Shown one piece after another: positions 1 to 34,078 of a stretch of 34,078 nt of DNA (position 1 is the stretch's first letter; every line of letters starts with the position of its first letter). Position numbers and translations under genes: made by a program. The stretch lies in assembly GCA_905236455.1 (NCBI GenBank), contig CAJOPT010000063.1, positions 1 through 34,078 on the forward strand, given 5' to 3'. This DNA is from an uncultured Prevotella sp. GTDB lineage: Bacteria > Bacteroidota > Bacteroidia > Bacteroidales > Bacteroidaceae. Below the pieces are notes generated by a model that was not told where the DNA came from, did not search any database, and was given only the letters and a program-made list of their open reading frames with translations.

Positions 1-151
1 CAACCCATTCCCTCATCCCGCACTTGATGCGGTAATCGCCTTAGCGCTTTCACAAAGCGAAGCGACTGAAAGAATCTCCTTTAAACTTTGCCCCAAAGTG
101 TGACGCGTGACGCAAAAATACGTTTTTTGAAAATTAGTTTTTAGCAAACGC

Positions 152-193
152 TTGGTTGGGTTTGCTCGGTTGGGTTTGCTCGGTTGGGTTTGC
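152..193. repeat. 14-bp tandem repeat, three copies
   Basis: Three contiguous 14-bp units lie at 152-165, 166-179 and 180-193. The consensus is TCGGTTGGGTTTGC; the first copy has one change (TTGG for TCGG) and the other two are identical. The next bases (TTCGCAAAG) begin another partial match and then diverge. The array is G/T-rich on this strand and lies about 220 bp upstream of the first gene. Confidence 0.85.
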
Positions 194-381
194 TTCGCAA
201 AGTAACCGTGTCTTCAGTACGCTTTCACCGAGCGACAGGGATACTACTGTGACAGCAAATGTGATTGCAAATCCCCTATCCTACTCCAAGAAACTTAGTG
301 TTTACGGGCGTTGCGTAGTATAATGTGATAGCATGATAGCAGAAAAATGATTTTTTTAATTATTTTTTAGCAAAAAAGGAG

Positions 382-389
382 TAACTTTG
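382..389 (+). promoter_or_regulatory. Probable -7 box for the envelope cluster
   Basis: TAACTTTG matches the Bacteroidetes -7 consensus TAnnTTTG and lies 22 nt upstream of the first ATG at 412. A good TTTG at the -33 position is not evident; the upstream region is A/T-rich (348-372). Confidence 0.55.
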
Positions 390-411
390 CAACCAATTCA
401 AACATAAGAAC

Positions 412-906
412 ATGAGAAAGTATCTAATTCTTTTATTATCGGCAGCTTTTCTTACAATCGTTGACAAAGCCAACGCACAGTTACCATCTGTGGTTTTGAA
501 GACAATGGAGGGAAAAACCGTAAGTACCGACACACTAAGGAATAACGGTAAACCGTTTATCGTTGATTTCTTTGCGACATGGTGTAAGCCATGCAACCGC
601 GAGCTTGACGCCATCAGTGAGGTATATGAGGACTGGCAGAAAGAAACGGGTGTTAGAATCTTCGCCGTGTCAGTAGACCAAGGACAAAACATTAACAAAG
701 TGAAGCCACTTGTAGACAGCCATAACTGGGAGTATGACGTACTGCTCGACCCCAATGGTGAACTCAAGCGTGCTTTGGGAATCCAGATGATACCCTACGT
801 ACTCATCTTTGACGGCAACGGAAATATGGTATACAAGCACAACGGCTATACCGATGGCGACGAAGAGGAGCTGATTGGAAAGGTAAGGGAGCTTGTAAAC
901 AAATAA
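412..906 (+). CDS. TlpA/ResA-like periplasmic thioredoxin
   Basis: This is a 164-residue exported thioredoxin-fold protein. The N-terminus is a typical signal peptide (basic MRK, hydrophobic core, cleavage near NAQ at about residue 23). The redox motif is W-C-K-P-C with cysteines at 58 and 61, preceded by the usual V-D-F-F-A-T. A later M-I-P-Y segment (near residue 126) supplies the cis-proline of the fold. Family members reduce or isomerise disulfides of envelope proteins. It is the first gene of a same-strand cluster and ends 20 bp before the DUF6029 gene. Two downstream proteins of the cluster also carry CxxC motifs, so a shared thiol role is plausible but is inference. The substrate is unknown. 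Confidence 0.88.
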   Translation: MRKYLILLLSAAFLTIVDKANAQLPSVVLKTMEGKTVSTDTLRNNGKPFIVDFFATWCKPCNRELDAISEVYEDWQKETGVRIFAVSVDQGQNINKVKPLVDSHNWEYDVLLDPNGELKRALGIQMIPYVLIFDGNGNMVYKHNGYTDGDEEELIGKVRELVNK

Positions 907-926
907 TTACCCTTTGAGAAGTACAC

Positions 927-2609
927 ATGAGAAATAATCACCGATATCTGTTACTTATCAGTGCATTTTTCCTGATAATACCAGCATTGGCACAAGAAGC
1001 CCCCGATGACAAGAATATAATTGTCACTGGAAGTATTCAGAGCGATATCCTACTTCCACAAGAAGACAATAAGATTGGAGCAGGAAAAAGCGATGACTGG
1101 GCATTGACCAACACATATGCTGATGTCAGTGTGAGGAGCAAGTATATCGATGCCGGTACGCGTTTCGAATTTGTTGAGCACCCCCTGCCAGGCTATGAGA
1201 ATGATTTCAAAGGCTGGGGTGTACCCTTTTTCTATGTTAAGGGAAAGCTGAAGAATCTTGAGGTAACGGCAGGATCATTCTATGAACAGTTCGGTTCTGG
1301 ATTCATACTACGAGCCTACGAGGAACGTTCACTGGGCATTGACAACCATTTGTTGGGCGGTAAGATAGTCTACCGCCCGTTCAAAGGTGTGCAGCTGAAA
1401 GCCCTCACTGGTGAGCAACGACGTTATTGGGCGCACAACGACTCTTGGATTAGCGGAGGTGATATGGAACTGAATATCGACGAATGGTCGAAAGGATTAC
1501 AGGAAAGCGGCACCCACCTGACGCTGGGAGCCTCCTATATCAATAAATATGAGAAACAGGAAGAGCTGATGACCGATGCCACACATCGTCTTAACTTCCC
1601 TGAATATGTCAATGCCTTCGACATAAGAGCCAACTTGCAAAAGGGAGGATTCAGCGTCTTGGCGGAATATGCACAGAAGACACAGGATCCATCATTCGAC
1701 AATAAGTATATCTACCGCAAAGGGTACGTTGCCATGCTTTCAACCTCATACTCAAAGAAAGGCATGAGCCTCCTCGCACAAGCAAAGCGTTCCGACAACA
1801 TGTCATTCCGTAGTCGCCGGTCGATGTCGGGCACCTCGTCATTCATAAACCATCTGCCGGCATTCACTATGGATCACACTTATGCTTTGGCAGCTCTCTA
1901 TCCATACGCCACTCATCCGCAAGGAGAATGGGCTTATCAGCTCAATGCCAGTTATAACTTCAAGCGTAATACATTGCTTGGCGGCAAATATGGCACACTT
2001 GTAAAACTTAACTACTCTTATGTTCATGCCATTGACCAGAGCACCTATTCTGATTCCCGTCTATGGGGGGAGTCTGATAAAAACTACTCTCCTGCCGGCA
2101 CAAACGGCTATGGCTCCGCATTCTGGAAATGGGGCGATCAGATGTATTACCAAGACCTCAACCTCCAGATAGAGAAACGCATGACTAAGGATTTCAGACT
2201 TAATGTCATGCTGATGAACCAGTTTTACAACAAGACCATCGTTGAGGGACATGGCGGAATAATACATTCCAACATTTATGTGGTCGACGGGAAATATCAG
2301 TTCAGCCGCAAGACTACGTTACGCGGGGAGCTGCAATATCTCACGACACATGACGATGACGGTGACTGGGCTTTCGGACTGTTGGAGCTGTCCTTGGCAC
2401 CCCACTGGATGATTACGATATCCGACATGTACAACTGCGGCAAGACCGACATTCACTACTATCAGGGAAGCGTCACCTTCAACACAGGCGCCCACCGCAT
2501 GCAGGTTGGCTACGGACGCACACGTGCCGGATATAACTGTTCGGGAGGCGTATGTCGCTATGTACCAGCAAGTAAGGGTCTTACATTATCGTATAACTAC
2601 AACTTCTAA
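927..2609 (+). CDS. DUF6029 family outer-membrane protein
   Basis: This is a 560-residue protein with a signal peptide (cleavage after about ALAQ, residue 23). The early segment with V-T-A-G-S-F-Y-E-Q-F-G-S-G and R-S-L-G-I-D-N is what I recognise as DUF6029, a Bacteroidales family without known function. Alternating-polarity strands throughout and a C-terminal aromatic (Y-N-Y-N-F) suggest an outer-membrane beta barrel. The next gene begins 4 nt after the stop, so the two are surely co-transcribed. Residues about 375-396 (Y-S-D-S-R-L-W-G-E-S-D-K) are encoded by a degenerate copy of a palindromic element also found in three other genes of the window. The family call is from recall of its sequence pattern and was not searched. 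Confidence 0.8.
   Translation: MRNNHRYLLLISAFFLIIPALAQEAPDDKNIIVTGSIQSDILLPQEDNKIGAGKSDDWALTNTYADVSVRSKYIDAGTRFEFVEHPLPGYENDFKGWGVPFFYVKGKLKNLEVTAGSFYEQFGSGFILRAYEERSLGIDNHLLGGKIVYRPFKGVQLKALTGEQRRYWAHNDSWISGGDMELNIDEWSKGLQESGTHLTLGASYINKYEKQEELMTDATHRLNFPEYVNAFDIRANLQKGGFSVLAEYAQKTQDPSFDNKYIYRKGYVAMLSTSYSKKGMSLLAQAKRSDNMSFRSRRSMSGTSSFINHLPAFTMDHTYALAALYPYATHPQGEWAYQLNASYNFKRNTLLGGKYGTLVKLNYSYVHAIDQSTYSDSRLWGESDKNYSPAGTNGYGSAFWKWGDQMYYQDLNLQIEKRMTKDFRLNVMLMNQFYNKTIVEGHGGIIHSNIYVVDGKYQFSRKTTLRGELQYLTTHDDDGDWAFGLLELSLAPHWMITISDMYNCGKTDIHYYQGSVTFNTGAHRMQVGYGRTRAGYNCSGGVCRYVPASKGLTLSYNYNF
2050..2114 (+). repeat. Degenerate copy of intragenic two-hairpin element
   Basis: Read on the coding strand, 2047-2084 matches the U32-gene copy (complement of 10714 downward) at about 31 of 38 bases, including an unbroken GGGAGTCTGATAAAA. 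The first hairpin (CTGATTCCCG / GGGGAGTCTG, 7-nt loop) is partly paired. The second keeps only a GCCG / CGGC stem around a 7-nt loop at 2094-2108. The spacer is about 5 nt shorter than in the full copies. Confidence 0.6.
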
Positions 2610-2613
2610 AGAC

Positions 2614-3435
2614 ATGAATCTCAAACCATATATAATAGGTATACTTTGCGTATGGCTGACCGCTTGTAGCAATATAAGCGAAGAAGAACGCTACATATAT
2701 GTAAAACCGGCACAAGCAGCACGCTGCATTCTCATAGAGGATTTCACCGGACAACGTTGCGTCAACTGTCCTACAGCCACGGCAGAAATAGAAAAGCTCC
2801 AACAGCAATACGGAGCAGATACCATTATTGCCGTTGGCATTCATTCCGGTCCTCTTGGCTTTGCAGGCAATGCCACCAACATAGGACTTATGACCGATAC
2901 TGGCAACGAGTATTATAACTATTGGCACGTGGAATACCAGCCAGCAGGTATCATAAACCGCAATGGAGGAGTGCTTTCCTATACCGACTGGCAGGCAAAG
3001 GTATATAATGAGTTGCAAAAGAAAGCTCCCCTCACATTGAAAGCCGTCAACAACTACGATGAGACCTCACGCATGCTAACCATTAATGTGAATGCCATGG
3101 GTACAGACGGAGATTCCGAAGGATTCTTACAGTTGTGGATAGTCGAAGACAATATCACTGCCATGCAGCTGCGATACAATATAATCACTGATCCTGGCAG
3201 CGGACAGATCACTGACAGAGAATATCGTCATAGTCATGTCTTCCGTACTGCCGTCAACGGCACATGGGGTGACGCCTTCTCTATTCATGAAGGTGAGGAA
3301 AGAGACTATCAATTTAGCTATAAGATACCAGAGGACTGGGATGTAAGCAGCCTCTCTGTCATCGCTTTTGTATATAACAGCCAAGGGGTGTTGCAAGTTA
3401 CCAGACAAGCCGTTACTCCCAGGGAAAACTCTTAA
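2614..3435 (+). CDS. Omp28-related outer-membrane lipoprotein
   Basis: I place the start at 2614, giving 273 residues. An upstream in-frame ATG at 2506 would lie inside the DUF6029 gene, whereas 2614 gives a clean lipoprotein signal (hydrophobic stretch ending L-T-A-C, lipid-bearing Cys at 18). The following segment R-C-I-L-I-E-D-F-T-G-Q-R-C-V-N-C-P matches the thioredoxin-like start of Omp28-type proteins, with a CxxC pair at 49 and 52. An immunoglobulin-like second half follows. Omp28 was described as a surface lipoprotein of Porphyromonas; its molecular role is unclear. The gene starts 4 nt after the DUF6029 stop. The arrangement suggests a DUF6029 barrel with an attached thiol-active lipoprotein, which is inference. 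Confidence 0.82.
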   Translation: MNLKPYIIGILCVWLTACSNISEEERYIYVKPAQAARCILIEDFTGQRCVNCPTATAEIEKLQQQYGADTIIAVGIHSGPLGFAGNATNIGLMTDTGNEYYNYWHVEYQPAGIINRNGGVLSYTDWQAKVYNELQKKAPLTLKAVNNYDETSRMLTINVNAMGTDGDSEGFLQLWIVEDNITAMQLRYNIITDPGSGQITDREYRHSHVFRTAVNGTWGDAFSIHEGEERDYQFSYKIPEDWDVSSLSVIAFVYNSQGVLQVTRQAVTPRENS

Positions 3436-3484
3436 CAGGAGGTTATCCATAGAACTATAATAAAAAACAATATAAATAAAGAAT

Positions 3485-4129
3485 ATGAGAAAACTTTTAT
3501 CTACCCTTCTGCTCACGCTCTGCGCCATACATCTGTCGGCACAGACAAATGCAGTCATCTTTGTAGACAAAGACGGCAATGAGATTGGCGACGGCACCAC
3601 CATTACCGTCAATACCCCAACCACCGATGACTTCGGAATTACGATTATTCCATCTGGAATATACGTAAAAAACACCATGTCAGATGACACCGGTATACAC
3701 ATTAACTATAATATCCAGACCTTGGAGAATGGCAGCTTGCAGATCTGCTTTCCCATGACATGCGTTTCAAACAACGCCTCTGGAGCGTTCAAGACCGATA
3801 ATGGCATGATGACAGGCAACGAGACACGCGACTTACAGACAGAATGGCTTCCTGACACATACGGTAAATGTACCGTCAACTATCAGATTGAGCTCATGAA
3901 ACAGACCTCTGTTTTCCCACCCAAATACGAATCCATTGGAATGGGACCAAAAATCACAATTAACTATGTCTATTCCGACCCTGCCGGAATCAATGACATC
4001 AATGGCGACAGCAAAGCCACAATCATGGCTCGCTACGACACCAGCGGCCGTAGGTTGACAGATGCCTGTCGCGGTCTCAATATCGTGAAGACGAGCGATG
4101 GCAAGGTGATAAAACAAATAGTACGATAA
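3485..4129 (+). CDS. Secreted protein with short C-terminal sorting-like domain
   Basis: This is a 214-residue protein with a clear signal peptide (MRKLLSTLLLTLCAIHLSAQ). I do not recognise the body, which is rich in Thr, Asn and Gly and has the look of a beta-sandwich. The last 30 or so residues (A-R-Y-D-T-S-G-R-R-L, then G-L-N-I-V-K-T-S-D-G-K and a basic end) resemble the C-terminal domain of the next protein in the cluster and the short sorting-type domains common in Prevotella surface proteins. It lies 49 bp after the Omp28 lipoprotein and 60 bp before the large Omp28-type protein, so it probably belongs to the same transcript. Function unknown. Confidence 0.75.
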   Translation: MRKLLSTLLLTLCAIHLSAQTNAVIFVDKDGNEIGDGTTITVNTPTTDDFGITIIPSGIYVKNTMSDDTGIHINYNIQTLENGSLQICFPMTCVSNNASGAFKTDNGMMTGNETRDLQTEWLPDTYGKCTVNYQIELMKQTSVFPPKYESIGMGPKITINYVYSDPAGINDINGDSKATIMARYDTSGRRLTDACRGLNIVKTSDGKVIKQIVR

Positions 4130-4189
4130 ACCAACTATGGATTTCACCTGACACACAACGTTGATTTTATTCATCTAAATATTAACTAT

Positions 4190-6157
4190 ATGAGAAAGAT
4201 TCTATTATTAGCAGCAACATGTTTTCTGACACTGAGCACTAACGCCCAGAAGGTGACAACATTGTCAACCTCAAACTCATTGAGCTTTGAGAAAGCTCCA
4301 AGGAGTACAGCTCAAGTCGCTAACTCGCCCTCAAAAGCCCCACGTAAGGCTTTAGGTGCCAACCAGTACTTATGCGGATTCACATTGACAGACGACCTCG
4401 CCCAATACGGCTCTGGTGTTGCCAGTCTCGCCAGCGGCGTATGTCAAGTCGGAAACATATTCACTTCCGATGTGTACAAGAGCTTCTCCGGATTTAAAGT
4501 GGTTGGTATGCGCGTAGGTTTGTGCTACGACATCACCGACTTCAGTGTTGTCATCAATAAGATTAGCAGCAGCGGTATCACCCCGTTCGTCACTAAGACA
4601 GTAGGTAACGGACAGAAAGGATGGAACGAAGTGATGTTCGATGAGGCTGACCAGTTTGAGCTCACAGGCACCGACCAGTACCTGACATGTTACACCTACA
4701 ACCAGTTGCAGAAACCAGACCCAGACTATCCTGGTTACTACACCGACGAATGCTATCCACTCTCTATCCTAGACGGAAGCGAGACCCTTTACTTCTATGG
4801 TAATATTCCGGCAAGTGCCGGCGGATCAGGTGAAGGATGGTATACCTTAGGTTCCGGTGTCCTCTCCATACAATGGATTGTAGAGGGTGAGCTGCCAACC
4901 CAGCACTTCACCTTGAACGCTCTGAACACAAGTAAGAAATTCTACTCCTCCGCAGAGAACCTGACAGGTACCATCAGCGTATCTAACATGGGTGCCTTAC
5001 CTATCACCAACGCCGCCTTCGACTTCATGGTTGACGGAAGTGTGGTCGGTAATCAGCAAATGAACACCAATATTCCTTCAGCTGCCGATGCAGAGATTCC
5101 TTTCGACATCAGTCCTATGTCCATCTCTACAGCTGGCGAACACACCATCTCAGTACAACTGACAACCCTCAACAGCACGACACCTACTGGACAGATTGAC
5201 AATCCTACTGCCGAGGGAGTCTTCTATTCTTACTATGACGGTGACGTGAAGCCACGCCAGAAGTATCTGGTAGAGCATTTCACATCGCACTCCTGCACCT
5301 ATTGTCCGCTCGGCTATGACATAATGCGCAATCTTGAGTCCAACCACAGCGATATCGCTTGGGTGTCCATACACGGTAACCAAAGTATGACCGACCCGTT
5401 GAATTTCGCAGAGTGCAACCAGTTGCAAAATATGGAAGGACTGACAGGATGGCCTGGAGCCAGCTTCAACCGCATCTACGACGCTGACATGTCTGAAGGA
5501 AAAAGCACTATCATATATGGAATCGGCTATAACAGCTCCTATACAGCCACTGCCGCAAATATGTTCTATAGCCTACTGCAAACAAAATCAGAGCCATCAT
5601 TCGTAGCACTCGACATTCAGCAGGCTTATGACTCCGACTCCAGGACACTCGACCTGACAGTCAAAGGAGAAGGTGCTCCAAACGCAAGCATCTTGCTACA
5701 AGACTATGGTCTCACCGTCTACATCACTGAGGCAGGACTGACAGGACGCCAGTTAAATATGGGAACATGGGTAAACGAATATGAGCACAATAACGCTTTG
5801 CGCATGGTGCTGACCGCAGCAGGCGGCGATGAGATATCTTGGAGCAGCAATAACTTCGAGTACACCAAGACGGTCACCATCCCTGACACCTATGTGGCAG
5901 AGAACCTAAGCATCACCGCTTTTGTGGCTCCAAGGGTAGCCAACATCAACTACGCTGACATCTACGACATGGCTGTCAACAACTGTGAGAAAGTCGCACT
6001 TGAGATTACTGACGGCATACAAGAACTTACCGGTAGTGATAACACTTATGAGGTTGCGCGTTATGCCATTGACGGCAAACTTATTGACACACCTCGCAAA
6101 GGCATCAACATTGTGAAGATGAGTGACGGCACAACCCATAAGGTTCTTGTAAAGTAA
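4190..6157 (+). CDS. Large Omp28-type secreted protein, CxxC motif, C-terminal sorting-like domain
   Basis: This is a 655-residue exported protein (signal peptide to about T-N-A-Q, residue 19). In order: an N-terminal region (about 55-235) like a jelly-roll or adhesion module; an Ig-like segment (about 240-345) of the CARDB sort; an Omp28/thioredoxin-like domain opening with Q-K-Y-L-V-E-H-F-T-S-H-S-C-T-Y-C-P (cysteines 369 and 372); and a C-terminal tail R-Y-A-I-D-G-K, then K-G-I-N-I-V-K-M-S-D-G, ending in V-L-V-K. The tail fits a type IX secretion-like sorting domain, but the window holds no secretion genes, so that is inference. It closes the cluster and is followed by a strong hairpin terminator. 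Confidence 0.8.
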   Translation: MRKILLLAATCFLTLSTNAQKVTTLSTSNSLSFEKAPRSTAQVANSPSKAPRKALGANQYLCGFTLTDDLAQYGSGVASLASGVCQVGNIFTSDVYKSFSGFKVVGMRVGLCYDITDFSVVINKISSSGITPFVTKTVGNGQKGWNEVMFDEADQFELTGTDQYLTCYTYNQLQKPDPDYPGYYTDECYPLSILDGSETLYFYGNIPASAGGSGEGWYTLGSGVLSIQWIVEGELPTQHFTLNALNTSKKFYSSAENLTGTISVSNMGALPITNAAFDFMVDGSVVGNQQMNTNIPSAADAEIPFDISPMSISTAGEHTISVQLTTLNSTTPTGQIDNPTAEGVFYSYYDGDVKPRQKYLVEHFTSHSCTYCPLGYDIMRNLESNHSDIAWVSIHGNQSMTDPLNFAECNQLQNMEGLTGWPGASFNRIYDADMSEGKSTIIYGIGYNSSYTATAANMFYSLLQTKSEPSFVALDIQQAYDSDSRTLDLTVKGEGAPNASILLQDYGLTVYITEAGLTGRQLNMGTWVNEYEHNNALRMVLTAAGGDEISWSSNNFEYTKTVTIPDTYVAENLSITAFVAPRVANINYADIYDMAVNNCEKVALEITDGIQELTGSDNTYEVARYAIDGKLIDTPRKGINIVKMSDGTTHKVLVK

Positions 6158-6200
6158 GAATTTAAAGGTTAAAGATAGCATTAGATTAATGCAGATATTA

Positions 6201-6239
6201 AACAGGGGCAAGATAAAAATCTTACCCCTGTTATTTTTT
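6201..6239 (+). terminator. Intrinsic terminator after the envelope cluster
   Basis: A 14-bp inverted repeat (AACAGGGGCAAGAT at 6201-6214 and its complement at 6219-6232 with one mismatch) has a 4-nt loop and is followed by ATTTTTT. It lies between two convergent genes, 43 bp after the cluster's last stop, and may also slow transcription from the TonB receptor on the other strand. Confidence 0.88.
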
Positions 6240-6243
6240 CCTT

Positions 6244-8736
6244 TTACCATTTCAGTCTTAGGTCAACTCCCACTTGTATTGGGTTGCCTAATTGACCGAA
6301 TGTAAGAGTTTTGCCTGTAGCCGCGCTTTGTACGGCAAATGTATTGTAATTAGAGTTTGTGAGGTTCCGTCCCCAAAGCGACAAGACACAGTTTAGTGAC
6401 CCGAGCTGGCAGTTCAAATCGGCATGGGCACCTACCGTGGCATAGAGCTTCTGCCAGTAGGTGTTTGCCTCATCCCAATAGGTCTTACCTTGTGCGTTTA
6501 CATTAGCACCGACGGTGAGCGTTTTTAAAGCCTTACCGTTGATGTCAACATTAACGTTAACTGCCGCCCCGATGGTATGCTCCGGCACAAACGGCACGCG
6601 CTTGTCTTTATAGCTTACATACTGCAGTTTTCCATCCACCTTAATGCTGTCATCATAGTTTTTGAATACGGCACGCGTATATCCATAATTCAATGAGTAG
6701 TCGAGGTGATTGTCAAAAGCACTGCCTCTAAGACTTGCCTCCACACCGCAGCTGTAGCTCTTTCCTGCATTTACCATCATACGACCAAAGCCAAAATTTC
6801 CAGCCATGACAGAGAGTTGCTGGTTGCGAACTTGCATATAGAAGCCAGAGAGGTCAAGATGGAGACCATTGCTGAAGAGGTTGAGGTGAGTGCCGAACTC
6901 ATAGTTCCAGCTGGTCTCAGGTTTGAAGGCTATGGTCTCTGCAATGTTGGCATACGCCACGTCATCGTGCTCGAGTGTCATCTCTCCCCTCGCCTTCTGC
7001 GCATTGTCCTGCAACTCAGTCTGAAGGATATCACTGAACATCTGGATATTGTAACCACCGGCACGATAGCCCTTTGCCACCATAGCATAGACATTACTTC
7101 CACTATCATCAAACTGGTAGCTGATGCCTGCCTTTGGCAGCAACTGACTGAAGTCATCATCCTCATGGTGAGCCAGCTCAGACCTCACTGCCGCATCCAC
7201 ATGCACACCCATCACATCCTCGGCAAGCGTGGCAAGGGCGCTCGTCTCGTAGTCTATGCCTACATGACTGTAGTCGTAGCGTAATCCCAATGTCACTGAA
7301 AGGCGTGGAGTAAGCTCGAGCACCGATTCATGAAATATGCCGAGATTAGATTGAGGAGTACGGAAGAGTCCGGGTATAGTGCTCACCGCCATGTCGATAT
7401 TACAACCACCGGCACGTTCTATATTCGCCGCAGCCTGTGCCTCAGCGACAGCTTGCGGCATACCGCCCTGCGCCATTCGTGCCGCCATGCTGTTAAGCAT
7501 ACCATAGTAGGCATAGTCGGTTATGGTTTTCGACAAAAAAGCATTCATCATCGGATCGAAGTATACTGGCGCATTGGTTTTAAGCCACTGAGTAGAAAAG
7601 AAAGCGCCGGCAGTCCAATGCCAGATACCTGTGATACCCTTTACGGCCAGCTCCTCGGTAACACCGTTTTGCAATTGTCTCTGCTCCATATGCATAAAGT
7701 CATCAGGCTGATAGTCGATGTCCATAAGCATATAGTCCTTGAGATACTGCCATGAGGTAACCGAGCAGAGGTCGAAGCCCTTGCCCTTATATCCAATGCT
7801 AAGAGCAGTATTGAAGATGCCACGGCGGTAGTTTCCTGTATGGTTCGTATTAGGATCCTGTGTTGTGAACGAGCCGTCCTGTCCCTCCATTATACCATAG
7901 GGATAGCCATACTGTCTTACCAGCTGTCCGTCAGTGATGAAATCAAATGTCAGACGGTCGGTGGGCTGCCACAGCAGTCTTAGACGTCCGCCACCCTCAT
8001 TGAGTTTGTCAGCTTTCTCACCGTTGAACTGATTCTTGAAAAAACCGTCCTGTCCGTCATAGAAACCAGCCACGGCAAAGGCGAATTTGTCACTTACCTT
8101 ATTATAATGAGCAACCTCAGCCTTGCGCCATAGATGTGTGCCGACAGAGAGATTTACCTCCGTGCCCTGATATGACATGGGATTCTTAGTATACAAACGT
8201 ATCATGCCACCCTCGGTATTCATACCATAGAGCGTTCCCTGTGCACCGCGCAGCACATCAACCCTGTCGATGCCGTAGGTATGGAAAGCAAAGGCACTCT
8301 TACTTAGCAACGGCATTCCGTCGACATAGATTCCCACTGCCGGACTGTTGACACGCGAGCCTATACCTCGTATATAGACAGACGGAGTGTAACGGCTGCC
8401 ATAGTCGGGCATGGTCAGCGACGGAACATATCCAGACAGGGCATGAAGATCCTGCACCTGAAGACTGGTAAGGTCGCTCTGGGAAAACGAGGATGAGCTG
8501 AGCGGCTGGAGGCGCAACTTAAAAGCCTCCTTAGGTTGAGACACAACAACGACCTCGTCTATATCGTACACTTTTGACGAATCGGCAGCATTGGTGTCAA
8601 CTTGTCTGTCGACTATGGCGACAGACTGTTTCGACGATGTTTTATCAGACTCCCCCTGCAAGGGTAAGTTTGCCTGAGCTGAAACAGCAAATAATCCTTG
8701 GATGGCTAATGCCACGAAAAGAAATTGTTTCTTCAT
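6244..8736 (-). CDS. TonB-dependent outer-membrane receptor
   Basis: I place the start at 8736 (830 residues). Reading on upstream to 8859 would pass through the promoter, while 8736 gives a proper signal peptide (MKKQFLFVALAIQG...). The plug domain follows a TonB-box-like D-I-D-E-V-V-V-V near residue 50, with R-G-I-G-S-R and D-G-M-P-L further on and the barrel thereafter, ending in D-L-R-L-K-W. Such proteins import siderophores, vitamins or other ligands using ExbBD-TonB energy. There is no SusD partner nearby, so it looks like a SusC-independent, metal/siderophore-type receptor (inference). Residues 22-45, just after the signal peptide, are encoded by a copy of the two-hairpin element, and residues 726-731 (V-N-V-N-V-D) by a GTTAAC hexamer array. 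Confidence 0.9.
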   Translation of the reverse strand: MKKQFLFVALAIQGLFAVSAQANLPLQGESDKTSSKQSVAIVDRQVDTNAADSSKVYDIDEVVVVSQPKEAFKLRLQPLSSSSFSQSDLTSLQVQDLHALSGYVPSLTMPDYGSRYTPSVYIRGIGSRVNSPAVGIYVDGMPLLSKSAFAFHTYGIDRVDVLRGAQGTLYGMNTEGGMIRLYTKNPMSYQGTEVNLSVGTHLWRKAEVAHYNKVSDKFAFAVAGFYDGQDGFFKNQFNGEKADKLNEGGGRLRLLWQPTDRLTFDFITDGQLVRQYGYPYGIMEGQDGSFTTQDPNTNHTGNYRRGIFNTALSIGYKGKGFDLCSVTSWQYLKDYMLMDIDYQPDDFMHMEQRQLQNGVTEELAVKGITGIWHWTAGAFFSTQWLKTNAPVYFDPMMNAFLSKTITDYAYYGMLNSMAARMAQGGMPQAVAEAQAAANIERAGGCNIDMAVSTIPGLFRTPQSNLGIFHESVLELTPRLSVTLGLRYDYSHVGIDYETSALATLAEDVMGVHVDAAVRSELAHHEDDDFSQLLPKAGISYQFDDSGSNVYAMVAKGYRAGGYNIQMFSDILQTELQDNAQKARGEMTLEHDDVAYANIAETIAFKPETSWNYEFGTHLNLFSNGLHLDLSGFYMQVRNQQLSVMAGNFGFGRMMVNAGKSYSCGVEASLRGSAFDNHLDYSLNYGYTRAVFKNYDDSIKVDGKLQYVSYKDKRVPFVPEHTIGAAVNVNVDINGKALKTLTVGANVNAQGKTYWDEANTYWQKLYATVGAHADLNCQLGSLNCVLSLWGRNLTNSNYNTFAVQSAATGKTLTFGQLGNPIQVGVDLRLKW
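6544..6561. repeat. GTYRAC-like hexamer array, three units (TonB receptor gene)
   Basis: GTCAAC, ATTAAC and GTTAAC follow each other without gaps. On the coding strand they give V-N-V-N-V-D in a barrel strand or loop of the receptor. The same hexamers occur as arrays in several other genes of the window. Confidence 0.6.
8602..8672 (-). repeat. Intragenic two-hairpin element (TonB receptor copy)
   Basis: GTCTGTCG and CGACAGAC form a perfect 8-bp stem with a 7-nt loop (8604-8626). GATGTTTTATCAGACTCCC follows at 8636-8654, a match to the U32 copy. The other hairpin (CAGACT 8646-8651 with AGTTTG 8667-8672) is weakened but has the same 27-nt span. It encodes residues 22-45 of the receptor, containing G-E-S-D-K-T, between the signal peptide and the TonB box. 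Confidence 0.65.
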
Positions 8737-8757
8737 TATATTGAAATGATTTTTGTC

Positions 8758-8773
8758 GGACTTCCGAAAGTCC
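8758..8773 (-). promoter_or_regulatory. 5'-UTR hairpin of the TonB receptor transcript
   Basis: GGACTT and AAGTCC pair around a 4-nt loop, between the predicted transcription start (about 8787) and the ATG at 8736. It could stabilise the leader or be a control site; no ligand or protein can be named. Confidence 0.4.
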
Positions 8774-8793
8774 ACCTGATTTGACTTTGGCTG

Positions 8794-8824
8794 CAAAGGT
8801 AATAATATCTCAGTGCCGGTACAA
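8794..8824 (-). promoter_or_regulatory. Promoter of the TonB receptor
   Basis: On the minus strand TTG (complement of 8822-8824), a 20-nt spacer and TACCTTTG (complement of 8794-8801) match the Bacteroidetes -33/-7 pattern. The box lies 57 nt upstream of the chosen ATG, which supports that start. Confidence 0.75.
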
Positions 8825-8872
8825 TCCTTATTTATTAGGATTTTCAATATAAGAGACACTTAGACAATGTTT

Positions 8873-9907
8873 TTACACATTCATGGCACCGCATACAGGG
8901 CAAGTACCCTTCTGATTAAGTTTAGTGCCACATTTCCCACAGGTATACAAGGCAGGTGTGTTCTTAAAATATAGACGGATGGCAAACCACACATACGCGA
9001 TAAAGAGCAGATAACCCACATAATACAACGTGCTGACACTGAATATAATATAGTTGAACGCACATACGGCAGCCAATCCACTTAAATACAGGAAGGCGTC
9101 ACTAAACCCCAAATAACGGCGCGTATCATCGATGACAGCGATACCGACTATCAGCATAGACCATACAGACGCAAGGAACACACCAAGCAGAAAAGGCTGC
9201 GAGAAAGGATTCAGCGAAGGATGGAAATAGAACTCCCTCCACATCTCAGGCATAAACATCTGTATGCTGGCATAAAGTGTGGCTGAGAACGCTACATTGA
9301 CAGCCAACAATGTGGGATAGAACGACGCAATGTCGTTGAAGTGTACAATCTTGGCATTGTGCCTCAGCTGCTTCCTCAACAAGTATCCCACCGCTATGAG
9401 ACTGATTATTACAAGAAAAACCAATGTATGTGAATCGGAGAACGTGGATATAAACTGTGATATGGGATCATCTGGATCTACCCCCTTCAGCAGTTCACTC
9501 TCGTGAATCCATCCAAACTCATAACCCTCGGTAGCCACTTGCACCCAAACAGAGTCGGTGAGGTTCTCCGTATGTGGCATTACCCGTATGTCGGCGACCA
9601 CCATACGAGTATTCTTGGGAACCATGAAGGAGTCGGTCTGCATACCACTGACTATCTCCTCAGGCTGTTGGTTGAGCAATGCTATGGAGTCAGCTCTTAC
9701 TATAAAATTGAAATTCCGCGAATAATGATGTTCATGTGCGAAGCTGATTGAGTCCAGCTCTTCTTGTGTCATTGTGTCGGCAACGACAAGCGTATCTTTA
9801 AGTTGGAACCGCGATGGAGTACGATCATGATAACAACCGCATAACACATTAGCAGTCAAGGCTATTATGAGAAATGGCACAAGTAATGATTTATTCCGCA
9901 TAGACAT
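8873..9907 (-). CDS. Membrane protein with SH3-like extracytoplasmic region and C-terminal zinc ribbon
   Basis: This is a 344-residue protein. The N-terminus has a signal-like hydrophobic stretch ending L-C-G-C (Cys 25), a possible lipobox. Residues about 30-150 are soluble and include a segment (M-V-V-A-D-I-R-V to F-G-W-I-H-E-S-E-L-L) reminiscent of bacterial SH3 domains. Four to five membrane helices follow from about residue 158. The tail carries two CxxC knuckles (C-G-K-C-G and C-P-V-C-G), a zinc-ribbon typical of regulatory or scaffold membrane proteins. The start at 9907 overlaps the end of the U32 gene by 17 nt; a second in-frame ATG at 9901 is equally likely. Co-transcription with U32 is near certain. 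Function unknown. Confidence 0.75.
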   Translation of the reverse strand: MSMRNKSLLVPFLIIALTANVLCGCYHDRTPSRFQLKDTLVVADTMTQEELDSISFAHEHHYSRNFNFIVRADSIALLNQQPEEIVSGMQTDSFMVPKNTRMVVADIRVMPHTENLTDSVWVQVATEGYEFGWIHESELLKGVDPDDPISQFISTFSDSHTLVFLVIISLIAVGYLLRKQLRHNAKIVHFNDIASFYPTLLAVNVAFSATLYASIQMFMPEMWREFYFHPSLNPFSQPFLLGVFLASVWSMLIVGIAVIDDTRRYLGFSDAFLYLSGLAAVCAFNYIIFSVSTLYYVGYLLFIAYVWFAIRLYFKNTPALYTCGKCGTKLNQKGTCPVCGAMNV

Positions 9908-11867
9908 TCATTTGACAATCTTTACAATTGAACTCAAGACGAAACCGCCTGCGATCAGACAGCTCCAGGAAAAGCGGCTCTCTCCATGTGGGTTTGCGCC
10001 CTCCATGCCGCACACAAGCTCCCAATGTATAGCGCAGACAATGGCGGCACTGCATAAGCAACGCCTCACGAGGATGCGCAAGCTCAAATGCCGTCCCACA
10101 TGACTGTAAGCCCTTGGACTCATAGAACGCTTTCGCCTGCCGGTTTGCTATATTAAAGAGGTATGGATAGTGATCGTATTTTTTTACTGGAATGGGAACG
10201 TTAACGTCAACCTTAGGTTCCGTTGTCATTGTCCCCGTTGATGTTGACTGGCTTATTTTCTCCTCCAATACACTAACCGCATACCTTCTCGCCTCAGTAA
10301 GCTTGCTTGCAGGAACAAACCATTTAAAGTCTGAATTCCCGTCAAAGCCCTCACAGATGAAAGGAGTATTGCCAAGTTTTGAAAGTATACCTGTAATTTT
10401 ATCTTTCTGGGAGGTGTGAGCTACTTGAATATCCGAAGGCACGGCGATGGAAACACCTATGTCATTTGCATTGACATCCAAGAGTATATCACTCCCCCCA
10501 CGTCCGTTATCAATATTGACATGAAACCGTATCGTTACAGGTATCTTTCTCTCGGCAGTCCCACGTCCTGCAAGTATTTTCTCAAAAGCCACGTCCTGAT
10601 TACGATATAAAGCCATTCCAGGAAGAAGGGATGCCGGAATCTTCGAGCCTGCCGTCCGAGGCGGCAGACTCATAGACATTGTTTTATCAGACTCCCGCCG
10701 CAGACGGGAGTCTGGATACAAGCGATTACCCTCCACTCTGTTTACGCGAAAGCCCTCCAGCTCACGCTTAGCATTCAGGAAGCAGAGTCCGTCACCATTG
10801 GCAAACGAGGCTGTGCCTGCCACACTGAACGAGTTACTGCTAATCTCCTTTACCTTTCCCACATACTCACCCATAGCCTTTGGGGTGTCAGGTGAGATGA
10901 CATCAGCCTGTCTATTCAGCAACCGTCCGTCGCTGTCACGACCACAATGCAGGAAATAGTCGGTAAAGCCGCGGTTGAATGTCTTCCGTAAATCTGGTTT
11001 GAAGAAATATTGTACACGTCCTAAGGATGAACGCATATAATCATTAGGGCGTTTCCTCACTAATGAATCCAGTCTCTGGCTGTATGCCGAGACTACATTC
11101 TTGACATAGCTGACATCCTTCAACCGTCCCTCTATCTTAAATGACACAGCACCAGCATCAGCGATTTTCTCAAGATCGTCTATCCTGCAGAGGTCTTTTA
11201 AAGACAACAGATAACGCTGGTGAATCAGCTCATTACCCGTAGAATCCACCAGATTATATTTCATACGGCACATCTGAGCACATTCACCACGGTTGGCACT
11301 TCGTCCGAAACAATGTTGTGAGGCATAGCACAGACCACTATAGCTCACGCACAATGCGCCATGCACGAATACCTCTAACTCTATGCCAGGTACTTGCTCG
11401 TGAATCTCACGTATCTCCTCCAATGAAAGCTCTCGAGCGAGCACTACCCTACTAAAGCCTAATGACTGCAACCACCTCACCTTCTCCACCGTACGGTTAT
11501 CTGTCTGTGTGGATGCATGGAAGAAACTGGGGTTTAGCATCTTGGGACTGGCATACGAGAGCTGTTGCAGTATACCCATGTCTTGAATAAGGAATGCATC
11601 AGTACCCACATCCTTAAGTTGACTTATCAGCTGTTGCATCTTTTCCAGCTCACTGTCATAGACAATGGTATTGACAGTCACATATACCTTTGCTCCAAAG
11701 AGATGCGCATAACGGCAAAGCTCAGCAATATCCTCCACAGAGTTACTGGCTGCAGCCCTGGCACCGAAGCGAGTCGCTCCAATGTATACGGCATCCGCGC
11801 CATGGTCGATAGCTGCTTTGCCGCATTCCAGATTCTTGGCTGGTGCCAATAACTCTAATTTCCTCAT
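9891..11867 (-). CDS. U32 family protein, RlhA-like
   Basis: This is a 658-residue protein beginning L-E-L-L-A-P-A-K-N-L-E-C-G and carrying the U32 signature E-V-F-V-H-G-A-L-C-x4-S-G-L-C (residues 165-180). Further cysteines at 186, 196, 200 and 227 could complete an Fe-S site like that known for UbiU/UbiV. The length is close to E. coli RlhA, the U32 protein needed for 23S rRNA C2501 hydroxylation, so an RNA-modification role is more likely than proteolysis (inference). Two foreign-looking insertions are visible: residues about 385-408 come from the two-hairpin element, and residues about 540-557 hold an S-T-S-T to V-D-V-N-V-P stretch encoded by GTYRAC-like hexamers. It starts 24 nt after metA. 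Confidence 0.85.
   Translation of the reverse strand: MRKLELLAPAKNLECGKAAIDHGADAVYIGATRFGARAAASNSVEDIAELCRYAHLFGAKVYVTVNTIVYDSELEKMQQLISQLKDVGTDAFLIQDMGILQQLSYASPKMLNPSFFHASTQTDNRTVEKVRWLQSLGFSRVVLARELSLEEIREIHEQVPGIELEVFVHGALCVSYSGLCYASQHCFGRSANRGECAQMCRMKYNLVDSTGNELIHQRYLLSLKDLCRIDDLEKIADAGAVSFKIEGRLKDVSYVKNVVSAYSQRLDSLVRKRPNDYMRSSLGRVQYFFKPDLRKTFNRGFTDYFLHCGRDSDGRLLNRQADVISPDTPKAMGEYVGKVKEISSNSFSVAGTASFANGDGLCFLNAKRELEGFRVNRVEGNRLYPDSRLRRESDKTMSMSLPPRTAGSKIPASLLPGMALYRNQDVAFEKILAGRGTAERKIPVTIRFHVNIDNGRGGSDILLDVNANDIGVSIAVPSDIQVAHTSQKDKITGILSKLGNTPFICEGFDGNSDFKWFVPASKLTEARRYAVSVLEEKISQSTSTGTMTTEPKVDVNVPIPVKKYDHYPYLFNIANRQAKAFYESKGLQSCGTAFELAHPREALLMQCRHCLRYTLGACVRHGGRKPTWREPLFLELSDRRRFRLEFNCKDCQMNVYAE
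10194..10249. repeat. GTYRAC-like hexamers in the U32 gene
   Basis: GGGAAC, GTTAAC and GTCAAC run together at 10194-10211 and encode V-D-V-N-V-P. A second small array (GTTGAT, GTTGAC at 10238-10249) is read in a different frame as S-T-S-T. The two arrays flank a T-M-T-T-E-P-K linker. Confidence 0.6.
10645..10714 (-). repeat. Intragenic two-hairpin palindromic element (U32 copy, best preserved)
   Basis: The 70-bp element has hairpin 1 at 10645-10671 (arms GAGCCTGCCG / CGGCAGACTC with one mismatch, 7-nt loop), a 16-nt spacer (10672-10687), and hairpin 2 at 10688-10714 (arms CAGACTCCCG / CGGGAGTCTG, perfect, loop CCGCAGA). On the coding strand it gives D-S-R-L-R-R-E-S-D-K-T-M-S near residue 390 of the U32 protein, in a loop between ordinary family sequence. 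Confidence 0.8.
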
Positions 11868-11870
11868 GTA

Positions 11871-11886
11871 TAACGTTGACGTTAAT
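11871..11886. repeat. GTYRAC-like hexamers in the U32 ribosome-binding region
   Basis: TAACGTTGACGTTAAT lies 3 nt upstream of the U32 ATG, in the 24-nt gap after metA. It is the only clear non-coding copy of the hexamer array, placed where it would affect translation initiation. Confidence 0.5.
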
Positions 11887-11891
11887 AAATA

Positions 11892-12809
11892 CTACTTTAT
11901 CTCCTCTATATTATAAGGAGTCTCTTGATATACATAATAATTTATCCAATTAGAGAAGAACAGGTTAGCATGTCCTCGCCATGTAACCAATGGTCCCTCT
12001 TCGGGATTGTCATGCAGATAGTAGTTTTTTGGCATCTCCACATCATCACGTTTCCCGACGTCACGCCGATACTCTCTATCAAGTGTGTCGGGAGCATATT
12101 CCATGTGACCGGTTATAAAGAAATCCCTACCACCACGTGCCATAACCATTGACACACCGCTCTCAGCCGACTCAGAGATAACAGTTAACTCTGGTATGCG
12201 GTCGATGTCTTTTCGCAGAACCTCCGTATGCCGGCTCTGCGGCATGCCAAACACATCATCAAAGCCACGGAATATAGGCAGTTGGTTATCAAGAGGATGT
12301 TGTTTGAAGATACCGAACATCTTCTTAGCCAGCGGATATTTAGGAACGCCATAGAAGTGGTAGAGACCAGCCTGTGCAGCCCAACAGATGTATAATGTCG
12401 AGGTGACATGTGACCTTGCCCAATCGAAAATACCGGTAATCTCATCCCAGTATTCCACATCCTCAAAATCCAGAGTCTCCACAGGTGCTCCGGTAACTAT
12501 CATACCGTCAAATTTCTCGTCCTTAATCTCCTCAAAGCTCCGATAGAACATCATCATGTGCTCTATCGGAGTGTTTTTCGGAGTATGACTTTTCAACTTC
12601 ATGAAATTAATCTCCAACTGCAATGGAGTATTTGACAACAGCCGTATCAAGTCAGTCTCGGTTGTTATCTTTAAAGGCATCAGATTGAGTATAACTATCT
12701 TCAAAGGACGGATATCCTGCGTGTGAGCACGCGAGTCATCCATAACGAAAATATTCTCTTTCTTCAGCAGGTCGATAGCTGGAAGTCTATCGGGCAATCT
12801 TAACGGCAT
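11892..12809 (-). CDS. metA: Homoserine O-acetyltransferase (MetA family)
   Basis: This is a 305-residue MetA with the full catalytic set: nucleophile Cys 142 in I-C-W-A-A-Q-A-G, His 235 and Glu 237 in G-H-M-E-Y. It activates homoserine by O-acylation in methionine synthesis, in the cytoplasm. Position 111 is Glu (T-G-A-P-V-E). In characterised MetA proteins Glu here goes with acetyl-CoA use and Gly with succinyl-CoA, so I predict acetyltransferase activity despite the frequent succinyltransferase label. It lies 24 nt before the U32 gene and 75 nt after the M13 peptidase, a gap that carries a heptamer repeat. No SAM riboswitch or other leader element is apparent. Confidence 0.95.
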   Translation of the reverse strand: MPLRLPDRLPAIDLLKKENIFVMDDSRAHTQDIRPLKIVILNLMPLKITTETDLIRLLSNTPLQLEINFMKLKSHTPKNTPIEHMMMFYRSFEEIKDEKFDGMIVTGAPVETLDFEDVEYWDEITGIFDWARSHVTSTLYICWAAQAGLYHFYGVPKYPLAKKMFGIFKQHPLDNQLPIFRGFDDVFGMPQSRHTEVLRKDIDRIPELTVISESAESGVSMVMARGGRDFFITGHMEYAPDTLDREYRRDVGKRDDVEMPKNYYLHDNPEEGPLVTWRGHANLFFSNWINYYVYQETPYNIEEIK

Positions 12810-12849
12810 GGTTCTCGACTATTTAATGAAGAATCGGCTTACGCCACCA

Positions 12850-12877
12850 CTTTCAATTTTCAACTTTCAATTTTCAA
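12850..12877. repeat. Heptamer tandem repeat upstream of metA
   Basis: Four contiguous heptamers on this strand alternate CTTTCAA, TTTTCAA, CTTTCAA, TTTTCAA (minus strand: TTGAAAR). They fill much of the 75-nt gap between the M13 peptidase stop and metA. The hairpin at 17011-17058 is built of the same kind of sequence. Confidence 0.75.
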
Positions 12878-12884
12878 TTAAAAA

Positions 12885-14918
12885 CTACCAAAGGTCAAGA
12901 CGCTCTTTCTTAGGAATAAACATCTTGTCTGTATCCTTTACGCCAAAGGCATCATACCACATATCAATATGTGGGAGAGCGCCATTGACGCGCCACTCAC
13001 CCAGTGCGTGCGGATCATTCTTCACCCGATTACGAATTTCCTCCTCTGTGATATTCTGTCCCCATACACCTGCGTATGCGAGGAAGAAGCGTTGGTCTGC
13101 GGTAAAGCCATCCTTTTCTTTCAGAGGTTTCTTGGCTGTCGCATTCTTGTAAGCATAGAAAGCAACCTGCAAGCCACCGTGGTCAGCAAGGTTCTCTCCG
13201 AGGGTGAAGCGTCCGTTAGCCTTCAAGTCAGGCAGCACATTGATATTACTAAAGAAATCAGCATACAAGTCAGCACGCTCATTAAAGCCCTTGGCATCCT
13301 CTGCGGTCCACCAGTCGTGCATATTTCCATCGGCATCGAACTGACGTCCCTGATCATCGAATCCATGGGTCATCTCATGACCTATAACAACACCTATCGC
13401 ACCATAATTAAAAGCCTCATCAGCCTTAGGGTCGAAGAACGGATATTGCAAGATTCCTGCAGGGAAACAGATCTCATTTGTGGTAGGATTATAATATGCG
13501 TTTACCGTCTGTGGTGTCATGTACCATTCATCACGGTCGACAGGCTTGCCTGCCTTTTCCTCAATATGTTTCTTTGAACGCCACTCACGTGTTGCCAGCA
13601 CATTGTCATAATAGCTCTTCGACGGGTCGATAGTCAAAGCCGAATAATCCTTCCATTTATTAGGATATCCTATCTTGACATAGAATGTAGAGAGTTTCTT
13701 GTGTGCGTTAGCCTTGGTTGAGTCACCCATCCACGCTTGTGCATCGATACGTTCACCGAGTGCTATCTGCAGGTTTCTCACAAGTTTCTCCATAGTACTC
13801 TTGGAACTTGCAGGGAAGTAACGCTCACAGTACATCTTACCCAAAGCCTCTCCCATGGCGCCTTCCACTTGATTGGTAGCGCGTTTCCACAGCGGATAGT
13901 CCTCCTTGCGTCCGGACATGGTCTTTCCGAAGAAGTCGAAATTAGCCTCACGGATCTCATCCGACAAATAACTTGCGGCACTCATGATGACATCCCATTG
14001 CATATACGCACGAAGGTCGTCTGCGGTCATGGCAGCCGTGAGTTTGTCGAGCCCCTCCATAAACTTAGGTTGCCCTACTATCATCTCCTGAATATACTCA
14101 CTCTTCACGCCCTCCGCATTTGCCAGTGCCTCCAACGGGATATTTGGATATGCGGTCTGGAACTCCTTCAGTGTCATCTTGTTATAGTTTGCCTGTGGGT
14201 CACGAAGCTCGGTACGACTCTTTGAGATAAGTGCCAGTGAGGTCTCAAAGCGGAATACAGCATCTCGCTTTGCTACTGCCTGCTCGTCGCTAAAGCCGAA
14301 AAGCTTGAACATCCTAACGATGTGCTCCTTATAAGCCTCACGGATCTTAACGGTAGCCTCATCATTGTTCAGATAGTAGTCTTTCTGCCCAAGGGTCAGT
14401 CCTCCCTGCCCTATATTATAGATATTCATCGTAACATTCTTCTCATCCGCACCGAAGCTCGAATAATAAGGTACGCCATAGCCAAAGGTTGCATATCTCA
14501 ACTGAATATCATTGAGGGCTTTCTTCGTCTTTGCCGCCTCCATCTCGTCAAGCAATGGCTTTACCGGTGCTATGCCTTCCCTGTTACGACGCTCGGCATC
14601 CATGGCAAGTTTGTAGAAGTCAGAAAGCTTACGCTCTGTAGTACCCTCTTTGAACTTTTTCTTATTAAGTTCATCAAGGATGTTGTTTATACGTTTGTTG
14701 TTGTCTTCCTGCAATTGGTCGAAACTTCCAAAGCGCGAATACGCCGCAGGCAACGGATTGTTCTTCTGCCATCCGCCGGTAGCGAACTGATAGAAATCGT
14801 CGGCAGGCTTGGCTGACTTGTCTAAATTCTCAGGTTTGATGCCTGACTTGTTTTGTGCCATGCCCGCAACAGGAACGGCAGCCATCAGAAGCATCGGAAT
14901 CATTTGTCTCATTTTCAT
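12885..14918 (-). CDS. M13 family (PepO/neprilysin-like) metalloendopeptidase
   Basis: This is a 677-residue exported zinc endopeptidase. The signal peptide runs to about G-M-A-Q (residue 22). The zinc site is H-E-M-T-H at 514-518 with the third ligand Glu 575 in E-N-L-A-D-H-G-G, both canonical for M13. The N-terminal half carries the family's large helical domain (S-A-K-P-A-D-D-F-Y-Q-F-A-T-G-G-W, then the A-N-Y-N-K-M-T-L region). A nearby V-N-A-Y-Y-N-P-T motif is also typical. These enzymes cleave oligopeptides in the periplasm or at the surface. The gene starts 12 nt after the ABC-F stop, so it is co-transcribed. MKM at the start allows either of two ATGs. Confidence 0.95.
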   Translation of the reverse strand: MKMRQMIPMLLMAAVPVAGMAQNKSGIKPENLDKSAKPADDFYQFATGGWQKNNPLPAAYSRFGSFDQLQEDNNKRINNILDELNKKKFKEGTTERKLSDFYKLAMDAERRNREGIAPVKPLLDEMEAAKTKKALNDIQLRYATFGYGVPYYSSFGADEKNVTMNIYNIGQGGLTLGQKDYYLNNDEATVKIREAYKEHIVRMFKLFGFSDEQAVAKRDAVFRFETSLALISKSRTELRDPQANYNKMTLKEFQTAYPNIPLEALANAEGVKSEYIQEMIVGQPKFMEGLDKLTAAMTADDLRAYMQWDVIMSAASYLSDEIREANFDFFGKTMSGRKEDYPLWKRATNQVEGAMGEALGKMYCERYFPASSKSTMEKLVRNLQIALGERIDAQAWMGDSTKANAHKKLSTFYVKIGYPNKWKDYSALTIDPSKSYYDNVLATREWRSKKHIEEKAGKPVDRDEWYMTPQTVNAYYNPTTNEICFPAGILQYPFFDPKADEAFNYGAIGVVIGHEMTHGFDDQGRQFDADGNMHDWWTAEDAKGFNERADLYADFFSNINVLPDLKANGRFTLGENLADHGGLQVAFYAYKNATAKKPLKEKDGFTADQRFFLAYAGVWGQNITEEEIRNRVKNDPHALGEWRVNGALPHIDMWYDAFGVKDTDKMFIPKKERLDLW

Positions 14919-14930
14919 ATTCTATTGTAT

Positions 14931-16880
14931 TTAGTTATTAGTTACAACCTCGAGCTGCTCCGAAAGCTGGAGCCATCGGTCATTCTCCTCATCCAGTTGC
15001 CGCTTTAACTCAGCATACTCTGTTATCAATGCCATGTCGGACGCATTCTCCGCCTTACAGAACAACATATCGAGTTCCTTAACACGAGCCTCCATCTTGC
15101 CGATACGCTCCTCCGACTCCTTAACAGCTTTCTCTGCCTTACGGACTTTCTTCTGTCGCTCCTTACGCTCAGCATAATCGTTTTTTCCTATGGAAGCAGC
15201 CTTTGATTTCCCGCTATCGTCCCCGTTAACGTTTTTATTTCCGTTCCCGTTAACCTCCAGTTCTTGCAGCGACTGGATGTTCTTTGCCCTAAGGAAGTCA
15301 TAAATACCGCCAAGATGCTCACGTACCTTGCCACCGCCGAATTCATAAACCTTAGTAACAAGGCCATCGAGAAACTCACGGTCATGGCTAACGATGATTG
15401 CCGTACCGTCAAAACTACGTATCGCCTCTTTGAGTACATCCTTAGAACTCATGTCAAGGTGGTTGGTTGGCTCATCAAGAATCAGAAGATTGACAGGTTC
15501 AAGCAACAGACGTATCATTGCAAGACGGCTTCGCTCACCACCACTGAGCACTTTAACTTTCTTGTCTGACTCCTCGCCTCCAAACATAAAGGCGCCAAGT
15601 ATATCATTAATCCGAAGGCGTATCTCGCCTTTTGCCACCTGGTCTATAGTCTGGAACACGGTGAGTGAGTCATCCAACAGCTGTGCTTGGTTCTGTGCGA
15701 AATATCCTATCTGCACATTATGACCAACCTTCAACATTCCGTCAAAGGGTATCTCATTCATGATACACTTTACCAGAGTGGTCTTCCCTTCACCATTCTT
15801 ACCTACAAACGCCACTTTCTCACCACGCTTGACCGACAAGGTTACATCAGCGAATACCTTATGATTGCCATAATGCTTACCTACTCCGTCACAAATGATT
15901 GGATAGTCACCGCTGCGCAGACAAGGTGGGAACTTCAAGCGCATAGCAGAGTTGTCGACCTCATCGATCTCAATAGGAACGATTTTCTCTAATTGCTTAA
16001 TCTTCTGCTGCACCTGCACCGCCTTTGTTGCCTGATATCGGAAGCGCTCAATGAAAGCACGCATCTCGGCAATCTCCTTCTGTTGATTCTCGTATGCGCG
16101 CATTTGCTGCTCGCGCCTGTCTTTACGGAGTACAACATACTCGTCATACCTTACTTTGTAGTCAATGACCCTACCACATGAGATCTCCAGTGTACGGTTC
16201 GTGACATGGTTAATGAACGCACGGTCGTGACTTACCAGCACTACTGCCTTCGCTGACTGTGCAAGGAACTGTTCAAGCCATTGAATACTTTCTATGTCAA
16301 GATGATTGGTTGGCTCATCCAACAATAATACGTCAGGACGCTGCAACAGGATTTTTGCAAGCTCTATACGCATACGCCATCCGCCAGAGAACTCACTCGT
16401 AGGACGCTCAAAGTCAGAACGCAAAAAACCAAGTCCCATCAGAGTGCGCTCTATCTCTGCCTCATAGTTGTCACCGCCCATCATCAAGTAACGCTCATGC
16501 TCTTGAGTAAACTGCTCCACCAATGCAAGGTACTCCGCACTCTCATAATCGGTACGCTCAGCCATAGCTTTTTCCATACTGGAAAGACGCTCAGCCATAG
16601 CCGTGTTACCAGCAAAAGCCTTGCGAGCCTCTTCCCGTACCGTAGTATCGTCAGCAAGACGCATCACCTGTGGCAAATAGCCGATAGTTGTCCCGCCCGA
16701 CACGCTTACCGTTCCTGATGTGGGTTTCTGCTGTCCGCAAAGAATCTTCAACATTGTGGACTTACCTGCTCCGTTCTTACCGACAAGAGCTATACGGTCT
16801 CGGTCGTTAATCACAAAACTAACGTCCTGAAACAAAGGCTTAACGCCAAACTCCACTTTTAAGTTCTCTACCGATATCAT
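14931..16880 (-). CDS. ABC-F family ATPase (ribosome-associated type)
   Basis: I choose ATG 16880, giving 649 residues. Longer reading to 16991 would translate a promoter cassette. There are two ABC domains without membrane segments: Walker A G-K-N-G-A-G-K-S-T (34-42), F-S-G-G-W signature and L-L-L-D-E-P-T-N-H-L-D, then a second G-K-N-G-E-G-K-T-T, L-S-G-G-E-R and L-I-L-D-E-P-T-N-H-L-D. The D-E-P-T-N-H-L-D box is the ABC-F mark. The C-terminal tail is a charged coiled coil as in Uup/YdiF-type proteins. These bind the ribosome and resolve stalled or drug-bound states; a specific subtype cannot be given. The linker before the coiled coil (N-G-N-G-N-K-N-V-N-G) is encoded by GTTAAC hexamers. The -7 box ends 4 nt before the ATG, so the mRNA is probably leaderless. 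Confidence 0.93.
   Translation of the reverse strand: MISVENLKVEFGVKPLFQDVSFVINDRDRIALVGKNGAGKSTMLKILCGQQKPTSGTVSVSGGTTIGYLPQVMRLADDTTVREEARKAFAGNTAMAERLSSMEKAMAERTDYESAEYLALVEQFTQEHERYLMMGGDNYEAEIERTLMGLGFLRSDFERPTSEFSGGWRMRIELAKILLQRPDVLLLDEPTNHLDIESIQWLEQFLAQSAKAVVLVSHDRAFINHVTNRTLEISCGRVIDYKVRYDEYVVLRKDRREQQMRAYENQQKEIAEMRAFIERFRYQATKAVQVQQKIKQLEKIVPIEIDEVDNSAMRLKFPPCLRSGDYPIICDGVGKHYGNHKVFADVTLSVKRGEKVAFVGKNGEGKTTLVKCIMNEIPFDGMLKVGHNVQIGYFAQNQAQLLDDSLTVFQTIDQVAKGEIRLRINDILGAFMFGGEESDKKVKVLSGGERSRLAMIRLLLEPVNLLILDEPTNHLDMSSKDVLKEAIRSFDGTAIIVSHDREFLDGLVTKVYEFGGGKVREHLGGIYDFLRAKNIQSLQELEVNGNGNKNVNGDDSGKSKAASIGKNDYAERKERQKKVRKAEKAVKESEERIGKMEARVKELDMLFCKAENASDMALITEYAELKRQLDEENDRWLQLSEQLEVVTNN
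15225..15254. repeat. Degenerate GTTAAC hexamer array in the ABC-F linker
   Basis: Five hexamer positions are bounded by GTTAAC at 15225-15230 and 15249-15254, with diverged units between (GTTTTT, ATTTCC, GTTCCC). They encode the V-N-G-N-G-N-K-N-V-N linker between the second ATPase domain and the coiled coil. Confidence 0.5.
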
Positions 16881-16884
16881 GCTG

Positions 16885-16916
16885 CAAAGGTACGCATAAG
16901 CGAGCACAAAACAAAA
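16885..16916 (-). promoter_or_regulatory. ABC-F promoter, leaderless
   Basis: Minus-strand TTTTG (complement of 16912-16916), 19 nt, then TACCTTTG (complement of 16885-16892). Only CAGC separates the box from ATG 16880, so the start of transcription should fall at or next to the ATG. Confidence 0.75.
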
Positions 16917-17001
16917 GAAAACCGCTTTTTTCTTTTTTTTGTCGAGTGGAAGTACCTTCTCCAAAGGTACTATTAAGCGAGCACAAAACAAAAGAAAAAT
17001 G
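16885..17001 (-). repeat. Duplicated promoter cassette upstream of ABC-F
   Basis: A unit of 77 bp is repeated: TACCTTTG boxes lie at 16885-16892 and 16962-16969 (minus strand), each preceded by CTTTTGTTTTGTGCTCGC. The upstream copy carries a palindrome GTACCTT / AAGGTAC (16952-16970) overlapping its box, plus an A-rich tract. In the copy next to the gene the palindrome's second arm is replaced by the gene start. The same cassette precedes the phenylacetate-CoA ligase gene. Confidence 0.85.
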
Positions 17002-17010
17002 GTTTTTATT

Positions 17011-17058
17011 TTGAAAGTGGAAAGTTGTCCTCGTTATCTTTCAACTTTCCACTTTCAA
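17011..17058 (-). terminator. Long perfect hairpin after the 79-residue gene
   Basis: TTGAAAGTGGAAAGTTG (17011-17027) and its exact complement (17042-17058) form a 17-bp stem with a 14-nt loop. It lies 12 nt beyond the stop of the 79-residue gene. The T-rich run on the minus strand follows only after about 10 nt, so it is an imperfect terminator; it may instead be a member of the TTGAAAR repeat family. Confidence 0.6.
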
Positions 17059-17070
17059 CTTCCCATAAGT

Positions 17071-17310
17071 TTAATCTTCCCAAGGAGAGTAGTGATATGT
17101 AACAGACCAAGGTTGATCGTCATCCTCTTCGTATGGCTCTACCACAACCTCATCTGTAGTGTATGCGGAATCAGTTTCATCGAAGAAGAACCCCTCCTTG
17201 GCAGTATTGGGGTCACTGGCTCCCCATCCTCCTCCTGAAATCTCACCTTCCATAAAATGCTTGAGATAGACAAATGAGACCTCAGGCTTGATATATTCAT
17301 TCTTTTCCAT
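17071..17310 (-). CDS. Small acidic peptide following the CotH-like protein
   Basis: This 79-residue protein is not a family I can name. It starts 6 nt after the CotH-like stop, and AAGGAG overlapping that stop codon gives it a rare good Shine-Dalgarno for this genome. The N-terminal part (M-E-K-N-E-Y-I-K-P-E-V-S-F-V-Y-L) resembles short Bacteroidales peptides of the Y-x-K-P-x-V type. It then has E-I-S-G-G-G-W-G (25-30) and a very acidic C-terminal half (D-E-T-D-S, E-E-D-D-D, ending P-W-E-D). No signal peptide or membrane segment is seen. It could be a precursor peptide with a Gly-Gly processing site, a partner, or a substrate of the CotH-like protein. All of these are guesses from position. 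Confidence 0.72.
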   Translation of the reverse strand: MEKNEYIKPEVSFVYLKHFMEGEISGGGWGASDPNTAKEGFFFDETDSAYTTDEVVVEPYEEDDDQPWSVTYHYSPWED

Positions 17311-17316
17311 AACTCC

Positions 17317-20300
17317 TTACTTTACTATCTTTTTACCATTAATTACATAAACGCCTCTTGGCAGAGTTTCCCATGAAGTTCCAACCATCTGACCATTTAG
17401 GTTATATATTTTTGGATTTCCAATCGATACTCCATCAATAAATATATTGGTTACACCTGTTGTACTTTCATCGAATGCAAATGAGAAGCCCTTTGAAGCA
17501 GCAGAAACTGACGGCATTGTGAAATAAGCACGACATCCATGCATTGTACCGGCACTGCGATATGCTTTATTATTGCGACCAATATACATTTCCGTACCGT
17601 CTGCCGGCATCTTATGCGGTTGCAAAGTACCAGTAAACTTGAAAGTATTATTCTTGTCACTTGTCACAGAAACCACCTGTGGTTCACCGACATTAAATGT
17701 TACTCCACTGAAGCTAAGGTCACTAACATTATTATCTGGCATGATGATGTATGGTTTACATGCAACAATTTCATTAGATACTGTATTGAAATTGAAAGTA
17801 TTGGATTCATCACCCTCAACAACACTAGTAAATTCTTTCAGTTGACATGTGTTTCCAAACTTCTCCTTTAATGTAGTATTATCAAGATTAAACGGTAAGC
17901 AGATTGCATTCCACTCTCCTCCCCAGAATGTTCCACGATTCTTCAGTGTGACATTCATAGTTGTGCCATTGTAGCCTGAATAGTACGATATAGCATCGCT
18001 TCGAGTAACATCATATTCTACTGTTGCATCCAAAGCCTTGAACTTCTTGTCAAGATAAGGCAGACGTGTGGTGAAATAATCTTTCAGTCGCTGAACCTCT
18101 GAATCAAATGTGGCATTATTATCAACAGACTTACTATAATTGGTTATTCCCTGACCTGATATTGTCCATCCTGCGCCACCATCTGCTGTTGCCGTGAAGT
18201 TCTTTGCCTGACTGCTTGTAGTAAACGTTCCATCGGTAGCATTGACAATCGCCGACAACGTAGTAACCTTGTTCTGCAAGGTTGTTGTCAGAGTACCATT
18301 ATTATAAAGTGTATTCCAGCGGAGGCGAACAGCATTAGCAAACCAAGGCTGACTCCAAAGGGTATTTATCTTGTTTCTCCATGCAGATTCCTTTCCTGCG
18401 GATATCATAAGACCTGTGTTTGAGTTGTCTGTATTCAGATCGTTCATAAGTCCTGCTGAAGTCATAGTGATGCTTGCGCTATTGTCGTATGCTGTCTCTG
18501 TTCCCCACAAAGGTCCGAAGTTCAATTCTGCTGCAGTAGCATCCTTAAAGGCATAGATGCTTGAGAGTGCCTCATAGTCACCGATAATCTCGCTGGCAAT
18601 ATACCAGTTTACAAGACTTTCCTTGTTTAAGCCAGTACCATTGATTGCCTCCCACATACCATCGAAATTATAAACATCACTATTGAATACAGCATTCCAT
18701 GCAGCTTGATTCTTTGCTTTAATGTCAGGATTCTTTATCGTCAGGTAAGGCTTAGTATAGTCTGTACCATAAATAACGTGGTCGGTTGCATCAATGTCCG
18801 CAGAACCAGTCATCTGAATAAGCAGTCCATTGTCCTCATCAATATTCACACGATTTGCATCGGCCTCAATAAATTCCGTTACCTGATATGTTCCAACGTA
18901 TGTTCCGTTGAGCACAAGGTCAACAAAGCGATAACCAGGAGTGAAAGGTAACCCTACCGCATCACCAATCTCCTTAGTCAAGGCATTACGAACCAATGTC
19001 TTGTCACCTGAGTTTGCAAGCAACACCCAGTTACGCTTCTTAACTACTCCAGCATTATTTTCGTTCTCCATAAGGTTGTGCTTGTAAGAAGTCGTCACAT
19101 TACCAAGGTCATCCTTCTCGTCCTTACCGAACTGCAGTCGATACGACTTCTTGTCGGTATTGGTCCAAGAAGTTGTTCCTCTTCCACGAATCTGAAGGAT
19201 ATTCTTACCAGCCGAAGTAAGTCCAATCTCCTGAGTAAATGGTTTCAAATTGTTATTGGCATCAATCACCTGTATTCCAGCAGCCACCCATTCGCCTGAA
19301 CTTGGATTAACCGCCGCTCCGTCCTGCGTATCAACATAGATAGTTGGAAGAATTGTCAGCTGAGAGCGAGGCGAAACGACCTCTGCTGTAAAACTAATCT
19401 TGATTGATGTTTCGTCAGATGGTATGCGAACAAACGCACGAGCACCTGCAATAGTTGTTGACGTAGTCTTAGTTAGAGAACTATTATCTGTAACTTCATC
19501 ATTTGCAAAGACACAATCCGTTGATGTACTCAAATTTGAGGCAGTAAACAACGTACCATAGAAATAATGCTTGTCATCAAAAGTAACTGCATGACCATTA
19601 TAACCATTTGAACTATTAGATGTCTCTGTTATCTGGACGAGATTGAACGACGGATTTACCACATTATTACCGATAAACTTAAGTAAATAAGGATAACCAG
19701 CAACGATATTTTTCTTTTCAGGAGCTGTAAAAATCATAGTCTCCCCATCGGAATGCATCGCTGAGTGAACTTTTAACTCATATTCATTTCCGAAGACTTC
19801 TGCCATTTGAGCCTCAGACAAGTCAAACGGAACACAGAACGTATTCCACACACCAGCCTTATATGTACGATTCGTTTCGTCAACATTAACAACCTTATTC
19901 ATGTTGCCTGAACGATTCCATCCATTCCAAGAAAAACCATTATATGTCCACGATGCATCTGGGTTGTAAGTCACAGATGACTCCAATTGGTTTTTATTAA
20001 GAGCAGTATATTGGTCTTTATATGCCTGAAGTACATTATCTATGCGGGTACTTAGCCAAGTCTTCAATTGTTCCGAATAATAAGATGCTTCGTTTGAACT
20101 ATACAATTTCTCTTCACCTACCTTTGTATCCAACGGATAATATTTTGCATTCAGAGCCTGCGTTTCAGAGACAAGGTCTGCCAAATCGTCTATCTTGGCA
20201 TTTAATTTTGTCTTCAGTCCATTATCAACCATACTTTGAAGAGTATCACGCATACTCTTGACAAAATTCACGTCATTAAAAAGGAAGGTTTTGAAGAATG

Positions 20301-22266
20301 TAACCAAACTTGACCCATTTCCATTGTTATGCATTAAATCAGTATCACTGACATTATAATTGCCATAAGCCAAATCTTTGTCCCATACAGGTCCCCAGAA
20401 TAATTTGCCATCAGCCTCACGATATGCCTTGACAGTCATCAAACCATCATAATCTCCAGTAAGTTCGGAAACCAGCCACAACTTCAAGAGGGACTCTTCA
20501 TCGTTTACAGCTCTCCATCCACCATTTGCACTATTGCAATCAGCACTTCTAAATCCTTGGATCCACGTATTCAAGAACCAGTCCTTGACAGTATTGATTA
20601 TCGGTGTCTCTACCGTAGCACTATCTATTCGATTAGTCTCTGCACCTGTATAGGCTGGTTCCGGACTTTTGATATTCATCTGTAATCCATCTTGACTAAA
20701 ACACATTGGCTTATCCAGCATTCCACCATTTCCTTGGAATTCAACATACCAGCCCGTATCCTCATTTATGTTAATACGATTGCTATCTATCTCTGGGTGG
20801 TCTGTAACCTGATAAGTGCCACGATACTCATTATTGATAACCAAGTCCACAAATTTGTATCCTGGCATAAAGTCCATACCTCCGACCAGTTCTGTCAAAT
20901 GGTAAGTAAGCGCATTGCGTATCATTGAATGGTCGAAGTTGTTTGCTAACAAAGCCCAACTACGCTTTGAATACCCACGATTCAGCAGATCATGTTTATG
21001 AGCCTTACCATCTGAAGAATTACTCTTCTTTGCAAATTTCAACCTGTATGCTTTCTTGCCGTTTGAGGGATTGGCTGTAGAGTTACCACGAACCTTTATT
21101 TCTAAGTCTAATGGGTTTGTTTCCTCAAACGACTCAAGATAGTGAGGACTACTTGTATCACTTGTAGCTACGACTTTAATGGTAGCGGGACGATACGGGG
21201 CCTCACCCGTACTCCTATTCTTATAAAGGTAATCACCCAAGGATGCGTTACCAATATCAGGAAGCTCAATATAGATTGTTGGAGCATTTGTCAACTGTAA
21301 CTTATTCGCAATTTTGTAGGAAAGTGAAGTCGGGTCAACTGGATCGTCGCCACCTTCTTCTCCACCGCCAGAACCTCCACCGGAGCCGGAGCCACCAGAA
21401 GTATCTATTGCTGCCAGTGTAGCATCGTCAGTAGGTGTAATACGGTCTTTATACTCTTCTGATACCAATATTTTTGTCAATGCCACACCTTCTGCACCAA
21501 CTGTAGGCAATTTGAACTTCTGCCATGTAGGATTATCCCCACCGAAAGTTGCACTTCGGAGGTCTATTGTTGTAAAAGTCTTTGCATTCTCAAGATCTAC
21601 ATCGCCTGTGTATTCTCCCATGAGTTTCAGCGTGGTCTCACCAGTCTGGACTTCCGACCAATTTACTACTTTATTGTTGTTTTTATAGAAATACAACGTG
21701 CTACCAGACTTTCCAAAGGAGTTAACGTTCTGTACAGAATAAGTCTCGGGGGTTACAGCATACTTAGCCGGTACTATAATGTTTGTTATATTCGTTTTCC
21801 AGCCGTCAGTGCTTGCATTCCACTGCGACGGCCATACGTTTGAAGGATTCAGGTACATTGCTTGTTCGTCTGTCAAATTGCTCAGGTCGAGCGTAGAAAC
21901 AGCATTGGATGCCTGATCCGAAGAAGTTACCTGCCATAACAAGTAAAGCTCGTTGGTCGAAGAGCTGCAAATGTTTTGAAAAGTTTCAAACGTTACACTC
22001 TCATCGATTTTAAGAATTATCTTGTCTCCTATTAGCCAAGGTGTGGCACCGCCATAGTTCCACTTATCGCCACCTTCCATTGACTTTAAGTCACCTGCAG
22101 CTTTCAGAACAACCGTGAAAGTTCCATTGCCATCACTTTCCCATGTACTATTTCCAGAACCGAAAGTTGTTGGTGTCGCCTTCGCTTCTTCAAAAGCCAT
22201 CAGGCTTACTAAGAGCATTATCCATCCAAACATCTTAGTTGTCAAGTATAATAGATTCTTTCTCAT
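17317..22266 (-). CDS. Secreted protein with two CotH-kinase-like domains and C-terminal sorting-like domain
   Basis: This is a 1649-residue protein with a signal peptide (to about E-A-K-A, residue 30). An N-terminal region of leucine-poor repeats is followed by a Gly/Ser linker (about 289-306). CotH-like domain 1 (about 330-770) has R-G-N-S-T, K-R-S-W-A-L-L-A-N, G-T-Y-Q-V-T, N-R-I-N-I and V-W-D-K-D-L-A-Y-G-N (Trp 628). A domain with W-N-T-F-C-V-P-F-D-L follows. The same order then repeats: CotH-like domain 2 (about 974-1410) and a second W-N-A-I-C-L-P-F-N-L module. It ends in a short sorting-type domain (Y-N-L-N-G-Q to G-K-K-I-V-K). CotH proteins are atypical Ser/Thr kinases. Domain 1 keeps the W-D-x-D motif, but domain 2 reads W-G-T-E (Trp 1254) and is probably inactive. 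The 79-residue gene follows at once. Confidence 0.87.
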   Translation of the reverse strand: MRKNLLYLTTKMFGWIMLLVSLMAFEEAKATPTTFGSGNSTWESDGNGTFTVVLKAAGDLKSMEGGDKWNYGGATPWLIGDKIILKIDESVTFETFQNICSSSTNELYLLWQVTSSDQASNAVSTLDLSNLTDEQAMYLNPSNVWPSQWNASTDGWKTNITNIIVPAKYAVTPETYSVQNVNSFGKSGSTLYFYKNNNKVVNWSEVQTGETTLKLMGEYTGDVDLENAKTFTTIDLRSATFGGDNPTWQKFKLPTVGAEGVALTKILVSEEYKDRITPTDDATLAAIDTSGGSGSGGGSGGGEEGGDDPVDPTSLSYKIANKLQLTNAPTIYIELPDIGNASLGDYLYKNRSTGEAPYRPATIKVVATSDTSSPHYLESFEETNPLDLEIKVRGNSTANPSNGKKAYRLKFAKKSNSSDGKAHKHDLLNRGYSKRSWALLANNFDHSMIRNALTYHLTELVGGMDFMPGYKFVDLVINNEYRGTYQVTDHPEIDSNRININEDTGWYVEFQGNGGMLDKPMCFSQDGLQMNIKSPEPAYTGAETNRIDSATVETPIINTVKDWFLNTWIQGFRSADCNSANGGWRAVNDEESLLKLWLVSELTGDYDGLMTVKAYREADGKLFWGPVWDKDLAYGNYNVSDTDLMHNNGNGSSLVTFFKTFLFNDVNFVKSMRDTLQSMVDNGLKTKLNAKIDDLADLVSETQALNAKYYPLDTKVGEEKLYSSNEASYYSEQLKTWLSTRIDNVLQAYKDQYTALNKNQLESSVTYNPDASWTYNGFSWNGWNRSGNMNKVVNVDETNRTYKAGVWNTFCVPFDLSEAQMAEVFGNEYELKVHSAMHSDGETMIFTAPEKKNIVAGYPYLLKFIGNNVVNPSFNLVQITETSNSSNGYNGHAVTFDDKHYFYGTLFTASNLSTSTDCVFANDEVTDNSSLTKTTSTTIAGARAFVRIPSDETSIKISFTAEVVSPRSQLTILPTIYVDTQDGAAVNPSSGEWVAAGIQVIDANNNLKPFTQEIGLTSAGKNILQIRGRGTTSWTNTDKKSYRLQFGKDEKDDLGNVTTSYKHNLMENENNAGVVKKRNWVLLANSGDKTLVRNALTKEIGDAVGLPFTPGYRFVDLVLNGTYVGTYQVTEFIEADANRVNIDEDNGLLIQMTGSADIDATDHVIYGTDYTKPYLTIKNPDIKAKNQAAWNAVFNSDVYNFDGMWEAINGTGLNKESLVNWYIASEIIGDYEALSSIYAFKDATAAELNFGPLWGTETAYDNSASITMTSAGLMNDLNTDNSNTGLMISAGKESAWRNKINTLWSQPWFANAVRLRWNTLYNNGTLTTTLQNKVTTLSAIVNATDGTFTTSSQAKNFTATADGGAGWTISGQGITNYSKSVDNNATFDSEVQRLKDYFTTRLPYLDKKFKALDATVEYDVTRSDAISYYSGYNGTTMNVTLKNRGTFWGGEWNAICLPFNLDNTTLKEKFGNTCQLKEFTSVVEGDESNTFNFNTVSNEIVACKPYIIMPDNNVSDLSFSGVTFNVGEPQVVSVTSDKNNTFKFTGTLQPHKMPADGTEMYIGRNNKAYRSAGTMHGCRAYFTMPSVSAASKGFSFAFDESTTGVTNIFIDGVSIGNPKIYNLNGQMVGTSWETLPRGVYVINGKKIVK

Positions 22267-22347
22267 TGATATTATTTTGTTTTAGTTTTATTACTTTTGT
22301 TAATGATATATACTATTTTGCTTACGCAATCGTTTACGAAGTAGCTG

Positions 22348-22380
22348 CAAAGGTAATAAAATATAATTTATTTTGACAAA
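22348..22380 (-). promoter_or_regulatory. Promoter of the CotH-like gene
   Basis: Minus-strand TTTG (complement of 22377-22380), 21 nt, then TACCTTTG (complement of 22348-22355). An approximately 75-nt A/T-rich leader runs to the ATG at 22266. Confidence 0.75.
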
Positions 22381-22443
22381 TGCTTACAAAATAACACAAG
22401 CATTTATCAAAATAGTATTACGATTTGGTGTTTTTTTAACACA

Positions 22444-23529
22444 TTAGCTATTCTTTTTATAGCTTTGCACAGCCCATAGCCCCATAACAAGTGCCGCAAG
22501 TGACAGAGCTGCCACCTGATGTATGATGCTATTCAGGGTTCCGCCACGCACAAAAACCGTACGGATGGCGTCAACAAAATAGTGCATGGGGTTGACGTAT
22601 GTTGTAAGGTACGCCCACGACGGCATAGAACGCACTGGAGTAAACAAGCCACTGAGAAGCATCATACACACTACAAAGAACCACATAACGAGCATTGCCT
22701 GTTGCATGGTATCACTGTAATTGGACACCACCAACCCTAATGAAGAGAAGAACAGTGCCAACAAGATTGCAATCATATAGACAAGTAGCAGTGAACCTTG
22801 GCAGGTGATGCCATAGATAGCCCATGACAAGACAAAACATACCGTCATTACAACTAAGGCAATAAGCCAATAAGGAATGAGCTTCGCAAGAATGAAAGTC
22901 CATTTCGATACCGGTGTGACATTAATCTGCTCGATAGTACCAGCCTCCTTCTCACCTACAATGTTCAGCGCAGGCAAGAAACCACATAGCATCATCAGGA
23001 GAATACCTATCAATGCCGGTATCATAAAGACTTTATAGTCTTGATATTTATTATATAGGCTAAGGGGCTGAGTTAACGTTGACGCTAACGTTAATCCCGG
23101 GATGGAAGACATAACTATATTAGTAAGATATGCGCTTCCCATGGAACCTTTGGTACCATTCACGGAATTCGCCGCAATAAGCAATTGCGGATGCTCACCA
23201 CGGCTCAGCTTACTTGCATATTGTTGAGGAATAACCAGTATTAAATCAGCCTTGCTATGTTCTATATCACGAAGTGCTTGCGCATAGCTGTCTTTCTGGC
23301 CATTGAAAATAAAATACTTACTTGCCTCTATCCTATGAAGCAGCTGCCGAGACACGGTAGAATGGTCATTGTCAACGACATCAACCCTTATATTTTTGAT
23401 TTCCATGTTCATGACCCAAGGCATGACACACATAATCATTACCGGGAATATGAGGATGACCTTAGGCATAAATGCGTTTCGCCGGATCTGTAGGAATTCC
23501 TTTCTTAAAAGATACTTCAACATAAGCAT
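22444..23529 (-). CDS. ABC-2 type transporter permease (YbhR-like)
   Basis: This 361-residue permease has an N-terminal helix (I-L-I-F-P-V-M-I-M-C-V-M-P-W-V-M), a large extracytoplasmic region, and five C-terminal helices beginning F-M-I-P-A-L-I-G-I-L-L. The second cytoplasmic loop has the usual E-K-E-A-G-T-I-E-Q-I-N-V-T-P. It is the last gene of the efflux operon, 9 nt after its paralog. Residues about 145-153 (L-T-L-A-S-T-L-T) are encoded by a hexamer array. MLM at the start leaves two possible ATGs (23529 or 23523). It should pair with the 383-residue permease as a heterodimer energised by the double ATPase. Confidence 0.9.
   Translation of the reverse strand: MLMLKYLLRKEFLQIRRNAFMPKVILIFPVMIMCVMPWVMNMEIKNIRVDVVDNDHSTVSRQLLHRIEASKYFIFNGQKDSYAQALRDIEHSKADLILVIPQQYASKLSRGEHPQLLIAANSVNGTKGSMGSAYLTNIVMSSIPGLTLASTLTQPLSLYNKYQDYKVFMIPALIGILLMMLCGFLPALNIVGEKEAGTIEQINVTPVSKWTFILAKLIPYWLIALVVMTVCFVLSWAIYGITCQGSLLLVYMIAILLALFFSSLGLVVSNYSDTMQQAMLVMWFFVVCMMLLSGLFTPVRSMPSWAYLTTYVNPMHYFVDAIRTVFVRGGTLNSIIHQVAALSLAALVMGLWAVQSYKKNS
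23072..23095. repeat. GTYRAC-like hexamer array, four units (permease gene)
   Basis: GTTAAC, GTTGAC, GCTAAC and GTTAAT run without gaps. Here the array is translated in another frame than in the ATPase and TonB genes, giving L-T-L-A-S-T-L-T in the extracytoplasmic region. Confidence 0.65.
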
Positions 23530-23538
23530 TAACGGTAA

Positions 23539-24690
23539 TTATTCCAAACGACTATTAAATTTCTTCAGCGAGACAAGCAGTAGAAGCAATGTCATCAGCG
23601 ACAGCATTATGACCTCAGGCAATACCTCATTGATACCCACACCCATTATCATTAGCTTACGCATGGCTTGAATATAATATCTCGGCGGAATGACGAAAGC
23701 GATCCACTGTAAGGGCTGTGGCATGGACTCCACAGGGAAGAGCATACCGGAGAGCATCACTGTAGGCAACAACAACACCATGGCTGACACGAGCAGAGCA
23801 ACAAACTGTGTCTTGGCGATGTTGGAAATCAACAATCCCAACGACAAGGCAAGAAGAATATATATCAGCGATACTACTATCACCCAGACAAGAGAGCCCG
23901 CCATAGGAATACCCAATACAGTGAACGACATGATGAGGATGAGCAATAATACCAAGAATGCCTGCATCAGATAGGGAACGGCCTTGGCTATGATAATAAC
24001 CAAAGGTTGTACAGGTGACACCAACAGTACCTCCATGGTTCCTTTTTCCTTCTCTCGGACGATAGACACTGAAGTCATCATAGCACAGATGAGCAACAGC
24101 AACATACCCATAATGCCTGGTACAAAATTGTAGGCAGACTTCATCTGGGGATTATACAGCATCTTTACATTTACGGGTGAGTGTGCGAGAGTGCCGCCGT
24201 CTTGTGGCATGGAAATAATGTTTTGAGCATAGCTCAACCACTGTTGCGCCATATTTGGGTCGGCGGCATCCACCATCAGTTGCAGATTAGGTGACACTGA
24301 CGCACCATTATGTTTTATTGATGTATTGTCTGGACTATTTATAACTGCGATGTCTGCACGCTGACTACGTATAAACATCTCTGCCTCCCTCGGAGTAGGC
24401 ACCGTGGCAACAACAGAGAAGTATTCCGAACCTGTTGTCTGCGGCAACAGGCTCTTAGACAATGTTTTATATGCCTCCCGCCGCAGATGGGAGGCATCGA
24501 GGCGGTCAATAACATGTCTGTCCATGTTTGTCGTCACCACCACGACCCGTACGTTACGTATGTCATTGGTAATGGCAAAGCCGAAAATCAGCATTAGTAA
24601 TACAGGCATAACAAACAAGATAAGCATCGTTCGCTTATCACGCAAGATGTGGCGGCCTTCTTTAATTACTAATGAAATAAATTGTTTCAT
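23539..24690 (-). CDS. ABC-2 type transporter permease (YbhS-like) carrying an in-frame palindromic insertion
   Basis: This 383-residue permease has an N-terminal helix (T-M-L-I-L-F-V-M-P-V-L-L-M-L-I-F-G), an extracytoplasmic domain, and five helices from F-V-P-G-I-M-G-M-L-L onward. The cytoplasmic loop has E-K-E-K-G-T-M-E-V-L-L-V-S-P. It shares architecture with its downstream neighbour. Where the neighbour reads R-I-E-A-S-K-Y-F, this protein reads R-L-D-A-S, then 21 extra residues (H-L-R-R-E-A-Y ... T-T-G-S), then E-Y-F. The extra residues (about 65-88) are encoded by a two-hairpin element. It begins 46 nt after the ATPase gene, a gap with four imperfect 8-bp units (24701-24732). Confidence 0.92.
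   Translation of the reverse strand: MKQFISLVIKEGRHILRDKRTMLILFVMPVLLMLIFGFAITNDIRNVRVVVVTTNMDRHVIDRLDASHLRREAYKTLSKSLLPQTTGSEYFSVVATVPTPREAEMFIRSQRADIAVINSPDNTSIKHNGASVSPNLQLMVDAADPNMAQQWLSYAQNIISMPQDGGTLAHSPVNVKMLYNPQMKSAYNFVPGIMGMLLLLICAMMTSVSIVREKEKGTMEVLLVSPVQPLVIIIAKAVPYLMQAFLVLLLILIMSFTVLGIPMAGSLVWVIVVSLIYILLALSLGLLISNIAKTQFVALLVSAMVLLLPTVMLSGMLFPVESMPQPLQWIAFVIPPRYYIQAMRKLMIMGVGINEVLPEVIMLSLMTLLLLLVSLKKFNSRLE
24428..24497 (-). repeat. Intragenic two-hairpin palindromic element (permease copy)
   Basis: It has the same 70-bp layout as the U32 copy. Hairpin 1 is at 24428-24454 (core CCTGTTG / CAACAGG, 7-nt loop, mismatch at the same fourth position of the arms), then a 16-nt spacer, then hairpin 2 at 24471-24497 (ATGCCTCCCG / TGGGAGGCAT, loop CCGCAGA identical to U32). 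Arm bases differ from the U32 copy in a compensating way while loops and spacer stay conserved. Confidence 0.8.
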
Positions 24691-24736
24691 TTCTTTTCTT
24701 TATTACGATATAACGTTATTACGTTCTAACGACATT

Positions 24737-26200
24737 TTAGTCAGACGACCTTGTTGCCTGACGAGCCAAATAAGTAAACACATGATCGATGTCGGGTTGA
24801 TTATACTGACGTTTCAGCTCTTCTGGCGTTCCCATGGCACTAATCTTACCATCGACCATGATACTGATGCGGTTGCAATACTCTGCCTCATCCATATAGT
24901 GAGTGGTGACAAACACGGTAATACCCTGCCTTGCCGCTTCATATATGAGTTCCCAGAACTGTCGGCGCGTGGCAGGATCGACACCACCCGTCGGTTCATC
25001 AAGAAACACGACACCTGGGTCATGGAATATACTAACCGAGAATGCCAGTTTCTGCTTCCACCCCAACGGCAGACTTTTCACCAAGTCATTGCGATGACTG
25101 GTGAAGTTAAGCCGCGTCAACAGCTCATCGGTCTTACGGCTGATATCGTCATCACTCATACCGTATATGCCGGCAAACAGACGGATATTCTCAGCAACGG
25201 TCAAATCCTCATACAAAGAAAATCGCTGACTCATATAACCGATATGCTTTTTCAGCTCCTCATGTTGGGTTCTAATGTCGTAACCAGATACTTTCCCTGT
25301 ACCACTTGTTGGCTGATTCAACCCTGTGAGCATGTGCATGGCTGTGGTTTTTCCAGCTCCGTTTGCACCGAGGAATCCGAATATCTCGCCTTTCCTTACC
25401 TTAAAGGATATATCATCAACAGCATGAAACGTTCCAAAAGCTTTAACAAGATGACTGACCTCGATGGCATAGTCTTCAGATCTAACGTTAACGTCAACGT
25501 CAACATTAACAGGTGGAGGGTTAAACACCGAAGCAAATTGAGTCAATACTGCATCTGGAGTATCAATAGCCTGAACACGCCCCTCGGAAAGATAAGCCAC
25601 TCGCTCACAATGTCTTATCTCGTCAAGATATGGTGTCGCAGCCACAATCGTGATGTTACGCTCCTTGAGCATCAAGAGCAGTTCCCACAATTCTTTTCTC
25701 GACACCGGATCAACACCTGTTGTTGGCTCGTCAAGAAACAGAACGCTGGGCTGATGAATCAAAGCACAAGAAAGAGCTAACTTTTGTTTCATTCCGCCAG
25801 ATAATGCTCCCGCCTTTCGATTACGGAATGGCTCAATCTGCGAGTAGATTGCTTTTATGGAATCGTAACCTTCATCCACAGTCGTATTGAAAAGTGTAGC
25901 AAAGAACTTGAGATTTTCCTCAACTGTCAAGTCCTGATATAGTGAGAACTTACCCGGCATATACCCCACTCTCCGCCTGATGTCTCTCATCTCTGTCACT
26001 GTATCAAATCCGTCGACACAAACACTACCTGAGTCTGGCAAGAGAAGCGTTGCCATCAGCCTGAAAAGTGTAGTCTTACCAGCTCCATCAGGACCTATCA
26101 GTCCGAATACCTCTCCTCTACCGACTGAGAATGAGACGCCATCGAGTGCCTTCACTTTTCCAAAGGACTTACTGACATTGTTTACCTCAAGAAAATCCAT
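24737..26200 (-). CDS. Double ABC-type ATPase of the efflux system (YbhF-like)
   Basis: This 487-residue cytoplasmic protein holds two complete ABC domains. Domain 1 has Walker A G-P-D-G-A-G-K-T-T (36-44), signature L-S-G-G-M-K-Q-K and Walker B V-L-F-L-D-E-P-T-T-G-V-D-P. Domain 2 has G-A-N-G-A-G-K-T-T, a variant signature S-L-P-L-G-W-K-Q-K (usual in the second half of this family), and V-V-F-L-D-E-P-T-G-G-V-D-P with a switch His in V-T-T-H-Y-M-D-E. The linker (about 228-242) includes P-P-P-V-N-V-D-V-D-V-N-V and is encoded by a hexamer array. The E. coli counterpart is YbhF. It powers the two permeases downstream and starts 9 nt after the adaptor gene. Confidence 0.93.
   Translation of the reverse strand: MDFLEVNNVSKSFGKVKALDGVSFSVGRGEVFGLIGPDGAGKTTLFRLMATLLLPDSGSVCVDGFDTVTEMRDIRRRVGYMPGKFSLYQDLTVEENLKFFATLFNTTVDEGYDSIKAIYSQIEPFRNRKAGALSGGMKQKLALSCALIHQPSVLFLDEPTTGVDPVSRKELWELLLMLKERNITIVAATPYLDEIRHCERVAYLSEGRVQAIDTPDAVLTQFASVFNPPPVNVDVDVNVRSEDYAIEVSHLVKAFGTFHAVDDISFKVRKGEIFGFLGANGAGKTTAMHMLTGLNQPTSGTGKVSGYDIRTQHEELKKHIGYMSQRFSLYEDLTVAENIRLFAGIYGMSDDDISRKTDELLTRLNFTSHRNDLVKSLPLGWKQKLAFSVSIFHDPGVVFLDEPTGGVDPATRRQFWELIYEAARQGITVFVTTHYMDEAEYCNRISIMVDGKISAMGTPEELKRQYNQPDIDHVFTYLARQATRSSD
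25481..25510. repeat. GTYRAC-like hexamer array, five units (ATPase linker)
   Basis: TCTAAC, GTTAAC, GTCAAC, GTCAAC and ATTAAC run without a gap, the longest array in the window. It codes for V-N-V-D-V-D-V-N-V in the linker between the two ABC domains. Confidence 0.75.
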
Positions 26201-26209
26201 ACTGCCAAT

Positions 26210-27232
26210 TTACATTGAGAACTTCACTTCTCCGTACATACCAATCTTAACATATCCATCGTTCTTAAATGCCACTTTCACAGCATATACAATATCTGCT
26301 CTCTCATCATCTGTAAGAATTGTCTTGGGGGTAAACTCTGAACGACTTGAAATCCATGTGACTGTCCCATCATACATTTTCTTCTGCTTGTCACCAAAGT
26401 CTGCAAACACCTTTACTTTCTGACCCAACTTTATTTTCTGGAGCTGGGTGGATGTAACATACGCACGTATAACCATATTTTGGGTGTCGGCAATCTTAAA
26501 CAAAGGCTTACCTATAGTGACAAACTCCCCTCTTTCAACGTATTTCTCCAATACCGTACCATTGATTGGAACCTTAATCTCTGTATTAGCAATCTGATCA
26601 TCGACCTGCGCCTTCTGCACCTCAGTGCTCGCCTGCTGAGCATCCACACCCTCTATTTGTGCATTGATGCTATTGCTCTGATTGACAAGGCTGGCATTAT
26701 TACTACGTATCTGGTCTTGTGTCGCGGCAAGTTGCTTTTCCAACACATTTATTTGATACACTATTTCATCCAACTGCTTTCTGGGTACAGCACCATCATT
26801 GACGAGCTCTGCATAACGTTGTCTCTCACGCTGCGCATTGGCGATTTGCTGTTTGATGCCTGCCAACTGCTTCTCCAAGTCAAGCTGCTTACTATTCGTT
26901 GCATTTTTTGTTGAAGACAACTGCTTCCTTGTAGCTGCCAACTGCTTATTTGTCATATCAAGCTGATCCTTTTTCAGCTTCAGCTGATTAGCATAAATAT
27001 TACCAACTATCGTCCCGGCAGAAAGATTATTCCCCTCACTAACATTAAACACGATTAACTCACCCGACGTCTTAGCGGAGATGGTTATCTCTGTAGCCTC
27101 AAACGTACCTGTGGCATCATATTCCTTCTCATTGTCATTACATGATGCAACCAGAGCTATGAAGACAATAGCACTTATTGTATGCAAAAACCTCCCCACA
27201 CTCTTCAATGTGTTTTCTCTTTTCCGTTCCAT
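26210..27232 (-). CDS. HlyD-type membrane fusion (adaptor) protein
   Basis: This 340-residue periplasmic adaptor has an N-terminal hydrophobic helix ending L-V-A-S-C (residue about 30), which may be a lipobox. A first biotinyl-lipoyl half (T-I-S-A-K-T-S-G-E-L) is followed by a long coiled coil rich in Gln, Lys and Leu (about 80-220), the second lipoyl half (I-K-V-P-I-N-G-T-V-L-E-K-Y-V-E-R-G-E-F-V), and a beta-barrel region. It links the inner-membrane pump to the TolC-like channel. It starts 11 nt after the TolC gene and stops 9 nt before the ATPase gene. The E. coli counterpart is YbhG. Confidence 0.92.
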   Translation of the reverse strand: MERKRENTLKSVGRFLHTISAIVFIALVASCNDNEKEYDATGTFEATEITISAKTSGELIVFNVSEGNNLSAGTIVGNIYANQLKLKKDQLDMTNKQLAATRKQLSSTKNATNSKQLDLEKQLAGIKQQIANAQRERQRYAELVNDGAVPRKQLDEIVYQINVLEKQLAATQDQIRSNNASLVNQSNSINAQIEGVDAQQASTEVQKAQVDDQIANTEIKVPINGTVLEKYVERGEFVTIGKPLFKIADTQNMVIRAYVTSTQLQKIKLGQKVKVFADFGDKQKKMYDGTVTWISSRSEFTPKTILTDDERADIVYAVKVAFKNDGYVKIGMYGEVKFSM

Positions 27233-27243
27233 ATATATTACTT

Positions 27244-28533
27244 TTAATCTTGTCCTGATATATACTTCATACTATAAATTTCTTTCAACATCTCAATCTC
27301 ATGTATAGACCGTTGAACCTTAGCCGCATTTTCACCATTAATCTCCTTAATAAGCTCATTGACGTCAATGATTCCATGTGAAAGCTTGGATTCTGCGGCT
27401 TTCCTTACTTTCGCTCGTAGAGTAATTATCTCATCGTCATCTGAAAGGAGTCTACGGTAACGGTCAATGGCTTCATTCTGTCGTATCTGTTCTAAATTAT
27501 TATTGAAAAGAAAGACTTCACGGTTGTTCTCTGCCACCTCTCTCTGCAACTGTATCTTTGCCTTATCGTTCTTTCTTGTGTATAACGCTCCGATATTCCA
27601 GGAAAGCTTTGCGCCAATCATTCCGTTAAGCGACCACTTGTGACTTAGCATATCCTCAAACACATTATAACCTGGATAGCCGTAATATCCTTGAGCAAAC
27701 AATCCAAGCTTCGGCATTAATGCTGCGTCAAGACTTTTCTCCTCTGCGTCAGCCAAGAGCATTTGGGCGTCAATGACTTTCAGCTCTGGACGGTTGTTTG
27801 ACATATTGACAATGTCTAACCTATTGTCGTCGGGTCTCACAACTTTAGTAATTTCCAAACCACAGAAAGCCGACAACATCCTCATAATGGCAGAACGTTG
27901 CGAATTTAAGCTTGTGTTCTGTTGCACAACTTTTAGCCTTTCTGCCTTTATATTATAAAAATCGCTCTCCGCAGCCGCACCACGGTTATACATCGACTCA
28001 AGCTTCTTCTCACTGGTATTGAGGAGTTCTTGCAAATCTTTATTAAGAAGGATTTGCTCTTCGAGAAGCAACAATGCGAAATACATCTCATTCACGCGCA
28101 TGCGAACATTATATATATTTACCGCATTCTGCGAAGCCTGCACATTACCTTGCTGACGTACAACATCTTGCCGGCTCTTTATTGCCCCACCATCGAACAC
28201 CACCTGATTAATGTCTATACCTACTTTATACTGGTCCTTTCTTAAACCGACGATGTCTATACCCATCTGACTTAGCATTCCCTGCATCTGGTCAGGCCAC
28301 GACATAACATCACTTTGGTATGTTGCCTGTGCCGAAGCGGTTATTTGTGGCAACCACCCCTTCTGAATGTTACCTACCGTAAAGTCGGTTGCCTTTTCAA
28401 TAAGACCATATTGCTTAATAAGTGGATAATTACGCTCTGCCGCCTTCTGACACTCCTCAAGCGACTGGGCTGATAAAGTACAGAACGGCATGCTCACAAA
28501 AACAGATAACAAACTATACAAAAATCTCTTCAT
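27244..28533 (-). CDS. TolC-family outer-membrane efflux channel
   Basis: This 429-residue protein has a signal peptide (to about L-S-A-Q, residue 23) followed by S-L-E-E-C-Q-K-A-A-E-R-N-Y-P-L-I, the usual start of TolC-type channels. Two long alpha-helical hairpin stretches (Q-V-V-F-D-G-G-A-I-K-S-R-Q-D, and the N-N-N-L-E-Q-I-R-Q-N region) carry the tandem TolC repeat. It is the first gene of the efflux operon and is divergent from an AraC-type gene 163 bp away. With the adaptor, ATPase and permeases it forms a complete envelope-spanning export system. The substrate is unknown. Confidence 0.92.
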   Translation of the reverse strand: MKRFLYSLLSVFVSMPFCTLSAQSLEECQKAAERNYPLIKQYGLIEKATDFTVGNIQKGWLPQITASAQATYQSDVMSWPDQMQGMLSQMGIDIVGLRKDQYKVGIDINQVVFDGGAIKSRQDVVRQQGNVQASQNAVNIYNVRMRVNEMYFALLLLEEQILLNKDLQELLNTSEKKLESMYNRGAAAESDFYNIKAERLKVVQQNTSLNSQRSAIMRMLSAFCGLEITKVVRPDDNRLDIVNMSNNRPELKVIDAQMLLADAEEKSLDAALMPKLGLFAQGYYGYPGYNVFEDMLSHKWSLNGMIGAKLSWNIGALYTRKNDKAKIQLQREVAENNREVFLFNNNLEQIRQNEAIDRYRRLLSDDDEIITLRAKVRKAAESKLSHGIIDVNELIKEINGENAAKVQRSIHEIEMLKEIYSMKYISGQD

Positions 28534-28558
28534 CTCTGAATATCTTTAATTCACAATG

Positions 28559-28566
28559 CAAAATTA
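28559..28566 (-). promoter_or_regulatory. Possible -7 box for the efflux operon
   Basis: TAATTTTG on the minus strand (complement of 28559-28566) fits TAnnTTTG and lies 25 nt upstream of the TolC-gene ATG. A clear -33 TTTG is absent, which would suit a promoter needing an activator such as the divergent AraC-type protein. Confidence 0.5.
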
Positions 28567-28663
28567 CCACTAATACTTCATTTCTTTATTATCTTAGAGT
28601 ATAAATAAATGTTCTTTTTGTTCGATTCTGAAACAAGAATAGCAACATTAGACCTTTTTTTAT

Positions 28664-28671
28664 TACCTTTG
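28664..28671 (+). promoter_or_regulatory. -7 box of the AraC-type regulator gene
   Basis: TACCTTTG lies 25 nt upstream of the ATG at 28697 in the divergent promoter region. The -33 element is not evident. Confidence 0.6.
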
Positions 28672-28696
28672 CACCATAAACAAGAACAAATGGGCT

Positions 28697-29596
28697 ATGA
28701 ACAGAAAACCTAAACTAATGAATTTCCTACAAATGAGGAACATTCTTGAGCCTCATATAAACGAGATGCGTGAACACATGTTAATAAACAATGAGATGGC
28801 GGTTATCCATGGCAACGCTGAATTCTTCAAATTCATCATACAGCAAAATCCACCGTTTATTATAGACGACCATCGCTTAGGATATATCAACAAAGGGGAA
28901 GCACGCATAAACATCAATCTTGTAGAGCGACACCTTACGGCAGGAACAATAGCATTCCTTGGACCTGGCACAATTATCAACCCTGTCAACATATCAAAAG
29001 ACTTTGAGATCTACGGTATAGGACTGTTCTCTGACTTTCCCATGCCGTTCACGCAAAATCAAATGCCTCTCGCATTTAACGGACAAATACGAGATTTCCA
29101 ATTGCAAGTGGACAGCGCCGAGATTGAAACCACACGCAGTATCATCAACCTCATTTGGCATATGACCCATCAACCAGATTACAACCATCAGGCCATCTGC
29201 AGTCTTGTCGCCACACTAATGTACCATTATGACAGACTATACAAGATCTATTCTGACCGCATGCAAAGCTCTATGTCACGGGAGCAAACTATTTTTGACC
29301 GCTTCATCTATTTGGTAAACAAATACTGCCATAAGGAACACCAGATTAAATTCTATTCAGATAAGATGTGCCTTACTGAGCGGTATCTTGGCACAATTAT
29401 CCACAATGCAAGCGGCAGCACTGCCAAGGAATGGATTGACCGGGCACTGGTAACACGCATCAAAGCTGAACTAAGGCATTCTGACAAAACTACGGTACAG
29501 ATTGCTGACGAGATGGGATTTCCAAATCCTGCATTCTTCTGTAAATATTTCAAGAGGAACACAGGGATGACACCGCTACAGTTCAAAAAGACATGA
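28697..29596 (+). CDS. AraC family transcriptional regulator
   Basis: This is a 299-residue cytoplasmic regulator. Residues about 1-190 form a cupin-like sensor (V-I-H-G-N-A-E-F-F-K-F to F-Y-G... region), and the last 100 residues form the AraC double helix-turn-helix. The DNA-binding part shows the conserved K-F-Y-S-D-K-M-C-L-T-E-R-Y-L-G-T-I-I-H stretch, T-A-K-E-W-I-D-R, the second helix V-Q-I-A-D-E-M-G-F-P-N-P-A-F-F-C-K-Y-F-K-R and the closing G-M-T-P-L-Q-F. It is divergent from the five-gene efflux operon, so it most likely controls that operon in response to a small molecule (inference). An alternative ATG lies at 28718. Confidence 0.9.
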   Translation: MNRKPKLMNFLQMRNILEPHINEMREHMLINNEMAVIHGNAEFFKFIIQQNPPFIIDDHRLGYINKGEARININLVERHLTAGTIAFLGPGTIINPVNISKDFEIYGIGLFSDFPMPFTQNQMPLAFNGQIRDFQLQVDSAEIETTRSIINLIWHMTHQPDYNHQAICSLVATLMYHYDRLYKIYSDRMQSSMSREQTIFDRFIYLVNKYCHKEHQIKFYSDKMCLTERYLGTIIHNASGSTAKEWIDRALVTRIKAELRHSDKTTVQIADEMGFPNPAFFCKYFKRNTGMTPLQFKKT

Positions 29597-29603
29597 AAAA
29601 ACA

Positions 29604-29633
29604 ACCGCAGTCCCCAATATAGAAGACTGCGGT
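29604..29633 (-). terminator. Terminator of infC-rpmI-rplT
   Basis: ACCGCAGTC (29604-29612) and GACTGCGGT (29625-29633) form a perfect 9-bp stem. On the minus strand it is followed by TGTTTTTT, so it ends the ribosomal operon 30 nt after rplT; it also sits 8 nt after the AraC gene's stop on the other strand. Confidence 0.85.
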
Positions 29634-29662
29634 CATATACTTAGTAAAAACTATGACGTTTC

Positions 29663-30007
29663 TTACTTCACCTTATCAACAATAGCCTTGAAAGCTTTTG
29701 GATTGTTGACTGCGAGGTCGGCAAGAACCTTACGGTTCAGGTCGATACCTGCCTTATGAAGAGCACCCATGAACTGTGAATAGCTCATACCCTCGAGACG
29801 GGCAGCAGCGTTGATACGCTGAATCCACAATGCGCGGAAGTTACGCTTCTTGTTCTTACGGTCACGGTATGCATAAGTCAAACCCTTCTCCCAAGTGTTC
29901 TTTGCTACCGTCCAGACATTCTTACGAGCTCCAAAATAACCCTTAGTGAGTTTCAGAATTCGTGTTCTTCTTGCTTTTGACGCAACGTGATTTACTGATC
30001 TTGGCAT
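29663..30007 (-). CDS. rplT: 50S ribosomal protein L20
   Basis: This 114-residue protein starts [14 protein letters not shown] and has the conserved [32 protein letters not shown] and [10 protein letters not shown] segments of L20. It binds 23S rRNA early in 50S assembly. It is last in the infC-rpmI-rplT operon, 31 nt after rpmI. Length is normal. Autoregulation by L20 is known in other bacteria; no structure for it is obvious in the spaces here. Confidence 0.99.
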
Positions 30008-30038
30008 AATTTTCTTGTTTTAAATGTTTGACTAATGT

Positions 30039-30236
30039 TTAACGAAGACAGAGTAAATCTCTTACTTGCTTCATGTTACTTGGATCTACAATTGCCTGGT
30101 GAACCAGGTTTCTCTTCTGCTTCTTTGTTTTCTTAGTCAGAATGTGACTGTGGTAAGCATGATGTCTCTTTACCTTACCTGTGCCAGTGAAACGGAAACG
30201 CTTCTTTGCACTGGCCTTTGTCTTTACTTTTGGCAT
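30039..30236 (-). CDS. rpmI: 50S ribosomal protein L35
   Basis: This 65-residue, highly basic protein starts [14 protein letters not shown] and has [19 protein letters not shown], the L35 pattern. It lies in the usual place between infC and rplT. The 78-nt gap from infC is A/T-rich and holds no clear hairpin. Confidence 0.98.
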
Positions 30237-30314
30237 TTTTTTATTTTTTAAATTGTTAATATTAATAGTGGCAACGCATATACCGGGCGTTACGCACTCA
30301 CTCTCTTCATTTAA

Positions 30315-30992
30315 TTAATCCTGCAGCTTCTTTAACGCGTTTTCACCGCCTTTGGCATTAGCAAAGAGCCCATTGTTGGATGCCTGAGCCTCCTGCATAA
30401 CCTTTGCTGCCTCTTTTGCCTCGGCTTCCCTGCGCTCATTATCACGTTTCTGCTGACTCTTCTTCTGGATTCCAGCTTTCTTGGGTGCCATATACAAGAA
30501 CATCTTCTTGCCTTCGAGCTTTGGCAACTGCTCTACTTTTCCATATTCCTCCAAGTCATTAGCAAAACGAAGGAGAAGGACTTCACCCTGCTCCTTGAAC
30601 AGAATACTCCTTCCACGGAAGAACACGTACGCACGGACTTTATTCCCTTCCTCAAGAAACTCTATGGCATGCTTCAGTTTGAACTGGTAGTCATGCTCAT
30701 CAGTCTGAGGACCAAAACGGATTTCCTTCACTTCCTGCTTAACCTGCTTCTGCTTCATCTCTTTCTGACGCTTCTTCTGCTGGTACAGGAATTTGGAATA
30801 GTCGATGATCCGACAAACTGGCGGTTGTGCATTCGGGGAAATCTCAACAAGGTCTACTCCTTCTTGCTGTGCCAAGTCCAATGCTTTGCGTATTGGCATC
30901 ACCTCTGCCCCATTATCGCTTACAACACGTACTTCCCTAACGCGAATCTGCTCATTCACGCGGTACTGATTCTTCATTTTGTCATTCTTCAT
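30315..30992 (-). CDS. infC: Translation initiation factor IF-3
   Basis: This 225-residue protein begins with Y-R-V-N-E-Q-I-R and has [22 protein letters not shown], the family's N-terminal signature, then [13 protein letters not shown] and [11 protein letters not shown] in the C-terminal domain. It prevents 30S-50S association and checks initiator pairing. A Glu/Lys/Ala-rich tail of about 45 residues ([10 protein letters not shown]) is longer than in E. coli, as usual in Bacteroidetes. A second ATG (30977) is also possible; I keep the first. Confidence 0.97.
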
Positions 30993-31029
30993 CCAACTAT
31001 TTTAATGTCCTTTTTTATTTAAACGGCTG

Positions 31030-31061
31030 CAAAGTTAGATATTTTCAATGAAATTACAAAA
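31030..31061 (-). promoter_or_regulatory. Promoter of infC-rpmI-rplT
   Basis: Minus-strand TTTTG (complement of 31057-31061), 19 nt, then TAACTTTG (complement of 31030-31037), 37 nt upstream of the infC ATG. Confidence 0.75.
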
Positions 31062-31081
31062 TAAAACAGTATTATTTTTTA

Positions 31082-31260
31082 TTTATCCTCGCTTTTTCGT
31101 ACCTTTAAAGAAGGTACTACCGCTCGGCATAAAAAAGAAAAAAGCGTTTTCTTTTGGTTTTGTGCTCGCTTATGCGTACCTTTGAAGAAGGTACTACCGC
31201 TCGACAAAAAAAGAAAAAAGCGTTTTCTTTTGGTTTTGTGCTCGCTTATGCGTACCTTTG
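31082..31260 (+). repeat. Tandem promoter cassette upstream of phenylacetate-CoA ligase
   Basis: A 76-77-bp unit occurs two full times plus the start of a third: CGTACC lies at 31098, 31175 and 31251. Each unit runs from the -7 box through a palindrome (GTACCTT / AAGGTAC at 31099-31117 and 31176-31194), an A-rich tract, GCGTTTTCTTTTGG and TGTGCTCGCTTATG to the next box. The first box reads TACCTTTA and is probably weak. It matches the cassette before the ABC-F gene on the other strand. Confidence 0.88.
31228..31260 (+). promoter_or_regulatory. Promoter of phenylacetate-CoA ligase, leaderless
   Basis: TTTTG (31228-31232), 20 nt, TACCTTTG (31253-31260), then CAGCC and ATG 31266. Transcription should begin at or beside the ATG. 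Confidence 0.75.
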
Positions 31261-31265
31261 CAGCC

Positions 31266-32582
31266 ATGGAGAGATATTCTGACTATTTCAATCCAGAAAT
31301 GGAGACTATGAGCCGTGAAGATTTGAACAAGCTTCAATTTACACGGCTAAAAGAGACTGTGAGACTTTGCTTGAATACAGAATTTTATCAAGAACGATTC
31401 AAGCAATTAGGTATATCAACAGAAGACATTAAGTCTTTGGATGACATTCGTAAACTGCCGTTCACTACAAAGGAGGATTTACGTGAGCATTATCCTTTCG
31501 GGCTGGCAGCTGTACCTTTAAAAGATTGCGTACGCCTGCATTCGTCCAGTGGAACAACGGGCAATCCGACTGTTGTCCTTCATACACAGAAAGATCTCGA
31601 TGAGTGGCAGAATGCCGTTGCCAGATGTCTGTGGATGGTGGGTAGCCGCCCTGAGGATGTATTCCAGAACTCAGCAGGATACGGTATGTTTACCGCAGGT
31701 CTTGGTTTCCAATATGGCGCAGAGAAGGTTGGCATGCTGACCGTACCGGCTGCAGCGGGAAATACTAAGCGGCAAATAAAATTCATAACGGACTTTGGAA
31801 CATCTGTCCTACATGCCATCCCGAGCTATGCCTCACGTATCTATGAGGTAATGCAAGAAGAAGGTGTCGACCCACGTAAAGACACAAAGCTTCGCATCCT
31901 ATGTATTGGAGCAGAGCCACACAGTGAGGAACAACGCCAGCGCATTGAGAAGAACCTTGGTGTCAAGGCATACAACTCATACGGTATATCTGAGATGATG
32001 GGACCTGGTGTGGCTTTCGAATGTCAGGAGCAAAACGGTCTGCATATATGGGAAGACTATTTCATTGTGGAGATTATCGACCCTGTGACATTGGAGCCTG
32101 TTCCCGAAGGAGAGTTGGGAGAGTTGGTTATCACAACGATCAATCGTGAGGCGATGCCATTGCTGAGATACCGTACACGTGACCTCACCAGAATCTTACC
32201 TGGCGAATGTCCGTGTGGCAGGCACCATAAACGTCTGGCACGCCTGCAGGGACGCAGCGACGACATGATGATTCTCAAGGGTGTCAACATCTTCCCTATA
32301 CAGATTGAGAAGATATTGCTGAAGTTCAAGGAGCTGAGCACTGATTATCTCATCACACTGGAGACGAAGGATAATAATGACACTATGACTGTAGAGGTAG
32401 AACTTAGCCAACTGTTTACTGACGATTATCAGCGACTTGAGAAACTGGTGAAAGAGATTACCCGTCAGCTGAAAGATGAGATCCTCATTACACCTAAGGT
32501 ACGTTTAGTTCCAAAGGGAACTCTCAACGTGTCCGACGAGAAGAAAGCTGTCAGGGTAAAGGATTTAAGAAAGCTTTTCTAA
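31266..32582 (+). CDS. Phenylacetate-CoA ligase (PaaK-like)
   Basis: I place the start at 31266, giving 438 residues; reading from 31182 would cross the promoter. It is an AMP-forming ligase with the P-loop S-S-S-G-T-T-G-N-P-T, the A5-type Y-N-S-Y-G-I-S-E-M-M-G-P-G, and the C-terminal R-Y-R-T-R-D-L and G-R-S-D-D-M-M-I-L-K-G-V-N-I-F-P motifs of PaaK. Length fits the family. It converts phenylacetate (or a related aryl acid) with ATP and CoA. No other phenylacetate catabolic gene is nearby; in Bacteroidales the gene is often isolated or near indolepyruvate ferredoxin oxidoreductase genes and may work on products of aromatic amino acids. That role is inference. Confidence 0.9.
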   Translation: MERYSDYFNPEMETMSREDLNKLQFTRLKETVRLCLNTEFYQERFKQLGISTEDIKSLDDIRKLPFTTKEDLREHYPFGLAAVPLKDCVRLHSSSGTTGNPTVVLHTQKDLDEWQNAVARCLWMVGSRPEDVFQNSAGYGMFTAGLGFQYGAEKVGMLTVPAAAGNTKRQIKFITDFGTSVLHAIPSYASRIYEVMQEEGVDPRKDTKLRILCIGAEPHSEEQRQRIEKNLGVKAYNSYGISEMMGPGVAFECQEQNGLHIWEDYFIVEIIDPVTLEPVPEGELGELVITTINREAMPLLRYRTRDLTRILPGECPCGRHHKRLARLQGRSDDMMILKGVNIFPIQIEKILLKFKELSTDYLITLETKDNNDTMTVEVELSQLFTDDYQRLEKLVKEITRQLKDEILITPKVRLVPKGTLNVSDEKKAVRVKDLRKLF

Positions 32583-32602
32583 AAGAAATATTCAAAGTTA
32601 CG

Positions 32603-32634
32603 GTGGCAATCTCACAAAGGTTGCCACTTTTTTT
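32603..32634 (+). terminator. Terminator of phenylacetate-CoA ligase
   Basis: GTGGCAA (32603-32609) and TTGCCAC (32621-32627) pair around an 11-nt loop and are followed by seven T residues (32628-32634), 20 nt after the stop. Confidence 0.88.
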
Positions 32635-32636
32635 AC

Positions 32637-32693
32637 ATAGATAAAGAAATGGGAGAAATGCCTACAAAAGCATTCTCCCATTTCTTTATCTAT
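32637..32693. terminator. Long hairpin between convergent genes
   Basis: Arms of about 25 and 24 nt (32637-32661 and 32670-32693) pair with a single bulged base and an 8-nt loop. It sits 17 nt after the MFS gene's stop on the minus strand, just beyond the ligase terminator. There is no separate T-run on the minus strand, but the 3' arm itself is T-rich. Likely the MFS gene's terminator or an mRNA 3'-end stabiliser. Confidence 0.7.
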
Positions 32694-32710
32694 CTAATAG
32701 GATACCTCGA

Positions 32711-34078
32711 TTAGTCTTCGAGAACTATTGGCTTGTACTTAGGTACAAGGGTCTTCATGATGCACCAGCCGATGAGGTAAGCAACTGCACAGAAGCAGAA
32801 GACTACCATATAAGCGGCAGGCTTGCCGTCGAAACCGAAGAATGAGAACGCCTCACCCTGCTCGGCAGCCCATGTGAAGAACTGACCGGAACCCATGTTG
32901 ATAGCCATAGAACCGAAACCGCCCGCCATAGTGCCAAGACCTACAAGAGTACCGATAGTTGACTTGGGGAACATGTCACCGACGGTAGAGAAGAGGTTGG
33001 CTGACCATGCCTGGTGACCGGCACCAAGGAGACCAATGAGGACAGCAGGCCACCAAGCGCTGTAAGCACCTAAGGGCTGTGCAAAAAGACCGAGAACGGG
33101 GAAGCAGGCAAAGATAAACATTGCACGCATACGACCTAAGTAAGGATTCATGCCCTTCTTCTCAACGAAGTACTTCGGCAGGTAACCGCCACCGATAGAG
33201 AGGACGGTAACGATGAAGTAAAGGGTGAAGATAAGGGCGATACCCATGCCTGAGTCTGAGGTGTAGCCATACTGGTCAGAGAAGTATGCCGGTGCCCAGA
33301 AAAGGAAGAACCACCATACGCCGTCAGTCATGAACTTACCAACGAGGAACGACCAGGTCTGCTTGAAGGTGAAACACTTGAAGAATGGTATTGTCTCTTC
33401 TTCCTTGACGTTTTCGCGATTCTGTACGTCAGCTATGTCGGTATCCTGCTCAATATAGTTAAGCTCTGCCTGGTTCACGAACTTGTTCTTGTTAGGTTTG
33501 TCGTAAGCCCAAATCCACAGGCCCATCCATACGTAACCGAGCACACCGATGATGATGAAAGCCATCTCCCATCCCCATGCACGAGCAAGAAGAGGAATAG
33601 TAGCAGGAGCGGCAAGAGCACCTACGGAAGCACCGCTGTTGAAGATTGACGTGGCAAAGGCACGGTCCTTGGCAGGGAAGTACTCGGCAGTAGCCTTGAT
33701 AGCTGAGGGGAAGTTACCTGCCTCACCGACAGCGAGGACAAGACGACAAGAGAGGAAGAGCCATACGCTGACGGTAGCTATGGCAACAGCAGCATCGGAG
33801 CCTGCCTGGACAAGGCGGAGAGCCTCGATAGAGTCGTAACCCTCAATGGTCATAGCTGCCCATCCGCAACCGGCGTGGAGCACAGCACCTGTTGACCATA
33901 CGAAGATGGCAATGAGGTAACCTTTCTTGGTTCCCATGAAGTCGATGAACTTGCCTGCGAAGAGGTTCGCAATAGCGTAGAACAGTGAGAAAAGACCGGT
34001 AATAGTACCATAGTCGGCATCTGTCCAGTGGAACTCAGGAGCAATAAAGTCCTTCCACGTTAATGACAGCACCTGACG
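32711..34078 (-). CDS. MFS transporter, ExuT/anion:cation symporter type (N-terminus outside window)
   Basis: The gene runs off the right edge, leaving 455 codons to the stop. The first visible residues R-Q-V-L-S-L-T-W are the usual end of the first helix loop (D-R-x-x-L-S), so about 20-30 residues are missing and the GTG at 34072 is an internal Val, not a start. Visible are G-K-F-I-D-F-M-G-T-K-K-G-Y (helix 2-3 loop), R-L-V-L-A-V-G-E-A-G-N-F-P-S-A-I-K-A (helix 4) and about ten more helices. This group moves hexuronates or related sugar acids with a cation. The A-G-N-F-P motif supports the assignment; the exact substrate is open. No uronate-catabolism gene lies in the window. Confidence 0.9.
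   Translation of the reverse strand, partial: RQVLSLTWKDFIAPEFHWTDADYGTITGLFSLFYAIANLFAGKFIDFMGTKKGYLIAIFVWSTGAVLHAGCGWAAMTIEGYDSIEALRLVQAGSDAAVAIATVSVWLFLSCRLVLAVGEAGNFPSAIKATAEYFPAKDRAFATSIFNSGASVGALAAPATIPLLARAWGWEMAFIIIGVLGYVWMGLWIWAYDKPNKNKFVNQAELNYIEQDTDIADVQNRENVKEEETIPFFKCFTFKQTWSFLVGKFMTDGVWWFFLFWAPAYFSDQYGYTSDSGMGIALIFTLYFIVTVLSIGGGYLPKYFVEKKGMNPYLGRMRAMFIFACFPVLGLFAQPLGAYSAWWPAVLIGLLGAGHQAWSANLFSTVGDMFPKSTIGTLVGLGTMAGGFGSMAINMGSGQFFTWAAEQGEAFSFFGFDGKPAAYMVVFCFCAVAYLIGWCIMKTLVPKYKPIVLED

Follow-up and report, generated by a model that had tools for sequence, protein, structure and literature searches.

A likely mobile 63-bp palindromic element inserted in a permease and many other genes of an uncultured Prevotella species, with hairpin arms that probably match adjoining host DNA through template switching

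Rickettsia and a few further genomes provide the best-known cases of mobile palindromes in protein genes. The Rickettsia palindromic elements (RPEs) are described as palindromic units of ~150 bp that lie in frame in unrelated genes and encode a conserved peptide per copy (PMC10969869, PMC6649704). Intragenic REP dimers or groups, formed by GTAG and CGTC REPs in, for example, O. terrae and R. conorii, are hairpin pairs within ORFs, including those of UvrD/REP helicases, in which they encode 20 to 30 residues; in the same account these REPs are mostly intergenic and carry a tag at one end, and the Bacteroidetes are among the phyla with CGTC repeats (PMC3733652). REPINs are described as two inverted hairpins with a conserved spacer (PMC6006769), and a further system comprises coding palindromes that are repeated in tandem a varying number of times and encode 25-residue amphipathic domains in ORFs without assigned function (PMC2996958). 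Palindromes can also be reshaped by template-switch (quasipalindrome) correction, which is expected to yield compensating changes of several bases at once, longer stems and inverted loops (PMC8794818, PMC8604942). Compensating changes in RNA are commonly thought to go via G-U, and template switching has been proposed for instantaneous double changes (PMC8794818).

In the current study, we analysed a stretch of 34,078 nucleotides (the window) from an uncultured Prevotella sp., in which an ABC permease carries a palindromic insert. This insert is one of at least 124 matches to a 63-bp element that is likely mobile and is present in many genes, and the arms of which were probably perfected by DNA template switching that would also have copied host flanks into the element. 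Each copy of this likely mobile unit adds 21 amino acids.

The permease insert and further copies in the window

The permease insert and its parts are the following.

23539..24690, minus strand: ABC-2 type permease of 383 aa that carries the insert (PF12698, 177.1 bits)
24430..24492, minus strand: 63-bp (21-codon) element in the permease, encoding SHLRREAYKTLSKSLLPQTTG, with host ..RLDA before it and SEYF.. after it
24428..24497, plus strand: complete palindrome, the element plus paired host bases (covariance model R1, 84.7 bits; fold z -4.4)
24431..24451, plus strand: hairpin A, CCTGTTG / loop TCTGCGG / CAACAGG
24452..24470, plus strand: spacer with core TTAGACAATGTTTTAT, the best-conserved portion of the family
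24471..24497, plus strand: hairpin B, ATGCCTCCC / GGGAGGCAT

The initial annotation had described an in-frame insertion of 21 residues in this permease only, and the comparison with homologs agrees with it. The 21 residues are absent from the permease paralog, from 28/28 aligned orthologs of the genus (29 loci with a match, from 104 genomes, less the partial locus L123) and from 119/119 further homologs within the top 120 listed out of 8000. Since the orthologs checked lack the segment, its reading as an insertion stands. Across 200 genomes of the genus, the permease gene has its best match at 76% DNA identity. The net length of the permease relative to its homologs is +18 and not +21 residues, which suggests that the lineage probably lost 3 residues nearby as well. 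A structure prediction of the permease (mean pLDDT 53, and 29 to 33 in the insert region) was uninformative.

The two hairpins and the conserved spacer between them, which had also been proposed for 24428-24497, are present in the sequence, and folded as single-stranded DNA this segment gave z = -4.4 against 200 shuffles, none of which (0/200) was as stable. The insert itself can be refined to 63 nt. Its ends at 24430 and 24492 are the most likely placement according to the family unit, the length of which is set by the AsnB and UvrD genes discussed below. From position 24493 onward we infer host codons (Asp-Ala), complemented by the inner arm of hairpin B, and the outermost paired bases of the palindrome are thus most likely host sequence. 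An early reading of GATGCCTCC as wholly host was narrowed to GATGCC. A 458-aa plus-strand ORF over the insert (24404-25780) was judged spurious, being antisense to the permease and to the ORF at 24737-26200. Separately, homologs of the permease and of AsnB in other genomes (P0083, P0096, P0123) have other in-frame extras, e.g. LTPNPSPKGEG and TPPLAPPLNGRG, which look like translated other repeats, with one example of each seen; the foreign extra stretch of the AsnB homolog sits near the second AsnB site of the 63-bp element.

Other copies were detected elsewhere in the window.

10647..10709, minus strand: second full copy, in frame in a U32 peptidase, SRLRRESDKTMSMSLPPRTAG (model R1, 92 bits; exact ends predicted)
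9891..11867, minus strand: U32 family peptidase, host of the second copy (PF01136, 240.9 bits)
8603..8672, minus strand: degenerate copy in a TonB-dependent receptor (PF00593; model R1, 46.8 bits)
2050..2108, minus strand: very weak, uncertain and possibly decayed copy in a DUF6029 gene (model R1, 22.5 bits, E 0.0033)

The U32 copy is 79% identical to the permease copy over 67 nt and the differences fall in compensating pairs, as had been noticed in the initial annotation. The U32 insert is absent from 29/29 aligned orthologs, with a net length difference of 22 residues. The TonB receptor copy uses the same peptide frame (GESDKTSSK) and lies near the N terminus, after what appears by eye to be a signal peptide.

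Two other repeats of the window are distinct from this element. A separate family of ~76 bp units, tandem and mutually inverted (.. CTCGCTTATGCGTACCTTTG ..), occupies 16882-17012 and 31054-31263 and is perhaps promoter-like; a similar-looking tandem repeat lies at 1340-1500 of L031, the locus of a RAYT-like gene. At 32633-32697, an inverted repeat of 25 nt (96% complementary, with 15 nt separating the arms) sits between two convergent ORFs and is perhaps a terminator.

Family size, unit and insertion sites

A covariance-model search for more copies in the genome, as proposed in the initial annotation, was carried out with a model built from 28 complete-unit copies that were picked among 37 in the first loci; their alignment contains 22 predicted pairs, with double-sided changes in 13/22. 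The search returned 140 matches (E up to 0.01), which fall into 124 distinct places; these form 97 clusters and are spread over 36 contigs of the 2.57-Mb genome. As 150 of 1507 candidates were scored, 124 places is to be taken as a minimum, with uncertainty about the weakest matches. The spacer pattern, with one mismatch allowed, matched 71 times in the same genome versus 2 times for the reversed pattern, which together with the 140 model matches indicates that the copies are not due to chance.

Outside this genome, the model had matches in 0 of 99 other genomes of the genus and 0 of 300 other genomes of the family, with few candidates scored in each (50 per genome for the 100 genus genomes and 16 for the 301 family genomes, under stricter filters), so that diverged families could be missed. 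A short pattern that matched 71 times in the own genome matched 0 to 3 times in each of 39 relatives, approximately the level of the reversed control. The exact spacer pattern gave 4 matches in 84,980 species genomes, all in Pelagibacteraceae and rejected as chance, and none in viral contigs; the own genome was possibly not included in either set. What emerges is a burst of considerable size and recent appearance, in one Prevotella-like species.

The family unit consists of hairpin A, a 20-nt spacer and hairpin B, with A and B mutually inverted. On the plus strand of the window, it reads as A (commonest loops TCTGYGG), the spacer core TTAGACAATGTTTTATCA and B (commonest loops CCRCRGA); since the loops of A and B are reverse complements, the unit consists of a single hairpin type present twice in inverted orientation. 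Based on ortholog-defined inserts and on base conservation, the 63 nt appear to run from GTCTGCCG in A through CGGGA in B, and the GTC that is usually next would belong to the host. By base, GTC is conserved at 94, 77 and 92% on the A side and at 81, 70 and 79% on the B side. Within arrays, 18/27 steps are of exactly 63 nt.

The insertion sites were judged against orthologs, with results that support this unit length. AsnB carries three tandem units after KEQTP (site 1) and one unit after FLED (site 2), and neither insert is present in any of 24 ortholog rows with the N-terminal motif (29 loci compared; two rows represent one locus). At site 1 the insert measures exactly 189 nt (3 x 63) relative to the 22/24 rows of equal length there, and at site 2 exactly 63 nt relative to the 12/24 rows that share FLED. 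The UvrD insert is absent in 29/29 orthologs and amounts to 63 nt (21 residues) compared with the closest one. In an activase gene, site 1 has a net gain of 21 residues (63 nt) over 3/3 orthologs, site 2 a gain of 11 residues, i.e., a shortened copy (3 orthologs), and site 3 a gain of 22 residues over the closer of the two orthologs that cover it. The net insert length is thus not always 21 residues, as also seen in U32 (22) and the permease (18).

Next to hairpin B, the host has a GAC codon in AsnB (sites 1 and 2), UvrD and the activase gene (site 3), and a GCC codon in the permease. GTC on the model strand occupies this place in 36 of the 53 outer-edge copies, and we conclude that insertion usually adjoins GAC in gene orientation. 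With regard to a target-site duplication as in MITEs, the repeats at the two borders, judged by eye, have no constant length (5 nt and 1 nt at AsnB sites 1 and 2, respectively, and 8 nt at activase site 3).

Origin of the hairpin arms

Stem positions 2 to 8 were surveyed in 86 A and 89 B stems, out of 109 spacer sites, that passed the stem score. The cells comprised 956 with the consensus pair, 219 with another Watson-Crick pair, 13 with G-T and 37 mismatched; the score treats G-T as a mismatch (23 A and 20 B sites dropped), hence the survey leans toward Watson-Crick pairs, and the cells are not independent as the copies are related. The hand-chosen 28-copy alignment contains 46 double-sided versus 10 one-sided cells. 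Exactly inverted loops are few, namely CCACAGA and CCGCAGA once each in A and TCCGTGG once in B.

Above-chance pairing extends to stem position 10 and fades at 11, and according to the inferred border, the host bases would be those at 6 to 10 in stem B and at 9 to 10 in stem A. On side B, 237/265 cells pair at positions 6 to 10, as opposed to a mean of 136 and a maximum of 162 in 2000 shuffles. On side A, where positions 6 to 8 belong to the element, 226/260 cells pair at positions 6 to 10 (shuffles: mean 164, maximum 184); restricted to its host positions, 78% pair at 9 (43% expected) and 54% at 10 (30% expected), a level reached in 0/300 shuffles of the 59 edge copies.

Individual sites bear on the direction of copying. 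In UvrD, the inner arm GTCAAG (GTCTGA in the family) complements host CTTGAC, the Leu-Asp codons of which are kept in 20/29 orthologs (by eye). Activase site 3 has host GAAGAC opposite inner GTCTTC, with orthologs showing Glu-Asp in one case and Asp-Asp in the other, and in the permease host GATGCC lies opposite inner GGCATA. These three arms are best read as host sequence copied into the element. AsnB site 2 has the same host GAAGAC as activase site 3 but an arm that was not rewritten (GTCTGA), which indicates that rewriting is a chance event after insertion and not an obligatory step. Overall, the sequence of the hairpin arms has probably been adapted to the host DNA next to them. All three hallmarks of template switching that were looked for were found, i.e., double-sided changes with few G-T intermediates, loop inversion in a few copies and stem extension. 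We propose that the hairpins would fold during replication and the nascent strand would switch template to the opposite arm, an event that would equalise the arms, invert a few loops and lengthen the stem into host sequence. These hairpins make a direct test possible of whether compensating changes arise by template switching rather than by selection.

An unlikely variant of this scheme is that the host flank serves as the template for the inner arm at insertion, so that each copy copies a guide from its target and carries a foot complementary to its own site. If true, the element would be a self-reprogramming mobile hairpin, unlike the fixed-guide IS200/IS605 elements. In IS200/IS605 elements, the guide is fixed and targets are chosen by guide match. 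A mechanism of this latter kind, in which the host matched the inner arm before insertion and no rewriting took place, appears improbable here as well. It would account for the commonest B inner arm (22/53 copies), which complements GTCTG, together with the GTC at 36/53 flanks, and for AsnB sites 1 and 2, which fit without rewriting; moreover, 5/27 of the non-commonest B arms read AGACT, which is the common arm with its register shifted. On the other hand, 11/27 non-commonest B sites have an inner 4-mer that is unique among the catalogued sites while 21/27 pair fully with their own flank, the respective values on side A are 5/25 and 18/25, and donors bearing the rare guides were not seen among the catalogued copies.

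The initial annotation had left the choice between selection on structure and a mobile element copied as a unit. The mobile unit is supported by the 124 places and the in-frame copies, and the compensating arm changes are explained better by template switching than by selection on structure. We regard it as very unlikely that the hairpins are kept by selection as a nucleic acid structure (RNA or DNA) that serves the host, be it as a terminator or attenuator, in mRNA stability or as a protein-binding site: the stems covary strongly, as such a function would predict, yet the ratio of 13 G-T to 219 Watson-Crick cells is unlike that of selected RNA helices, the copies lie inside unrelated genes, the other genomes searched hold no match, and no known RNA family (Rfam) matches within the window.

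Host genes, mobilisation and relation to known systems

Of the 43 distinct candidate host ORFs outside the window, 40 were scanned, and 31/40 had a Pfam match at E up to 0.001, 28/40 over the cut-off. Together with three ORFs of the window, these 31 make up 34 ORFs, in which 52 catalogued copies lie. ORFs with an over-cut-off match account for 47 of the 52, and hence for at least 47/84 copies catalogued in the stretches taken. Copies were found in the genes of a UvrD helicase, an asparagine synthetase and a topoisomerase IV/gyrase A-type protein, and in those of several transport proteins. For 13/74 clusters, no spanning ORF of 100 aa was found.

One reading frame dominates, with 39/52 copies or 23/32 gene-by-frame cases (two genes split over contigs were entered twice), and encodes DSR(P/L)(W/R)RESDKT(L/M)S.SL.PQT; 4/6 consensus frames are open. 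In the genes of the window, 36% of GAC sites are in-frame Asp codons, which translates to 45% expected among open frames; the observed 23/32 exceeds this expectation from the GAC preference (p = 0.002). Target choice therefore explains part of the frame bias, and the rest is probably selection against harmful frames. A spread driven by selection for the 21 residues as a functional protein module, with the hairpin as a by-product, we consider highly improbable, since the dominance of this frame, which such a module would explain, is accompanied by hosts as unrelated as a helicase, a permease, an asparagine synthetase and TonB receptors, by other frames in 13/52 in-gene copies, by the clusters without a spanning ORF, and by stem covariation at the DNA level that reaches host bases. 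The insertions offer a natural experiment on how many proteins tolerate 21 additional residues.

Array length varies among close versions of the same genes. The AsnB database protein P0121 has one unit at site 1, versus three here, with 592/595 aligned residues identical, and an exporter has 1+1+1 units in the own genome, and 1+1+2 and 2+4+1 in close versions (3, 4 and 7 units), of which the 2+4+1 version is 97% identical and could come from a sister species. The variation seen within the species concerned array length only, with no case of a whole insertion present in one version and absent from another. The genome is a fragmented assembly of 140 contigs, several ends of which carry the repeat, and the PGA_cap and citrate lyase ligase genes are each split at element copies (contigs C44/C74 and C138/C35), which suggests that arrays broke the assembly. 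A 1896-aa database protein (P0244) has an NRPS-like N-terminal part joined to the exporter at an element copy, by recombination between copies or, more likely, as an assembly chimera. An origin of the repeats themselves in misassembly, binning or contamination, to which the contig ends and the fused protein might point, is nevertheless hardly credible, given that the same inserts occur in database proteins that differ from those of the own genome (P0001, P0121, P0241, P0242) and that the matches spread over 36 contigs, many in frame within conserved genes.

With regard to mobilisation, a single-strand (HUH/Y1-type) nuclease may recognise the hairpins and insert copies 3' of host GAC (gene orientation). 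The terminal GAC of the element, in the same orientation, would then be the target for the next copy, and a unit ending in GAC would give head-to-tail arrays with a period of 63 nt. In-gene copies would survive since 63 nt, being divisible by three, preserve the reading frame of the host, and since a hydrophilic linker is encoded in the favoured frame.

As a candidate gene, the genome has one intact RAYT-like ORF of 340 aa (L031 140-1162, contig C69) and a fragment of another; the intact ORF scores 20.8 bits in Pfam (cut-off 23) and 44.2 for NCBIfam REP_Tyr_transpos (cut-off 80). No IS200-like gene over the Pfam cut-off was found in the genome. Neither RAYT-like locus (L031, L182) has an element copy (best model match E 0.57), with L031 covering 2.1 kb and its left side partly visible, as the contig begins 139 nt upstream of the ORF. 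RAYT-like homologs occur in 60/100 genus genomes (own included), and 0/99 others match the element. At five RAYT-like loci of relatives (L171, L172, L183, L184 and L185, not L186 and L187), there was no model match. The RAYT as a proven mobiliser was thus rejected, its homologs being widespread in genomes without a model match and no copy having been found next to its own gene. Many genomes of the genus contain several copies of RAYT-like relatives, and a protein-level comparison showed variable alanine-rich loops in some of these.

A description of such an element in Prevotella or Bacteroidetes was not found among the best matches in the open-licence literature. The likeness to RPEs suggested by the initial annotation has gained from the genome-wide data, which show a unit copied and inserted in frame, with a similar peptide, in unrelated protein genes. 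Likened to RPEs by their description, the unit is shorter (63 bp), consists of two inverted hairpins and is often tandem. It shares with REPINs the inverted hairpin pair (loops TCTGYGG / CCRCRGA), the conserved spacer and a RAYT-like gene in the genome; unlike REPINs, it lacks GTAG, has no copy by the RAYT-like gene and has a target that looks like GAC. In the element consensus, GTAG is absent from the hairpin foot and there is no unpaired CGTC at one end, as CGTC spans the stem/loop border only. In contrast to the mostly intergenic, end-tagged GTAG and CGTC REPs (PMC3733652), the 63-bp element carries no end tag and has at least 47/84 copies in genes. The tandem arrays of variable number recall the coding repeats of PMC2996958, but the inserts of the Prevotella-like genome lie in conserved enzymes. 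The signs of template switching occur here in a dispersed element and reach into host sequence. The element differs from intragenic REPs and RPEs in its high in-gene share, its occurrence in one genome among those searched, the lack of GTAG/CGTC tags and its host-matched arms. Taken together, we read it as REPIN-like in form and RPE-like in habit, which does not imply membership of the RPE family.
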